Assembly (NCBI RefSeq): GCF_017901155.1
Contig: NZ_CP072800.1
Span: 3,189,283-3,253,282, forward strand
Length of the DNA stretch: 64,000 bases
Origin: Candidatus Thiothrix anitrata
Lineage (GTDB): Bacteria; Pseudomonadota; Gammaproteobacteria; Thiotrichales; Thiotrichaceae
Reading direction: 5' to 3'
Shown here: piece after piece, positions 1 to 64,000 of the stretch
Layout: every line of letters starts with the position of its first letter
Position numbering within the stretch: the first letter of the stretch is position 1
Notes under the pieces: generated by a model
What the model was told of the DNA's origin: nothing
The model's input: the letters and a program-made list of their open reading frames with translations, nothing else
Database searches by the model: none
Made by a program: the position numbers and the translations under genes

Positions 1-440
<440 letters not shown>

Positions 441-447
441 TTAAAAT

Positions 448-738
448 TTAGCCTTCGATAATCGCCAGCAGGTCTTCTTCGCGCATGATCAAGACTTCTT
501 GACCATCCATTTTTACTGCTGTACCGGCGTATTTACCGAACAGAACTTTGTCACCGACTTTTACTTGCAGCGCGATACGCTCATTGTCATCGCCTACTTT
601 GCCGGGGCCTACCGCGAGGACTTCGCCGCGATCAGGCTTTTCAGTAGCATTGTCAGGAATGATGATGCCGCTGGCAGTTTTGCGCTCTTCTTCCATACGG
701 CGTACTACAACGCGGTCATGTAATGGACGGATATTCAT
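448..738 (-). CDS. groES: GroES co-chaperonin 10 kDa
   Basis: Heptameric lid of the GroEL chamber. The 96-residue product starts [14 protein letters not shown] and contains the mobile-loop segment [21 protein letters not shown] and the C-terminal [18 protein letters not shown], all canonical. The ATG at 738 is preferred over an in-frame upstream codon at 756 because a GAGGAG ribosome site sits about 7 bases upstream and the family starts with MNIRPLHDR. First gene of the groES-groEL operon. A perfect CIRCE inverted repeat and a sigma70-type promoter lie about 50-100 bases upstream, so HrcA repression is expected. Confidence 0.98.
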
Positions 739-786
739 GGTCAGTATTCTCCTCAAACCAATAGGATTAGGACATTAGGGTTGTTG

Positions 787-813
787 TTAGCACTCAATGC
801 TAGTGAGTGCTAA
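787..813. promoter_or_regulatory. CIRCE operator (HrcA binding site) of groESL
   Basis: Perfect match to the consensus inverted repeat TTAGCACTC-N9-GAGTGCTAA, with arms at 787-795 and 805-813 and a 9-base spacer. It lies between the -10 box and the groES start on the reverse strand, where bound HrcA would block transcription. The role is established for the CIRCE/HrcA family; the hrcA gene itself is not in this window. Confidence 0.97.
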
Positions 814-840
814 TAATAGGGGCGGGCAAAGTAAAGTCAA
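813..840 (-). promoter_or_regulatory. Sigma70-type promoter of groESL
   Basis: On the reverse strand TTGACT (835-840) is followed after 16 bases by TATTAT (813-818). The CIRCE element abuts and overlaps the -10 box by one base. The -35 box overlaps the stop codon of the upstream gene fxsA. Confidence 0.75.
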
Positions 841-1307
841 GGGCGGTCAGACGAAATTTTTTCGGCGTGTTCATGACGGCTGACAACTTCACCCTCAATA
901 TCACGCGGATGCTGTGTAGAACGGGTAGTCGTCGTTTGCTGAAAACCACCACGCACCACCAAACCACGCTTGAGCACGAATTTCAGTAGCAGGTAACGTG
1001 TCGGCGGCAGTACCAATAGCAACCCTAAAACATCGGTAAAAAATCCCGGAATCAGAAACAAAATGCCACCCAAAGCGATAAAGCTTCCTTCTAATAAGGC
1101 TTGAGCGGGCATCTCACCGGCATTGATATTGCGTTGCGCCCGCATCAAGGTGGAAAACCCCAAACGACGCAACAGCGCAATCCCCAGCACAGTGCTGGCA
1201 ATTAGCAGTAAAAAGGTGGGGAATGCCCCCAGTGCTCCACCGATTTCAATCAATAACCAAATTTCAATCAATGGGATAAGGAGCAACAGAACGGCAAAAA
1301 CAGGCAT
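837..1307 (-). CDS. fxsA: FxsA family inner-membrane protein
   Basis: FxsA is a small cytoplasmic-membrane protein; in E. coli its overproduction relieves phage T7 exclusion by F plasmids, and its housekeeping role is unclear. The 156-residue product starts MPVFAVLLLLIPLIEIWLL and has hydrophobic segments at about 1-20, 25-45 and 75-100, with the family motif FLIPGFFTDVLGLLLVLPP. The hydrophilic tail (about 120-156) is variable. It lies directly upstream of groES, as in enterobacteria, and its last codon overlaps the -35 region of the groES promoter. Confidence 0.9.
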   Translation of the reverse strand: MPVFAVLLLLIPLIEIWLLIEIGGALGAFPTFLLLIASTVLGIALLRRLGFSTLMRAQRNINAGEMPAQALLEGSFIALGGILFLIPGFFTDVLGLLLVLPPTRYLLLKFVLKRGLVVRGGFQQTTTTRSTQHPRDIEGEVVSRHEHAEKISSDRP

Positions 1308-1397
1308 GACAATTCCAACGGCGAATACGGTTGAACACTATATCCGCCCAACTTCCTGCTTTTCAAGGCAACACCAGAAAATTACGGTTTAAATCAC

Positions 1398-3377
1398 TCA
1401 TGCCACCACTTGCAAACGTTGTTCCTGTTGCTGACATAGCTGCATCAACGGTACAGGTCGCCCACAATAATAGCCTTGAGCGAAATCCACACCAATTTGT
1501 CGCAAGTGCTGCAAAGTTTCCGCATCTTCCACCAACTCCGCGATGGTCAACAAATTCATCACCTGTCCGACTTCGTGTACCGCTTTAACCATTGCCGCAT
1601 CCACGGGGTTGGAAACTAAATTGTGCACAAAGTTGCCATCAATTTTCAGGTAGCTCAGTGGCAATTCCCGCAAATAATTAAGGGATGAGAAACCACTTCC
1701 GAAATCATCCAGTACTAAATGACACCCTAAACTGTGTAATGCATTCATAATACGCTTCGAGTGCACAAAATTACTGATCGCCACGGACTCGGAAATCTCA
1801 AAACAAATCATGCTAGGATCAACCCCCGTGCGTTTGATTTGTTGCTCAACATACGCAAAACATTCAGCATCCTGTACTGTATGCGAAGATAAATTAATCA
1901 TTAAGCGCGTTTGCTCACCTACCTGACCTGCCGCAGATACGCAACACTTGGCTAAGACATCCAATGACTTACGGATAATCCAACGATCAATACTCACCAT
2001 CAAGTCTAACCGGTCAGCCATTGGCAGAAAACTACCCGGATTCAGCAATGTCTGGCGGAACGGCAAACGCAACAACACCTCGTATTGACGTATATTATCG
2101 GCACGCCCTTCGCTCAGGGGTGCAATCGGCTGAATAAATAACATAAAGCGATCTTCACGAATCGCATCCTTAAGCAATTTACCCCAGTCGGTCACGCGTT
2201 GGTTGGAAATAGCCTCGGTTTCACCCTCACCAGCATGAACAAATACCTGATTACGCCCCAAAGCTTTAGCCGTATAACAAGCACGATCCGCATCAGCAAA
2301 TAACTGTTTAATCTGGATATGGGATGCGGGCATAAACTCCAACAAACCAATGCTCGCCCCAATGGAAAACACTCGGCCTTCCCAACTAAAACGAAAGTTA
2401 CGCAATTCCGTCAGAATAGTTTCCATAATACCGCGCCCCTTATCTTGGCTACAGCCCTCCAGAAACACCGCAAATTCATCGCCACCAATCCGTGCCACTT
2501 TATCCGAAGTTCGTACCGAATGGCGGAATATTTGCGCAACCTGCTTTAACAATTCATCACCGGCCAAATGCCCGCAGGTATCATTGATAATCTTAAAATT
2601 ATCCAAATCCACACTAGCTAAAACATGAGTACGCAACAAACTGGAAGTATCGTGTGCCAGTTGTTCCACGTATTGTTCAAAACTGGAGCGATTCATTAAA
2701 TCAGTTAACGCATCGCGTGATGCCTGACGGTACAAACGATTAATAACCTTACGGTCAGCGGTCACATCACGGAAAATAAATACCACCGCTTTACGCTCAT
2801 CTAAAATACAGGTGGTATGTAATTCCACGAATTTCGCCTCGCCCACACGCGGATGTAATTTCACCTGTCCAAATTGCAGCGGATGTCCAGGATGCGCTCG
2901 ATGGGCATCAAAAGCACGCTGAATAATGGGATTACCTTGCAAATCATCTAAACGCAACACTTTATCTACGGGTTCCCCAATCACCTTATCACGCTGCCAC
3001 AATGTTAGCTTTTCTGCACTGGCGTTCATGTAAGTCACTTTACCTTGCAAGTTCACGACCACCACACCGCCTGCAAGCGCGTCTAACACCCACTCAGTAT
3101 TCACCTGCTCTGCTGATGTTGCGGCGACAGGGTTAGACAAAGCAAAACCTTCCTGTTCAGATACCGAAAGTGTTTGCCACTGATGGCGTGCCGACCACAA
3201 TAGTGACAACGCTTGCAGTACTGCCATTGACAATAAGACGTAGGGTAACGATGCCGTCAATAAGGAAGGCACTGTGCTTAATTCCACTGTTGGATCTCGT
3301 GATTCCGTATTAATCAACCACCATGCCAAGGAGGCAATCAATACGCACAACGATAGGACTGGCATAGCAAAACGCAT
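1398..3377 (-). CDS. Membrane PAS-GGDEF-EAL cyclic-di-GMP signalling protein
   Basis: Makes and/or breaks cyclic-di-GMP. The protein (about 659 residues) has two N-terminal membrane segments (roughly 3-22 and 38-60), a PAS-like sensor (about 90-205), a GGDEF domain with an intact GGDEF signature near residue 297, and an EAL domain starting at EVLLRL near 431. EAL catalytic and metal residues are visible in FEISES, LVLDDFGSG, LKIDG, AELVE and AQGYY, so phosphodiesterase activity is likely. Activity of the GGDEF half is possible. I start at the ATG at 3377 because AGGGGG lies 6-10 bases upstream; a GTG at 3390-3392 would add five residues. The signal sensed is unknown. Confidence 0.92.
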   Translation of the reverse strand: MRFAMPVLSLCVLIASLAWWLINTESRDPTVELSTVPSLLTASLPYVLLSMAVLQALSLLWSARHQWQTLSVSEQEGFALSNPVAATSAEQVNTEWVLDALAGGVVVVNLQGKVTYMNASAEKLTLWQRDKVIGEPVDKVLRLDDLQGNPIIQRAFDAHRAHPGHPLQFGQVKLHPRVGEAKFVELHTTCILDERKAVVFIFRDVTADRKVINRLYRQASRDALTDLMNRSSFEQYVEQLAHDTSSLLRTHVLASVDLDNFKIINDTCGHLAGDELLKQVAQIFRHSVRTSDKVARIGGDEFAVFLEGCSQDKGRGIMETILTELRNFRFSWEGRVFSIGASIGLLEFMPASHIQIKQLFADADRACYTAKALGRNQVFVHAGEGETEAISNQRVTDWGKLLKDAIREDRFMLFIQPIAPLSEGRADNIRQYEVLLRLPFRQTLLNPGSFLPMADRLDLMVSIDRWIIRKSLDVLAKCCVSAAGQVGEQTRLMINLSSHTVQDAECFAYVEQQIKRTGVDPSMICFEISESVAISNFVHSKRIMNALHSLGCHLVLDDFGSGFSSLNYLRELPLSYLKIDGNFVHNLVSNPVDAAMVKAVHEVGQVMNLLTIAELVEDAETLQHLRQIGVDFAQGYYCGRPVPLMQLCQQQEQRLQVVA

Positions 3378-3392
3378 CAAATCCCCCTGCAC

Positions 3393-3724
3393 ACGGCAAG
3401 TCTGTTTTTATGATTAAATATTAGCCCCGATTATAGGGAATTTTCCAATCAAAAGCTACTCCGCCCGTCTGATGTTGAATTTCTCACAGACTAATGGCAT
3501 AACCTTCCTCTAGCATTTGTGCAATATCAATGAGGGCAATACCTCAGCCTGTTTACTAAAAGCAGCTTTTTGAATTTATCAAATGAGTAAATTCACGCTA
3601 AAACACCTAAAACCGTTTATTTTTGTTACAAATTTTTTAAAGATAACTTGACAATTAGTTAGCGTGAAATAGAATACGGGAAACATTTTATCTTTTAACC
3701 AAATCATAAGGACAGGTATTTTTT
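3393..3724. other. AT-rich intergenic region carrying the hns promoter
   Basis: About 330 bases between the divergent GGDEF/EAL and H-NS-like genes. It is AT-rich with several A/T tracts, especially 3550-3660, as expected for a curved upstream region that H-NS itself could bind. Apart from the promoter listed separately I see no gene or RNA here. Confidence 0.6.
3648..3675 (+). promoter_or_regulatory. Strong sigma70 promoter of the H-NS-like gene
   Basis: A perfect TTGACA (3648-3653) is followed after 16 bases by TAGAAT (3670-3675). The start codon is about 50 bases downstream. Confidence 0.75.
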
Positions 3725-4039
3725 ATGGCTATCCCAGATATTTCCCAATTCAGCGTTGCCGAACTCGAAGCTCTTAAAGGCAGTATTGACAGTGTTATTG
3801 GCGATCGTCGCCAAGCAGAACTCGAAAATATGTATGCAACTTTTGAAGAGATGGCAGAAGCGGCCGGTTTTACTTTGGAAGAAGTGATGCAAGCACGTGT
3901 TACTAAAAAACGTGTGGTACAGCCTAAATACCGCAATCCAAATAATCCACTGCAAGTTTGGAGCGGACGCGGTCGTAAACCAGCATGGGTTGAAGCTTAT
4001 ACATCTACTGGTGGTGAATTATCGGATTGCTTAATCTAA
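3725..4039 (+). CDS. H-NS family histone-like nucleoid protein
   Basis: Binds AT-rich DNA and silences transcription, typically of acquired genes. The 104-residue product has an N-terminal coiled-coil oligomerisation region (about 8-60, rich in Glu, Leu and Ala) and the C-terminal DNA-binding motif YRNPNNPLQVWSGRGRKPAW. The WSGRGRKPxW core is diagnostic of the H-NS/MvaT-like AT-hook-type loop. A strong promoter precedes it and a clear terminator follows, so it is transcribed alone. The last eight residues are an unremarkable tail. Confidence 0.93.
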   Translation: MAIPDISQFSVAELEALKGSIDSVIGDRRQAELENMYATFEEMAEAAGFTLEEVMQARVTKKRVVQPKYRNPNNPLQVWSGRGRKPAWVEAYTSTGGELSDCLI

Positions 4040-4049
4040 AATCACTCCA

Positions 4050-4080
4050 CATAAAAGCCTGAAAAATTCAGGCTTTTATG
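4050..4080 (+). terminator. Rho-independent terminator after the H-NS-like gene
   Basis: A 13-14 bp perfect hairpin with arms ATAAAAGCCTGAA and its complement around a three-A loop, ending in a TTTTAT tract, 11 bases after the stop codon. It could work in both directions. Confidence 0.9.
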
Positions 4081-4394
4081 TCCATCCTACCCTGACACCT
4101 CAGCCAATCGCCCCATTACCTTCGTCAATGCATCTGAAAAATTAACCCTACCTTGCTGAAACTGTTGCGAAAAAACCACCGCTGTTGCAAGCAAGTCAGT
4201 ATTCTATGGTTTTTTCCCAACGATACCTGCACTTCATCGAAAAAAAGACTTAAGGCCAAGAAATGATGCGAAGATATTTTGCCGATCACTCATATTTAAT
4301 CTACTATTACTCAAACTCAGACGATCGTGCGGTGCAATGGTTAGTTGTCGAATGCAGATCGATCTCATAGATGTACTTTAGAATGGAATGAAGA
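4081..4394. other. Intergenic region, nothing recognised
   Basis: About 310 bases between the H-NS-like terminator and dsbD. I see no coding sequence, RNA or strong promoter consensus; the dsbD promoter must lie in the last part. Confidence 0.5.
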
Positions 4395-6704
4395 ATGAGA
4401 AAACTGTTCTGCTTTCTGCTTTTGCTTGTTACCACACAAGCCCATGCACTCAAGCAGGAGCCGCTACTGCCAGACCAAGCCTTTCAATTTAAGGCTGAAG
4501 TAGTTTCCCCTACCACGATTAAAGCTACTTGGGATATTGCCGAAGGGCACTATTTGGCTCGTCAGTTTTTTAAATTTGAAACTGAAACAGAGGGAGTAAG
4601 CCTGACTGCACCGGTTATCCCGGCTGGTGAGCCTAAAGAAGATGCCACCTTAGGTAAGCAGGAGATTTACCGTGACAAGCTGGAGCTTGAAATTCCGGTT
4701 GAGCGCGGTGATTTAGCGCAGGCCGTACAACTGGCTTTGAAAGTCCGTTATCAGGGCTGTTCTGACGCAGGATTGTGTTACCCGCCAATACGTAAAACCG
4801 CAGATTTACAACTTGCTGCCGAAAACACCGGCGACATACCTGTTATCGCCAAAGCTGAAACCAATCCATCAGTGCCCGCTGCGGAAGCAGAACCAAAAGT
4901 ATCAGGATTACCCGCTATTTTCAAAAATACGGGGAAGCAGACTGCTAACAATGTGCTGCCGGTTGACGATGCATTCGCCTTCGACATTACCGCAATCGAC
5001 CAAGGTACATTCAAAGCCACTTGGATCGTACAACCAAAACACCATCTGTATCGCCCTAAAATCACCTTTAGTCTAAAAGAACCTCAGGAAGGCGTAACCC
5101 TAGGTAAACCCGTCTTTCCCATTGGCAAACAAGTAAAAGACGAATATTTCGGTACAATTGAAGTTTACGACAGCGATATTGAAGTCAAAGTCCCCTTTCA
5201 GACAGCAACAGCTATAGAAAAACTAGTTGTCACCACTCAATATCAGGGCTGCTCTGACACCACAGGTGTGTGTTACCCTCCCGTCAAAAAAACCAATGAG
5301 TTAAATCTGACAGGGTTACCAGCGGCACAACCAATAACGCTCAGTGACGCAACAACGACCACCGACACCAAACTCAATGAACAAGATGCGCTGGCGCAAC
5401 GCTTAGAAGGCAGCAGCTTCTTCCAAAAGATTTTGATCATGTTCATTGCGGGTTTACTATTGGCATTCACACCCTGCATTTTCCCAATGATTCCCATTTT
5501 ATCGGGAATTATTGCAGGATCTGGCAATACGAGTTCGCGTAAAGCATTTTTCCTATCATTAACCTACGTTTTAGCCGGTGCGTTCGCCTACGCAGTCATT
5601 GGTTTTGTATTTGGGTTTTTTGGACAAAACCTGCAAACCGTTTTACAAAACCCCGTTGCTATCGGCTTGATGAGCCTACTTTTCGTATTATTAGCATTGT
5701 CAATGTTTGGCTTTTACGATTTACAACTGCCCAACAATATTCAAAGCCGTTTGAGCGAAATCAGCAATAAACAAGAAAGTGGTAGCTTTGTCGGGGCTGC
5801 AATCATGGGTTTCCTTTCCACCCTGATAGTTGGGCCTTGCGCAGGCCCTGTTATTGCAGGTGCACTGACTTATATTGCACAAAGTAAAGATGCGGTATTA
5901 GGTGCTTCCGCACTATTTTCAATGGGTATTGGTATTGGTATCCCATTACTGCTAATTGGCATGTCAGCAGGACATTTATTACCCCGTGCGGGTGCTTGGA
6001 TGGATACGGTTAAAGCCGTCTTCGGGATTATCATGCTGGGCATTGCAATTTATATGCTAAGCCGCATTGTACCACTTGAAGTTACCATGGCTCTTACCGG
6101 TATTCTCTTAGTGTCTTCCGGTGTTTACATGGGAGCCTTAGAAAAAACCAACGAAGAAGCCGGTGGTTGGGGACGTTTCTGGAAAAGCACCGGTATGATT
6201 CAACTATTCTACGGTGCGTTGATTCTGCTTGGTTTAGCAGCTGGCAGCCAAAACCTGTTACAACCGCTCAAAGGCGTTTTCGGTAGCACGATTATCACCA
6301 ACGGTGAAACACCAGCATCGCAAGGTCTACAATTTCAAGCCATTAAAGGCATTGATGGCTTAAACGTCGCCTTAGCTACTGCCAAAGCAGAGAATCGTCC
6401 TGTAATGCTAGACTTCACTGCCGACTTCTGCGTCAGTTGTGCAAAAATGGAAAGAACCACGTTCAAATCCGCTGATGTCGTGAATGCTTTCGGTAACACG
6501 TTATTGCTGAAGGCGGATGTCAGCAAGCAAGATGATGCTGATGTCGCCTTGCAAAAAAAGTTTGATGTAATTGGCCCGCCTGCATTTATTTTCTTCAATA
6601 ATCGTGGCGAAGAAATGCGTCCTCTGCGTTTAGTAGGAGAAATGGATGCAGAAAGTCTAACCAAACACGCCAAGCAATTCATGCAGCAGGCCACAAAACT
6701 CTAA
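4395..6704 (+). CDS. dsbD: Thiol:disulfide interchange protein DsbD with duplicated N-terminal domain
   Basis: Carries electrons from cytoplasmic thioredoxin across the inner membrane to periplasmic DsbC-type and cytochrome-maturation partners. At 769 residues it is about 200 longer than usual DsbD. A signal peptide (1-18, ending AHA) is followed by two nDsbD domains in tandem (about 24-148 and 185-312), each with its own cysteine pair in GCSDAGLCYPP and GCSDTTGVCYPP. Then comes the eight-segment membrane domain (about 345-600) with TPCIFPMIP and VGPCAGPV, and a C-terminal thioredoxin-like domain with DFCVSCAKME (about 677-684). All six catalytic cysteines plus an extra pair are present. The ribosome site is weak. 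Confidence 0.95.
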   Translation: MRKLFCFLLLLVTTQAHALKQEPLLPDQAFQFKAEVVSPTTIKATWDIAEGHYLARQFFKFETETEGVSLTAPVIPAGEPKEDATLGKQEIYRDKLELEIPVERGDLAQAVQLALKVRYQGCSDAGLCYPPIRKTADLQLAAENTGDIPVIAKAETNPSVPAAEAEPKVSGLPAIFKNTGKQTANNVLPVDDAFAFDITAIDQGTFKATWIVQPKHHLYRPKITFSLKEPQEGVTLGKPVFPIGKQVKDEYFGTIEVYDSDIEVKVPFQTATAIEKLVVTTQYQGCSDTTGVCYPPVKKTNELNLTGLPAAQPITLSDATTTTDTKLNEQDALAQRLEGSSFFQKILIMFIAGLLLAFTPCIFPMIPILSGIIAGSGNTSSRKAFFLSLTYVLAGAFAYAVIGFVFGFFGQNLQTVLQNPVAIGLMSLLFVLLALSMFGFYDLQLPNNIQSRLSEISNKQESGSFVGAAIMGFLSTLIVGPCAGPVIAGALTYIAQSKDAVLGASALFSMGIGIGIPLLLIGMSAGHLLPRAGAWMDTVKAVFGIIMLGIAIYMLSRIVPLEVTMALTGILLVSSGVYMGALEKTNEEAGGWGRFWKSTGMIQLFYGALILLGLAAGSQNLLQPLKGVFGSTIITNGETPASQGLQFQAIKGIDGLNVALATAKAENRPVMLDFTADFCVSCAKMERTTFKSADVVNAFGNTLLLKADVSKQDDADVALQKKFDVIGPPAFIFFNNRGEEMRPLRLVGEMDAESLTKHAKQFMQQATKL

Positions 6705-6725
6705 AATGCTTCGAATACCGTGAAT

Positions 6726-6754
6726 GACGCGCAGGTTTTAATACCCTGCGCGTC
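6726..6754 (+). terminator. Hairpin downstream of dsbD
   Basis: Ten-bp perfect stem GACGCGCAGG/CCTGCGCGTC with a 9-base loop, starting 22 bases after the stop. There is no clear U tract, so it may be a terminator or an mRNA-stabilising hairpin. Confidence 0.5.
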
Positions 6755-6885
6755 GTCTGTCGGAACAACTCCCCCCTCCATACTTTTCGCCACCAATCAG
6801 CATAAATTCAGCTATATTTTCTATACTACAGGCACACCAAAGTAGGGACTTTCACCAAGAATAACGCGAATAGGAGAGCTAACCC

Positions 6886-7080
6886 ATGCGTGATACTAAC
6901 GAATACGAAATTGAGCGGGAAGATGAGTCATTCATTATCGACAAAGTTGCCACAGCACCTGCGTCTTCTGACAGTACTAAGCGTGTCAAGCCGCACGTCA
7001 TTCGACGCAATGTCGAGGATTACCTAGAGCGCAAAGCCCTAGAACGACGCTTAAAGGACGTTTTCGACGATTATTTTTAA
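6886..7080 (+). CDS. Small charged protein resembling the PA3496 family
   Basis: A 64-residue, highly charged cytoplasmic protein. The C-terminal half, with VIRRNVEDYLERKALERRL followed by an acidic DVFDDYF tail, resembles the Pseudomonas PA3496-type small proteins (described as putative envelope-integrity proteins). The N-terminal half is acidic and probably disordered. AGGAGAG precedes the ATG at a good distance. The function is unknown and the family assignment is from memory of the C-terminal pattern only. Confidence 0.7.
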   Translation: MRDTNEYEIEREDESFIIDKVATAPASSDSTKRVKPHVIRRNVEDYLERKALERRLKDVFDDYF

Positions 7081-7090
7081 GCTCCCCTGT

Positions 7091-7115
7091 CCCTCTCCCG
7101 CTAAGCGGTAGAGGG
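7091..7115. repeat. GC-rich palindrome (dispersed repeat family)
   Basis: Nested hairpin CCCTCT-c-CCGC / GCGG-t-AGAGGG between convergent genes. It is one of several similar palindromes in the window and may also act as a bidirectional terminator. Confidence 0.6.
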
Positions 7116-7128
7116 GGGGCAAGAATCT

Positions 7129-7767
7129 TTAAATGCCTTCTGGCAACGCTAGTGCTGCACGCAAGTCTGCCAGATACGCTTGTTCTGCATCATTGGCAAC
7201 ATCAATAATCGCCGCAGAAACCAAATAAATTTCGGTAGCGATTGCCACATTGCCCTCAGCTAATGCCGCAATACTTGCAGCATCCAGCGGTTTGGTAAGC
7301 TCGGTCAAAATCATATCATTGACGTCACCATCCAAGGCTAACTCGGACAGCTTTTGACGGATGGTTGTCATTTCGGCGGAATCCACATGACCATCGGCTT
7401 TAGCTGCCGCAATCATCGCCGTTAACAAAATTTCCGGGCTGGTTTGTGTGTCAGTAACGGCTTCCGCAGACGTTGACGCAGCATTCGATGTTTCCCATTG
7501 GCGGTACATTTGATACGCCAAACCACCCAAAGCCGCAAGACCACCGACTTTAACCGCTGCACCCGTCACACGCCGCCCGGTTTGCGTACCAAGCAATACG
7601 GCTAAAGCACCTGCCGCCGCCGCCCCAGTTTTCATCCCTGACAGCATGGAATCGCGTCTCTCGCCTTCTTCAGGAATACCTAATTTCTGCTCAGCGAAAA
7701 CCTGTCCTTTTTGTGCCAAATCCTTACCTGAGTGCAATAATTGATCCAATAAACTTCTCATATCCAT
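7129..7767 (-). CDS. DUF533 / YebE-like membrane protein with TerB-like domain
   Basis: The 212-residue product starts MDMRSLLDQLLHSGKDL, with a Gly/Ala-rich hydrophobic stretch (about 45-85) that could insert in or associate with the membrane. It ends in an alpha-helical TerB-like domain (about 105-210, with AAAKADGHVDSAEMTTI, the acidic metal-binding-type helix pair). This order matches DUF533 proteins such as E. coli YebE, whose biochemical role is unknown. AAGGAG lies 7 bases before the ATG. It is a single gene convergent with the small gene at 6886. Confidence 0.85.
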   Translation of the reverse strand: MDMRSLLDQLLHSGKDLAQKGQVFAEQKLGIPEEGERRDSMLSGMKTGAAAAGALAVLLGTQTGRRVTGAAVKVGGLAALGGLAYQMYRQWETSNAASTSAEAVTDTQTSPEILLTAMIAAAKADGHVDSAEMTTIRQKLSELALDGDVNDMILTELTKPLDAASIAALAEGNVAIATEIYLVSAAIIDVANDAEQAYLADLRAALALPEGI

Positions 7768-7815
7768 AATGCTCTCCTTAATTTTATACAGGACGAAAAC
7801 CTACTCTAGCACAAC

Positions 7816-8526
7816 CTAGGCAAGCGGTATGGAATCCTGCATAACTTCACGGATAAATTCCCGCGTCACCTTGCGCCCCTTGATTAAACTTGCCGCATCT
7901 AAACGGTTCAACATTGTCATGAGTGTTTTAATATCGTGCGGGTAATGGCGTTGAATGTATTTCACCACATGACTCGGCAATTCAAAGCCGCGTTGATGCG
8001 CCCGCCACGCCATTGCCTGCATACATTGTGCTTCACTCATCACATGCACCCGGTAATCCGGCCCCCACAATAAACGTGACGCAAAATCGGGGAGCGCACA
8101 CACCATTTCACGTGGACTACGGCGAGCTGCAAACAACAAAGGCTGCTTATTTGCACGACACGCATTAATCAAGTGCATCAAGGCTTCTTCCCAATCACGC
8201 TGCCCAATCACTGCATCTAATTCGTCGATCACCACCAAATGCTTATTTTCCAAACCAGCGAGCATCCGCAAGCCGTATTGCGCACAGGTTTTCATTGGAA
8301 AATACGCAGCCATCAAACCTTGCTGGTAATAATTTTCACAGCAGGCCTGTAACAAATGCGACTTGCCCGCCAAGCTATCCCCCCACAAAAAAATCTGCGG
8401 AAAATGCTGCTCAAAACCGCGTTTTAAAATACCCAGCAATTCAGCATTTTCAGGGGTAACAAAAAATGAACTGAAGCGATGCCCGTCCCGAATCCCAACA
8501 TTCAGCGTCAACTGCTGCTGTATCAT
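7816..8526 (-). CDS. hda: Hda, DnaA-homologous regulator of initiation
   Basis: Hda with the loaded beta clamp stimulates ATP hydrolysis by DnaA and so prevents re-initiation of replication. The 236-residue product starts MIQQQLTLNV, which contains the QL-type clamp-binding motif. It has a Walker A-like segment WGDSLAGKSHLLQA (about 48-61), Walker B HLVVIDELDAV (about 97-107), a sensor/arginine region near SRLLWG, and a C-terminal helical lid. Length and lack of the DnaA DNA-binding domain fit Hda. It overlaps the upstream perM by 4 bases (ATGA), implying translational coupling. Confidence 0.93.
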   Translation of the reverse strand: MIQQQLTLNVGIRDGHRFSSFFVTPENAELLGILKRGFEQHFPQIFLWGDSLAGKSHLLQACCENYYQQGLMAAYFPMKTCAQYGLRMLAGLENKHLVVIDELDAVIGQRDWEEALMHLINACRANKQPLLFAARRSPREMVCALPDFASRLLWGPDYRVHVMSEAQCMQAMAWRAHQRGFELPSHVVKYIQRHYPHDIKTLMTMLNRLDAASLIKGRKVTREFIREVMQDSIPLA

Positions 8527-9647
8527 GGCATTTTCTCAGTGTCAGCAACCTTATCGGCTAGCGGCTGGGGCATATCCAGCAAGCCTACATCGACCCCATA
8601 AATATGACTTTCCTTATACGTATCATGTATATAACGTAGAATCACCGCCAATACTGCCGCCACCGGCAAAGCCAATAAAATACCCATAAAGCCAAATAAC
8701 TGCCCACCAGCCAATACTGCAAAAATTACCGCTACCGGGTGCAAACCAATACGCTCACCCACTAATAACGGTGTCAGCACTGTGCCTTCAATCAGTTGCG
8801 CCACCCCAAACACCGCAAACACCCAAAACAACATGAAAATATCGTTAGGCATCTGAAATAACACCGCAATTCCGGCAATTCCCACGCCCACAATAAGCCC
8901 TAAATACGGCACAAAACTCACCACACCGGCAATCAAACCAATCAACAAAGCGAATTCCAAGCCAATCAAACTCAAACCAATTGAGTAAATGACCGACAAC
9001 GCCAACATCACTAATAATTGCCCACGTAAGAAAGCCCCCAACACCTCATCAGACTCGCGTGCCAAGCGTGCCACCAAAGGCTGTATATTTCGTGGTAATA
9101 AATCATCAATATAACGCACCAAATGATCCCAATCACGCAACAAATAAAACGTAATAATCGGAATCAACGCTAAATTAGCCACCCATCCCAATACCACAAA
9201 GCCCGAATGTGAAACCGCCTGCACTGCATTACGAATCAAGCTACCGGTTTCTTTCCAGTGAGACGTAATCACCCCTTTAAGACGCTCAACTTCCAAAACA
9301 CTGGGATTCACCCCAAAATGCTCCTGTAAATAAGGAGCCAGTACCATCGCCCCCCACTCCAAATACTGCGGAATCTTATCGAAAAAACGTTGTATTTGGG
9401 TTTCCAATACCGGTATTAAGAATAAAAAGCACAACAACACCAACAAAGAAATGCTTAAGAAAACGATCGTTACCGACAACGTGCGCGACAATTTCCAAGA
9501 TTCCAGACGATCCACCAAAGGATCGCCTAGATAGGCCAGCAATGCGGCCACCAGAAATGGCATTAAAATGGGTGCTAACAAATACAGCAAGGCAACAGCC
9601 ACTAAGCCTATCGCCAACCAAAACCACCGGCCACTACTCCAGATCAT
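8523..9647 (-). CDS. PerM / AI-2E transporter (AI-2E_transport) family membrane protein
   Basis: A 374-residue polytopic inner-membrane protein with about eight hydrophobic segments: paired segments at the N-terminus, a central soluble helical stretch (about 90-150), then a cluster of segments to about 350. The family signature region around GVVSFVPYLGLIVGVGIAG and the PLLVGERIGLHPVAVI segment are clear. Family members include PerM-type permeases and AI-2 exporters; the substrate cannot be told here. The position between a CDP-alcohol phosphatidyltransferase and hda is conserved in gammaproteobacteria. Confidence 0.88.
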   Translation of the reverse strand: MIWSSGRWFWLAIGLVAVALLYLLAPILMPFLVAALLAYLGDPLVDRLESWKLSRTLSVTIVFLSISLLVLLCFLFLIPVLETQIQRFFDKIPQYLEWGAMVLAPYLQEHFGVNPSVLEVERLKGVITSHWKETGSLIRNAVQAVSHSGFVVLGWVANLALIPIITFYLLRDWDHLVRYIDDLLPRNIQPLVARLARESDEVLGAFLRGQLLVMLALSVIYSIGLSLIGLEFALLIGLIAGVVSFVPYLGLIVGVGIAGIAVLFQMPNDIFMLFWVFAVFGVAQLIEGTVLTPLLVGERIGLHPVAVIFAVLAGGQLFGFMGILLALPVAAVLAVILRYIHDTYKESHIYGVDVGLLDMPQPLADKVADTEKMP

Positions 9648-9650
9648 TTC

Positions 9651-10193
9651 TTACTCCTTTGCGAACGCATAACGCCCCCATAAAATCATGTAAGCCGCGC
9701 CGCTTAACACCGTGGTTACCGCAACACCCCATTGCAGTCCGCTCGTGATCCACCAAGGCAACGGGTATAATGCAACATGTAACAGCATGATAGCTAACAA
9801 GAAAACTTGTAAGCCAGTATTAAGCTTACTGATCATTAAAGGGCAAATTTCCAAGCGACCACGCAACAAACGGCACGCCATTGCACCTAGCACAATCACC
9901 ACATCACGCCCAATAACCAACCCAATCAACCACCAAGGTAAAGCACCCTTTAAGCCGAACACAATAAATACTGCCATGACAAATAATTTATCCGCAATCG
10001 GGTCAAGCATTGCACCCAAGCGCGTCAACCAACCGTAACGGCGTGCTAAAAAACCATCCAGCGCATCCGATAAACCCGCTAAAACCAGCAAAATTAAAGC
10101 CAAAGCATAATCATTACGCCACAATAGCCAACAAATCGGCACAATCGACGCAATACGAATCAGGGTGATGATATTTGGAATTTGTTCCCGCAC
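9651..10193 (-). CDS. CDP-alcohol phosphatidyltransferase (PgsA-like)
   Basis: Transfers a phosphatidyl group from CDP-diacylglycerol to an alcohol such as glycerol-3-phosphate in phospholipid synthesis. The 180-residue membrane protein carries the complete catalytic motif D-x2-DG-x2-AR-x8-G-x3-D-x3-D within LSDALDGFLARRYGWLTRLG and the following MLDPIADK. About five membrane segments flank it. The start MREQIPNIITLIRI is typical. The exact alcohol acceptor is not decided by sequence. It lies 3 bases upstream of the perM-like gene and forms an operon with it and hda. Confidence 0.9.
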   Translation of the reverse strand: MREQIPNIITLIRIASIVPICWLLWRNDYALALILLVLAGLSDALDGFLARRYGWLTRLGAMLDPIADKLFVMAVFIVFGLKGALPWWLIGLVIGRDVVIVLGAMACRLLRGRLEICPLMISKLNTGLQVFLLAIMLLHVALYPLPWWITSGLQWGVAVTTVLSGAAYMILWGRYAFAKE

Positions 10194-10216
10194 GACTATC
10201 CTACGCTAAATACAAA

Positions 10217-10239
10217 GAAGGCTCCCTAGTGGAGCCTTC
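10217..10239 (-). terminator. Rho-independent terminator between the OmpA-like gene and pgsA-like gene
   Basis: Perfect 9-bp stem GAAGGCTCC / GGAGCCTTC with a five-base loop, followed on the reverse strand by TTTGTATTT. It ends the OmpA-like lipoprotein transcript before the pgsA-like operon starts. Confidence 0.8.
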
Positions 10240-10288
10240 ATAATACCGGATTATAGATCAAATACCGATTTTTCCGATTAGCACACGC

Positions 10289-10939
10289 TTATTGCTGCTG
10301 GACAGGAATCAAAGTAATTTCGACGCGACGATTGTTTGCACGCCCTGCTTCACTCGCATTATCCGCAACCGGACGGCTCTCACCGTAACCCACAGCCTGC
10401 ATACGCTGCGCCATTACCCCAGCACCAGCCAAATAGCCGCGCACGCTGTTAGCGCGTTGTTGTGATAATTGCAGGTTGGATGCATCGCTACCTACGGAGT
10501 CCGTATGCCCGGCGATTTGAATACGCGTATCAGCAAACTGATTCAAGGTATTAGCAAGACTATTCAACACCGGATAAAATTGCGGTTGAATCGCTGACTG
10601 ACCCGTCGCAAAAGTAATCGCATCTGGCATAGTCAACACGATATTATCGTTGTGACGTTGCACTTCAACACCAGAACCTTGCAAGCTTTGGCGCAAGGCC
10701 GCTTCCTGCTGATCCATATAATTGCCAACTGCTGCACCTGCCAAACCACCGACAACCGCCCCCACTAAGGCACGCTTATCGTGATGATCTCCGGTACTTT
10801 TACCCAATACCGCGCCAGCAACACCACCGATTAATGCACCTTGCTGGGCGCGTGTCATTTCACCATTTGCGCCACAACCTGCCAGCAAAGTCGCTGCCAA
10901 AGCCGCGATAACTGCTTGACGCAGAGATAATTTCATCAT
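10289..10939 (-). CDS. OmpA-family outer-membrane lipoprotein (YiaD-like)
   Basis: A lipid-anchored envelope protein that binds peptidoglycan. The 216-residue product has a lipoprotein signal with lipobox LAGC (about 19-22). A glycine-zipper segment GALIGGVAGAVLG and a second VGAVVGGLAGAAVGNYM follow, then a C-terminal OmpA-like domain (about 105-212) with the binding signature IAGHTDSVGSDASNLQLSQQ and NNRRVEI. TGAGG precedes the ATGATG start, and the ATG at 10939 is preferred over one four codons upstream that overlaps this ribosome site. It is transcribed alone. Confidence 0.93.
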   Translation of the reverse strand: MMKLSLRQAVIAALAATLLAGCGANGEMTRAQQGALIGGVAGAVLGKSTGDHHDKRALVGAVVGGLAGAAVGNYMDQQEAALRQSLQGSGVEVQRHNDNIVLTMPDAITFATGQSAIQPQFYPVLNSLANTLNQFADTRIQIAGHTDSVGSDASNLQLSQQRANSVRGYLAGAGVMAQRMQAVGYGESRPVADNASEAGRANNRRVEITLIPVQQQ

Positions 10940-10975
10940 TGTTAACCTCATTACTATCGTTGTTATAAAACTGTT

Positions 10976-12427
10976 TTAAGTTGTCTTTGAGACAATGAAC
11001 TGCTTGATAAGTTGCGCATCAGCATCCATGACCTCAAAGCATTGCGGTAAATCTTCCAGTGTTTCCATACCTGCCGGACGTACCGGATCGCGCCCCAAGG
11101 CTTCACGAATCGAATCCTCAAATTTTGCAGGTAACGCTGTTTCCAACACCAACATAGGCACACCGGGTTCACGCAACTCCAATGCCACCTTCAAACCATC
11201 AGCGGTATGAGTGTCGATCATTACCCCGTAAGTTTCCCAAGTCTGACGAATCGTCTGCATTCGTTTTTCATGCGAACTCACCCCAGACTGGAAGCCAAAC
11301 GCAGGTACTTTGCTAAAGACCGACTGCTCTTGGTCGCTGAGCGTAGTCGAAGCGAGATCAAACGCCCCGCCATTATCCACGGTATTCCACAAAGCACGTA
11401 CTTTATCGCCATCACGCCCCATTAAATCGAACACAAAGCGTTCAAAGTTCGATGCTTTAGAAATATCCATCGACGGGCTACTGGTGTGATACGTATTGGC
11501 TGAACCACGTGGACGGTAAACACCCGTGCGGAAAAACTCATCCAATACATCGTTTTCGTTAGTCGCCACCACCAAGTGCTTAATCGGCAGACCCATCATG
11601 CGAGCAATATGTCCGGCACACACATTACCGAAATTGCCTGATGGCACGGCAAAGCTTACCTGCTGACTATTATCGCTAGTGGCTGCAAAATAGCCTTTGA
11701 AATAGTACACAATCTGCGCTGCAACCCGTGCCCAGTTGATCGAGTTAACCGCACCGATTTTGTGTTGAGCTTTAAATGCATGATCGTTAGACACCGCTTT
11801 CACAATGTCTTGGCAATCATCAAATACGCCATTCACCGCAATATTGAAAATATTCGGGTCTTGCAAACTGAACATCTGCGCGGTCTGGAAGCGGCTCATT
11901 TTACCGTGCGGCGACAGCATGAACACATTCACGCCGTGCTTGCCACGCATCGCATATTCCGCTGATGACCCCGTATCACCGGAAGTCGCCCCCAAAATAT
12001 TGATGCCCTGCCCCGCTTTTGCCAGCACGTATTCAAACAAATTACCCAGCAATTGCATCGCCATGTCTTTAAACGCAATCGTCGGGCCATTCGACAAGCA
12101 CAACAGGTGCAAATCCGGCTCTAAAGTATGCAGCGGGGTAATATCTTCCGGGTTTTCGCCATCGCGGACATTGCAATACACCGCCGCCGTGTAAGTTTTG
12201 TCGATAATCGCTTTTAAATCAGCCGCCGGAATATCCGTAGCAAAACGTGACAATACCGCAAACGCCAGTTCACGGTAATTCATCCCGCGCATCTGAAGCA
12301 GCTCATCCGCCGTCAATTGCGGATAAGTTTCCGGCAAATACAAACCGCCGTCCGGCGCAAGCCCCCCCAGCAGGATTTCGCTAAACTGTTGTGCAGGCGA
12401 CTGCCCACGAGTCGAAATGTATTTCAT
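10976..12427 (-). CDS. thrC: Threonine synthase
   Basis: PLP-dependent enzyme converting O-phosphohomoserine to threonine in the cytoplasm. The 483-residue length and start MKYISTRGQSPAQQFSEILL fit the long threonine synthase class. The PLP lysine is in PTIAFKDMAMQL (about residue 110), and ILGATSGDTGSSAEYA is the phosphate-binding loop. AVPSGNFGNVCAGHIA is also conserved. It follows hom by 3 bases, completing the alaC-hom-thrC operon. Confidence 0.97.
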   Translation of the reverse strand: MKYISTRGQSPAQQFSEILLGGLAPDGGLYLPETYPQLTADELLQMRGMNYRELAFAVLSRFATDIPAADLKAIIDKTYTAAVYCNVRDGENPEDITPLHTLEPDLHLLCLSNGPTIAFKDMAMQLLGNLFEYVLAKAGQGINILGATSGDTGSSAEYAMRGKHGVNVFMLSPHGKMSRFQTAQMFSLQDPNIFNIAVNGVFDDCQDIVKAVSNDHAFKAQHKIGAVNSINWARVAAQIVYYFKGYFAATSDNSQQVSFAVPSGNFGNVCAGHIARMMGLPIKHLVVATNENDVLDEFFRTGVYRPRGSANTYHTSSPSMDISKASNFERFVFDLMGRDGDKVRALWNTVDNGGAFDLASTTLSDQEQSVFSKVPAFGFQSGVSSHEKRMQTIRQTWETYGVMIDTHTADGLKVALELREPGVPMLVLETALPAKFEDSIREALGRDPVRPAGMETLEDLPQCFEVMDADAQLIKQFIVSKTT

Positions 12428-12430
12428 GTT

Positions 12431-13741
12431 TTAACCCAAATTCTCCACACGAATGCGCGTCACGCTGCTGCAAATACTATCTAATGCTTCAATCGCAGCA
12501 ATCGCTTCATCCATATTGCCTTCGCGCACCCGCTGCGTCAGCATAATGATATTGACCTTGTTTTCGCCACTTTGCGGCTCTTTCTGGATAAAGGCTTCAA
12601 TACTGATTTGCCGCTCACCCAAAATGCGCGTCACATCCGCCAACACACCGGGGCGGTCTAAAGCGCACATCCGCAAGTAAAACGCTGTTTCCACTTCCGC
12701 AATCGGTAAAATCGCAGTATCGGTCAAGGTAGACGGCTGGAATGCCAAGTGCGGCACGCGATTTTCCGGGTCAGAAGTCAGTGCGCGGGTAATATCCACC
12801 AAATCCGCAATGACCGCTGATGCGGTAGGTTCTGCGCCTGCGCCCGCACCGTAGTACAAGGTTGCCCCCACTGCATCGCCTTTCACCAGCACTGCATTCA
12901 TAACCCCATCCACATTGGCAATTAAACGCCGTTCTGGAATCAAGGTCGGGTGTACCCGCTGTTCAATGCCTGCTGCCGTGCGCCGTGCAATTCCCAACAA
13001 CTTGATGCGATAGCCCAATTCGGTAGCGTATTTCACATCGTCTGAGGTAATCCGCGAAATGCCTTCGGTGTAAGTCTGTTTAAACTGCAACGGAATCCCG
13101 AACGCAATCGACGACAAAATCGTCAGCTTATGCCCGGCATCTACCCCTTCAATATCAAAGGTCGGGTCAGCTTCGGCATAACCCAATGCCTGTGCTTCGG
13201 CTAATACATCACCAAAGCTCCGACCTTTGTCGCGCATTTCGGTCAGAATAAAGTTGCTCGTGCCGTTAATAATGCCAGCCAACCACTCAATCCGGTTTGC
13301 TGCCAGCCCTTCACGCACGGCTTTAATGACCGGAATCCCACCAGCTACTGCCGCCTCAAAGGCCACCATGACACCTTGCTGCTGTGCTGCCGCGAAAATC
13401 TCATTACCGTGCATCGCAATCAGAGCTTTATTCGCCGTTACCACGTGTTTGCCGCTACGGATAGCGTGCAACACCAAGTCGCGAGCCACGGTGTAACCAC
13501 CAATCAATTCCACCACGATTTGAATATCGGGGTCATTGACCACATCAAAGGCATTTTCTGTCAAACGCACATCACCCAGACCTAATTCTGCCGCACGGCT
13601 TAGGTCAAGATTTGCTGCATAATCAATCACAATACCACGACCCGCACGCCGCGCAATTTCTTCCGCGTTACGTTTCAAAACGGTTGCAGTACCGCCACCG
13701 ACAGTACCCAGCCCTAGCAGGCCAACCTTGACAGGTTCCAT
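12431..13741 (-). CDS. hom: Homoserine dehydrogenase with ACT domain
   Basis: Reduces aspartate semialdehyde to homoserine with NAD(P)H, the branch point to threonine and methionine. The 436-residue protein has the Rossmann motif GLLGLGTVGGGTATVL, the catalytic NGTSNFILTEM segment, EADPTFDIEGVDAGHKL and a C-terminal ACT domain (about 350-430) for feedback by threonine. I start at the ATG at 13741, 6 bases after AAGGAG; a GTG two codons upstream is possible. It begins 2 bases after the alaC stop and is followed by thrC. Confidence 0.96.
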   Translation of the reverse strand: MEPVKVGLLGLGTVGGGTATVLKRNAEEIARRAGRGIVIDYAANLDLSRAAELGLGDVRLTENAFDVVNDPDIQIVVELIGGYTVARDLVLHAIRSGKHVVTANKALIAMHGNEIFAAAQQQGVMVAFEAAVAGGIPVIKAVREGLAANRIEWLAGIINGTSNFILTEMRDKGRSFGDVLAEAQALGYAEADPTFDIEGVDAGHKLTILSSIAFGIPLQFKQTYTEGISRITSDDVKYATELGYRIKLLGIARRTAAGIEQRVHPTLIPERRLIANVDGVMNAVLVKGDAVGATLYYGAGAGAEPTASAVIADLVDITRALTSDPENRVPHLAFQPSTLTDTAILPIAEVETAFYLRMCALDRPGVLADVTRILGERQISIEAFIQKEPQSGENKVNIIMLTQRVREGNMDEAIAAIEALDSICSSVTRIRVENLG

Positions 13742-13743
13742 GC

Positions 13744-14936
13744 TCACTCCTTTAAACCTTGATCTTTACGGAACATTTGTTTGATATTGCGGATCGCCTG
13801 ACGGGTACGGTGCTCGTTTTCGATCAAGCTGAAACGCACGTGATCATCGCCGTATTCACCGAAACCAATCCCCGGTGATACCGCCACTTTGGCATCTGCC
13901 AATAATTTTTTAGCGAATTCAAGCGAACCCATTGCTGCGTATTCCTGCGGGATTTTCGCCCATAAGAACATACTGGCCTTCGGGCGTTCAACCACCCACC
14001 CGCAGCATTTAAGCCATCACATAATACATTACGACGACTTTCATACATGCTACGGATTTCTTCGACGCAATCCTGCGGGCCATCCAAGGCGGCAATCGCA
14101 GCAATCTGAATCGGTGCGAACATCCCGTAGTCCAAGTACGATTTAATCCGCTCCAACGCTTTCACCAAGGTCGGATTACCGCACATGAAGCCGACGCGCC
14201 AGCCCGGCATATTATAGGTCTTGGACATGGAATAGAATTCCACCGCGATGTCTTTTGCCCCCGGCACTTGCAAAATTGACGGTGCTTTATAGCCGTCAAA
14301 GCAAATTTCGCCGTAAGCAATGTCGTGGATAACCCAAACGTCATGTTCTTTGGCAATCGCAATCACACGCTCAAAGAAATCCAGTTCCACGCATTGCCCT
14401 GTCGGGTTGCCGGGGAAATTGATAATGAGCATTTTTGGTTTAGGCCAGGAATTTTTAATCGCCGCTTCTAATTCAGCGAAAAAATCTTTGCCTTCAACCA
14501 AGGGTACATGGCGAATATCAGCATCAGCAATAATGCTGCCGTAGGGGTGAATTGGGTACGCTGGGTTAGGAACCAACACCGTATCCCCGCGACTCAAGGT
14601 AGCCAACGCAAGGTGCGCCAAACCTTCTTTCGAGCCAATGGTCACAATCGCTTCGGTTTCTGGGTCAATATCCACATCAAAGCGACGTTTGTACCAATTG
14701 CTGATCGCCTTGCGCAAACGCGGAATCCCGCGTGACATGGAATAACGGTGGGTATCACCGCGTTGTACCGCTTCCACCATCTTATCAACAATGTGTTTAG
14801 GGGTCGGCTGGTCTGGATTACCCATCCCGAAGTCGATAATATCCTCACCCTTGGCACGCGCCTCCCGTTTGAGTGCGTCAGTGATTTTGAAAACATAGGT
14901 TGGGAGGCGGTTTATTCTTTGGAAATCGTCCTGCAC
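13744..14936 (-). pseudogene. alaC: AlaC-type alanine/PLP aminotransferase, frame broken once (probably a sequence error)
   Basis: Fold-type I aminotransferase of the AlaC class, making alanine from pyruvate and glutamate. The first about 310 residues are in one frame, with [36 protein letters not shown] and the PLP lysine in [18 protein letters not shown]. The C-terminal part ([19 protein letters not shown] to the stop at 13744) continues in another frame. The switch is at about 13991-14004 in a GCGGGTGGGTGG stretch and is cured by one extra base. The operon position before hom-thrC is conserved, so a functional gene is likely. Start: a GTG at 14936 giving [12 protein letters not shown] fits the family; a longer frame begins at 14972. 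Confidence 0.85.
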
Positions 14937-15046
14937 GGTTTTTCTGCGTCCTAGAAGAAAACAACCCATCATCGGGGCCTTAAGCCAGCCACATTACAAT
15001 TCACCATGCAGACTGTCAATTACAGAACAGGCACAAGGGACAGGAA

Positions 15047-15415
15047 ATGAAATTCAGTGAAGCATCCAGCACCACCACTTACCGTATTACCACCTATGAT
15101 GAAAGTTCAATCAGCGTTAATCAGGGTAAATTGACCCGCAGTTTTATCATTACCCCGGATAAGCTGATTACCACATGGGAACCGCAGCATATCGCAGCCA
15201 TGACTCCCGCAGATTTGGAGCCGTTATTCGCAGGCGGGGCAGAAGTTATTTTGATTGGCAGCGGTGCGACGCAGGCATTTCCACCAGCGGCAGTATGGCA
15301 GGCACTAGTACAACACGGCATCGGTTTTGAGATCATGCGCACCGATGCCGCTTGTCGTACTTACAATGTATTGTCGTCAGAAGCACGCCGCATTGTTGCA
15401 GCGTTCTTTATTTAA
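15047..15415 (+). CDS. Mth938-like (DUF498) domain protein
   Basis: The 122-residue product matches the Mth938/NDUFAF3-like fold family: [30 protein letters not shown] and the closing [20 protein letters not shown] are characteristic. Human relatives assist complex I assembly, but the bacterial role is not established. GGGACAGGAA precedes the ATG. It is convergent with rpoS, overlapping its 3' end by 4 bases. Confidence 0.85.
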
Positions 15416-16416
15416 GAGAAACCTAACAAGCTTTCGCCGGATAAACCCTTGTTTTCAAGGATACGGCGCAGGCGTTTTAGTGCGTCCATTTGGATTTGAC
15501 GCACGCGCTCACGGGTTAACCCCAAGGCTTCGCCGACCTGTTCCAACGTGGCACGCTCATGACCATGCAAACCAAAGCGGCGCACAATCACTTCCTGCTG
15601 TTTGAACTCCAACTGTTCCAGCCAGCTATCCACGGACTGGGTAATATCTTCATCTTCCAGCTTACCGGCGGGATCATCATCGTGATCATTGCTAACGAAA
15701 TCAACCAACAAGCTATCGCCGTCTTTGCCGACCGGAATATCCAGCGAGGTAATACGCTCGTTAAAATCCAGCAACTTACGCAGAGCTTCAATGGGCTTAT
15801 CCATTGCCACTGCCATTTCCTGCAACGACGGCTCGTAACCCAGTTTCTGAGTCATTTCACGCATCTTACGCAAGTAAGCATTCAGCTCTTTATTCACATG
15901 AATCGGCAAACGGATGGTACGGGTTTGATTCATCAACGCCCGTTCAATGTTTTGACGAATCCACCAAGTGGCATACGTGGAAAAACGAAAACCGCGCTCA
16001 GGGTCAAACTTTTCCACCGCGTGAATCAGACCGAGATTTCCTTCCTCAATCAAATCCGGTAGCGGCAAACCACGCCCCATGTAACGGCGGGCAATTTTAA
16101 CAACCAAACGCAAATTGCAGGTAATCATCTTCTTACGTCCTAGCTCATCACCCTGACGAGCCAGCCGACCGTAACGGACTTCCTCTTCCGGGGTCAACAA
16201 GGACGAAAACTCGATTTCACGCAAATACATCTGCGTGGCATCCATCTCATGGGAGCTGACGGTAAACGTTGAGCTAGCGGCAACAGCATCACTGCTGTCA
16301 TCATCCAGTATCGTTTCTTCATCAGTTTCTAGGGCGCACAGATCATCGTCTTCGGTGGTATCAAACGCGACAAAAGGTTCCGCTTTGTCGTGTATTTGAG
16401 TCTGTGGTCTTGGCAT
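15412..16416 (-). CDS. rpoS: RNA polymerase sigma factor RpoS
   Basis: General stress and stationary-phase sigma factor. The 334-residue product has an acidic N-terminal region (about 1-55) and region 1.2 starting at [20 protein letters not shown]. Region 2 contains [19 protein letters not shown] and [20 protein letters not shown], and region 3 follows. Region 4 has [20 protein letters not shown]. RpoS is preferred over RpoD because of length, the absence of region 1.1 and the DATQxYLxEI start. AAAGGAG precedes the ATG at a good spacing. No nlpD is visible upstream, unlike in enterics. Confidence 0.93.
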
Positions 16417-16608
16417 CTTTTAGACTCCTTTGTTGTAACGGGATCAAGCAGGTGTCAGCATCACCTTTGCAACTTACATCCCCAAATCGACACTCATTCA
16501 TTATTCTGCGTGAACGTTAGCATAAAAGCATGTCAGCGGAAAGACCTTAACCTAAACTTAACAGGAAACTTAAGTACCTGATTACTAGACGCGCAAAAAT
16601 GGCTTGGA

Positions 16609-17073
16609 TCAACCGCCGTAACGCTGTCTCAAGGTTTGCATATACGCTTTACGCTCAGCTTCGCCCAATGTTGGCCACACTTCACGTAACTTTTTTTGCT
16701 CAGCACTAGGCAAAGTTTTCACCCAACGATGCCATGCTTTAATCTTGGCGCGTTTCGCAGGTGGCATTTCCTTATAACGCTTAAGTTGGCGCGACACCTG
16801 CGCTTGACGTTCAGGTGGGAGCTGTTTCCAATCAGCGTAACGCTGTTTAATACGCGCCCGCTCTTCTGGTGACTTTGCTGCCCAATGACGCAGACTCTGC
16901 TGCTTTTTGGATGGTAACGTTGCCCATTGTGCCGCAAAGGGTTTGAGCACAGCTTGCTCACTTGCACTTAATGCATCCCACTTCACCGTTTCAGCCATCG
17001 CCTGCCCGCTCATCACTAAAACTGCCGCTCCCACCAACGGATACCAATAGGGACTTGTATAGCTGGATCTCAT
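16609..17073 (-). CDS. DUF3106 domain periplasmic protein
   Basis: A 154-residue exported protein with a signal peptide (cleavage after AMA, about residue 27), then a helical, strongly basic repeat-like region. Recurrent units of the type LPPERQAQVSRQLKRYKEMP and LPSAEQKKLREVWPTLGEAER are typical of DUF3106. The family is usually encoded beside ECF sigma and DUF3619 genes, as here. Its start overlaps the upstream stop (ATGA). Function unknown; a periplasmic binding or stress role tied to the sigma factor is inference. Confidence 0.85.
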   Translation of the reverse strand: MRSSYTSPYWYPLVGAAVLVMSGQAMAETVKWDALSASEQAVLKPFAAQWATLPSKKQQSLRHWAAKSPEERARIKQRYADWKQLPPERQAQVSRQLKRYKEMPPAKRAKIKAWHRWVKTLPSAEQKKLREVWPTLGEAERKAYMQTLRQRYGG

Positions 17074-17291
17074 TCCGAACTCTCCACGGTATTTTCTGCC
17101 AGCCGATAAATCGGGTCTTCACCAGCGAACTCAATCAATTCGCTAGCTTCCTCCCAGTAACTTCCGTATTCATCCCACCACGACAACATGTCCATAATAT
17201 CCTCGGCGGAATCATCAGCAAACACTGGCGCAACCCACGCCAGCATTAACCACAACAGAGCAACCGCCCAGCGAACTCCTGTTCTTTTCAT
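17070..17291 (-). CDS. Small acidic exported protein of the ECF sigma operon
   Basis: A 73-residue product with a signal peptide (about 1-26, ending PVFA) and an acidic mature part rich in Trp, Tyr and Glu (DMLSWWDEYGSYWEEASEL). I do not recognise a family. GAGGTG lies 5 bases before the ATG at 17291. It is sandwiched between DUF3619-like and DUF3106 genes, so it is probably part of the same regulatory operon, perhaps a periplasmic partner of the basic DUF3106 protein; that pairing is inferred from opposite charge only. Confidence 0.75.
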   Translation of the reverse strand: MKRTGVRWAVALLWLMLAWVAPVFADDSAEDIMDMLSWWDEYGSYWEEASELIEFAGEDPIYRLAENTVESSE

Positions 17292-17312
17292 CTGCACACC
17301 TCATGCACGGAA

Positions 17313-17729
17313 TCAGCCGTATTCGGCATCCATCCACTCATAAATTTCCAGATTTTCGAGAAAATCCATTTCCTCATTGGACATCAAAACCTCCATGACA
17401 TTCACTGCGGGCGCGGCATCCATCGCCACTTCCTGGATGACATCATCAGGATTTAAAACCATTACTGGTGCTTCTGACGTAAGGGAGTCAGTCGCATTCG
17501 GTAAAACCCAAAGGGTCGCGGCTAGTGTTACAACAGCAGCGGTTGCAAAGCCGGGAGAAAGCGACCACCCAGAAAGAAAATCCGATAAACGGTAGCGTGG
17601 TTGCTCCAATGCCTGTAAACGCGCACGGTATAACCGCTCACGCATGACCGCATCCAACTGATCCACGCTGCTATCAAGCCCCTGTTTAACGGCCTCAACC
17701 AACGCCTGCTCTGTTAATTTTTTCATCAT
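17313..17729 (-). CDS. DUF3619-like putative anti-sigma factor
   Basis: A 138-residue single-span membrane protein: a helical cytoplasmic N-terminus (about 1-55, with LDAVMRERLYRARLQALEQP as in DUF3619), one membrane segment (about 60-78, GFATAAVVTLAATLWVL) and an acidic periplasmic tail ending NEEMDFLENLEIYEWMDAEYG. The start overlaps the ECF sigma stop by 4 bases, the arrangement of sigma/anti-sigma pairs. The anti-sigma role is inferred from context. Confidence 0.75.
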   Translation of the reverse strand: MMKKLTEQALVEAVKQGLDSSVDQLDAVMRERLYRARLQALEQPRYRLSDFLSGWSLSPGFATAAVVTLAATLWVLPNATDSLTSEAPVMVLNPDDVIQEVAMDAAPAVNVMEVLMSNEEMDFLENLEIYEWMDAEYG

Positions 17730-18310
17730 TCATAATCTCCCAGTTTTTCCCGTAAACTGTGGATGGCGCGAGAGTAATGCGTTTTCACACTCCCCTCGGA
17801 ACAGTTCATTATTTTTGCCGTTTGTGCAATATCATAGCCTTCCCACGCACGTAACAATAACGCTTGTTGCTGACGTAAGGGCAACTGCCCCACCGCCACT
17901 TGGAGCGTACCACTCATTTCTTCGTGCAACACGTGCGTTTCCGGCTCAAGGTGCAAGGTTTGCGCCACTTGATCTTCAGGTTTCAGACTACTTTCCTCCT
18001 CCTCATCACTGAGAAAAAAGAAAACCCGCCAACGATTGCGTACTTTCTGCCGACGATGCCAATCGTTAATCCGACTATGCAAAATGGCATGAAACAACGC
18101 ACCCCATTCCACTTCGGGATGGGCTGAATATTTCTGCACCAACTTAAACATTGCGTCCTGCACAATATCTAACGACTCCTCTTCATCCTGAGTCGCTAAA
18201 CGCGCAATCACGAATGCACGACGTTCCACTCCCCGCAGGAAGTTGTTCATCTTCGCAGCCGTCGCCAGATCCCGCTCCCTATGCGTGTTTCGTTCTAACG
18301 CTTTAATCAT
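17726..18310 (-). CDS. ECF-type RNA polymerase sigma factor
   Basis: A 194-residue sigma70-family regulator. Region 2 is seen in RRAFVIARLATQDEEESLDIVQDAMFKL and region 4 in LPLRQQQALLLRAWEGYDIAQTAKIMNCSEGSVKTHYSRAIHSLRE, a clear sigma4 helix-turn-helix. An acidic insertion (DEEEESSLKPEDQ) lies between the regions. First gene of a four-gene unit with DUF3619-like, small acidic and DUF3106 products. The inducing signal is unknown. Confidence 0.92.
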   Translation of the reverse strand: MIKALERNTHRERDLATAAKMNNFLRGVERRAFVIARLATQDEEESLDIVQDAMFKLVQKYSAHPEVEWGALFHAILHSRINDWHRRQKVRNRWRVFFFLSDEEEESSLKPEDQVAQTLHLEPETHVLHEEMSGTLQVAVGQLPLRQQQALLLRAWEGYDIAQTAKIMNCSEGSVKTHYSRAIHSLREKLGDYE

Positions 18311-18457
18311 AATTTTGCCAAGTTAACCCGATAGCTACCGGGTAACTTCCTCCTCACAACGTTTCAACCATTTATAAGTTGACATATACGCCCCATTTAG
18401 GTGTAGTTCTGTGAAATAGTTCCGTTTCTGTCCGAAAACCATACAGGAGTACTGGGA

Positions 18458-19336
18458 ATGCGCTGGAGATCAGGCCGACAAAGCAATAATGTGGAAGACT
18501 ACCGGGGTGCTGGTTCTGGTCGTGGTCGACGCGGTGGCTTGCGGATTGGCCTACTAGGCACTGTAGCCATTGTGCTGATTGGTTGGTACATGGGAGCCAA
18601 TCCGCTGCAATTACTAGGCTTAGTGGGTGGTGCAAACACCATTCTTGGTGGCATTGGCAGCACCGAAACCACACAGGCAAGCCCGCAAGGTGGCGCATTG
18701 AACGACGATGGCGGTAAATTTGTATCGGTCGTGTTAGGCGCAACCGAAGACGTGTGGAACCCATTGTTTCAACAAATGGGCAAACGTTACCTAGAACCCA
18801 AACTGGCATTGTTTGAGGGAGAAATTGATTCTGCGTGTGGTTTTTCAACTGCTGCTTCAGGGCCGTTTTACTGCCCCGGTGACAACAAGATTTACATTGA
18901 CCTCAGTTTTTTTCGCGAACTCAAAGCACTAGGCGCATCCGGTGAATTCGCGCAAGCTTACGTATTGGGACATGAAGTCGGGCATCACGTCCAAAACTTA
19001 CTGGGCATCACCACGGAGGTTTCGCGCTTACAAGCCCGCATGAGTCCACGTGACAGCAACGCTTTATCTGTCGCACTCGAACTGCAAGCAGACTGTTACG
19101 CAGGCGTATGGGCACACTACGCCAACCAAACCACCATTCAATTGGATAGCAACGACATTGAGGATGCGGTCAATGCTGCCGCCTCCATCGGTGATGACCG
19201 CTTACAGGGTATGTCTGGCAAGCGGGTTAACCCGGACTCATTTACCCACGGCTCCGCCCGACAACGCATGGAATGGTTTAGACTCGGCGTACAAAGCGGT
19301 GATATGAGTCAATGTAATACCTTCAAAAACAGTTAA
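18458..19336 (+). CDS. Neutral zinc metallopeptidase (YpfJ / KPN_02809 family)
   Basis: A 292-residue membrane-anchored protein. The N-terminal basic stretch is followed by one membrane segment (about 30-52), then a metalloprotease domain with zinc-binding HEVGHH (about 172-177) and the downstream ELQADCYAGVWAHYA motif that supplies further active-site residues. Length and layout match YpfJ. AGGAG is 8 bases before the ATG. Substrates are unknown. It is convergent with the nitroreductase gene and overlaps it by 4 bases. Confidence 0.92.
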   Translation: MRWRSGRQSNNVEDYRGAGSGRGRRGGLRIGLLGTVAIVLIGWYMGANPLQLLGLVGGANTILGGIGSTETTQASPQGGALNDDGGKFVSVVLGATEDVWNPLFQQMGKRYLEPKLALFEGEIDSACGFSTAASGPFYCPGDNKIYIDLSFFRELKALGASGEFAQAYVLGHEVGHHVQNLLGITTEVSRLQARMSPRDSNALSVALELQADCYAGVWAHYANQTTIQLDSNDIEDAVNAAASIGDDRLQGMSGKRVNPDSFTHGSARQRMEWFRLGVQSGDMSQCNTFKNS

Positions 19337-19956
19337 CGGTATTCCACCAAATCGGCTAACGGCTGGCGCAAACACGGGGTTTGTTCGCCAGCGCGGTAGC
19401 CGAATGTTACCGCAGCCACCACCCCGTATTGCTGCGGATCAATCGCCAATAACGTTTCCACCGCCGACTTGGAAAAGCCTTCAATTGGGCAGGAATCAAT
19501 CCCCAAACTAGCCGCGCCCGTCATCATATTTGCCAATGCGAGGTAACATTGCTTGGAACTCCACGCAAATGTATTCATGTATGGCTGAATTTCATGTGCA
19601 TTGTGTGCGGCATAACGCTCCAGATACGCTTGCTGTGCGTCCGCTGGTAAACCGCGCCGCCCGAAAATATGCTGCACGTAATCCGTGCCCGGCTCAACGG
19701 CTGCGATTTTCGCCAAAATCACCACCACATGGCTGCTTTCAGTAATTTGCGGCTGATTCCAGCACGCTTCACGCAGCTTTTCACGCAACTCAGGAGTTTG
19801 CACCACCACAAAATGCCAATGCTCCATCCCAAATGATGAGGGTGATAAACGTCCAAACTCCAGAATTTGCTGGAAATCTTCCGCAGCAATCGTCCGTTGC
19901 GGATCAAACTTTTTACAGGCATGGCGAAAATTCATCGCTTGCAGAAACGCTGTCAT
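19333..19956 (-). CDS. NAD(P)H-dependent nitroreductase-family flavoprotein
   Basis: FMN-dependent oxidoreductase of the NfsB/NfnB type. The 207-residue protein has the FMN-binding start FRHACKKFDPQRTI, the PSSFGMEHWHFVVVQTPELR region, a central ANMMTGAASLGIDSCPIEGF typical of the family, and a C-terminal VTFGYRAGE. Likely reduces quinones or nitro compounds; the physiological substrate is not known. It is transcribed alone. Confidence 0.9.
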   Translation of the reverse strand: MTAFLQAMNFRHACKKFDPQRTIAAEDFQQILEFGRLSPSSFGMEHWHFVVVQTPELREKLREACWNQPQITESSHVVVILAKIAAVEPGTDYVQHIFGRRGLPADAQQAYLERYAAHNAHEIQPYMNTFAWSSKQCYLALANMMTGAASLGIDSCPIEGFSKSAVETLLAIDPQQYGVVAAVTFGYRAGEQTPCLRQPLADLVEYR

Positions 19957-20035
19957 GGTTAAAACTCCTTAACTTAAACTAGACCGACAAATACGCTACA
20001 GTATAGCCACCCTAAAAAACAAGGAAATAGCGACA

Positions 20036-20764
20036 ATGATAACGGACATATTCAAAGGTTTTGGTTATGTTTTTAGCGGCTTTTCACTCATCACCCAGCG
20101 CGGGATACGCCCGTTTGTGGTTGTGCCATTGCTAATCAATATCCTGTTGTTCGCTGGCGGCGTATGGCTGGCAAAAGCCAATTGGATTACTGGATGACAC
20201 GGTTATTACCCGAGCTGGCTATGCATGGCTGGAATGGTTGTTGTGGCCGATCTTCGCACTGTTGATATTCTTCGTGGTGTTTTACGCCTTTTCGATACTG
20301 GCTAACTTGATTGCCGCACCGTTCAACGCTCTGTTAGCCGAACGGGTGGAAGCGCGACTCAATGGCTTACCGCTGCCGGATTTTGAAGGCTATAAAAGCA
20401 TACCTCGGTTGCTGGCACGCACTTTCAAAAGTGAATTCAGCAAACTGTGGTACATGGCGAAATGGTTTCTGCTGGTGTTGATACTGACCTTGATTCCGGG
20501 CGTTAACTTGATTGCGCCGCTGGCTTGGACATTGTTTGGCGCGTGGATGTTAGCCATCGAATACGCCGATTACCCAATGGGCAACCACAACCTGTTTTTC
20601 AACGACGAATTGCCGCTGCTGAAACGCCATCGCAACACTGCTTTAGGTTTTGGCTGGCTGTTATCGCTTGATGACCGCGATTCCAGTGCTTAACTTCTAT
20701 CGTCATGCCGGTGGGTGTTGCAGGCGCAACTGCTCTGTGGGTCGATCGTCTTTCCAAATCCTAA
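20036..20764 (+). pseudogene. CysZ/EI24-family membrane protein, frame broken several times
   Basis: CysZ proteins are inner-membrane sulfate-uptake facilitators. The start MITDIFKGFGYVFSGFSLIT (ATG at 20036) and the long central segment with NLIAAPFNALLAERVEARL and the AIEYADYPMGNHNL signature place it in the family. The tail MTAIPVLNF, then VMPVGVAGATALWVDRLSK, ends at 20764. Four frame changes are needed (about 20193, 20222, 20672 and 20698), each one base. Coding quality is good between them, so I suspect a low-quality stretch of sequence rather than old decay. A shared terminator follows. Confidence 0.8.
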
Positions 20765-20780
20765 CAAAATCTGCACGAAA

Positions 20781-20804
20781 AAAAGCGGGGCAAGCCCCGC
20801 TTTT
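20781..20804. terminator. Bidirectional terminator between CysZ-like and FadL-like genes
   Basis: AAAAGCGGGG / CCCCGCTTTT stem with a four-base loop between convergent genes; T runs flank it in both directions. Confidence 0.9.
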
Positions 20805-20829
20805 CTCCTCCTCTGTCAATTCGCTTTTG

Positions 20830-22124
20830 CTTAAAACTTAACGCTGTAAGCAATACCAACAGCATTCTGTTTCATTTCAATATCTGCGACAGTCGCGCCA
20901 CCATTTGTTCTAGACCTGGGGCAGCCGAACCGCTACCATTCACACCTTTATCAAAAGCGTGCATGTAGCAGGCAGTCAAGCTTAGCTTTATTATTCAACT
21001 TCCACTCAGCACCTAACGTTACATGATCTTCAACCGTAGCAGGTGCTAGATACATTAAATGCAAGTTTCGCTGCATCTGAAATAGGATTGTTGCGCATGG
21101 TTATAACCAGCCATCACTGCAACATTTGGATTCACCTGATGCTTAACGCCAATCTTCATAGACCGTCTGATCTTTCCAGCCAAAACCAGCTCCATTATCT
21201 GTACCTAACTGGACACGCCTGCTGTATTATTGTCGTTAGCCATTGACTTCACATTAGAATATTCAATATGTCTGAACATCCGCTGCAATCTGAAGTTTTA
21301 GGAGTCGCTTGCCATGCAATACCGACAGTAGTTGCTGCTGGCATATCTAGATCACCTTGTTCAGCGAACAAGCCTTTGTATTTATCCAGCTTACCCATAT
21401 CGTGCTTTGCTACGGTAAGCAGCACCTGCTGTAACGTCAGGCAAAACTTGACCTTGCCAACCAACAGTTGCACCGATACCTGTGGATGAATCATAACCTC
21501 TATCATACGTTATCAGATTAGCCTTGCGGATGTAACTGATACCAGCAAATGTATCCAAGCCGTCTGACATTGAAACGTTGATAAGCCAATATTCAAAGAA
21601 ACACCAACGCTATTATTTTCGTTGATTTTTGTTGACCATGTAGGTGCAACAACCAATTGCTCAAGATTGATTCCCGGCTTATTAACACCTGTTCCATCGA
21701 ATAAACGGATAGCTTTATCGTAGCTCGTGTTCATTCCGCCATTACCATAAACAACAACACCAACACTGTGTTTATCATTTAACTGACGCTTGTAACCGCC
21801 CTCAGGGATAAGAAACATTTTCTTCCCGTTACCGTCGTATGAACCATCAGCACCAAAACCATTACCGCCAGTAATTGTTGCGCTACGATCTGGCATGAAA
21901 ACTTCTGCACCAATATCCCAACCTGCATCAACATTGGACAAGCTTGCTGGGTTTGTAGCTGCGTTCATGGTGTTTTCAGACGTTGCAACGGCTGCACCGC
22001 CCATTGCTTTTTGAGTGATACCCAAACCAATTGGAGCCATACCATTGGTAGCAAACGCCGATTGAGAGCTAATTGCTAATAAGACAGACGCAACCAGCAA
22101 ACTTTTGTTAAATGTAAAACGCAT
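20830..22124 (-). pseudogene. OmpP1/FadL/TodX-family outer-membrane transporter, heavily frame-broken
   Basis: Beta-barrel porin for hydrophobic compounds such as fatty acids. A signal peptide (about 1-25, ending SAFA) is followed by the family hallmark NGMAPIGLGITQKAMGGAAVA with TNPASLS. The first about 185 codons are open; then the frame changes at about 21570, 21405, 21295 and 21270 and repeatedly to the end. All pieces still read as FadL (MSDGLDTFAGISYIRKA, GVKHQVNPNVAVMAGYNHAQ, VEDHVTLGAEWKLN) and the last codons NAVGIAYSVKF end at 20830 in the normal barrel-ending F. GGAGGAG precedes the ATG at 22124. Either fresh decay or poor consensus sequence; the neighbouring CysZ-like gene is affected in the same way. 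Confidence 0.85.
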
Positions 22125-22179
22125 GAAACTCCTCCAGAAATAACGCAACAGTGTTGTGAATTTATATAAATTGTTGCGG

Positions 22180-22209
22180 AATAGTGACAGAGAAGCATTA
22201 GACTGTCAA
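22180..22209 (-). promoter_or_regulatory. Candidate promoter of the FadL-like gene
   Basis: On the reverse strand TTGACA (22204-22209) and ACTATT (22180-22185) are separated by 18 bases, about 55 bases upstream of the start codon. The -10 box is a weak match. Confidence 0.4.
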
Positions 22210-22270
22210 ATGATGATTATTAGGTAAATCAACAACTTATTAATGTATTCCCATATTATAATATTCGCAT

Positions 22271-23017
22271 TTAATTACCCTTAAGTAGCTGCGCTTCAAC
22301 TTTATACAAGTCCGTTTCGGTATCCACCCCTAATCCCGGAATTTCTGCTGCAATATCAACGTGAATACAATAACCGTTCGATAATGCACGTAATTGTTCG
22401 AGTTTCTCTAAACGTTCTGGCATCGACATTGCCAACCTAGTAAATACCCTAAGAAAACCTACCCGATAAGCGTACATTCCAATGTGGCGAAGTGCGTAAT
22501 CAGCCACTGCTATTCCCGCATCGCGCTGAAAAGGAACTGGTGCGCGGCTAAAATATAATGCCATGCCGCGTTCATCACGCACTACTTTCACCACATTCGG
22601 GTCAAATAATTCGTCAATCTCGGTAATAGGCGTGGCTAATGTGGCAATACTGGCTTGCGGGAATTGAGCCATATTCGCGGCTAATTGGTATAAATTAGCG
22701 ACAGGAGTAAGCGGTTCATCCCCTTGTAAATTGACCACGACCGTATCGTCTGTCCAGCCCTGTTGTTGCACCACTTCTGCCAAACGGTCGCTGCCGGTTT
22801 CGTGTGTAGTGGCAGTCATCGCCACCTGCGCCCCAAACCCTTCACACACCGCTTGAATGCGCTCATCGTCGGTTGCCACCAATACGCTGCTAAAGCCCGC
22901 AGCCAATGCACGCTCGTGAACGTGTTGAATCAGCGGTTTACCAGCCAGCAAGCGCAATGGCTTGCCCGGTAAGCGCGTGGATGCATAACGCGCCGGAATC
23001 ACCAATACGGTATTCAT
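22271..23017 (-). CDS. kdsB: 3-deoxy-manno-octulosonate cytidylyltransferase (CMP-Kdo synthetase)
   Basis: Activates Kdo with CTP for lipopolysaccharide inner-core synthesis. The 248-residue protein begins with the nucleotide-binding motif [16 protein letters not shown]. It continues with [20 protein letters not shown] and VNLQGDEPL, and ends with the conserved [14 protein letters not shown]. The start codon overlaps the Trm112 stop (ATGA). Last gene of exbB-exbD-msbA-lpxK-Trm112-kdsB. Confidence 0.97.
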
Positions 23018-23205
23018 TCAGCCAGTTGCTCCACTTCTTCTTGAGTCAATGGACGCGCTTCTTCTTCGAGCATTACCGGAATATTGTCACGAATCGGGTA
23101 CGCTAAACGTGCAGATTTTGAGATCAGTTCCTGTTTGGCCTTATCGTAAATCAGCGTGCCTTTGGTCACAGGGCACGCGAGAATTTCCAGCAATTTCTTA
23201 TCCAT
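23014..23205 (-). CDS. Trm112 family small zinc-ribbon-like protein
   Basis: A 63-residue protein starting [18 protein letters not shown], the classic Trm112-family start. Members in other organisms act as activating subunits of methyltransferases; the role in bacteria is unsettled. Only one of the usual cysteines (CPV) is clear. AAGGAG lies 7 bases before the ATG at 23205, so a longer frame starting at 23250 is not used. Position between lpxK and kdsB is conserved. Confidence 0.9.
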
Positions 23206-24130
23206 GAGGGACTCCTTGTAAACGTGAAAGCACGGCTCGCGCAAAACCATCGGCTAAAACGGCTTCAACGGGCAAATACCATGCGTTAGGAATGGCGTAT
23301 TCGCGGCATTTTACCGCATCTTTTTCAGTCATTAGCACTGGTAAATCATCGTCAAACTGCAATTCTTCCCCAGTAAACGCATGATGATCTGGGTAGGGAT
23401 GCAGCGTAACCAGCAAACCAGCGGCTTCCAGCATCAGCTTAAAACGTTGCGGATTACCGATACCGGTCACGGCGTGAACCTGCTGCCCTGCCAACGCGCT
23501 CAGGGGTTGGGTAGTATTGCCGGTCAAAGCCACGAGAGTTTCGCCGCGCATCTGCATGGTTGTGCCATTAACCACCACGAAATCGCAGCTTTGCAGGCGC
23601 GTCAACCGTTCACGTAACGGGCCTGCGGGTAAACACCAGCCATTGCCCCATTGGCGTTGCCCATCGACGACGCAAATTTCGAGGGTGCGCCCCATGCGGT
23701 AATGCTGTAAACCATCGTCGGCAATCACAATATTGCATCCGTGTTGCTGCAATAAGGTGCTAATCGCACGGTTGCGCTCACGGTCAACCACCAGCGGTAC
23801 ACCAGTACGCTGCATAATCAGCAATGGCTCGTCGCCCAGCCCAGCGGCTTGACGTTGATAGCCGCGACTCACCACCCCCGGTTGATACCCTGCCTGACGC
23901 AATAGCTCAACCAGCCAAATCACTAACGGGGTTTTGCCCGTACCGCCAGCGGTCAGGTTGCCCACCACAATGACTGGCACGGGATGCTGGATTTGCTGAC
24001 GTTGTTGCTGCCAGCGATTCAGCGCGTTGAGCAGGCAATAAAGCGCGGTTAACGGCAATAACAGGTATTTAGCCAGCCACCGCTGACCGTACCAAACTTC
24101 CAGCAGCCATTGCTCAAACTGGCGTTTCAT
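23198..24130 (-). CDS. lpxK: Tetraacyldisaccharide 4'-kinase
   Basis: Phosphorylates the lipid A precursor at the 4' position on the inner leaflet. The product (310 residues) has an N-terminal membrane helix (about 18-37), Walker [13 protein letters not shown] (about 57-68), [16 protein letters not shown] and the [13 protein letters not shown] Walker B region, then LPAGPLRE. It overlaps the end of msbA and the start of the Trm112 gene, so the operon is tightly coupled. Confidence 0.96.
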
Positions 24131-25872
24131 CACGGAACTGCATGGCGTGCAAACGTGCGTATTGACCGCCCAAAGCCAGTAATTCAGCGTGTTGACCCGA
24201 CTCGATAATGGCTCCGTCGTGCATTACCAAAATACGGTCTGCGTTTTCAATGGTGGAAAGCCGGTGGGCAATAATGAAGGTGGTGCGGTTCGCGAGTAAG
24301 CGTTCCAGCGCGGCCTGAATATGGCGTTCGGATTCGGTATCAAGTGCGGAAGTCGCTTCATCCAAGATCAAAACGGGCGCGGGGGATAAAATAGCACGGG
24401 CAATCGACAGCCGTTGGCGTTGCCCACCGGATAAAGTTACGCCGTTATCGCCAATCAACGTATCGAAACCTTGCGGCAATTTCTCGATAAATTCCAGCGC
24501 GTAAGCGGCTTCAGCAGCGGCTTTGATTGCATCGTCAGGCATTCCACGCATATCGCCGTAAGCAATATTATTGCGCACACTGTCATTAAACAACACGATG
24601 TCTTGCCCCACGTAAGCGATTTGCGCCCGCAAATTCGCCAGTTGCAACTCGGCTAACGGCACGTCATCCAGCGTAATTACCCCGCTACTGACATCGTGGA
24701 AGCGCGGTAATAAATTAACTAACGTGGTTTTACCACTACCCGATTTGCCCACCAAAGCAATTTTTTCGCCCGGTTTAACGTCGACAGTAATATTGCGTAA
24801 TACCGCTTTATCGGTTCCCGGATACACAAAGTTAACGTCCTGCAAACGCACCGCACCTTGGCAATGGCTTAAAGTGCGCGTGCCGTTATCGGGTTCTGGC
24901 GGGCTGTCCAATAAGCCGAAAATGCCTTCACCCGCTGCAATCGCAGTTTGTAATTGCAGGTTCAATTGCGTCAGGTTACGGATTGGCGTTAACAATAAAA
25001 TCATCGACATAATGAAAGACATGAACGTGCCGGGCGAGAGTGTTTCCAATGTCGATTCGCGTGTCGCAATGTACACCATCGCAGCTAATGCCAACGCCAC
25101 CATGAACTGCACCAGTGGCGTACTGAGCAATTCAGTCACCATGCGCTTCATTTGCAATGCCATATTATGCACATTGGCTTCATGAAAACGCTGGGATTCG
25201 TAAGCTTGCCCGTTAAAAATACGCATGATTTTGTAGCCGCGAATCATCTCGTGGGAAATTTGCAGTCACATCCCCCACCGAATCCTGTACTTTATGGCTC
25301 AAACGACGCATCCGTCGCGTCACATACACCACAATCAATGCAATGAACGGCACTACAAACATCATGCCCAGAGTCAATTGCCAGCTTTGATAAAACATTA
25401 ACGCTAACAACCCTAAGATCGTCACTGAATCCTGCACCAGCGAAGTCACCCCACGAATGCTCGCGTTTGCCACCTGATCAGCGTAATAACTGACGTAAGC
25501 CAGCAATTTGCCGGATGGAGTGGTTTCAAAAAAGGGAATGGGTAAACGCAGCATATGGCTGAAAATCTGATCACGCAGGACTTGAGTGACTTTGCGTCCA
25601 ACCAGCCCCATGTAATAGCCGGATAAAAACATCGCGGCTCCGCGTAACAGGAAAATACCCAAAATACCCAGTGGCAACCACTGGATCACTGAAGCATCTT
25701 TTTGCAGAATGGCTTTATCCAGCAATGGCCCCAGAATCCACGCAAATAACGGCTGGGTTATCGCCCCTGCGACTAAACCCACCACCGCCAACAGTAAATA
25801 AGGCCAATATTTCAGCGAATAACCGAGCAGTCGTCGATAAACCGACCAGCCGGTAGTCTGGGGTGTTGTCAT
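24114..25872 (-). pseudogene. msbA: Lipid A export ABC transporter MsbA, frame broken once (probably a sequence error)
   Basis: Flips lipid A-core across the inner membrane. Start MTTPQTTGWSVYRRLLGYSL at 25872; six membrane segments (about 20-310) and the nucleotide-binding domain with Walker A VGKSGSGKTTLVN, signature LSGGQRQRLSIARA, Walker B LILDEATSALD and the switch histidine IIAHRLSTIE. The full product would be about 586 residues, normal length. One base offset near 25262 separates the first 205 residues from the rest; re-joining gives VGDVT-QISHEMIRGYKIMR. An essential gene in such bacteria, so a true break is unlikely. Confidence 0.92.
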
Positions 25873-25879
25873 CCTAATC

Positions 25880-26320
25880 CTAAGGTTTACGGGCAGACTC
25901 AGTAGTCGCCATCGAAAAATTCGTCAAACCAAGCCGTCCAGCAATGTCCATCGCCGTAAGCACTGATTGATAGCTAACGCCAGCATCAGCGGAAATCAAT
26001 AACGGTGGCGCATTCTGACCCTTCGCTTGCATGTCATCTAACGTCTGACTCATCGCCTGAAACAGCGTTTCCGGCTTATTGTTCAGTACTTCACGTCCAT
26101 TGATATAGTAACGCCCCTGCCCATCAATCAACAAATCTAACTTATCGTTCTGATCTGATGGCACAACCATCGTCTCAGCCGTTGGTAGCTCAATTTTAAT
26201 TTGAGCATTTTTATCAAACGTGGTCGTCACCATGAAAAAAATCAGCAGCATAAACACCACGTCAATCAACGATGTCAAATCGACGGTGCTTTCACGGCGT
26301 TCACGGGTGCGAAATTTCAT
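25880..26320 (-). CDS. exbD: ExbD/TolR-family biopolymer transport protein
   Basis: Inner-membrane partner of an ExbB-type proton channel. The 146-residue product has a short basic N-terminus, one membrane segment (about 14-36) with the conserved aspartate in TSLIDVVFMLLIFFMVTTTF, and a periplasmic domain with LLIDGQGRYYINGREV. Upstream of msbA, as in Xanthomonas- and Pseudomonas-type operons. The start overlaps exbB by 4 bases. Confidence 0.93.
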   Translation of the reverse strand: MKFRTRERRESTVDLTSLIDVVFMLLIFFMVTTTFDKNAQIKIELPTAETMVVPSDQNDKLDLLIDGQGRYYINGREVLNNKPETLFQAMSQTLDDMQAKGQNAPPLLISADAGVSYQSVLTAMDIAGRLGLTNFSMATTESARKP

Positions 26321-27036
26321 GCCGCATTTCCTCCACGCGCTGGCGGTGTAGGTCGTGCAGCAGCGGCAGCAGCTTGAGCAGCAGCACTTGCCGCCGACGG
26401 ACGCGCAGCAGCACTGGGCGGTTGCGGGGTTTTACGGTTGGAATTAGTAATTTCGATTAAGCGCAGAGCTTCACGCTCCATCGTGGTTACATACCCATTA
26501 ACACGCGCTTTAAAATAACGCTCGAATACTAGGGTCACAATCGCAATCAGCAAACCCGCCACCGTGGTGATCAATGCTTCAGAAATACCGCCTGCCAATT
26601 GTTGCGGATTACCCACCCCTGCGGTATTAATCGCGCTGAACACGCCAATCATGCCCAAAACCGTTCCCAGTAAACCCATCATCGGCGTAATGGTAACAAT
26701 CGTGCTCAACGCTGGCAGATAACGCTCCAACTCCTGCACCGCATGTCGCCCGGCTTCCTCAACGTTTTCTTTCATAATGTGGCGCGGTAATTCACGACTA
26801 TCCAAACCTGTTGCTAACACCCGCCCCATCAATGAACCGTTGCGTAACTCATCAATTTGTGCATCCAGCAAGCGCGGACTACTAGCAAGTTTACGGGCGC
26901 GTTCCATATCTTCGGCAGGGACTACTTTACCAACGCGCAACGACATAAAACGCTCAATGATGATCGCGACTGCGATGATCGAACTCAAGATCAGCGGGAA
27001 CATCATAATGCCGCCGGATTGAATTAATTCAAACAT
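26317..27036 (-). CDS. exbB: ExbB/TolQ/MotA-family proton channel protein
   Basis: Forms the proton-conducting channel with ExbD. The 239-residue protein has three membrane segments (about 8-27, 115-140 and 155-180) with PMMGLLGTVLGMIGVFSAI and the EALITTVAGLLIAIVTLVF motif. The C-terminal about 35 residues are a low-complexity Ala/Pro/Arg tail not seen in typical ExbB. First gene of the operon and divergent from ppk1. Confidence 0.93.
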   Translation of the reverse strand: MFELIQSGGIMMFPLILSSIIAVAIIIERFMSLRVGKVVPAEDMERARKLASSPRLLDAQIDELRNGSLMGRVLATGLDSRELPRHIMKENVEEAGRHAVQELERYLPALSTIVTITPMMGLLGTVLGMIGVFSAINTAGVGNPQQLAGGISEALITTVAGLLIAIVTLVFERYFKARVNGYVTTMEREALRLIEITNSNRKTPQPPSAAARPSAASAAAQAAAAAARPTPPARGGNAA

Positions 27037-27234
27037 ACCTATTCATGCCTCATTTTTATAAGATTTAGCCCAGTTGGTGTATGATAAGCGATTAACGTCA
27101 ACGAATAAACGTAAACAATAATAACAAAGTAGTTTCATTATGATACGCCGAATGACTAGCCTTAACCTTAACCAAACCATTGCCCCAACACGCCTTCAGT
27201 GGCTATTAGGGGAGGATGATTGCATTCAGCCCGC

Positions 27235-27268
27235 TTGTAATCAAGCTGTAACAAAGCCCCACTATATT
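27235..27268 (+). promoter_or_regulatory. Candidate Pho box and -10 element upstream of ppk1
   Basis: TTGTAAT-CAAG-CTGTAAC (27235-27252) fits the 7-4-7 Pho box layout, with a perfect second half-site. A -10-like TATATT (27263-27268) follows after exactly 10 bases, the spacing of PhoB-activated promoters. Transcription would start near 27275, about 36 bases before the ATG at 27311. Confidence 0.6.
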
Positions 27269-27310
27269 GGTGCGCCATTAGCATTACAGCATAACCGGAA
27301 GTGCCACACC

Positions 27311-29401
27311 ATGCAGGAAGATAACCCGCCATTTGATTTGGCTAACCCACAATACTATATCAATCGTGAACTCAGTCTATTGGCCTTCAACTGCCGTGTC
27401 CTTGAGTTAGCCCAAGATGCCAGCCTGCCCTTGCTGGAGCGTTTGAAATTTTTGTGCATTTCCAGCTCCAACCTTGACGAGTTTTTCGAGGTGCGCGTTG
27501 CCAGCCTCAAACAGCAACTGAGTCTGGAACTGACCTCCATCGGCGCGGATGCGTTATCCCCCACAGCGGCGTTGCAACGCATCCATGAAGTCACCCACGA
27601 TTTGGTGGATCGTCAATACAAGCTATTGAACGAAACACTGATTCCCGCGTTGAAACAAGAGCGCATCCACTTTGTCAGGCGCACCCATTGGGATGCCACC
27701 CAACGTGCTTGGCTGTCGGATTACTTTGACCGCGAATTGATGCCACTGCTCAGCCCGCTGGGGCTTGACCCGGCACATCCGTTCCCGAATGTGATTAACA
27801 AAAGCCTCAATTTCATTGTCAGCCTCAACGGTACGGATGCATTCGGGCGTGAAATTGACACCGCGATTGTGCAAGCACCACGCACGTTACCGCGCATTAT
27901 TCGCCTGCCAACAGCGATGGCTCCCAGTGAAAACAGTTTTGTGTTTTTGTCATCCATTTTACACGCCTTCATTGACCGCTTATTCCCTGAAATGATGGTG
28001 CTGGGGTGCTACCAATTCCGCCTGACCCGCAACAGCAATATGTATGTCGATGAGGAAGAAATCGACGATCTGTTACAAGCGATGCAAGGCGGCTTACCGC
28101 AGCGTAATCACGGTGCGGTGGTGCGATTGGAAGTGTCGGATCATTGCCCGCAAGACAATATCGACTACCTGCTGGAGCAATTCCAACTCAGCGCAGCGGA
28201 TGTTTACAACGTTAATGGCCCGGTAAATCTGAATCGGTTAATGGCTATTTGTGATCTGGCGGATCGCCCGGATTTACGTTTCCCGCCGTTTCGTCCCGCA
28301 CCTTCGTTGGTAGAACATCACCCGGATTTGTTTGCACGGATTCGCCAAGGCGATGTATTGCTGCATCATCCTTACCAAAGCTTCCAATCGGTGGTCGATT
28401 TTATTGCGCAAGCCGCCAAAGACCCGGAAGTTCTCGCGATTAAAATGACCTTGTACCGCACTGGTAAGCAATCCATTTTAGTGGAACACCTCGCACGGGC
28501 AGCGCGTGCTGGCAAAGAAGTTACCGTAGTGATGGAATTGCGGGCGCGATTTGATGAGGAAGCCAATATCGGCCTCACCAGTCAATTGCAACACGCCGGA
28601 GCGCACGTGGTTTACGGAGTGGTAGGTTACAAAACGCACGCCAAACTGTGTCTGGTGGTGCGTCGCGAAGCCGGTCGCTTACACCGTTACGCGCACCTCG
28701 GCACGGGCAATTACCACGCGGGAACCGCACGGCTTTACACCGATTTCGGGTTATTCACGGTTAATGCGGCGATTACCGAAGACTTGCATAAAATCTTCCA
28801 CATGCTCACCGGCTTGGGGCGCATCCACGATCTCAAGCATTTGCTGGCTTCACCGTTTACCTTGCACACCGCTGTGATTGCCAAAATTCAGCGCGAAATC
28901 GAACACGCCCGCGAAGGGAAAGCAGCCTTGATTCAGGCACGCATGAATTCCTTGATTGAACCGCAAGTCATTGAAGCACTGTATCAAGCCTCACAAGCAG
29001 GGGTGCAAGTGAATCTGATTGTGCGCGGCATTTGCTGCTTACGCCCCGGCATTCCCGGTGTGTCGACCAATATTCATGTGCGTTCGGTAATGGGACGGTT
29101 TTTGGAACATCCGCGTGTGTTTCATTTCCTGAATGACGGTGATGAGGAATTGTACTGTTCCAGTGCGGACTGGATGCCACGCAATTTCTTCCGGCGGGTG
29201 GAAGTCGCGTTTCCGATTTTGAATAAAAAGCTGCGCCAGCGCATTATGCATGAAGCGTTTGAATTGTACTTACAGGACAACACTCAAGCGTGGGAATTGC
29301 AGGCGGATGGGGCGTATATACGGCGCGAACCTGCACCGGACGAAGTAGCCTCAACAGCGCAACAACAATTGTTGCAACTGCTGAGTCCCAGCCACCTTTA
29401 A
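27311..29401 (+). CDS. ppk1: Polyphosphate kinase 1
   Basis: Membrane-associated enzyme that polymerises the gamma-phosphate of ATP into polyphosphate. From the ATG at 27311 the product has 696 residues, the usual length, and shows YYINRELSLLAFNCRVLE at the N-terminus. The catalytic histidine region is YKTHAKLCLVVRR, followed by HLGTGNYHAGTARLYTDFG and the second phospholipase D-like histidine segment near the C-terminus. The frame is open back to 27140, but that stretch holds a candidate Pho box and promoter, so I take the shorter start. Divergent from exbB. Confidence 0.95.
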   Translation: MQEDNPPFDLANPQYYINRELSLLAFNCRVLELAQDASLPLLERLKFLCISSSNLDEFFEVRVASLKQQLSLELTSIGADALSPTAALQRIHEVTHDLVDRQYKLLNETLIPALKQERIHFVRRTHWDATQRAWLSDYFDRELMPLLSPLGLDPAHPFPNVINKSLNFIVSLNGTDAFGREIDTAIVQAPRTLPRIIRLPTAMAPSENSFVFLSSILHAFIDRLFPEMMVLGCYQFRLTRNSNMYVDEEEIDDLLQAMQGGLPQRNHGAVVRLEVSDHCPQDNIDYLLEQFQLSAADVYNVNGPVNLNRLMAICDLADRPDLRFPPFRPAPSLVEHHPDLFARIRQGDVLLHHPYQSFQSVVDFIAQAAKDPEVLAIKMTLYRTGKQSILVEHLARAARAGKEVTVVMELRARFDEEANIGLTSQLQHAGAHVVYGVVGYKTHAKLCLVVRREAGRLHRYAHLGTGNYHAGTARLYTDFGLFTVNAAITEDLHKIFHMLTGLGRIHDLKHLLASPFTLHTAVIAKIQREIEHAREGKAALIQARMNSLIEPQVIEALYQASQAGVQVNLIVRGICCLRPGIPGVSTNIHVRSVMGRFLEHPRVFHFLNDGDEELYCSSADWMPRNFFRRVEVAFPILNKKLRQRIMHEAFELYLQDNTQAWELQADGAYIRREPAPDEVASTAQQQLLQLLSPSHL

Positions 29402-30096
29402 CGTTTGTAAAGGTGTGGGGCACGAGCGCGGTTAGTATTTAAGCCCGCCCGTCCCGGCTTTCCTGTCCCAAACGGTGATAAATATACTGAAGAAACCCGT
29501 CCGCCCGATTTACTGGAATACCCCCCGTTAGCACCCGCTACACCGCCCGCCGGTAATGGCACTGCCTCACCACTCAAGCGGTTATAAACCGTTAATACGC
29601 GGCGCACGTAATGCTGGGTTTCGTTATAAGGTGGAATACCTTTGTATTTATCAACTGCACCCTCGCCTGCGTTATAAGCAGCCAGTGACTTGTACAGATC
29701 ACCGTTGTAACGCTTCATCAGCCAACTCAGATAACGTGTGCCACCATGAATATTTTGGCTGGTATTAAACGCATCTGATACCCCGAAACGAGCCGCTGTT
29801 GCCGGAATCAATTGCATCAAACCTTGCGCACCTTTAGGAGACACCGCCGTGCTGTTGTAACAGGACTCCACCGCAATCACGGCTTTCACCATCGCCGCAT
29901 TAACCCCGTACTTATTGGCATAGGTATTAATGGATTCTAGGTGTGGGGTAGCTTTGCGCTCAATGCCCTCGGCATTGGTGCTGCCACAAACATGCATTGA
30001 ACGCTGTTTCACTGGCTCTTCGGTTGACGCTTGAGCAACGGACAACACACTGATACCGCATAAAACGGTGGAAAAAATCATCAGGAAACGCTTCAT
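29398..30096 (-). CDS. Lytic transglycosylase, SLT domain
   Basis: Periplasmic peptidoglycan-cleaving enzyme. The 232-residue product has a signal peptide (about 1-23) and an SLT domain with the catalytic glutamate in AVIAVESCYNSTAVSPKGAQ, then GLMQLIPATAARFGV and YLSWLMKRYNGDLYKSLAAY. The C-terminal 50 residues are basic, Gly/Ser-rich and probably disordered. It is convergent with ppk1, overlapping by 4 bases. Confidence 0.93.
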   Translation of the reverse strand: MKRFLMIFSTVLCGISVLSVAQASTEEPVKQRSMHVCGSTNAEGIERKATPHLESINTYANKYGVNAAMVKAVIAVESCYNSTAVSPKGAQGLMQLIPATAARFGVSDAFNTSQNIHGGTRYLSWLMKRYNGDLYKSLAAYNAGEGAVDKYKGIPPYNETQHYVRRVLTVYNRLSGEAVPLPAGGVAGANGGYSSKSGGRVSSVYLSPFGTGKPGRAGLNTNRARAPHLYKR

Positions 30097-30220
30097 GCGT
30101 TAATCTCCGCGCTAAAGACAGATAAATACATTAGCAAATACTGATACATTAGTCGTTATTTTTTAATGGAAGTTCCAAGAAGCATAGCACGACACCATGA
30201 AAAATGCGGTTCGCCAACGC

Positions 30221-30251
30221 AAAAAGGGAGTCACTGCGCACAGTAACTCCC
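30221..30251 (-). terminator. Rho-independent terminator of dapD
   Basis: Stem GGGAGT-c-ACTG / CAGT-a-ACTCCC with a four-base loop, followed on the reverse strand by TTTTTG, 24 bases after the dapD stop. Confidence 0.85.
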
Positions 30252-30274
30252 CTCTTAGTCAGTCCGAAAAAACC

Positions 30275-31108
30275 TTAGATGTCGCGTAACAGCTCGTTAA
30301 TGCCCACTTTGCTGCGGGTTTTCGCGTCAACTTTCTTGACGATAACGGCGCAATACAAGCTGTATTTACCATCGCTGGAAGGCAAGTTACCGGAAACCAC
30401 TACCGAACCTGCCGGAACACGCCCGTACATGACTTCGCCGGTTTCACGGTCATAAATGCGCGTGCTTTGACCGATGTAAACGCCCATTGAAATCACTGCG
30501 CCCTCTTCCACGATCACGCCTTCCACCACTTCGGAACGTGCGCCGATGAAGCAGTTGTCTTCGATAATGGTCGGACCTGCTTGCACTGGCTCTAACACGC
30601 CGCCGATGCCTACGCCGCCGGACAAATGCACGTTCTTGCCAATTTGTGCGCAAGAACCCACGGTTGCCCACGTATCCACCATCGTGCCGCTATCCACATA
30701 CGCGCCAATATTGACGTAAGACGGCATCAATACGCAGCCGGGAGCGATGTAAGAGCCACGACGCGCAATCGCATTCGGCACAACGCGAACGCCACCTGCG
30801 GCAAACTCATCCGCGCTCATGCCCGCAAATTTGGATGGCACTTTGTCGTAATACTGCGTGCAACCGCCATCCATCACTTCGTTATCGTTCAAACGGAAAG
30901 ACAACAACACGGCTTTTTTCAGCCACTGGTTCACTTCCCAGTTACCCACGCCATGCTGGGTAGCAATGCGCAATTTACCGGCATTCAGCAATTCCAGCGC
31001 GGCATTCACCGCTTCACGGGTTTTCGCGTCCGCATTGCGTGGGTTGATGTCGGCACGACGCTCGAACGCTTCTTCGATAATACTTTGTAATTCAGTAACT
31101 TCTGACAT
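30275..31108 (-). CDS. dapD: Tetrahydrodipicolinate N-succinyltransferase
   Basis: Succinyl-CoA-dependent step of the lysine/diaminopimelate pathway. The 277-residue protein starts [20 protein letters not shown] (ATG at 31108, after GGAG) and contains a left-handed beta-helix of hexapeptide repeats (about 105-240) with [20 protein letters not shown] and [15 protein letters not shown]. The upstream frame to 31171 has no family match and is left out. It lies 14 bases after dapC. Confidence 0.97.
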
Positions 31109-31122
31109 TTTAATCTCCATAG

Positions 31123-32316
31123 TTAAAGGGTTTCGACCACGTGCCGGATACGTCCAGCCGCTTCGATACAAGCTTCCAGCGAAGCCACCAGCGCAAGGCG
31201 CACCCGCCCTGCCCCCGGATTCAGCCCATCGGCTTCGCGTGATAAATAACTACCCGGAACCACATTCACATGTGCTCGTGCGAATAATTCACGGGTAAAG
31301 GTTGCGTCATCTACCGGCGTTTGCGGCCACAAATAAAAACCAGCAGCAGGCATTGCTACTGCCATGACTGGCGCGAGTATTTCCATCACTGCCGTGAATT
31401 TTTGTCGGTATAATTCGCGATTGAGCAATACGTGCGCTTCATCATTCCAAGCAGCGGCACTCGCAACCTGAAACGGCGGCGGCATCGCACAACCGTGATA
31501 GGTGCGATACAGCAAGAACTGTTGTAACACATCCGCATCACCTGCCACGAATCCTGAGCGCATTCCCGGTGCATTAGAACGCTTCGACAAGCTATGAAAT
31601 ACCACACAACGCTTCCAAGTGGTATTCCCCATTTGTGCGGCGGCCTGTAACAAACCGGCTGGCGGCTGAGTTTCATCGACATACAACTCGGAATAGCACT
31701 CGTCCGAAGCGACGATAAAATCATACTGTTCCGCCAAACGTAATACCTGTTGCAAGGTTTCCAGCGGCATCACCGCGCCAGTCGGATTACCGGGGCTGCA
31801 AATGTACAAAAGCTGGCAACGTTGCCACACTTCAGGCTCTACCGCTGCGAAATCCGGGATAAAACCGTTCTCTTGGGTACAATTGAGAAACACCGGTTGC
31901 GCACCAGCCAAAAGTGCCGCACCTTCGTAAATCTGATAAAACGGGTTGGGCATCACCACACTAGCATCTGCTGAGCGTTTCACCACCGCTTGTGCAAACG
32001 CAAACAACGCTTCACGCGTGCCATTCACCGGCAATACATGCCGCTCAACATCCACACTCCCCATAGGCAACTGAAAACGGCGTGTCAGCCATCCGGCAAT
32101 TGCTTCACGCAAACCCGGATTACCTTTGGTCAATGGGTAATTCGCCAAACCCGCCATGTTAGCTTTAATCGCTTCATGGATAAAATCCGGGGTCGGGTGT
32201 TTAGGTTCGCCCATTGCCAGCGATACCATAGGCAATGCTGGCGGCGTAATACCGTTGAGTAATGCGCGAATACGCTCAAAGGGGTAAGGTTGCAAACGGG
32301 CAAGATCAGGATTCAT
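31123..32316 (-). CDS. dapC: Succinyldiaminopimelate transaminase
   Basis: PLP enzyme acting directly after DapD in lysine synthesis. The product (397 residues) starts [20 protein letters not shown], the DapC hallmark. It has [15 protein letters not shown], the NPT motif in [13 protein letters not shown], the PLP-lysine region [19 protein letters not shown], and an aminotransferase C-terminus. The adjacent dapD supports DapC over other class I aminotransferases. The ribosome site is weak. Confidence 0.93.
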
Positions 32317-32370
32317 ACGCAGTGGTGTTTCCGATGATTCACAGCAAAATTGCGAGTATACCTGAAAACG

Positions 32371-32395
32371 AAAAAGCCCCAAACAGGGGCTTTTT
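32371..32395 (-). terminator. Terminator of the cytochrome lipoprotein gene
   Basis: Stem AAAAAGCCCC / GGGGCTTTTT with a five-base loop, 25 bases after the stop of the reverse-strand gene; T runs on both sides. Confidence 0.88.
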
Positions 32396-32419
32396 CTAAA
32401 GCGAGCGATAGCTCATGGA

Positions 32420-33109
32420 TTACTTAGATTGAGCAACCATGAAATCAACCGCAGCTTTCACTTCCGCATCAGACAGCGCAGGGTTGCCGCCTTTTGCTGG
32501 CATTGCGCCCTTACCATTCAGCGACGTGGCGTACATTGCATCATTACCTGTCGCAATACGTGGTGCCCAAGCCGCTTTATCACCCAACTTCGGTGCGCCA
32601 GCCACGCCGGAATCATGGCAGCTAAAGCACAATCCTTTATAAACTTTCTCACCGTTTACTGCACCGACTGCCTGTGTAGCATCTGCCGCAGTCTGAGCCG
32701 CAGCATCAGCGGTTTGCGCTGCTGCATCGCCAGTTGCTGTAGCCGCAGAATCTACTGCCTTAGTAGTTGCATCGCCCGCTGCTTTCGCTGCATCAGCCGC
32801 TGCTTGAGTCGCAGAATCAGCCGCTTGCGTTGCCGCTGTGCCTGCTGCTTTTGCTGCATCGCCCATTGCAGTTGCCGCGCTATTAGCCGCGTCAGTCATT
32901 GCAGTCATTGGGTTGCTACTAGGCGCAGGGGCTGGGGCTGCCGCAGGAGCAGCCGCTGGAGCTGCTTGTGCCGGGGCTGCAGCTTGCTCAGCTGGCTTCG
33001 CTTCTTCAGCTTTTGGAGCTTCAGCTTTAGGTGCTTCTGTCTCATTACAACCAGTTAATACGCCTAAAGCCAGAAATAGTGCGGAAACGCTAACAACGAT
33101 TTTTTTCAT
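32420..33109 (-). CDS. c-type cytochrome lipoprotein with long Ala-rich helical region
   Basis: A 229-residue electron carrier. The lipoprotein signal has lipobox LTGC (about 18-21). A Pro/Ala-rich stretch follows (about 25-65). Then come about 80 residues of near-repeats of the type AAKAAGTAATQAADSATQAA (about 70-150), predicted to be an amphipathic helix. Last is a class I cytochrome c domain (about 150-229) with the haem site CFSCH and methionine ligand region NGKGAMPAKGG, like cytochrome c5. Probably tethered to the outer membrane and facing the periplasm. AGGAG precedes the ATG. It is a single gene. Confidence 0.9.
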   Translation of the reverse strand: MKKIVVSVSALFLALGVLTGCNETEAPKAEAPKAEEAKPAEQAAAPAQAAPAAAPAAAPAPAPSSNPMTAMTDAANSAATAMGDAAKAAGTAATQAADSATQAAADAAKAAGDATTKAVDSAATATGDAAAQTADAAAQTAADATQAVGAVNGEKVYKGLCFSCHDSGVAGAPKLGDKAAWAPRIATGNDAMYATSLNGKGAMPAKGGNPALSDAEVKAAVDFMVAQSK

Positions 33110-33273
33110 AATATGACTCTCCTAATTTGAAACAACGTGAAGTTTTACTTAATTTATGGGTGAGTCATCGTAAATGAGCGGTATAACTATGTCAATTCAA
33201 ACTTTTACAAGGCACTTGAGTCTCATCCGTTAGGGAATTATGCTCTCACTTTAATCAAAACACGACTGACACC

Positions 33274-33714
33274 ATGACCGATTCACACCCTTACCTACAG
33301 ACTTTTCGTGGCTCTTTTATGGGCGTATTACGCTGGCATCAATTAGATCATTTATGGGAACAAGTGCGGGCAGATTCACAAGCATGGTACGTCTACGCCG
33401 TTGGTGAGGAGCCGCCCACTCAAGCTTTAAACGGCGATGCGCTCCATAGAGTGGTGCAGGAACTTGATGCATTATTACGCCAAGAACACGCGGAAGATTA
33501 CTGCGGAATCGTCTACACTGATAGCATGAATCATCCAACCTACATCAAGGTCTTTGACCCCAACAACCTTGGCTCGACTTGTGGCTCTAGCGGCAACCCG
33601 CCACTGCCCGGTTGGATACTTTCACACATGCAACCGATTAACCTGCCAGCAGCCCTACCACAACCCGGTAACCGGCGACGTTGGTGGCAAAAACTCTTCA
33701 GCCATGCTCACTAA
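33274..33714 (+). CDS. Conserved protein of unknown function
   Basis: A 146-residue soluble protein without signal peptide or membrane segment. It has distinctive stretches GSFMGVLRWHQLDHLWEQVR, WYVYAVGEEPP, EDYCGIVYTD and IKVFDPNNLGSTCGSSG-NPPLPGWILS. I recall similar proteins in other sulfur-oxidising gammaproteobacteria but no assigned function. No clear ribosome site. The next gene starts within its last codons or 1 base after it. Confidence 0.75.
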   Translation: MTDSHPYLQTFRGSFMGVLRWHQLDHLWEQVRADSQAWYVYAVGEEPPTQALNGDALHRVVQELDALLRQEHAEDYCGIVYTDSMNHPTYIKVFDPNNLGSTCGSSGNPPLPGWILSHMQPINLPAALPQPGNRRRWWQKLFSHAH

Positions 33715-33973
33715 AATGAACCATTACCTCATCCGCGTCTGCTGCGCCTGCTTACTATGCGGCGTAGCGCAATTCAGTTACGCACAAGAAACAAGCAATA
33801 ACATCCTCCAAGCCGATTTACAGAAAATTCTGCAAGAGCTACAACAACTTGAACAAGAAAACATACGGCTAGAACAAGCCCTTCAGGAAGCTCTCGAAGC
33901 TAATCAGGCATTGGATGCGGAAATCGAAAAAATCCGCCCCGAAGTCGCAAGCTTACCGCTACCACCGCAGTAA
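33704..33973 (+). CDS. Small exported coiled-coil protein
   Basis: An 89-residue product with a signal peptide (about 5-27, VCCACLLCGVAQFSYA) and a mature part that is one heptad-patterned coiled coil (about 35-78, LQKILQELQQLEQENIRLEQ and onward). No family recognised. The ATG at 33704 overlaps the upstream stop; an ATG at 33716 is equally possible. The frame is open further upstream, but that part is antisense-like noise within the preceding gene. Confidence 0.65.
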   Translation: MLTKMNHYLIRVCCACLLCGVAQFSYAQETSNNILQADLQKILQELQQLEQENIRLEQALQEALEANQALDAEIEKIRPEVASLPLPPQ

Positions 33974-33977
33974 AGTG

Positions 33978-35201
33978 TCACTGCCCGCGCTTAAGCTGGC
34001 GAATCAGGAAACGTGCCGGATGCAATTGCTGATAAAGCGTTGCCTGCACCGGTAACGGCTCCCCCGTCAGCACTGCCGCGAGTAACGCCGCGCTCAAGCC
34101 ACTGGTGGTTAAACCCCGCGAACCAAACCCCGCCGCAATGAACACATTCGGCTGGTACTGTGCCTGCGGGTAATGCTGACGCGGATTGCCGTAACGTAAT
34201 GGCGCATACGCTTGCTGAAAAAATTCCAGATCCGGCAATGCCCCGACCACAGGATAACGGTCGGGTGTCGTCATGCGCACCGCCGCGTGACTGCTGGTTA
34301 TCGCGCCTAAACTATCGGCAAAATCCGGCAAGTAATCCCGCAATTGCTGCGTATTGACGGCATCTGCCGCTGCATTTAACACCGGCTCATGCTGATTGCG
34401 CACAAACGTTGCCCCGAAAATATGCTGCCCCGCCACTGATGGGGTTAAATAACCTTCATGCCCTAAGGTTGTCTTTAAGCGTGCACTGGCTGGCGACGCA
34501 GCCGCTGCACTGGTTTGCCCCATGACTGGCTGGAAAGGCAAAAATGCGGTTTGCGCCCAACGATCGGCTTCACGTCCACTGGCAATGATAGTAATGCCCT
34601 CACCCGCCAGCGTGGTGCTATCCGATAAAGTACGCACTTCAATGCGGTCATGCGCCACCAATGCCGCACACAGACTCGCGGGATTTACCCAACCGGCTTG
34701 CGGAAAATAACTCGCCCCCGTAGTCAGCGGAATCCCTGCTAACGCCGAAGCTGTGGATGCATCCACAATCTGCACAAAATCAGCCGGAAACGCACGCTTT
34801 GCAATGGCTTGTTGACGGGCGGCTTCACGCGGCTCATGTGCTAATTGCAATGCTCCGCACTGCGCCCATTCCACCGTATGCCCAGCCTGTTCGAGTTGCC
34901 GCAATTGTTTTAGCGCGTACACGAATGCCTGACAGTAAAAGGCTTCGCCCCAACTGGATTCGGCGGTCATTTTAGGGAGTAATACCCCCGCACGATTACC
35001 CGATGCTTCCGTCGCAAGGCGCGAATGACGTTCCAACAACGTGACATACCAACCGCGTTCCGCCAAGGCGTGGGCGATTTGACAACCAGCGACACCCCCT
35101 CCGACAACTGTCGCCAGTTTCGAGTTAGTCACCTGTGGTAATGCAAACCAAGGCGCAATCGCATCTGATGTTTGTTGCGCAATACTCAACCAACGTTGCA
35201 T
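33978..35201 (-). CDS. mnmC: MnmC C-terminal FAD oxidoreductase domain as a stand-alone protein
   Basis: The MnmC2 domain removes the carboxymethyl group of cmnm5(s2)U34 in tRNA using FAD. The 407-residue product has a dinucleotide-binding motif VVGGGVAGCQIAHALAERG (about 32-50), the following acidic strand end LLERH, ATEASGNRAGVLLPKM and a C-terminal FGSRGLTTSGLSAALLA. The N-terminal methyltransferase half (MnmC1) of the bifunctional E. coli enzyme is missing. The linker motif PWFALP remains at the start, suggesting loss or separate encoding of the first half. Start at the ATG at 35201. Confidence 0.88.
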   Translation of the reverse strand: MQRWLSIAQQTSDAIAPWFALPQVTNSKLATVVGGGVAGCQIAHALAERGWYVTLLERHSRLATEASGNRAGVLLPKMTAESSWGEAFYCQAFVYALKQLRQLEQAGHTVEWAQCGALQLAHEPREAARQQAIAKRAFPADFVQIVDASTASALAGIPLTTGASYFPQAGWVNPASLCAALVAHDRIEVRTLSDSTTLAGEGITIIASGREADRWAQTAFLPFQPVMGQTSAAAASPASARLKTTLGHEGYLTPSVAGQHIFGATFVRNQHEPVLNAAADAVNTQQLRDYLPDFADSLGAITSSHAAVRMTTPDRYPVVGALPDLEFFQQAYAPLRYGNPRQHYPQAQYQPNVFIAAGFGSRGLTTSGLSAALLAAVLTGEPLPVQATLYQQLHPARFLIRQLKRGQ

Positions 35202-35423
35202 CAATTTATTATCCTGTCATCACGATATTGCACGCTTGTTTATTTTTCATTCAATTCCTAAAAATCGAAAAAATGGTTTGGAGTTTTTTCTACAGCTTCA
35301 ACCGTCTGAATTGACGGGCGCGGCGGGGAGTAAATTGTGCGAAGTCGCGGGCTGTCACCGAGTCCGTCGTCGACACACTCGTTAGATTTGTGAAAGATAT
35401 ATAAATATTATATAAAATCCACT

Positions 35424-35717
35424 TTAATCAAATTTCTGACTCACCGCATTAAATGACCCGTGTCTTTTAATAAGATTATCAATTTGATCTTTGGAGGTGT
35501 ATGATAGCCACTGATTTATTCTGTTGCTAAATTCTGGGTAGAGGTCGGCATCATTCTCGGTTAGTCCTATATTGTATTTGTCATGAATATCCCATTTATG
35601 GGTCAGTCCATAGCGTGGAGTAACCTTTCTTATAGAAAAGTGCTTCTTCTTCAACATTTTTACCTTTGATATTTCTACCATTGTTAAAAAAACAAGCTGC
35701 GTTAAGATTCTCTTCAT
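35424..35717 (-). CDS. Small hypothetical protein in AT-rich island
   Basis: A 97-residue frame, lysine-rich and without recognised domain. The middle part KHFSIRKVTPRYGLTHKWDI and the end SKDQIDNLIKRHGSFNAVSQKFD look like soluble protein. Base composition is clearly more AT-rich than the neighbouring housekeeping genes, suggesting acquisition. It may be a fragment of a larger gene together with the next one upstream. Confidence 0.45.
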   Translation of the reverse strand: MKRILTQLVFLTMVEISKVKMLKKKHFSIRKVTPRYGLTHKWDIHDKYNIGLTENDADLYPEFSNRINQWLSYTSKDQIDNLIKRHGSFNAVSQKFD

Positions 35718-35843
35718 TTTTGCTTTCGCAAGCTATTCTTTAATGGCAGAGTTCTGATTCCAGCTAAGTACGGATCGTCATCTATTGTTAAACCAGCATC
35801 TTAATCGTGGTTTCCATAAAGTTTCTGATCACTTATTGTAATA

Positions 35844-36104
35844 TCACCTCAAAGTAATTGCATATGGATCAATTCCTTTAGGAAGTGTACTCAAGTGCTT
35901 CATTTGTTCTATTTTTTTTGATGTTTCATGGAGTATCATCTGAAGGCATACTTCCAAATCTTTTAGCATGTAATAGCATGAGTTGAAAATATCTTGGTGT
36001 TTTAAAGATTGCTCTTTAAATTTTTTAAAACTTCTCTTATCTTCAGTATATAAAAATATAGCAATTGATATGAATATTAATATTGGCAATATAATCAATG
36101 TCAT
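35844..36104 (-). CDS. Small single-span membrane protein in AT-rich island
   Basis: An 86-residue frame with one N-terminal membrane segment (about 2-20, LIILPILIFISIAIFLY) and a lysine-rich helical cytoplasmic part (FKKFKEQSLKHQDIFNSCYY). No family recognised. AT-rich, no clear ribosome site. The separation from the frame at 35717 by about 125 bases makes a common origin possible but unproved. Confidence 0.45.
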   Translation of the reverse strand: MTLIILPILIFISIAIFLYTEDKRSFKKFKEQSLKHQDIFNSCYYMLKDLEVCLQMILHETSKKIEQMKHLSTLPKGIDPYAITLR

Positions 36105-36332
36105 TATTTAACAGCCTTTGAATTTACGGTGATTGTAAAAATCTAACAGTTTATCAGGCGAAAGCCATGTCTAACAGGCTATCCGAAAATAGCCATCAGG
36201 AAATGGAGACATCTGTGCTACGCAGTAACTAGTTGTCATCATGAGTATTTCCCCGTTTGCTAATCAATTGTTCAGGATTGTACAACCGATGAACGGTGGA
36301 TGCATTACTTTTGCTGAATTCGTGACGCTTAT
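36105..36332. other. Intergenic region of accessory island
   Basis: About 230 bases between the membrane-protein frame and repeat copy A. No coding sequence, RNA or mobile-element ends seen. Confidence 0.4.
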
Positions 36333-36479
36333 CCGCGTCGCTCCGCTCTTTTCCAAAGGAGGGAGTAAGATTTCGTATCTTATTAATTTCGTAAAAATTT
36401 ATTCAGCCTCCCCCTTTGAAAAAGGGGGATTGAGGGGGGTTTTCTTCTTCCTTAGCGGCTAGGCGGAGCTTGGGTTTGC
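36333..36479. repeat. 147-bp direct repeat, copy A
   Basis: Matches copy B at 37407-37553 over 147 bp with about nine mismatches and no gaps. Contains the palindromic CCCCCTTT-g-AAAAAGGGGG followed by ATTGAGGGGG. Its right end is a copy of the last codons of tyrA. It overlaps the 3' end of the orphan antitoxin-like gene. Confidence 0.9.
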
Positions 36480-36695
36480 ACCCAGCCAAAAATCATCTGA
36501 CAACGGCGCATCGAAATCAGCAGCCATCACCGCACAACCAGCGTGTAAACCAGCCTGTCGTGTTGCCGGTGTAGCGAGGCGGGTTAAGGGCGTGCTGTAT
36601 TTTTTGAACAGAAACTCAACAAAATTAAGTATTTCCCGCCGGACACTCTCCGGCAAGCGGCGGGCGTGTTCAGTGATTAGATCCACTGTACCCAT
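36459..36695 (-). CDS. Orphan DUF2281-type antitoxin-like protein with altered C-terminus
   Basis: A 78-residue product. The N-terminus LITEHARRLPESVRREILNFVEFL matches DUF2281-type antitoxins, usually paired with VapC-like toxins. The C-terminal half is atypical; the last six codons (ending ANPSSA) come from the duplicated tyrA tail of repeat A, read in a different frame. No toxin gene adjoins it. It may be a remnant of a toxin-antitoxin pair truncated by the repeat. Confidence 0.65.
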   Translation of the reverse strand: MGTVDLITEHARRLPESVRREILNFVEFLFKKYSTPLTRLATPATRQAGLHAGCAVMAADFDAPLSDDFWLGANPSSA

Positions 36696-36756
36696 AATGG
36701 TATCACTCCAGTTGTTGATCTTGGCTCAGTATAACCAAGAATATCCCTATTGACGT

Positions 36757-37098
36757 TCAGAAAATAGATAAACTGAGTTTTAAGCCTTCATCAAGTGCTG
36801 ATATTTTTTTATCTGGCAATCTGCCAATTTTCTCTATTAGGAAAGATTTATCAATGGTTAAAAGTTGTGAAACATTGATAGCCGATTCTTTTGATAATCC
36901 TGAATCTCTTTTAGCTAGAGAAATATTGCCCGGAGCAGTAGCCAATCGTAAATTTGAGGTCACTATAGCAACAATGACAGTTTGTATTTTGCTTTGATTG
37001 AACGCATCAGATGAAATAATGACAACAGGTCTTTTGTAACCCGGTTCTGAGCCTCTCGGTTCATCAAGAGAAGCCCACCATACTTCTCCTCTCTTCAT
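36757..37098 (-). CDS. PemK/MazF-family endoribonuclease toxin
   Basis: mRNA-cleaving toxin of a type II system. The 113-residue product starts MKRGEVWWASLDEPRGSEPG, has YKRPVVIISSDAFN and VIVAIVTSN, and the later ESAINVSQLLTIDKSFL, all MazF landmarks. The conserved arginine (KRPVV) and the Ser/Thr of IVTSN are present. The ATG at 37098 follows GAGGAG and overlaps the antitoxin stop (TGATG), indicating coupling. Confidence 0.93.
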   Translation of the reverse strand: MKRGEVWWASLDEPRGSEPGYKRPVVIISSDAFNQSKIQTVIVAIVTSNLRLATAPGNISLAKRDSGLSKESAINVSQLLTIDKSFLIEKIGRLPDKKISALDEGLKLSLSIF

Positions 37099-37334
37099 CA
37101 CCACTCCTCTCGTGGAATGGATTTGATCTGCATCGAGTATAATTCATTATCCAAAGCAGAAGACTCATCGCCATAGATTTTATCTAGTGCGGCTGTAACA
37201 TTTATAAATCGTCTTGATGTTATGTATTCTTGGAGAGCCTTTGCGTACAGCTCACTTCTGGATATGCCAAAGTGATGAGCAAAAAGTTCTGCCGCTTGGA
37301 ATATAGGATCAGGTATTGAGATAGCTGTTTTCAT
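37098..37334 (-). CDS. Ribbon-helix-helix antitoxin paired with the MazF-type toxin
   Basis: A 78-residue protein with an N-terminal ribbon-helix-helix DNA-binding domain (MKTAISIPDPIFQAAELFAH then FGISRSELYAKALQEYI) and an acidic C-terminal toxin-neutralising tail. It is expected to bind its own promoter between 37335 and 37406. First gene of the pair. Confidence 0.9.
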   Translation of the reverse strand: MKTAISIPDPIFQAAELFAHHFGISRSELYAKALQEYITSRRFINVTAALDKIYGDESSALDNELYSMQIKSIPREEW

Positions 37335-37406
37335 ACTGCCAAGGGTATGACAATAGTTATACCACCGTCAAGTGCATGACGCATAATATGTCTTCTTCAT
37401 TCTCTT

Positions 37407-37553
37407 CCGCGTCGCTCCGCTCTTTTGCAAAGGAGGGAGTAATATTTCGTATCTTATTAATTTCGTAAAGATTTATTCAGAATCCCCCTTTGAAAAAGGG
37501 GGATTGAGGGGGATTTTCTTCTTCCTTAGCGACTAGGCGGAACTTGGGTTTGC
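37407..37553. repeat. 147-bp direct repeat, copy B (contains the tyrA 3' end)
   Basis: Second copy of the repeat at 36333, 1074 bp away in the same orientation. The last 28 bp are the final codons and stop of tyrA. The two copies flank the MazF-type pair and the orphan antitoxin-like gene. Confidence 0.9.
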
Positions 37554-38407
37554 GCCACGTAATTATCGCGTGCTTGTTTAGCCCGTTCCATCCGCGCCAA
37601 TAAAGCAGGTGCATCTTGTGCGGCAATAAACGCCGCAAATTCACTCAAATTATGCTGATACGCATTAATCATGGTGAGGATTGCATCTTTATTGGTCAAA
37701 CAAATATCGCGCCACATGATCGGATCACTGGACGCAATCCGAGTAAAATCACGAAACCCACCGGCTGCGTAGCGCAAAATATCTTCACGTTGCGGCATAT
37801 TCAGCAACGTATCCACCAATGAAAACGCCAATACGTGCGGTAAATGACTGGTCGCCGCCAACACCTGATCGTGCAAAGCGACGGGCATTTGTTCCAACAA
37901 CGCACCAGTAACGCGCCACATTGCTTCTACTTTAGCCACAGCATCCGCATCGGTATGCTCCAACGGCGTTAAAATAACCCGCCGGTTCTGATAAAGATCA
38001 GGAATTGCCGCTTCAACGCCGCTTTTTTCACGCCCTGCAATCGGATGACCAGGCACAAAACGCGCGTAATCTGCGCCAAACACCTGCGACACTTCCGCAA
38101 CAACACTGCCCTTGGTGCTGCCTGCATCAGTTAAAATCGCATCCGCCGGTAACGCCGGTTTAATTTGCTGCAACAGCGCACCCATTGCCCCCATCGGCAC
38201 TGCCAGCAATACCATATCCGCGTCGCGCACAGCATCTTGCGGGTCAAGCGTAAAGCTGTCGATAACCCCAAGGTCTACAGCTTGTTGCAAGTGCGCGGCG
38301 TTACGGCTGCACCCCACAATCGTTTCGCAGTAACCCGCCTGCCGCAAAGCCAGTGCTAATGACCCGCCAATCAGACCCACGCCAAAAATAACCAGTTTTT
38401 TAATCAC
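37526..38407 (-). CDS. tyrA: Prephenate/arogenate dehydrogenase
   Basis: NAD(P)-dependent oxidative decarboxylation of prephenate (or arogenate) in tyrosine synthesis. The 293-residue protein has the Rossmann motif IFGVGLIGGSLALALR, LTDAGSTKGSVV, the active-site VPGHPIAGREKSG and the C-terminal GGFRDFTRIASSDPIMWRDI. Its last nine codons lie in a repeat also present 1 kb away. The stop overlaps nothing downstream; its start overlaps hisC by 4 bases. Confidence 0.95.
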   Translation of the reverse strand: MIKKLVIFGVGLIGGSLALALRQAGYCETIVGCSRNAAHLQQAVDLGVIDSFTLDPQDAVRDADMVLLAVPMGAMGALLQQIKPALPADAILTDAGSTKGSVVAEVSQVFGADYARFVPGHPIAGREKSGVEAAIPDLYQNRRVILTPLEHTDADAVAKVEAMWRVTGALLEQMPVALHDQVLAATSHLPHVLAFSLVDTLLNMPQREDILRYAAGGFRDFTRIASSDPIMWRDICLTNKDAILTMINAYQHNLSEFAAFIAAQDAPALLARMERAKQARDNYVAQTQVPPSR

Positions 38408-39534
38408 GCTGCCAAAACCTTTTTCAACGCCTCAATACAACGGGTATTTTGTGCGGTCGTACCAATGGTAATACGCAAATGTTGCGGCAAACCGTAACCC
38501 CCAATCGGACGCACAATCACGCCTTCACGCAACAACGCATCGTAAAGCGGCGCAGCGGGACGTTGCATATTCACGGTAATAAAGTTACCCACCGTCGGGA
38601 TGTATTCCCAGCCATTTTCCGCACACGCCGCCCGCCATTGCACCAACCCAGCCGCGTTAGTATCAACACTGTGCTGAAGAAACGCATCATCCGCTAACGC
38701 CGCCTGTGCTGCTGCCAACGCCAACGAATTAACATTAAACGGCTGACGCACCCGGTTTAATAAGTCTGCAATCACCGGATTCGACACCGCGTAACCCACC
38801 CGCAACCCTGCCAAACCGTAGATTTTCGAGAAGGTGCGGGTCACGATTAAATTCGGGAACTCCTCCAGCCAAGTCAAGGCATTCGGAAATTCCGCTTCTT
38901 GCACGTATTCGGTATAGGCTTCATCCAACACCACGATCACATCACTCGGCACGCGCTGTAAAAAGCTATGCAAAGCCGTGGTCGACAGCCAAGTTCCGGT
39001 GGGATTATTGGGGTTTGCGATAAACACAACACGGGTTTTATCGGTAATCTTTGCTGCCAGATTGACCAGATTATGCCCGTAAGGCATGGTCTGATGATCC
39101 GCAGGATTCGCTTTAGCGATTTGCAATTCCGCGCCCACCGCTTGAGTAACAATCTGATACACCGCGAAAGCATGTTCGGATATGACCGCTGCCCGCTGAT
39201 TATCTAAAAAAGCGCGGGCAATCAATTCCAATACGTCATTAGAACCGTTGCCTAAGGTAATTTGATCGCTGTGCAGACCAAACTTTTCAGCAATCGCTTG
39301 CTTCAATTGGTAGCCGCTGCCATCAGGATAAAACTCTAAGGTTTTCAACGCTGCTGTCAACGCCGCTTGCGCTTGGGGACTTGCACCGAGGGGATTTTCA
39401 TTGGAGGCCAATTTGAGAATATTGCTAATCCCTAATTCGCGCTCCAATTCCTCAATGGGCTTGCCCGGTTGGTAAGGGTGCAATGCCTGTACGCCAGTAA
39501 CGGCAAGTTGCTTGAAATCGGTCGTTGATTGCAT
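38404..39534 (-). CDS. hisC: Histidinol-phosphate/aromatic aminotransferase
   Basis: PLP enzyme. With tyrA next to it, it probably serves aromatic amino acid synthesis (hisC2 type) as well as histidine. The 376-residue product has YQPGKPIEELERELG, LASNENPLGASP, YPDGSGYQLKQAIA, the NPNNPTGTWL motif and the PLP lysine in TRTFSKIYGLAGLRVGY. The start at 39534 gives MQSTTDFKQLAVTGVQALHPY as usual in the family; an in-frame extension to 39591 is less likely. Confidence 0.94.
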   Translation of the reverse strand: MQSTTDFKQLAVTGVQALHPYQPGKPIEELERELGISNILKLASNENPLGASPQAQAALTAALKTLEFYPDGSGYQLKQAIAEKFGLHSDQITLGNGSNDVLELIARAFLDNQRAAVISEHAFAVYQIVTQAVGAELQIAKANPADHQTMPYGHNLVNLAAKITDKTRVVFIANPNNPTGTWLSTTALHSFLQRVPSDVIVVLDEAYTEYVQEAEFPNALTWLEEFPNLIVTRTFSKIYGLAGLRVGYAVSNPVIADLLNRVRQPFNVNSLALAAAQAALADDAFLQHSVDTNAAGLVQWRAACAENGWEYIPTVGNFITVNMQRPAAPLYDALLREGVIVRPIGGYGLPQHLRITIGTTAQNTRCIEALKKVLAA

Positions 39535-39577
39535 GAGTGAGCCACACCTATCTAAAGCTAAACACATCAATATACAT

Positions 39578-39607
39578 AAAAAAAGGGACAACCAGTGCCC
39601 CTTTTTT
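39578..39607 (-). terminator. Terminator of the rpsB-tsf operon
   Basis: A-rich/T-rich stem with AAAAAAAGGG and CCCTTTTTT arms around a short imperfect top, 22 bases after the tsf stop on the reverse strand. Confidence 0.8.
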
Positions 39608-39629
39608 CAAAACCGCCACTAAGGGGGTT

Positions 39630-40502
39630 TTAGTTACCTGCCGCTACCGCAGCCGCTTGTGCAGCTACTTCGTCAGCAAAGTTTTCTTGCTTCTTCTCGA
39701 TACCTTCGCCGACTTCCAGACGGACGAACTGGCTAACGCTTGCACCTTTAGATGCCAGCAAATCGCCAACGGTTTGATCAGGGTTCATAACGAACGGCTG
39801 ACCAACCAAGGTAATTTCGCCTAAGAATTTCTTCATGCGACCAACAAGCATTTTTTCCGCGATGTCGCGTGGCTTGCCGCTTTGCATAGCGATGTCGATT
39901 TGGATTTCGCGCTCACGCTCAACCACTTCCGCAGGTACGCCGGATTCGTCTACACAAACCGGACGGCTGGCAGCAATGTGCATCGCGATGTGCTTGCCCA
40001 TTTCGCCTTCGCCACCGTTCAAGCAAACAACTACGCCGATTTTCGCGCCATGTTGGTAAGTAGACAGTTGACCGTCACCCGCATCAACCCAAACCAAACG
40101 ACGCACTTGCACGTTTTCACCGATTTTGGCGATCAGCGCAGTACGGCTAGCTTCAGTCAATGCTGACAGTGTTTCTACATCAGCCACATTGTTTGCCAAT
40201 GCAACCGCTCCAACTTCATCAGCAAACGCCACGAAGAAGCTGTCTTTTGCTGCAAAGTCAGTTTCGCTGTTAACTTCAACGACTACCGCACGCTTTGCAT
40301 CATCAGTCAGTGCGATCACTACACGCCCTTCAGCAGCAACACGGCTTGCCTTTTTATCGGCTTTCGCTGCACCAGACTTACGCATTAAGTCGATTGCAGC
40401 TTCCATGTCCCCGTTAGTTTCGGTCAGGGCTTTTTTACATTCCATCATGCCTACGCCGGTACGTTCGCGCAGCTCTTTAACCATTCCAGCAGTAATTGCC
40501 AT
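39630..40502 (-). CDS. tsf: Elongation factor Ts
   Basis: Nucleotide exchange factor for EF-Tu. The 290-residue product starts [20 protein letters not shown] (ATG at 40502, after AAGGAG), with the [24 protein letters not shown] region, the [10 protein letters not shown] motif that contacts EF-Tu, and a C-terminal coiled segment. Follows rpsB in the usual order. Confidence 0.98.
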
Positions 40503-40538
40503 TAGGGTAAACTCCTTAAAATCTTGCACAAAGCAGGT

Positions 40539-41294
40539 TTATTCACCAGCCTCAGTGATTTGCGCTGCATCAGCAGGTGCTTCCGCCATCATCTCCTGTG
40601 GAGCAACCGCCGCACTAGAGTGACCTTCGTTAATTGCATCGGATGCCGCCGCCACGTACAACTGAATGGCACGAATCGCGTCATCATTACCCGGAATAAC
40701 GTAGTCAACGCCTTGCAACGAGTTGTTGGTATCCACAACACCAATCACAGGAATGCCTAGTTTGTTTGCTTCTTGAACAGCGATTTTTTCGTAACCTACG
40801 TCAATAACGAAAATAGCATCAGGCAGGCCACGCATATCTTTAATACCGCCAAGACCGCGCTCTAATTTTTCCGCTTCACGAGTCAGTGTCAGAATTTCTT
40901 TTTTACCTAACTTTTGGAAAGTGCCATCTTCAGACATTCTTTCGAGGTCTTTAAGACGCTTGATAGAACCTTTGACAGTTTTGAAGTTAGTCAGCATCCC
41001 GCCCAACCAACGATGGTTGACGAAAGGCATTTTGCAGGAAATCGCCGCTTCACGTACCGCATCACGTGCAGAACGCTTAGTACCAACGAACATAATCTTG
41101 CCACCCTTGGAAGCCAGTTTACCCACGAAGTTCAGAGCTTCGTTGAACATTGGCAGGGATTGCTCTAGGTTGATAATGTGAATTTTGTTGCGTTCACCAA
41201 AAATGAACTGACCCATTTTTGGGTTCCAGTAACGAGTTTGGTGACCGAAATGGACACCTGCTTCCAGCATCTGGCGCATAGTAACTTTAGGCAT
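40539..41294 (-). CDS. rpsB: 30S ribosomal protein S2
   Basis: Small-subunit ribosomal protein. The 251-residue product starts [20 protein letters not shown] (ATG at 41294, after AGGAG) and contains [35 protein letters not shown] and [11 protein letters not shown]. The C-terminal about 25 residues are Ala/Glu-rich. The frame extends upstream to 41408, but the family start is clear. Confidence 0.98.
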
Positions 41295-41410
41295 TGTCAG
41301 TCTCCTGTGGGTTATGCCTCCATACATCCCATCAACGCAACCGGATAAAATACCCAGCACCCTGCGTGACGTGTCGATGTATGTGTGAATTAAAAAACGT
41401 CTTAACAAAA
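41295..41410 (-). promoter_or_regulatory. Possible rpsB leader (S2 autoregulatory region)
   Basis: About 115 bases upstream of rpsB, divergent from map. In other gammaproteobacteria this position holds the S2-binding leader (t44-type). A GGGTGCTGGG segment and the CATAACCCACAGGAG before the start can pair. I cannot verify the consensus fold by eye. Confidence 0.35.
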
Positions 41411-41480
41411 CAATTTGCGCTTAGCGCGGCGGCTTTATACCATGAAACGCTTTTAAGTGCTACCGGGAAGAGAGAGCCAA

Positions 41481-42293
41481 ATGGCTAAGAAGCAAAGAGA
41501 TCAGGAAATCAAGCTCAAAACACCAGACGAAATCGCCAAAATGCGAGTGGCGGGCAAATTAGCGGCTGACGTATTGGAGATGATTGGTGAACATGTAAAG
41601 CCGGGGGTTACGACCGATGAACTGAATCGCCTTTGTCATGATTACATTGTCAATGTGCAAGAAGCCATTCCCGCACCGCTGGGTTATGGCGACCCACCCT
41701 TTCCAAAATCCATTTGCACCTCGGTGAACCATGTGGTTTGCCATGGCATTCCCGGCGATAAAAAACTCAAAGAAGGCGATGCCATTAATATCGACGTGAC
41801 CGTCATCAAGGACGGCTACCACGGCGATACCAGCAAAATGTTCCATGTTGGCAAACCCAGTATCGCCGCTAAACGTTTAAGCGATATTACCCAACAATGC
41901 ATGTACCTTGGCATTCTGGAAGTCCGCCCCGGCGCAACCTTCGGTGCGATTGGCAAAGCGATCCAAAAACACGCGCACAGCAACCGGTTTACTGTTGTGG
42001 AAGAGTTTTGTGGTCATGGCATTGGCAGCGTGTTTCATGAAGCCCCGCAAATCCTGCACTATTACAGCAAGGACAGCGACAAACTAATCATGCAGGAAGG
42101 CATGATTTTCACGATTGAACCCATGATCAATCAAGGCAAACGTGATTTAAAAATCCTGCCAGACAAGTGGACAGCCGTTACCAAGGATCACAAGTTATCC
42201 GCGCAATGGGAACACACCATCTTAGTAACAAACGATGGTTTTGAAATTTTAACCTTACGTGCTGAAGAAGCCGGATGGCGTTCAACATTATGA
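41481..42293 (+). CDS. map: Methionine aminopeptidase, type I
   Basis: Removes the initiator methionine from nascent proteins. The 270-residue product starts MAKKQRDQEIKLKTPDEIAK. The metal ligands are in NIDVTVIKDGYHGDTSKMF (two aspartates), FCGHGIGSVFHE (histidine), IFTIEPMIN (glutamate) and SAQWEHTILVT (glutamate). VVCHGIPGD holds the substrate-binding histidine. Divergent from rpsB, as usual, and overlapping glnD. Confidence 0.97.
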   Translation: MAKKQRDQEIKLKTPDEIAKMRVAGKLAADVLEMIGEHVKPGVTTDELNRLCHDYIVNVQEAIPAPLGYGDPPFPKSICTSVNHVVCHGIPGDKKLKEGDAINIDVTVIKDGYHGDTSKMFHVGKPSIAAKRLSDITQQCMYLGILEVRPGATFGAIGKAIQKHAHSNRFTVVEEFCGHGIGSVFHEAPQILHYYSKDSDKLIMQEGMIFTIEPMINQGKRDLKILPDKWTAVTKDHKLSAQWEHTILVTNDGFEILTLRAEEAGWRSTL

Positions 42294-44920
42294 TACCAAT
42301 CAATCCCCTGCTGAGTATTATTAATCAATTACTACAGCATGAAACGCCGAAAATTGCCGATTACGCACAAGCCGTCCGCAATGCACGTCAAATTCTGCAC
42401 GAAGCGTTTCAGACAGGGGAAAATGTTCTCACGCTATTGCAACAACACGCAGATTTTATTGATGCTTTATTGCAGCATTTGTGGAGTATCAGCAATATTT
42501 CCGCACAACGCGCCACGCTGGTTGCAGTCGGTGGCTACGGGCGACGCGAGTTACACCCGGCTTCCGACGTTGATTTAATGGTGCTGTTGAATGAAACCCC
42601 ACAAGCGCAATGCAATGAACGCCTAGCGGCTTTCATCACCTTATTATGGGATATTGGGTTGGATGTCGGGCATAGCGTGCGTACCTTGGATGAATGTCTG
42701 GATGCTGCCACAAATGATTTGACGATTATTACCAACCTGATTGAATCGCGCTATTTGGCAGGCAATGAAAATCTGTATCGTGCATTGCAGGATGCGATTT
42801 CACCCGAACAAATGTGGGACAGCCGCACCTTCTTTATGGCGAAACTGGAGGAACAGCAAAAACGTCACTTGCGTTTTGGCGATAGCTCACACCGGGTAGA
42901 ACCCAACCTCAAAGAAGGGCGCGGCGGTTTACGTGATATTCAAACGATTAGCTGGGTAACCTTGCGAGAATACGGTACGTTTTCCTTGCAGGAGCTGTAC
43001 GCAAAACGCTTGCTAGAATACGATGAGTTCGAGACTTTACGGGCGGGTCGTGAGTTTTTATGGAGCATCCGTTTCGCCTTGCACGGCTTAGCTAAACGCA
43101 AGGAAGACCGTTTATTATTTGACTATCAGCGCACTTTAGCACACCAGTTTGGTTATACCGATGACACTAATAACGCGGCAGTTGAAGCATTTATGCAACG
43201 GTATTACCGTACCATCACTGATTTAGAGCGTTTAAGTGAAATGCTCATGGGCATCTTCCGCGAAAATATCCTGATCCAAACACCGCCAGCACCGGAAATG
43301 TTAGGCGAGTGGTATCAAAAACACGGTGACCTGATTTCTGTTAATTCACCCGACGTTTTCGTTATTTATCCGACTGCCTTACTGGAAATTTTTCTGTTAT
43401 TACAGATGACACCGGGAGTAACCGGCTTAACCCCGCATACTATTCGCTTAATCCGCCATAATTTGCACCGTATTGATGCAGGTTTTCGCCAGCAAATTCG
43501 CCATCGGCAACTATTTATTCAGATCGTGCGCCAAACCAAGGGCATTACCTTTGTACTGCGTTTAATGAACCGCTACGGTTTGCTCGCCGCGTATATTCCG
43601 GCCTTTGCCAATATCGTGGGACGGATGCAGTACGATTTGTTCCACATGTACACAGTGGATGAACATACATTATTTGTGTTACGCAATTTACGCCGTTACA
43701 GCACTTCAGAAGGTGCACAGGAATTACCACTATGTTCCGAAGTATTCCGTACCCTGCGTAACCCCGAATTATTGTATTTAGCAGGTTTATTCCATGATAT
43801 TGCCAAAGGTCGTAATGGCGATCATTCGGAACTAGGCGCGACAGATGCACTAAACTTTTGTCGCGAACATGGCTTAAATTTACATGATTCCGCCTTGGTC
43901 AGTTGGCTGGTGCGTAATCATTTACTGATGAGCATGACCGCACAACGTAAGGATATTAGTGACCCTGCGGTAATACACGAGTTTGCAGAACTAGTTACCT
44001 CACAAAGCCGCTTGGACTATCTGTTTTTATTAACGGTAGCGGATATTCGCGGCACTAACCATCAATTATGGAACGGCTGGAAACAATCGTTACTGCATGA
44101 GCTGTACCATGCCACCCGCACACTGCTGCACAATCGCAGCACCATTTCCCGTGAAAGTGCCTTACTGATTGAAGAAAAACGCCAAACTGCACTGGAACAA
44201 TTAATGGCAGAAGGGTTTCAGGATAAGGCTTGCCATCATTTGTGGGCGCAATTTGGGGGCGATTACCATTTACAGCATTCGGTGGAATCCGTGGTGTGGC
44301 ACACCCGCCATATTCTGCAACAAAACCGAGAAACCCCTACCCTGATCCAAATGCGACGCACCATTTCTGGCAGCAGCAATGTCATTTTCATTTACGCGCA
44401 TGATCAGGACGATTTGTTCACCCGCGTTGTTTCATCCATCGAACAACTTAACCTGACAATTGTACAAGCACGCCTTGTCTCAACCACAGATGGTTACGAT
44501 TTATATACCTTGCATATCTTAGGCTCTGATAACCAGCTTGTGGATGAGAACGAGCAAGGCTACATCATCGACACCCTACACAATAATCTAGAACGCGCTC
44601 AAGCATTCCGCCACATCCATCGTAAACCACGAATTTTACGCAATTTTAGTGTGCCAACACGGATTGTATTTAGTCAGCAACCGGAAAAAGGCTTAACTCT
44701 GCTGGAAATCAACGCCGGGGACATGCCGGGACTATTATCACGCTTAGGCGAGGCAATGGATGGCTTGGAGATTCGGGTACATAACGCACGGATCAATACC
44801 TTAGGTGAAAAAGCACAGGATATTTTTTATGTCACGACACGTAACGGGGAAATGATTACAAACGCGGCGCAGCAGGCCACCATTCGGGATTCGCTGGAAA
44901 AAGCGTTACAGGCAGATTGA
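42290..44920 (+). CDS. glnD: Bifunctional uridylyltransferase/uridylyl-removing enzyme GlnD
   Basis: Senses glutamine and modifies PII proteins. The product (876 residues) has the nucleotidyltransferase motif VGGYGRRELHPASDVDLMVL (about 75-95), an HD hydrolase domain with LFHDIAKGRNGDHSELGA, and two C-terminal ACT domains (about 690-770 and 800-876). The ATG at 42290 overlaps the map stop (ATGA); an in-frame ATG at 42275 is possible. The map-glnD order is conserved in gammaproteobacteria. Confidence 0.96.
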   Translation: MIPINPLLSIINQLLQHETPKIADYAQAVRNARQILHEAFQTGENVLTLLQQHADFIDALLQHLWSISNISAQRATLVAVGGYGRRELHPASDVDLMVLLNETPQAQCNERLAAFITLLWDIGLDVGHSVRTLDECLDAATNDLTIITNLIESRYLAGNENLYRALQDAISPEQMWDSRTFFMAKLEEQQKRHLRFGDSSHRVEPNLKEGRGGLRDIQTISWVTLREYGTFSLQELYAKRLLEYDEFETLRAGREFLWSIRFALHGLAKRKEDRLLFDYQRTLAHQFGYTDDTNNAAVEAFMQRYYRTITDLERLSEMLMGIFRENILIQTPPAPEMLGEWYQKHGDLISVNSPDVFVIYPTALLEIFLLLQMTPGVTGLTPHTIRLIRHNLHRIDAGFRQQIRHRQLFIQIVRQTKGITFVLRLMNRYGLLAAYIPAFANIVGRMQYDLFHMYTVDEHTLFVLRNLRRYSTSEGAQELPLCSEVFRTLRNPELLYLAGLFHDIAKGRNGDHSELGATDALNFCREHGLNLHDSALVSWLVRNHLLMSMTAQRKDISDPAVIHEFAELVTSQSRLDYLFLLTVADIRGTNHQLWNGWKQSLLHELYHATRTLLHNRSTISRESALLIEEKRQTALEQLMAEGFQDKACHHLWAQFGGDYHLQHSVESVVWHTRHILQQNRETPTLIQMRRTISGSSNVIFIYAHDQDDLFTRVVSSIEQLNLTIVQARLVSTTDGYDLYTLHILGSDNQLVDENEQGYIIDTLHNNLERAQAFRHIHRKPRILRNFSVPTRIVFSQQPEKGLTLLEINAGDMPGLLSRLGEAMDGLEIRVHNARINTLGEKAQDIFYVTTRNGEMITNAAQQATIRDSLEKALQAD

Positions 44921-44925
44921 AGGGA

Positions 44926-44982
44926 ATTTCCCCACCCCGATCCTTCCCCCGCAAGGGGTGAAGGAAGCAGGAAGGGGAAAAT
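44926..44982. repeat. GC-rich nested palindrome between glnD and pnp
   Basis: Outer arms ATTTCCCC / GGGGAAAAT and inner arms CCTTCCCCC / GGGGTGAAGG form a nested hairpin between convergent genes. Member of the dispersed palindrome family; may end both transcripts. Confidence 0.7.
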
Positions 44983-44994
44983 ATCGTGAGCTAA

Positions 44995-47085
44995 TTACTC
45001 ACCGGTTGCGTCTTTCATGCTTAAGCGCATCCGACCTTGGCGGTCGATTTCAATAACCTTAACCTGCACGGTATCGCCAACATTTACAAAGTCAGTGACA
45101 TTTTCCACGCGCTCATTGCTGATTTGAGAAATATGCAGCAAACCGTCTTTGCCCGGCAAAATGGTAACGAACGCGCCGAAGTCCATAATGCGTGCGACTG
45201 TACCGTTGTAAACTTTGTTAATTTCAACTTCAGCGGTAATCGCCTCGATCATGGTACGTGCTTCATACGCTGCTTTCGCGTCAACTGCCGCGATTTTGAT
45301 GAAACCCTCGTCGTCGATATTGACCTGTGCGCCGGTTTTTTCGGTAATGCCACGGATGGTTTCACCGCCCTTACCAATCACTTCACGGATTTTGTCCGGG
45401 TTGATTTTCATGGTGACGTAACGCGGGGCGTATTCGGAAATATCATCGCGTGGTGCTTCCAGACCTTTCGCCATTTCACCCAAGATATACAAACGACCTG
45501 CTTGCGCTTGTACCAACGCTTGTTGCATGATTTCCTTGGTGATGCCAGTGATCTTGATGTCCATTTGCAACGCGGTAATGCCTTCAGCAGAACCTGCCAC
45601 TTTGAAATCCATATCACCGAGGTGATCTTCATCGCCCAAGATGTCGGTCAATACTGCGAAACGCTCACCTTCTTTAATCAAGCCCATTGCGATACCCGCA
45701 ACCGGTGATTTAATCGGCACGCCCGCATCCATCAATGACAAAGAACTACCACAGACGCTCGCCATTGAACTGGAACCGTTAGATTCAGTGATTTCTGAAA
45801 CGCAACGAATGGTGTAAGGGAAATCATCAGTGTGCGGAATCATCGCTTTAACGCCGCGCTTGGCCAAACGCCCGTGACCGATTTCACGACGCTTCGGTGA
45901 ACCGAAACGCCCAGTTTCACCGACGCTGTACGGCGGGAAGTTATAGTTAAACAAGAAGTTATCTTTGTATTCACCGGTAATTGCATCAATCACCTGAGCA
46001 TCACGCTCAGTACCCAAGGTGGTAACCACCAATGCCTGTGTTTCACCACGGGTAAACAAAGCAGAACCGTGAGCGCGTGGTAATACGCCCAGACGCACGC
46101 TGATCGGACGCACGGTTTGCAGATCACGCCCATCAATACGTGGCTTGCCATCTAAAATACTGCCACGCACTACGGTTTTTTCCACATTCTTGAATTCAGC
46201 CTTGATGTCATCAGCACTGAAACCTTCTTCGCCGTCTTTTGCAGCCAGCTTATCAACCGTGCTACTCAGAACTTCGTCAATCCGCGCATAACGCATTTGC
46301 TTGTCAGCCACTTGGAACGCTTCAACCAAATCAGCTTGGCAAGCACCTGCAACTGCATCGGCTAACGCGGTGTTTGCGGTTGGTGGCGTCCAATCCCATG
46401 CCGGATTGCCAACTTCAGCCGCTAATTCTTTAATCGCCTGAATCGCTACCTGCATTTGCTCGTGACCGAACATTACCGCACCCAGCATGACTTCTTCGCT
46501 GAGTTCATCCGCTTCGGATTCAACCATCAATACTGCACTATCAGTGCCCGCGATCACCAAATCCAACGCTGACGTTTTCAAGTCTTCTTTAGAAGGGTTC
46601 AGCATGTATTCGCCATTGCGATAGCCCACACGTGCTGCGCCAATCGGCCCTTGGAATGGCATACCTGATAAAGCCATTACCGCAGAAGAACCCAACATTG
46701 CCGGAATATCCGCGCTAACATCAGCGTTCATGGAAACCACAGTCGCAATCAATTGCACTTCATTGGTAAAGCCTTCCGGGAACAGCGGGCGTAATGGACG
46801 GTCAATCAGACGTGCAACCAAGGTTTCTTCTTCCGTTGCACGCGCTTCGCGCTTGAAGAAACCACCGGGAATACGACCAGCTGCGTAGAACTTTTCTTGA
46901 TAATCCACCGTCATTGGGAAGAAATCACGTCCAACAACTGTTGATTTTTGACCGACTACCGTGACCAACACAGTGGTGTCATCCATAGTAATCATTACTG
47001 CTGCGGTGGCTTGTTTAGCGATTTCGCCAGTTTCGATGGTGACGGTATTATTACCGTATTGGAATGTCTTGGTGAATTTAGCCAT
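44995..47085 (-). CDS. pnp: Polyribonucleotide nucleotidyltransferase (PNPase)
   Basis: 3'-5' phosphorolytic RNA exonuclease of the degradosome. The 696-residue product starts [20 protein letters not shown]. It has two RNase PH domains ([20 protein letters not shown] in the first; [19 protein letters not shown] and [16 protein letters not shown] in the second), a KH domain with [17 protein letters not shown] and an S1 domain ending [20 protein letters not shown]. The ATG at 47085 is the family start; the upstream open frame runs through a palindromic repeat and is not coding. Confidence 0.97.
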
Positions 47086-47131
47086 GACCCTATTATTCCT
47101 TTGATTAGTTTTTACAGTGAACGTATCACGG

Positions 47132-47218
47132 GCAGGCTGTTGAAAAAGATTCTGCCCCCTCATCCCTTGCGGGGGAGGGTTGAGGGTAGTCATTAACCCT
47201 TTTCAACAACCTTCCTGC
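47132..47218. repeat. Large inverted-repeat element between rpsO and pnp
   Basis: Outer arms GCAGG...GTTGAAAAAG and CTTTTCAACAACCTTCCTGC surround an inner palindrome CCCTCA / TGAGGG (47157-47186). This gives an 85-bp stem-loop-like element in the pnp leader region, where RNase III processing sites are found in other bacteria. Confidence 0.7.
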
Positions 47219-47255
47219 GTGATGTGTGATAGTAGAGAGAAAAATTGCACATAAC

Positions 47256-47281
47256 AAAACACCGCACTAAGGCGGTGTTTT
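47256..47281 (-). terminator. Terminator after rpsO
   Basis: Perfect 10-bp stem AAAACACCGC / GCGGTGTTTT with a six-base loop, 16 bases after the rpsO stop. Read-through into pnp is likely, as in E. coli. Confidence 0.85.
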
Positions 47282-47297
47282 GTTTGCTTGCGTCAGA

Positions 47298-47567
47298 TTA
47301 ACGACGCAGGCCAAGGCTGCTGATCAAAGCTTGATAACGCCCCAGATCTTTGCGCTTGAGGTAATCCAACAGCTTGCGGCGTTGGTTTACCATAGCCAAC
47401 ATACCGCGACGGGAATGGTGGTCATGCTTGTGGGTTGCAAAATGGTCCGTCAGATGCTTGATTCGCGCTGTCAGCAGCGCAACTTGCACTTCCGGGGACC
47501 CGGTATCTGTGTCTGATTGGCGGTATTGTTCAACAACACTCGCCTTTACTTCTGCACTCAGAGACAT
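47298..47567 (-). CDS. rpsO: 30S ribosomal protein S15
   Basis: Primary 16S rRNA-binding protein. The 89-residue product starts [20 protein letters not shown] and contains [36 protein letters not shown] and [13 protein letters not shown], all diagnostic. Located upstream of pnp, the usual order. Confidence 0.98.
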
Positions 47568-47662
47568 ATTCGCCTAGGCTCCAGATTAAAGGTTGCTAAA
47601 AAGGCGCAGATTATAGCGTGTTGCGGCAACCTCGTACAGCATTAAAAATTACAGGTCACGCG

Positions 47663-48116
47663 TTACGATTCCTCAGTGTCTATTTTCTGCAACGCCAGTG
47701 CATTAATGCAATAGCGCAACCCACTCGGCTGGCCATCAGGAAATACATGCCCCAAATGCGCATCGCAACCGTTACATGTCGTTTCAACCCGCACCATGCC
47801 GTGTGCATGATCAGCATGATACGCCACTGCATTTTCCTGCACCGGCTGGGTGAAAGAAGGCCAGCCCGTGCCCGAATCAAACTTTTCACGCGCATCAAAC
47901 AATAATGTGCCGCAACACACGCAAGCGTATAAACCCGGCTCAATGCGGCTGCACATTGCCGAGCTGAACGGGCGTTCTGTGCCTTTTAAGCGAGTCACTT
48001 GGTATTGTTCCGGGGTTAACTGCGCCTGCCACTCTATGGCAGTTTTGCTGACACGCTGCGATCGCTGCCGGGTTATTGCCATTGGCAAAATGCAATACAT
48101 CTTTCCAATTCAACAT
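47663..48116 (-). pseudogene. msrB: Peptide-methionine (R)-S-oxide reductase MsrB, frame broken near the N-terminus
   Basis: Repairs oxidised methionine. The main body has EWQAQLTPEQYQVTRLKGTE, two CxxC zinc sites (CVCC and CNGC), FDSGTGWPSF and the catalytic cysteine in GLRYCINALAL. The true start is probably the ATG at 48116 (MLNWKDVLHFANGNNP, with GAAGGTG upstream), in a different frame from the body; the switch is near 48070-48085. A shorter in-frame start at 48100 gives a protein lacking the family N-terminus. Probably a sequence error. It lies 1 base after the DUF1311 gene. Confidence 0.9.
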
Positions 48117-48117
48117 G

Positions 48118-48549
48118 TTACGTTGCACCTTCGTTCAATAAATCCAGTAAATCCTGCAATGCCAGTGCACGTTGCTTCACCACATCAGCGCGTTTGTTCA
48201 CCATCACCGGAATCCACATTGTGCCATCCATTTGCTCATGCACAGCATTGATCAACTCGAATTCCTTGTCACGCTGCGCAATCCATGCACGCTGCGCTTG
48301 TTTCAAGGCTTCTTTCCCGGCGGGCTTGAGTTCACCTTGCAAGGCTTTATAAACGCGGTTCAGCTCCGCGTCCCACTCGGTTTCAGCGCGAGTAAAACAC
48401 CCCACCATACCAGCGGTACTGTGATTGGTTTCCAGACAACGCTCCACGCTCAGATCAATCGCATGGGGCTTAACTGTATTTCCTGCTTCTCTGGCATGGG
48501 CATTGATAGCCAGCAATGACAGTACCGCAATGACTAACCATCGACACAT
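48118..48549 (-). CDS. DUF1311 / LprI-like periplasmic protein
   Basis: A 143-residue exported protein with a signal peptide (about 1-19, ending AHA). The DUF1311 pattern follows: CLETNHSTAGMVGCFTRAE, WDAELNRVYKAL and ALKQAQRAWIAQRDKEF. LprI-type members inhibit lysozyme; others have no known function. AGGAG lies 8 bases before the ATG. It probably shares a transcript with msrB. Confidence 0.85.
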   Translation of the reverse strand: MCRWLVIAVLSLLAINAHAREAGNTVKPHAIDLSVERCLETNHSTAGMVGCFTRAETEWDAELNRVYKALQGELKPAGKEALKQAQRAWIAQRDKEFELINAVHEQMDGTMWIPVMVNKRADVVKQRALALQDLLDLLNEGAT

Positions 48550-48664
48550 AAGCGTTCTCCTAAAAGGATTTCGTGAAAACCACCCGATTTTAGCTTATGC
48601 TACGCGCAGTTACACAGATGTACACAAAGAAATTCCCAACAGTAACATTTAAGGAGCTAATCTT

Positions 48665-49132
48665 ATGAATACCTTCAAAAAAACCCTAGCTATTATCTTC
48701 GCTGCCGCCAGCATCGCAAGCGTTTCCAGCGTTATGGCTGATGAGCAAAAAACCCCAGAAGAAGCAGCGATTGACTACCGCAAAGCGGCTTTCGGCATGA
48801 TCAAACACCACTTCGGCCCAATGGGCGCAATGGTTAAAGGCGAAAAAGAATTCAACGCTGAAGAATTTGCGAAAAATGCCGAAGCGGTGGCTGCATTGAG
48901 CAAATTCCCAATGAACGGCTTCATTGCCGGTAGCGACATGGGCGAAACTGAAGCCAAGGATGACATCTGGTCAAACATGGACGACTTCAAAAAGAAAATG
49001 GAAACCTTCCAGATTGAAGCAGCGTCGTTAGCTGATGTCGCGAAAGGCGGTGACATGGCAGCGATCAAACCACAATTCGGCAAAGTGGGCGAGTCTTGCA
49101 AGGCTTGTCATAAAGAATACAAGAAAGACTGA
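48665..49132 (+). CDS. Cytochrome c' / c-556-type periplasmic cytochrome
   Basis: A 155-residue periplasmic haem protein. Signal peptide about 1-25 (ending VMA), then a four-helix bundle with a C-terminal haem site CKACH (about 146-150) followed by KEYKKD, the layout of class II cytochromes. The expected N-terminal haem-ligand methionine region is YRKAAFGMIKHHFGPMGAMV. AAGGAG precedes the ATG. Possible roles are nitric oxide binding or electron transfer. Transcribed alone. Confidence 0.9.
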   Translation: MNTFKKTLAIIFAAASIASVSSVMADEQKTPEEAAIDYRKAAFGMIKHHFGPMGAMVKGEKEFNAEEFAKNAEAVAALSKFPMNGFIAGSDMGETEAKDDIWSNMDDFKKKMETFQIEAASLADVAKGGDMAAIKPQFGKVGESCKACHKEYKKD

Positions 49133-49143
49133 TTTTCAGCCCA

Positions 49144-49164
49144 CCTCCCCTGTTCAAGGGGAGG
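49144..49164. repeat. GC-rich palindrome after the cytochrome c' gene
   Basis: Perfect 8-bp stem CCTCCCCT / AGGGGAGG, loop of five bases, 12 bases after the stop. Member of the dispersed palindrome family and possible terminator. Confidence 0.65.
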
Positions 49165-49236
49165 CTTGTAGGCAATAGCCGCACCGAAAACTAGCCTGCT
49201 GGGAAAGACGTTGCCGCACTCTCGGTGAAATGAAAC

Positions 49237-49659
49237 TCATGCAGGTTGAAGTTCCCCAGTAGGTAACGGTATTTTATAACCACGCCGCTTCAGCAAAACA
49301 GCGGCGTAACTACGCCTCAACGTTAACACATCCGCTTCACGTTTCAGATTTTGCAAAGCCTGCTGCTCATCGGCGGATAACGCGCCCTGTCTACTGTTAT
49401 CCAACAAAGACTCATAACGCTGCCAATCTGCTGATGGGAAAACACGCCGGGATTCCTGAAGCAACTGCTGGTCATTCATCGCCAACAAAGGAAAAACATC
49501 ATCCTGATAGTCAGCGGGAACATCCTCAAACAAAGGCGGCAACGTATGGCGCAGGCTATCGAGAACAATCACCTCCGCTGGTTGACGAAACAGCGCAGCC
49601 GCACGGCTTAATTGCTGGTAAAGCGCGTCAGATACATTGATAGTAATAGCTTGGCTCAT
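49237..49659 (-). CDS. Hypothetical protein with DNA-binding-like N-terminus
   Basis: A 140-residue protein. The start ITINVSDALYQQLSRAAALF resembles the ribbon-helix-helix-like N-termini of antitoxin-type proteins. The remainder is helical and hydrophilic (LKREADVLTLRRSYAAVLLK). I recall similar orphan or toxin-linked proteins in filamentous bacteria, but cannot name a family. GAAGGTG precedes the ATG. It stands at the left end of the accessory region with the TumE/TumA-like pair. Confidence 0.6.
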   Translation of the reverse strand: MSQAITINVSDALYQQLSRAAALFRQPAEVIVLDSLRHTLPPLFEDVPADYQDDVFPLLAMNDQQLLQESRRVFPSADWQRYESLLDNSRQGALSADEQQALQNLKREADVLTLRRSYAAVLLKRRGYKIPLPTGELQPA

Positions 49660-49789
49660 CTTACACCTTCAAGGTTTACAACCTGCGATGCGCTATCATA
49701 ACCGATAACGAGCAATCGAGAATTACTCTGTTCAACTTTCATGCATTTCAAAGGTAGCCGTTGGCGGTGATTTTCATACTTGGTATGAC

Positions 49790-50133
49790 TCAAGCCGCCG
49801 CTTGTAGCATAAAATCAACGTGAATACCGTCATAAGGAAACGACACGCCATCGCCTGATTTTTTCAACAACCCTGAATTAAGCAAAGCATGAACGTCGCC
49901 GTGTACGGCTTTCACATCACGGTTTACGCGCCGCGCTACTTCACGGAGAGAGAGAACGCCACCGCCTGTCATGGCTTTGATGATTTCCCAACGCTTGATG
50001 GTCAGGGTTTGCCATAACAGTTCAGGGGTTTCAAAGCTGATGCGGGGCGTGGAGTTTGCCCCGTTTTTAATGCGTTAGTGAAGTCTGCCAGTGAGTCTTG
50101 CAACGTGCGGACATCAAGTACGACTGTGTTCAT
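49790..50133 (-). pseudogene. TumA-like (HVO_A0114 family) DNA-binding antitoxin, frame broken once
   Basis: Helix-turn-helix antitoxin partner of TumE. From the ATG at 50133 the product reads MNTVVLDVRTLQDSLADFTN. The frame then changes in the A/G-run stretch near 50055-50070, and the family core follows in a new frame: RISFETPELLWQTLTIKRWE, then SLREVARRVNRDVKAVHGDV and a C-terminal HVDFM. A full product would be about 115 residues. The overlap with TumE-like and the conserved core favour a sequence error. Confidence 0.8.
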
Positions 50134-50410
50134 CGCGCCACCTCATTACGTCTGTATAAAAGTCCGATACCAGCTGATCAATGCTCGTAAAAGTACAGGC
50201 TATTTCTTGTGTGCCAATATGCTTATGGTCGCCTTTGCCTGCCTCATTGTCATAGCGCACCACACAAATACCATCGACCACGAATGCAAGGCGATATTTG
50301 TAGTGATGCAAACTGCCACGCACTGGTGAGGACAACTCCCACGCCACCAATTCTGCAAAACTATTGGCAGATAAAACAATGCGGCGTTGGAATATTTCAG
50401 TGGCACTCAT
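50114..50410 (-). CDS. TumE family toxin (DUF6516)
   Basis: Toxin of the TumE/TumA type II system. The 98-residue product starts MSATEIFQRRIVLSANSFAE and contains the family landmarks VRGSLHHYKYRLAFV, VVRYDNEAGKGDHKH and LVSDFYTDVMRW. Family role is known only as growth inhibition neutralised by TumA. It overlaps the antitoxin start by 20 bases, toxin first. An in-frame start at 50449 is less likely. Confidence 0.88.
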   Translation of the reverse strand: MSATEIFQRRIVLSANSFAELVAWELSSPVRGSLHHYKYRLAFVVDGICVVRYDNEAGKGDHKHIGTQEIACTFTSIDQLVSDFYTDVMRWRDEHSRT

Positions 50411-50701
50411 GTTGGAGAAGATAACAACACTTACAAGGTCAGTCAACAATCAGGTGGTGGGTCAAGCCTATGATTACGGGTAGGGCAGTCCTCTGTGTCT
50501 GCCCTCTTTGATTGAAGAAGGGTAATCGGCTGCACTTGCTTGCGTTCCATACCTACCTCAAAAAAATCGACCGCGCCAAGCGCGGTACACGGCGTAACCC
50601 CACCACCTGCCCACTCGATAAGGTTCATCTAACCCCATAAATTCTGTGGCACTGACGATAAAGGAAAAAGGTTAATTAGTCCTGGCAGCGCGAAATCCAA
50701 C

Positions 50702-50770
50702 ATTGATGCTTCGGTTGACCGGCGTGTTGCCGTAGCGGTAAGCAGAACGCAACCCCTGAGGATCGTTGTT
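50702..50770 (-). other. Candidate DGR variable region 2 (end of second FGE domain)
   Basis: 69-bp segment at the C-terminus of the second FGE domain, between the conserved codons for RGGSW and VGFRAAR. It differs from region 1 at 20 of 69 positions, against 4 differences in the 112 bp before it. In 17 of the 20, one copy has A on the coding strand. It has AAC, AAT or similar codons where region 1 has other residues. Confidence 0.75.
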
Positions 50771-51587
50771 CCACGACCCGCCACGCAACACACGCGACGC
50801 ATCCGCGTCGCAACCCTGACGGGCACTACCATCAATCGGCGCATCCTTGTAATCGCCCTGCCAACAATCTTCCACCCACTCCACACGTTGCCATGCATAT
50901 CAGACAACCCAAACGGGCTTTTCACAAAACTACCTACCGGAGAAGTATAGTCGAATTTGTCACCACACAAGTCACCACTACAATTTGCATTGTTTTTGCC
51001 GATGCTATTCCCCACGAATACGCCGTATCCGTCCCTGCCCGCGCTGCGTATTCCCATTCGGCTTCGGTCGGCAAACGGTACTTCTTACTGGTCTGCTTAC
51101 TCAGCCATTGCACATACGCTTGGGCGTTTTGCCAACTGACTCCCACAATCGGATAGTTATCGCCCGTAAGAGCCTCGCCCAATTTTTTGTAATGATCATC
51201 CTTACCTGTCTGGATATTGTAATCACTACCCTTTTCCTGCCACTCCGGTTCAGGGCAAGCACCCGCTTTCACACACGCCATGTATTGCGCCACCGTCACT
51301 TCGGTTTCGCTCAGCCAGAAGGTGGGTACGTTGACTTCGTGGGCAGGTTTCTCGCTATCGAAACACCCACCTTCCACATCATCGCGCTTAGGATCACACC
51401 CCATCGTGAATTTGCCAGCGGGGATTTGCACCATCGTCGGAGCTGGCACTTTCTGGGTATCGGTTAGCGTTTGAGGAAGAGCAGCCTGAAACGCCTGCCC
51501 TTGCTGGGGAGCTTGTGCCAACTGATCCGCCGTGCCCTTGTCAGTAAAGGGTAAAGGGTTAATTGTCCTGGCAGCGCGAAATCCAAC

Positions 51588-51656
51588 ACTGTAGTATCGG
51601 TTGACCGGCGAGAGGTAGAGGCGGAAAGCAGAACGCAACCACCGAGGTTTGCTGCC
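51588..51656 (-). other. Candidate DGR variable region 1 (end of first FGE domain)
   Basis: 69-bp segment at the end of the first FGE domain, identical in length and phase to region 2. Thirteen codons differ, all changing the amino acid, at the positions that are variable in CLec-fold DGR targets. The following GTTGGATTTCGCGCTGCC is identical in both copies. Confidence 0.75.
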
Positions 51657-52348
51657 CCACGACCCGCCGCGCAACACACGCGACGCATCCGCGTCGCAAC
51701 CCTGACGGGCACTACCATCAATCGGCGCATACTTGTAATCGCCCTGCCAGCAATCTTCCACCCATTCCAAAGCATTGCCGTGTACGTCATACAATCCCAA
51801 CGGATTGGGCTTGAAACTGCCCACTTTCAGCGGAGCTTTTTCCTTGCAATCATCAAATTGTGCGCCATTGGCTGCTTGCGTATCACACACGGGCGGCTGG
51901 TCGCCCCAACTGTAGGCTGTCTTTGTCCCGCCACGGGTGGCATATTCCCATTCAGCCTCACTCGGCAAACGCCATGCCTGTTTAGTCTGTTCGCTTAACC
52001 ACTTGAGGTAAGCTTGTGCATCCTGCCAACTGACACAAGTCACGGGGCTGTCATCGGTCTGGGTGTAGCCGGTTTTACGCCATGAGTTGCCTCTGACATC
52101 ACTCCCACTGCCACTGGCATCATACGACCAGCACGAACCCTCCTTTTCCGCTGTGGTTTGGTACTGGGTAGCATCCACAAAGGCACGGAACTGCCCAAAC
52201 GTAACTTCATACGCACCCATTTCAAACGCGGGGACGTTGACCGTGTGTACGGGTTCTTCATTGTCTTGGCAGTCTTTGTTTTCCACGCAGCCCATCTCAA
52301 ATGTGCCACCGGGGATTTTGACCATCGCAGGCAACGCAGCCTTAAGCC

Positions 52349-52380
52349 CCTCCCCTGATAAGGGGAGGCTGGGAGGGGTT
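52349..52380. repeat. GC-rich palindrome inside coding sequence
   Basis: CCTCCCCT / AGGGGAGG stem (52349-52368) plus a downstream GGGAGGGG arm. It encodes the linker TPPSLPLSGEG just before the first FGE domain. Same family as the intergenic palindromes. Confidence 0.7.
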
Positions 52381-54035
52381 TCTTTCTGCACTAGTTCAAC
52401 CACAACAGGCTCAACCGGGGGTTTTTCCTTCACTGGCCCAGCCACAACAATCTCAATCGGCTTTTTCGTCTGCGGTAAACTCTGCCAAATCGCCACACCC
52501 ACTAACATAGCCGTCAACAGCAAACCACCCGCCACCTCGCGCTTGCGACTACGCAAAGCAGGCCACACCACATCCTCACTAATGACCTTACCTTTGCTAA
52601 TACGCATCAGCCGCTTGCGACTTTCCTCATCATCAGCGTCCGGTAGCGGGAACGGCAACGCATCCTGCTGTAGCTCCTGTTCAATCTGTGCCTGTAACGG
52701 TGCAACCGACACCTGCAATTGTTCCATTGCTGGAATCGCTTGCCTGGGAGAAAACTCCAGCAACAAACGCAAATAACGCCAATACCAAGCGTAATAACGC
52801 AAACAACCCTCATTGTCCGGCTTCGCGGCACGATACCAACCCAATAGCCGTGCCTGCACCCGCTGTTTTTCCTCACCCCGACACCATTGGTGGAACTGCC
52901 CACGCAACAGCCGCAATACATCCACACCCCAATACAGCCCTGAAGCATCAGACTGGGTATTCGGCAAAGCATACAAGCGTTGCAAACGAGTCAATGGCAA
53001 GTGCGGGGCAAATTCACGTAACAGCCGCACCAGCAAAGCAGGACTAACTGGCGGCGGTAGCACCGCGACTATTCGCGCCAATGGCACGGCATCACCCAAC
53101 AAGCGTTGCACATACCCGCCAACGGCTCTTGCGCCCCACGTTGCATGAAGCGTTGGTAAGCTGGCTGGTGTAATGTTGTCTGCACCATTTCACCCGCCAG
53201 TTCACGGAATACCGGAATCAGATTGGCAGGTTCCGCCGTCCACAAGCGGATACCTGCTGCCTGCAAACGCCGTTCACGCCCATTCCAGAAACGCGGCTCG
53301 CGCACAGTCAGCCATGCCAATTGAGGCCACAGTGCCAATTCTTCCAGCAATAACTTGTCCTGTTGCCAGTCGGCCTGCCGTGCATCAGCGAACACCAGCG
53401 TGACATAACGCCCGCGCTCTTCCGCCAATTCCTCCAAGCGAATCAGCTCCCCTTCATCAGTACGGAATTCACGCAAACTGCCATGCAAATACCCCAAGGT
53501 CACGGGTAAACCGCGCTGGCGCAACCCTGCCACCAACTCATACGCCAACGGACACCAACGCTGTTCTGGTGCGGTCACATCGACCAACACTAAAATCTGG
53601 AACAAGGAACGTTGCGACTGCATCCGCACTTCCGGCAAACCCGCCGCTTGCGCAGAGGCTTTGATGGTAGCTGGGACATCCAGCCAACGGCTCTCATCCT
53701 CTGCCACATAAAACCCAATGCTGTCAGCACAATAATCCAGCGTGGCATCATCCAACCAAGCAGGCATTGCCCCGCCCACTTCCGCCGGATCAAAATACAC
53801 CTCGCTATCTTGCTGCCAATGCAGTGCGGTGGGTAGTTCCGGCATTTGCCGCGATTTGCGCAACCGTAGCCATAAATACAGCGTCAGCAAGCCGCTTCCC
53901 AATACTGCTAACCACCACAACCCAATGCTCCAGTTGGTAGATGGCTGGCTGGGAGGAACTTCAGGTTGTACGGGAGGTTTTTCTACAACCGTGGTATCGG
54001 TTGGTTGGGGTTCGGGGTTGGCTTCTGGATTACCC

Positions 54036-54608
54036 TCACCCCGACCCTTCCCCGCAGGGGTGAAGGGGTAAGACAGGAGAAGGCGTGGAATCGACGGTCG
54101 GTAGTGCAGTAGTGGTGGTGGTAGGTTTGGAAACAAGCTGTTGGGATGCTGGCTTATTCAGGTGAGTCAATAAAACCAGTGTTCCAATAAAGACACCCGC
54201 AATCAACAGGGTAACTATCCACCAGAACCGCCCGCTTCCTGCTTCTTCCTGTGCATCCACCAATTGAGGTTGGACAGTTTTTGGTTGCTCCCGCTGCTGC
54301 TCAAATTGTGCGACTAATTGCTGTAAGTCCTGTTGCAGACGGGCAATGTCTACGGCTTGTTGGGTAGCGTCCCCATCCTCTGCTTGCTGAAACTGCTGGT
54401 ATAACCGCTCGAAATCCTCCCGTTGCTGTGCATTCTTCGCCAACAATACCAGTAACACTTGCCGCAACCGTGTAGGTGTCCAAGCCGTATCGGTTTCCAA
54501 CACTTGTTGCACACGGCGCAGATCATCCAGTGTTAAATGGATGCCCACCACAGACAATCCTGATAGGAAGGGTGCGAGTGGGAATGTTGGGGAAAATGCA
54601 GGTTTCAT
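54036..54608 (-). CDS. Coiled-coil single-span membrane protein of the conflict cluster
   Basis: A 190-residue product. The N-terminal helical part (FLSGLSVVGIHLTLDDLRRV, then WTPTRLRQVLLVLLAKNAQQ) resembles the helical region preceding vWA domains in CoxE-like MoxR partner proteins. A Gln-rich coiled coil follows (about 65-115), then one membrane segment (about 130-152) and a Thr/Pro-rich tail. The final codons (LPLHPCGEGSG) come from a copy of the GC-rich palindrome, which introduces the stop. The gene may once have been fused to the next one. Starts 9 bases after the Pepco-like gene. Function unknown. Confidence 0.65.
   Translation of the reverse strand: MKPAFSPTFPLAPFLSGLSVVGIHLTLDDLRRVQQVLETDTAWTPTRLRQVLLVLLAKNAQQREDFERLYQQFQQAEDGDATQQAVDIARLQQDLQQLVAQFEQQREQPKTVQPQLVDAQEEAGSGRFWWIVTLLIAGVFIGTLVLLTHLNKPASQQLVSKPTTTTTALPTVDSTPSPVLPLHPCGEGSG
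54045..54067. repeat. GC-rich palindrome at the junction of two conflict-cluster genes
   Basis: CCCTT...AAGGG arms with CCCC/GGGG inner pairing. It forms the 3' end of the coiled-coil membrane protein gene and overlaps the start region of the FGE gene. Confidence 0.6.
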
Positions 54609-54617
54609 TGTCAGCGT

Positions 54618-54930
54618 TTAGGCAGGTTCAAACACCAGCTTGATAGAGCCTTTGCCGCCCACCTTGCCGCTGGCAATCAGGTTGATACCGCCCTCGCCAC
54701 TGATCTCAATGCCTAGCTCTACTTTGTTCAGTTTGAATTTACCGACTGTTTCTACCTTACTGAATACTTCGCTGAGTTGTTCACTCAATTCCTGCATCTT
54801 GTTGGCAAGTTCGGCACTGTCGATTTCCCGGATACCCGGGCGGTAAATTGCGCCCACCACGCCCCAATGTACTCGAAGGCGTTCTGGCAGCTTCATTCTC
54901 ATCCGCCACACGAATATACATTTTACTCAT
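54618..54930 (-). pseudogene. Pepco/Trypco-like small conflict-system protein, frame broken once
   Basis: About 105 residues when repaired. The N-terminus MSKMYIRVADENEAARTPSS (ATG at 54930) is in one frame, the rest (REIDSAELANKMQELSEQLS, then LNKVELGIEISGEGGINLIA and GGKGSIKLVFEPA) in another. The switch is at about 54834-54840 and is cured by one G in CCCGGG. The C-terminal pattern, 'xLxxVELxxEISxEGGxxLxxxGKxxGKGxIxLxF', is that of peptidase- or trypsin-co-occurring domains (Pepco, Trypco1), which accompany CHAT and trypsin proteases in conflict systems. Divergent from the CHAT gene. Confidence 0.7.
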
Positions 54931-55014
54931 AGCCGTAAACCTGTTAAATATTGGTTCAGAAACGATTAATCAAGCGTGTTTATATACCATGCTGGGCAAC
55001 AGGGAAACCTCCAG

Positions 55015-56931
55015 ATGCAATTGAATTGTTGGCTCACCCCCACGCAGGAAAAAGGTCTTTATGATCTTGCCTTGGAGTTCCCGCAACAAAGCCGCCGTGT
55101 CAATTTGGGAAAAACCGATTTACGCCTGCAATGCCAGCTCAACCTGCTCAATGAATCCATAACGTTGCACGATGTGCTTGACCTACTGGACAAGTTCAAT
55201 GAAGACACCATCAGGCAGTACACCAATGAAGCAGGCATGTACGACATTGGCGTATTCCTCTACCGAGCAACCTTGGGCAAGCATCGCGGCGGGAACTGGA
55301 TCAGGAAGCCGTTGATTTGCGCATAATCAGCCCTTGCGAGCACATCCATCGCTTGCCTTGGAACATGCTGGCGCGTGACAGCGACAACCGTTTTCTGCGT
55401 TACGCCGACTGGCAGATAACACTAGCACGTGAGTACAACCCGCAGCGGGTGGAAATGCCCAGCCTGCCCGCCTTGCTGGTATTTAGTCCACCGGAAATCG
55501 ACGGCTACGGTATGACCGGAACGGATGTCCATATCCGCCAGCTACAAATCGAATTGACCGCAGAAATCCGTTCTTATGAAAGCCCTACCCTGTTTAAGCT
55601 CGTGCATACTCGTCAGGAGTTGGAACGTGTGCTGCAACGCCAGCATTTTGACGTGCTGTATTACTACGGACACGGCGAAGGTGACGACCTGAGTTCACGC
55701 CTGCGATTAGAAGCCCCAACTCCAGCCAACCCCGGAACCATGAGCCTAATCCACCTACGTGAAACCTTGCAACGGGCGGTAGGTGGCTCGCCAGCGGTGT
55801 GCTACATCAATGCCTGCATGAGTGCCAGCGGCGGCAAAATGGGGGCTGGCCTGCAACTGGGTTATGGCTGCGCCGCTGTGATCGCCAACCGTACCGAAGC
55901 GTGGGTATCTGTTGCCCAACGACAAGGCTTGAGCTTTTTGAAGTACATCTTGCTGGATGCTTTGTCCCCGCATGAAGCCTTACACCGCACAGTCACCAGT
56001 GGTTATGAAGATGTGGGGGATTCATCGTGGGCAACACCCATCCTGACCCGTCATTACACCGAATGGCAATGCAAACGCAAACCCAACCTGCACCACCTGA
56101 ACCGGCAAGATAAAGACTGGCCTCTCAAGCTAGATCGAGTCAGCCAAAGTGGCTACATAGGTGAATACATGGAAGCCGTCCTCAATGGCAGTGTCGATAC
56201 GCTGTGTTGTGTTTGGTATGGCAGTGCAGCGGTTGGGGTCGATTTACTGCATGAGCGCGTTCAGCATAAAGTCCCCGGCAATACTGACCTGATTACCTGC
56301 CAAATGAACTGGCCGATGGCTATCACTGATGAAAACCGCGATGAAATGTTCCGTGCTAGCCTGTTGGCAGGCTTCCGATGCATTTATCACGCCGCCCCCT
56401 AGCAGTATTGAAGCGATTCCGCGTTTCCTGAAAGAAGTGTCACTCCACGCGGGCAGCCACCGTTTACTGTTTCATCTGCGCCTGCAAACAGTGCGTCCCA
56501 TCGACAAGGATTGGGCTATCCCAACCAACTTCAAACATTTTCTCGACTGGTGGCAGCGGGTTGTTGCACCAGAACTGAGCAAAGCACGGATTCCCGCCAT
56601 CATCACCCTCGGTTATGAACTGGATAACCTGAAAAAACTCGAAGAGCAGTACGACAAACACCTGAAGCCACTCAACACCCAACAATTGATGGTCAGGCGT
56701 TTACCTCCACTGGAACCCATTTCCCAAGACCACATGCGTGACTTTATCCAAACGTTCAAACTGCCCGTACCGCCACAAATATTGGATGCCAAGGTTGCCG
56801 AAATTGAAAGAGAAACTGGCGGGCATTACCAACGCACACTGGAATGTTTGATCAATTTATACGAACACAGTGTCATGATTACCCCTGATAACGTCTATGC
56901 TTCTGCCGATGACGATTTCGACTTTGCTTAA
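55015..56931 (+). pseudogene. CHAT caspase-like protease with C-terminal STAND-like region; two frame breaks
   Basis: Putative effector protease of the conflict cluster, about 638 residues when repaired. The N-terminal part (about 1-105) is followed by a CHAT domain (about 110-350) with the catalytic histidine in LYYYGHGEGDD and cysteine in CYINACMSASGG. Then comes a region with a degenerate P-loop-like VWYGSAAVGVDLLHERV, resembling inactive-STAND modules, and a helical C-terminus (DHMRDFIQTFKLPVPP). Frame changes occur at about 55290 (one G missing in GGCGGG) and about 56376 (one base extra or two missing). The start is taken at the ATG at 55015. MoxR follows after 10 bases. Confidence 0.8.
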
Positions 56932-56941
56932 GGATGCAACT

Positions 56942-57892
56942 ATGAGCCGTTACCCCTTCGCCCTGCTGGATCACCCTAACGCACGTAATGGGCATGAGTT
57001 ACTGAGCCAACGTAACCAAAGCCACCGCCGTAATCTGAAAAAAGATGCCACCCGTTTTGACCCTGACGAAGCCCTGAAAACCGCTATCCATACCGCTATC
57101 GCTATTGGGGAACCACTGCTGCTGACAGGTGATGCAGGAACGGGTAAAACGCAAACCGCCTATTACGTTGCCGAAATGCTGGGGTTGGATGAAGTGCTGT
57201 CGTTTCAGGTTAAATCCAGCAGTTCAGCACAGGATGTGTTGTACCGTTTTGACCATGTGAAATATTACCGAGAGGCAGGCTCCAAAGATGCCACGGATAC
57301 CAACACCATCAAATGGAAATCCATCAGCAAGGGTGTGTTGTGGCAGGCACTTGAAGCAACCAAGACCCGCGTGGTGTTAATCGACGAAATCGACAAGGCT
57401 TCCCGCGATTTTCCCAATGACTTGCTGCATGAACTCGATCAGATGGAGTTCACTATTCCCGAATTGAATGATTTGGTGATTGGCGGGGAAAAAAGCCATC
57501 GTCCTTTGGTATTCATCACCTCCAATAACGAGCGGCGTTTACCCGATGCCTTCCTGCGCCGTTGCGTTTTTCATCATGTTGAATTTAACGAAAAGCTGTT
57601 GCAACGCGCCTTAAAAGCACATAAAGACGATTTCAAGAATTTACCGCCAGCCTTTGTTGACCTTGCAGTGAATCGTTTTTTGATTCTGAGGGAGAAGCAT
57701 TTGCGCAAACGACCGGCTACCGGGGAGTTTTTAGCGTGGCTGCGCGTGTTGGCGATGCTGGCGGAAACGTCGGAAGAGACTTTGCAACGGGCGTTAGTTG
57801 CTGCTGAAGATGATTTAACCAAACTGCCTTATCTTGGGGTTCTCCTGAAAGACAGACACGATCTCGAAAACATAGCAATACAAGGGTTTTAA
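56942..57892 (+). CDS. MoxR-type AAA+ ATPase of the conflict cluster
   Basis: A 316-residue ATPase. Walker A is LTGDAGTGKTQTAYYVAE (about 62-79), Walker B RVVLIDEIDKASRDFP, sensor FITSNNERRLPDAFLRRC with arginine finger. MoxR ATPases act with vWA-domain proteins as chaperone-like switches; in conflict systems they are thought to license the effector. AAGGATG stands before the ATG at 56942. It is directly downstream of the CHAT gene. Confidence 0.92.
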   Translation: MSRYPFALLDHPNARNGHELLSQRNQSHRRNLKKDATRFDPDEALKTAIHTAIAIGEPLLLTGDAGTGKTQTAYYVAEMLGLDEVLSFQVKSSSSAQDVLYRFDHVKYYREAGSKDATDTNTIKWKSISKGVLWQALEATKTRVVLIDEIDKASRDFPNDLLHELDQMEFTIPELNDLVIGGEKSHRPLVFITSNNERRLPDAFLRRCVFHHVEFNEKLLQRALKAHKDDFKNLPPAFVDLAVNRFLILREKHLRKRPATGEFLAWLRVLAMLAETSEETLQRALVAAEDDLTKLPYLGVLLKDRHDLENIAIQGF

Positions 57893-57896
57893 CCCG

Positions 57897-57920
57897 AACC
57901 TCCCCGAATCCGGGGAGGTT
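57897..57920. terminator. Hairpin after the MoxR gene
   Basis: Perfect 10-bp stem AACCTCCCCG / CGGGGAGGTT, four-base loop, between convergent genes. Also a member of the palindrome family. Confidence 0.7.
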
Positions 57921-57930
57921 CACACCGTCA

Positions 57931-59061
57931 TTAACCAATCCGTACTGAATCCGGTGCTTTGGGGAAATGCGGTAAACTGGTTTCAGCAACAAGCCCTGCT
58001 TGCGCTGCGGCTTTCAACTCGTCTGCTTTTCTGTCAACGATCCAGTCGGTAATACCAGCCCCGATCCACATGCTAAACAGCGCGACCCATGCGGTAATTA
58101 CCAAAATCGCGCCGCCGGTAACACCCGCACCAACCGCACAACCACCCGCCAGCATCCCGCCAAACCCCATCAAAGCCGCGCCGATAAAAAAGCGGGCAAA
58201 GCCACTGTCGGAGGTGAATTGCTGCCATTTGAATTCATGTGTCACCAAAGCCGCCAGCAATGAGCCTAAAAATACGCCGGGTACTAAACCCACATCAAAG
58301 CTCAGTGGCAGTGTCGGTTGATTGATCAAACCCATCAGGGTGTCGGCTGAAGAACCCGTAAAGCTCACGCTTTTAATCGCCACAATATCAAAGGAATTAG
58401 CAGCTTGCAGACTGGTTAACAACCATCCCAAAGCCACGGACAGGCCGGTAATAACCGCCGCGACACCCCACCATTTACTCAATTGGTGACGTTTAGCAAA
58501 CCACAAACCCAGTAAAAATAAAACGATACCAATGATTAAACCACCGTAAGATGGCAACCAACCAGCAAAACTGCGAGACTGCCCATCAACCAGCCACCAA
58601 GAAGATAACTCTTCACGCAATGGTGATAGTCCACCGGTCAAGGATGCTTGCGCCACAATCGTGACCACCAGTCCCGCAACCATTGTGCGCATATTTCCGG
58701 TCGCGGATAACACCAACAAACGGCTCGCACAACCACCAGCTAACACCATACCCGCGCCAAACAACAAACCACCAATAATGGCACCTGACATTGAGCCGGT
58801 ATTGTTCAACTGACGAATCTGCCCGGTATCAATCACGCCGGTTCCAATAAAGTATTGCGTACCAATCATCGCGGCACTGAATGCCAGCAACCAGATGGCA
58901 AACTTTTTACCCGTCTGACCACGCCAGAACTCCACACAAGCCGCACGCAAACAAAAACGGCTTTGCTGGGCAAAAATACCGAAGATCAACCCAACCGTTA
59001 AGCCAAGGATGGCTGATATTTCTTCCGTAGCAAAATACTCTAATAAGGCATCATAGTTCAT
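57931..59061 (-). CDS. YeeE/YedE family transporter (thiosulfate/sulfur-compound uptake)
   Basis: A 376-residue polytopic inner-membrane protein with about ten segments. The family hallmarks are two copies of a Cys-containing motif: GAGMVLAGGCASRLLVLSAT and GFGGMLAGGCAVGAGVTGGA. An early SRFCLRAACVEFWRG supplies further cysteines. TsuA-type members import thiosulfate. ATG at 59061 chosen because GGGGGA lies 8 bases upstream. It fits a sulfur-oxidising lifestyle. Convergent with the MoxR gene. Confidence 0.88.
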   Translation of the reverse strand: MNYDALLEYFATEEISAILGLTVGLIFGIFAQQSRFCLRAACVEFWRGQTGKKFAIWLLAFSAAMIGTQYFIGTGVIDTGQIRQLNNTGSMSGAIIGGLLFGAGMVLAGGCASRLLVLSATGNMRTMVAGLVVTIVAQASLTGGLSPLREELSSWWLVDGQSRSFAGWLPSYGGLIIGIVLFLLGLWFAKRHQLSKWWGVAAVITGLSVALGWLLTSLQAANSFDIVAIKSVSFTGSSADTLMGLINQPTLPLSFDVGLVPGVFLGSLLAALVTHEFKWQQFTSDSGFARFFIGAALMGFGGMLAGGCAVGAGVTGGAILVITAWVALFSMWIGAGITDWIVDRKADELKAAAQAGLVAETSLPHFPKAPDSVRIG

Positions 59062-59195
59062 AAATTCATCCCCCATTTCCGACGAGGAGGAGCATCGGAA
59101 AGTTGTTCAATTAACCAATGGGGGGCATATTAAGTGAGAATATTATTAAATGCTAATGATCTGTATCAAGGAAATGAAAGTTTCGCGCGCAAGCA

Positions 59196-59872
59196 TCAAG
59201 CCGCCAACCACTCAATCCAAGCAAAAACTGCGGCATACACTGCGACAAACACTAACAAGCCGAACCAAGCAGGCTTAAAAGCCAACTCAACCGGCGGCGA
59301 TTGTTCCGCAGGCCAATCTGCCTTACCAACCACCATCGCTTTAATCAAGTTGGTACGCTTATAAAAACGGTAAAACAGCACAGCAGCAATGTGCAGCGCA
59401 GCCAGCAACAAAATGCCATTGAAGTTTAAATGATGAATAGAGGTCAACACTTCGGCCGTACTCATCGTTACCAACCCGATTAACGGCCCTTCGGTCATAA
59501 TATCATCGGTAGCAAACAGCCCGGTACTCGCCTGCATCAGCACTGCCAGCAGCAAGGCCACCACCATCCACGCGCCCAGCGGGTTATGCCCCGCATGAAA
59601 CGCTGTTGCCTTAGTGCGCAACTCACTGAAATGTGTCAAGGCGTGACGCGGCGATTTCAAAAACTGCGCAAACCGCGCCGTATCGCTGCCGATAACACCC
59701 CAAACCACCCGAAACACCACCAAGGCCAGCAGGAAAATCCCGCTACGTTCGTGCCACACCATCCAGTTACCGCCGATTTCCGCGCAAAACCACGAGAAAC
59801 CAATGCCGAGAACCAATGCCCAGTGAAACAACCGTGTGGGTAAATCCCACAGCCTGACGGGAATCGTTTGCA

Positions 59873-59873
<1 letters not shown>
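59196..59873 (-). CDS. Cytochrome b561 / Ni-Fe hydrogenase b-type membrane cytochrome
   Basis: A 225-residue di-haem membrane protein. Start MQTIPVRLWDLPTRLFHWAL (first haem histidine in RLFHW), WMVWHERSG, then HYGHNP-like HAGHNPLGAWMVVALL and a C-terminal LLAALHIAAVLFYRFYKRTN, the histidine pattern of b561-type cytochromes. Passes electrons between quinone and a periplasmic partner. The start overlaps the dapB stop by 1 base. Confidence 0.88.
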
Positions 59874-61839
<1,966 letters not shown>

Positions 61840-61865
61840 AGATCGATTCCTGTAATGTAGGAAAA

Positions 61866-61936
61866 CCCCTCACTTTAATATCCCCCCATCCTAACCTTCC
61901 CCCCCAAGGGGGAAAGGAATAAGATGGGGTGAGGGG
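61866..61936. repeat. Three-tier palindrome between dnaK and dnaJ
   Basis: Outer arms CCCCTCAC / GTGAGGGG, middle CCCCATC / GATGGGG and inner CCTTCCCCCC / GGGGGAAAGG form one long hairpin of 71 bases. Most complete member of the dispersed palindrome family. It could attenuate dnaJ transcription. Confidence 0.8.
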
Positions 61937-61946
61937 TCATATTGCC

Positions 61947-63851
61947 TTACTTTTTCTCTTCAAACTCGGCATCAACGATGTCGTCACCCGGCTTGCCACC
62001 TTGTGCACCACCAGCACCATTGTCAGCACCTGCATCTGCTTGACCTGCCATTGCTTGCATTAACTTGCCGGAAGCTTCCAACAATGCTTCGGTTTTGCGA
62101 TCAATAACCTCTTTATTGTCACCTTTGACCGCTTCTTTGAGTTCGCTGATCAGGGATTCGATATTCGCACGATCCGCGCTTTCGACTTTCTCGCCGTATT
62201 CTTTCAGCGATTTTTCAGTGCCGTGAATCATATTGTCCGCTTGATTACGTGCGTCAACCAATTCGCGCTGCTTTTTGTCTTCTTCAGCGTGCGCTTCGGC
62301 ATCTTTGACCATTTGTTCAACTTCTGCATCGGATAAGCCTGAAGATGCTTTGATCACGATGTTTTGTTGCTTACCGGTCGATTTGTCTTTCGCGGTAACG
62401 TTCAAAATACCATTCGCGTCGATGTCGAAGGTGACTTCGATTTGCGGCATACCGCGTTGTGCTGGCGGAATGTCTTGCAAGTCAAAACGACCCAGTGACT
62501 TGTTGTCACGCGCCATTTCGCGCTCACCTTGGATAACGTGCACGGTAACTGCCGTTTGGTTATCTTCTGCGGTCGAAAACACTTGCGATGCCTTGGTTGG
62601 AATCGTGGTGTTTTTGGTAATCAGTTTGGTAGAAACACCGCCCATGGTTTCAATGCCCAATGACAACGGGGTAACGTCCAACAACAGGATGTCAGTCACG
62701 CCGCCGCTCATTACGCCGCCTTGAATCGCCGCACCAACCGCAACTGCCTCGTCAGGGTTTACGTCTTTACGTGGCTCTTTGCCGAAGAAGTTTTTCACCG
62801 CTTCCTGGACTTTTGGCATACGGGTTTGACCGCCAACTAAAATTACGTCATTGATTTGCGAAGCAGACAAACCTGCATCTTTCAATGCGACTTTGCACGG
62901 CTCAATAGTGCGGCTGATTAAATCGTCAACCAATGACTCCAACTTGGCGCGGGTCACTTTGATATTCAAATGCTTCGGGCCAGTCGCATCCGCAGTAATG
63001 TACGGCAAGTTCACGTCAGACTGTTGGCTGGTGGACAACTCAATTTTGGCTTTTTCTGCTGCATCTTTCAGACGCTGCATTGCCAATGGATCGCCTTTAA
63101 GGTCAACCCCATTGGTTTTACGGAATTCATCTGCCAGATAATCAATCAAACGCATATCGAAGTCTTCACCACCAAGGAAGGTGTCACCGTTGGTGGAAAG
63201 CACTTCAAACTGCATTTCGCCGTCAACGTCAGCGATTTCGATAATGGATACGTCGAATGTACCACCGCCTAAGTCATACACTGCGATTTTGCTGTCGCCC
63301 TTGGCTTTGTCCATACCGTAAGCCAGTGCGGCTGCGGTTGGTTCATTGATAATACGCTTAACTTCCAGACCAGCGATTTTACCAGCGTCTTTGGTAGCTT
63401 GACGTTGTGAGTCATTGAAGTACGCCGGAACGGTAATAACCGCTTCGGTTACAGGTTCACCGAGGAAATCTTCAGCGGTTTTCTTCATTTTCATCAAGAC
63501 ACGTGCAGAAATCTCTGGCGGAGCCATTTTACGACCACGCACGTCTACCCATGCGTCGCCATTGTCAGCTTTGACAATTTTGTACGGAACCAGTTTGATG
63601 TCTTTTTGAACCGCGTCTTCTTGGAAGCGGCGACCGATCAAACGCTTAATCGCGTACAGGGTGTTTTCAGGGTTAGTGACCGCTTGGCGTTTCGCGGTTT
63701 GACCAACCAGCACTTCATCTTCAGTGAAGGCAATAATGGATGGGGTGGTACGATCACCTTCAGCATTTTCAATAACACGTGGCTTGTCACCGTCCATGAT
63801 GGCAACGCAAGAGTTAGTTGTGCCGAGGTCGATACCGATAATTTTTCCCAT
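61947..63851 (-). CDS. dnaK: Chaperone protein DnaK (Hsp70)
   Basis: ATP-dependent chaperone. The 634-residue product starts [20 protein letters not shown]. It contains [64 protein letters not shown] and a Gly/Asp-rich tail ending [11 protein letters not shown]. The upstream region carries a heat-shock type promoter and the grpE tail. Confidence 0.99.
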
Positions 63852-63900
63852 GATGTCTATCTCCAGAATACTTTTGTTAACTTAAACAATTGGCTTGTTT

Positions 63901-63927
63901 ATGTGGGGTTATCTAGCCTTTTTCAAG
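63901..63927 (-). promoter_or_regulatory. Candidate sigma32 (heat-shock) promoter of dnaK
   Basis: On the reverse strand CTTGAAA (63921-63927) is followed after 12 bases by CCCCACAT (63901-63908), matching the sigma32 pattern. It lies between grpE and dnaK. No CIRCE is present here, unlike at groES. Confidence 0.7.
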
Positions 63928-63946
63928 AGCCATTGTCACAGAATCT

Positions 63947-64000
63947 TTATTTTTTACAGACCATGACCATTGCCGGACGCACTACCCGACCGCTCATCAC
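63947..64000 (-). CDS. grpE: GrpE nucleotide exchange factor, C-terminal end (cut by window edge)
   Basis: The last 17 codons read VMSGRVVRPAMVMVCKK, then TAA at 63947-63949. The pattern GR-x2-RPAMV-x-V is the conserved GrpE C-terminus, and grpE-dnaK-dnaJ is the usual order. The rest lies beyond the window. Confidence 0.8.
   Translation of the reverse strand: MMSGRVVRPAMVMVCKK

What the first reader, a model, noticed from the sequence alone, without database searches (positions are those of the whole stretch)
50672..57892. Putative DGR-diversified conflict system: double-FGE sensor, CHAT protease, MoxR ATPase and Pepco-like adaptor
Two divergent gene groups share a short intergenic region. 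Reverse strand: a Pepco/Trypco-like small protein, a coiled-coil membrane protein and a membrane protein with a degenerate vWA-like region plus two FGE/C-type-lectin domains. Forward strand: a CHAT caspase-like protease with a STAND-like tail, then a MoxR AAA+ ATPase. Each part alone belongs to known families of NTPase-linked conflict systems. The combination of a membrane-anchored tandem lectin-fold receptor with a CHAT/MoxR module suggests that ligand binding outside the cell or in the periplasm is relayed to a suicide protease inside. The architecture with two hypervariable lectin domains in one protein is, as far as I know, unusual.
Basis: partly seen in the sequence, partly recalled or inferred. 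Interest (0 to 1): 0.92.

Follow-up and report, generated by a model that had tools for sequence, protein, structure and literature searches.

The report
Membrane immune sensor with CHAT protease
This is a bacterial self-destruct-type immune module in which a membrane receptor with two once-hypervariable binding domains is linked to an internal caspase-like protease; the module type is already described, but here the machine that diversified the receptor appears to have been lost.

Summary
The domains are real: FGE (E 2.9e-96, two copies), Pepco (3.9e-19), CHAT (2.3e-7), MoxR-type AAA+. Relatives show four genes: Pepco; one sensor of about 1313 aa (helical domain, TM, TM, vWA-like, TM, FGE, FGE); CHAT with an inactive-STAND tail; MoxR. 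CHAT lies next to MoxR in 22 of 28 named loci. This is a vWA-MoxR-iSTAND ternary conflict system (Kaur 2020); the sensor idea is Dore 2024.

The DGR claim is half right. The two FGE domains share a block of up to 98% DNA identity inside domains otherwise 41-71% identical; its core differences are 13 non-synonymous codons, 19 of 20 bases at codon positions 1-2, as DGR homing leaves. Two Verrucomicrobia relatives carry an intact DGR inside the same locus. The window's genome showed no DGR-type RT, Avd or template, and a marine relative holds a collapsed Avd-template remnant. So the receptor's diversifier looks lost. The closest relative has a LysM-SPOR frame where the FGE pair would be, fitting a periplasmic receptor end.

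Whether the window's copy is intact is open: sensor frames are broken in 4 of 6 same-genus loci.

The parts
54618..54911 (-). Pepco domain protein (97 aa)
   Evidence: Pfam PF24393 E 3.9e-19; Pepco also in relatives L119, L122, L128, L131
54036..54608 (-). sensor, frame piece 1: N-terminal helical domain and TM1 (about 54165-54221)
   Evidence: aligns to residues 1-110 of the single-frame sensors L040/L043; TM score 2.42
53069..54136 (-). sensor, frame piece 2: TM2 (about 53873-53929) and vWA-like domain
   Evidence: 51% to L040, 62% to L039; both metal aspartates; NCBIfam SAV_2336_NTERM 3.3e-4, below cut-off
50934..53111 (-). sensor, frame piece 3: helical linker, TM3 (about 52479-52535), FGE1 and most of FGE2
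   Evidence: Pfam FGE-sulfatase 2.9e-96, two stretches; TM score 1.71
50672..50884 (-). sensor, frame piece 4: end of FGE2
   Evidence: ORF; matches the second FGE of L040 (78%) and L041 (80%)
51532..51769 (-). VR-like block of FGE1
   Evidence: 85% to the FGE2 block; differences at codon positions 1-2
50646..50883 (-). VR-like block of FGE2
54976..55326 (+). CHAT-iSTAND protein, frame piece 1
   Evidence: 81% to the N terminus of the 651-aa single frame in L039
55317..56402 (+). CHAT-iSTAND protein, frame piece 2: CHAT domain (His in YYYGHG, Cys in YINAC) and start of the STAND-like tail
   Evidence: Pfam CHAT 2.3e-7; dyad aligned
56329..56931 (+). CHAT-iSTAND protein, frame piece 3: rest of the tail
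   Evidence: 92% to L039; no Pfam hit of its own
56897..57892 (+). MoxR-type AAA+ ATPase
   Evidence: Pfam AAA_5 2.3e-11; NCBIfam MadB 4.2e-21, below cut-off; Walker A GDAGTGKT, Walker B VVLIDEID

Best explanation
A vWA-MoxR-iSTAND ternary conflict system. The sensor sits in the inner membrane with its N-terminal helical domain and vWA-like domain inside and two C-type-lectin FGE domains in the periplasm. A ligand (phage or competitor surface molecule, or envelope damage) bound by the FGE pair changes the vWA part; the MoxR ring, which works on vWA partners, relays this to the CHAT-iSTAND protein, whose caspase-like cysteine protease then cleaves cell proteins and stops or kills the cell. Pepco is a co-occurring regulator or adaptor. 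A diversity-generating retroelement (DGR) once rewrote the FGE tips; in this genome its RT, Avd and template are gone, so the receptor keeps the specificity last written. Shown here: gene set, conservation, CHAT dyad, TM pattern, VR footprints, DGR absence at the sensitivity used, cis-DGR in relatives. Inferred: ligand, direction of signal, MoxR relay, protease targets, cell death, role of Pepco, that the window copy is functional.
For: CHAT next to MoxR in 22 of 28 named loci, sensor N-terminal half in 14 of 28, two or more FGE domains in one frame in 6 of 28 (the CHAT profile was built partly from these loci). iSTAND in 10 of 18 CHAT proteins, best 6.1e-7; model of L107 protein (pLDDT 83) hits separase 5.7e-7, SAVED-CHAT 1.2e-6, Csx29 4.0e-6, Cdc6/Orc1 2.7e-6, CED-4 1.5e-5, Apaf-1 1.2e-4. 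Cys in 18 of 18, His in 16 of 18. Sensor model's first Foldseek match is a NorQD-complex chain, but at E 0.022. K/R-rich flanks place the vWA part inside. LysM-SPOR frame after TM3 in T. singaporensis, PEGA+TPR after the last TM in L116. VR footprint: 98% block in 41-71% domains, 13 of 13 core codons non-synonymous, 1 of 20 base differences at codon position 3. Template/VR tests in relatives: L121 A 17/31 and 14/31 against 1/101 non-A each; L128 A 11/28 and 12/29 against 6/83 and 2/83; G057:C16 A 17/27 and 15/28 against 0/100 and 1/96.
Against: No function was tested. Two sensors with FGE (L119, L121) have no TM segment, and L107 and L117 miss TM2 and L130 misses TM1 at the threshold used, so the periplasmic placing is not family-wide. 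CHAT His is Tyr in L120 and L123. No Pfam VWA hit; Foldseek has no match at E<=0.001 for the sensor model. Sensor frames are broken in 4 of 6 same-genus loci and CHAT in the window. PADLOC has no model for the CHAT or sensor proteins. Non-A template mismatches exist in L128.
Confidence: 0.5

Rival explanations
1. Kaur-type order of events: the iSTAND/CHAT protein senses the invader and the FGE domains are effectors, bound or released when the vWA protein is processed through MoxR and the protease.
For: Kaur 2020 (passages) places FGS domains in the vWA effector position and proposes third components such as VMAP and iSTAND as sensors; the C-terminal position varies widely here too: FGE, WD40, PEGA+TPR, LysM-SPOR.
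Against: FGE domains lie behind TM3, across the membrane from the CHAT protease in most homologs; DGR hypervariation is hard to explain for an effector; a peptidoglycan-binding swap fits an anchored ectodomain.
Confidence: 0.25
2. Envelope quality-control or adhesion module without immunity: MoxR-vWA act as an insertase/chaperone pair (as NorQ-NorD) and the ectodomain binds cell wall or glycans.
For: First Foldseek match of the sensor model is a NorQD chain (E 0.022); LysM-SPOR and PEGA alternatives.
Against: CHAT dyad conserved in 16 of 18; cis-DGR in two loci; conflict-type partners Pepco/Trypco.
Confidence: 0.12
3. In the window strain the locus is a decaying pseudogene: DGR lost, sensor and CHAT frames broken.
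For: Sensor in four and CHAT in three frames; sensors broken in G061, G050, G056 too; G059 keeps only a short MoxR remnant, 86% over 35 aa.
Against: MoxR and Pepco intact; VR differences are amino-acid-changing with constant framework; another window gene family (ABC transporter, 24114-25869) is split as well, suggesting sequencing error.
Confidence: 0.35
4. The shared FGE block comes from gene conversion between the two domains, not from DGR homing.
For: Conversion also makes a sharp high-identity block; no template is present.
Against: Differences sit in 13 codons, all non-synonymous, 19 of 20 at positions 1-2, at the place that DGR templates match in L121, L128 and G057:C16.
Confidence: 0.1

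Closest known systems
[quoted passage not shown] 2020, PMC7159879; passages read)
   Same: MoxR, vWA component with N-terminal helical domain and TM segments, inactive STAND third component with caspase-like N terminus, FGS as commonest C-terminal domain
   Different: The DGR passages of that paper (all 6 places) tie DGRs to VMAP systems, not iSTAND; here DGR, its remnant or its footprints lie in iSTAND-type loci; Pepco partner; ectodomain placed outside
DGR-diversified antigen sensors of Thiohalocapsa and others (Dore et al. 2024, PMC10907252; section 13 and passages read)
   Same: Sensor with vWA and tandem CLec/FGE next to MoxR and a protease; same proposed signal direction; some periplasmic targets
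   Different: They describe VMAP systems with trypsin, and CHAT inside a target (DGR 2); here CHAT is fused to iSTAND and the DGR is absent from the genome
SAVED-CHAT (8tl0) and TPR-CHAT Csx29 (8eex)
   Same: CHAT protease fold and defence setting (Foldseek; roles partly recalled)
   Different: Activated there by cyclic nucleotide or CRISPR target RNA (recalled); here by a MoxR-vWA membrane receptor, inferred
MADS MadB/MadC (NCBIfam)
   Same: MoxR-type ATPase and vWA-like partner show weak similarity
   Different: 75.4 bits against a cut-off of 475; not members

Membership tests
vWA-MoxR-iSTAND ternary system | MoxR-clade AAA+ ATPase | tested here: met
   AAA_5 2.3e-11, Walker motifs; the clade's helix-2 insert was not checked
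vWA-MoxR-iSTAND ternary system | vWA-domain partner | tested here: inconclusive
   two aspartates 13 of 14 each; Foldseek NorQD chain first at E 0.022; MadC VWA in 3 of 14, best 0.024; no Pfam VWA hit
vWA-MoxR-iSTAND ternary system | inactive STAND third component | tested here: met
   10 of 18 members hit PF19995 at E<=1, best 6.1e-7; Orc1/CED-4/Apaf-1 among model matches; met for the family, the window's own pieces are below detection
vWA-MoxR-iSTAND ternary system | caspase-like, trypsin-like, TIR or EAD N terminus on the third component | tested here: met
   CHAT 2.3e-7
vWA-MoxR-iSTAND ternary system | variable C-terminal domain, often FGS, on the vWA protein | tested here: met
   FGE 2.9e-96; WD40, PEGA+TPR in others
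VMAP ternary system | VMAP C-terminal module on the third component | tested here: not met
   no such family among Pfam hits of 18 members; that Pfam holds a VMAP-C model is recalled
Active diversity-generating retroelement target | DGR-type reverse transcriptase in the genome | tested here: not met
   3 RVT_1 matches in own genome, read by eye as two CRISPR-linked RTs and one 604-aa RT without the DGR motif; a DGR RT query finds only the CRISPR-linked one
Active diversity-generating retroelement target | Avd accessory protein | tested here: not met
   0 matches in own genome
Active diversity-generating retroelement target | template repeat with A-limited mismatches | tested here: not met
   own genome holds only the two VR copies and one 63-nt 77% match inside another FGE gene
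Past DGR target | VR-type substitutions in a C-type-lectin fold | tested here: met
   without a template the A-limit itself cannot be tested in the window
CHAT protease | His/Cys dyad | tested here: met
   window has both; Cys 18 of 18, His 16 of 18
MADS (MadB/MadC) | scores above NCBIfam cut-offs | tested here: not met
   MadB 75.4 against 475 bits

The most novel reading that the evidence does not exclude
A transmembrane, once-adaptive immune receptor of bacteria: DGR-written lectin tips outside the inner membrane gate a one-chain 'CHAT protease plus Apaf-1/CED-4-like' executioner inside. In Thiothrix the writer has been lost, leaving a fixed receptor, and its ectodomain can be exchanged or switched: LysM-SPOR in the closest species, and in T. 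fructosivorans a heptanucleotide array (GTTGGGG x4) at TM3 exactly where the frame passes from the vWA half to the FGE half, the form of a phase-variation switch.
Probability: 0.25. Interest if true: 0.8.

Novelty: new variant of a known kind. Interest (0 to 1): 0.5.

Why it matters
If right, it gives a case for asking what happens to DGR-made receptors when the diversifier is lost: intact cis-DGR (L121, L128), collapsed remnant (L111) and footprint only (window, G061) in one gene family. It also sets the two published models against each other in a testable way, since a periplasmic diversified domain can hardly be a cytosolic effector. The CHAT-iSTAND chain, with protease and Apaf-1/CED-4-like parts in one protein, bears on how caspase-type death pathways arose.

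Tried and rejected
Rejected: an intact DGR in the window (no RT, Avd, template). Rejected: a trans template in G050, G061 or the window genome found with relatives' VRs (E<=1e-4, so a very diverged template could be missed). Rejected: MADS membership. Rejected: RT or Avd remnants near the window's sensor (tblastn, E<=1, no hit in window 46000-60000). Looked for phase-variation repeats in the window sensor: none of note. PDB sequence search gave only SAVED-CHAT at 3e-4 for CHAT and nothing for the sensor. PADLOC gave only weak AAA+ hits for MoxR.

Paper searches: 'Thiothrix' with 'diversity-generating retroelement' 0 papers; 'CHAT protease' with 'MoxR' 0; iSTAND/MoxR/CHAT 11, none of the listed ones about this set beyond Kaur, Burroughs and Dore; Pepco/Trypco/MoxR/CHAT. 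The library is open-access PMC only, and supplements were not read.
Full report
What is there. Pfam finds FGE-sulfatase (2.9e-96), Pepco (3.9e-19), CHAT (2.3e-7) and AAA_5 (2.3e-11) in the reported stretch, plus a TumE toxin just downstream of the FGE gene.

Anatomy. In 63 genomes of the family, MoxR matches at E<=1e-10 occur in 28; six loci in five genomes have 52% identity or more, the window included. Of 20 loci fetched around MoxR matches, five (L039-L043, four genomes) also match the window's CHAT piece by tblastn. In L040 and L043 the sensor is one frame of 1313 and 1324 aa: helical domain, TM, (TM), vWA-like, helical, TM, FGE, FGE. CHAT is one frame of 626-657 aa in all five.

Spread. 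A scan of 84,980 species' genomes with the MoxR alignment returned 28 named loci in Thiothrix, marine and symbiotic Gammaproteobacteria, Desulfobacterota, Acidobacteriota, Planctomycetota, Verrucomicrobia and Azospirillum. CHAT is adjacent to MoxR in 22 of 28; of the six misses, three (L109, L118, L129) have under 700 nt upstream of MoxR, and L110, L112 and L132 are true misses, L110 with fragments nearby. The sensor N-terminal half is found in 14 of 28, two or more FGE in one frame in 6 of 28, a DGR-type RT in 2 of 28. The CHAT profile was built from 18 rows, 17 of them from these loci, so the count is partly by construction; L108, L114, L116, L124 and L130 were not in it.

The protease. The aligned family keeps Cys in 18 of 18 and His in 16 of 18 rows (Tyr in L120, L123). 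A model of the L107 protein (pLDDT 83.1) matches separase, SAVED-CHAT and Csx29, and also Cdc6/Orc1, CED-4 and Apaf-1 (query TM-scores are low, 0.17-0.33, and aligned ranges were not given, so putting the AAA+/STAND matches on the tail is my inference). Pfam iSTAND hits 10 of 18 members.

The sensor. Three TM segments with K/R-rich flanks on the side expected for a cytoplasmic vWA part are clear in L111, L131, L116, L122, L125, L127, L128 and L055, and the window pieces fit; L113 is ambiguous, L107 and L117 miss TM2 and L130 misses TM1 at the threshold, and L119 and L121 have none. The model of the L107 half shows a helix at the TM2 place. Domains behind the last TM are FGE, WD40 (L122, L127), or PEGA+TPR (L116). 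In T. singaporensis, 80-90% identical elsewhere, a LysM-SPOR frame follows TM3 instead of FGE (SPOR 5.2e-13, LysM 5.1e-6), but in another frame than the sensor half. The vWA-like fold is weakly supported: first Foldseek match a NorQD-complex chain at E 0.022.

DGR history. In L121 and L128 (Verrucomicrobia) an RT and template lie between sensor and CHAT, and both FGE copies differ from the template mainly at A: 17/31 and 14/31 against 1/101 each; 11/28 and 12/29 against 6/83 and 2/83. In G057:C16, a TIR-type MoxR system of the genus, the figures are 17/27 and 15/28 against 0/100 and 1/96, next to an Avd and an RT lacking its middle. In L111 the space between sensor and CHAT holds 61 aa of an Avd (77% to G058's) running into a template piece with AAC codons and the conserved end; Pfam did not call this fragment. 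In the window only the two VR blocks remain, and searches for RT, Avd and template in the genome failed. G061 is alike: no DGR RT, Avd or template match. A plasmid missing from the assembly could still carry a DGR.

Frame breaks. Sensors are broken in the window, G061, G050 and G056, and whole in both G057 loci; CHAT is broken only in the window. In G050, G061 and G056 a break lies at TM3 or just after it. In G050 it coincides with a 7-nt array of four copies, preceded by 33- and 75-nt repeats; arrays of four or more 7-mers occur at four distinct places in 1.15 Mb of held loci. In G061 the junction has runs of G and C up to eight long. In the window no repeat marks the breaks. Switching, decay and sequencing error are all open.

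Known and new. Kaur 2020 (passages) describes vWA-MoxR-iSTAND systems with caspase-like N termini, TM segments in about 28% and FGS in about 22%. Its six DGR passages concern VMAP systems or DGRs in general. Dore 2024 (section 13 and passages) proposes DGR targets as sensors acting through MoxR, with three tandem CLec in two loci. So this is a new variant of a known kind: CHAT-iSTAND loci with cis-DGR, remnant or footprint, and an ectodomain outside the membrane.

Noticed in passing
L042:6302-6541 (T. fructosivorans, same place in L131:7095): 33-, 75- and 7-nt tandem repeats at TM3 of the sensor; the frame changes across the 7-nt array. Looks like a phase-variation tract.
   Followed up: partly
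L099:7030-15429 (own genome, about 2.99 Mb): A second MoxR system: trypsin-like protein, Trypco1 (8.7e-11), MoxR, an FGE protein of 988 aa and two more FGE genes.
   Followed up: partly
window 50114-50449 and L041:12769-13358: TumE toxin gene downstream of the window's sensor; an RHH/ParE pair between sensor and CHAT in G061. Toxin-antitoxin genes sit where other loci have the DGR.
   Followed up: partly
L055:40-10786 (G057:C16): TIR-type third component, MoxR, vWA-like-FGE sensor, Avd, template and an RT without its middle part, and a second FGE gene.
   Followed up: partly
G000:C1:3099851-3100462, 3086031-3086600, 2291352-2291798: Three reverse transcriptases: by eye one beside CRISPR repeats, one Cas6-RT-Cas1-like fusion, one 604-aa protein beside an IS110-like gene (names recalled).
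   Followed up: no
G059:C1:2646439-2646543: Short MoxR remnant, 86% identical over 35 aa, in a genus member without the system nearby.
   Followed up: no
window linker after TM3, and linkers in L040, L041, L043: Short peptide inserts such as PPSLPLSGEG and PPSPPFAKGG recur in linkers, as if a small dispersed DNA repeat inserts in frame.
   Followed up: no
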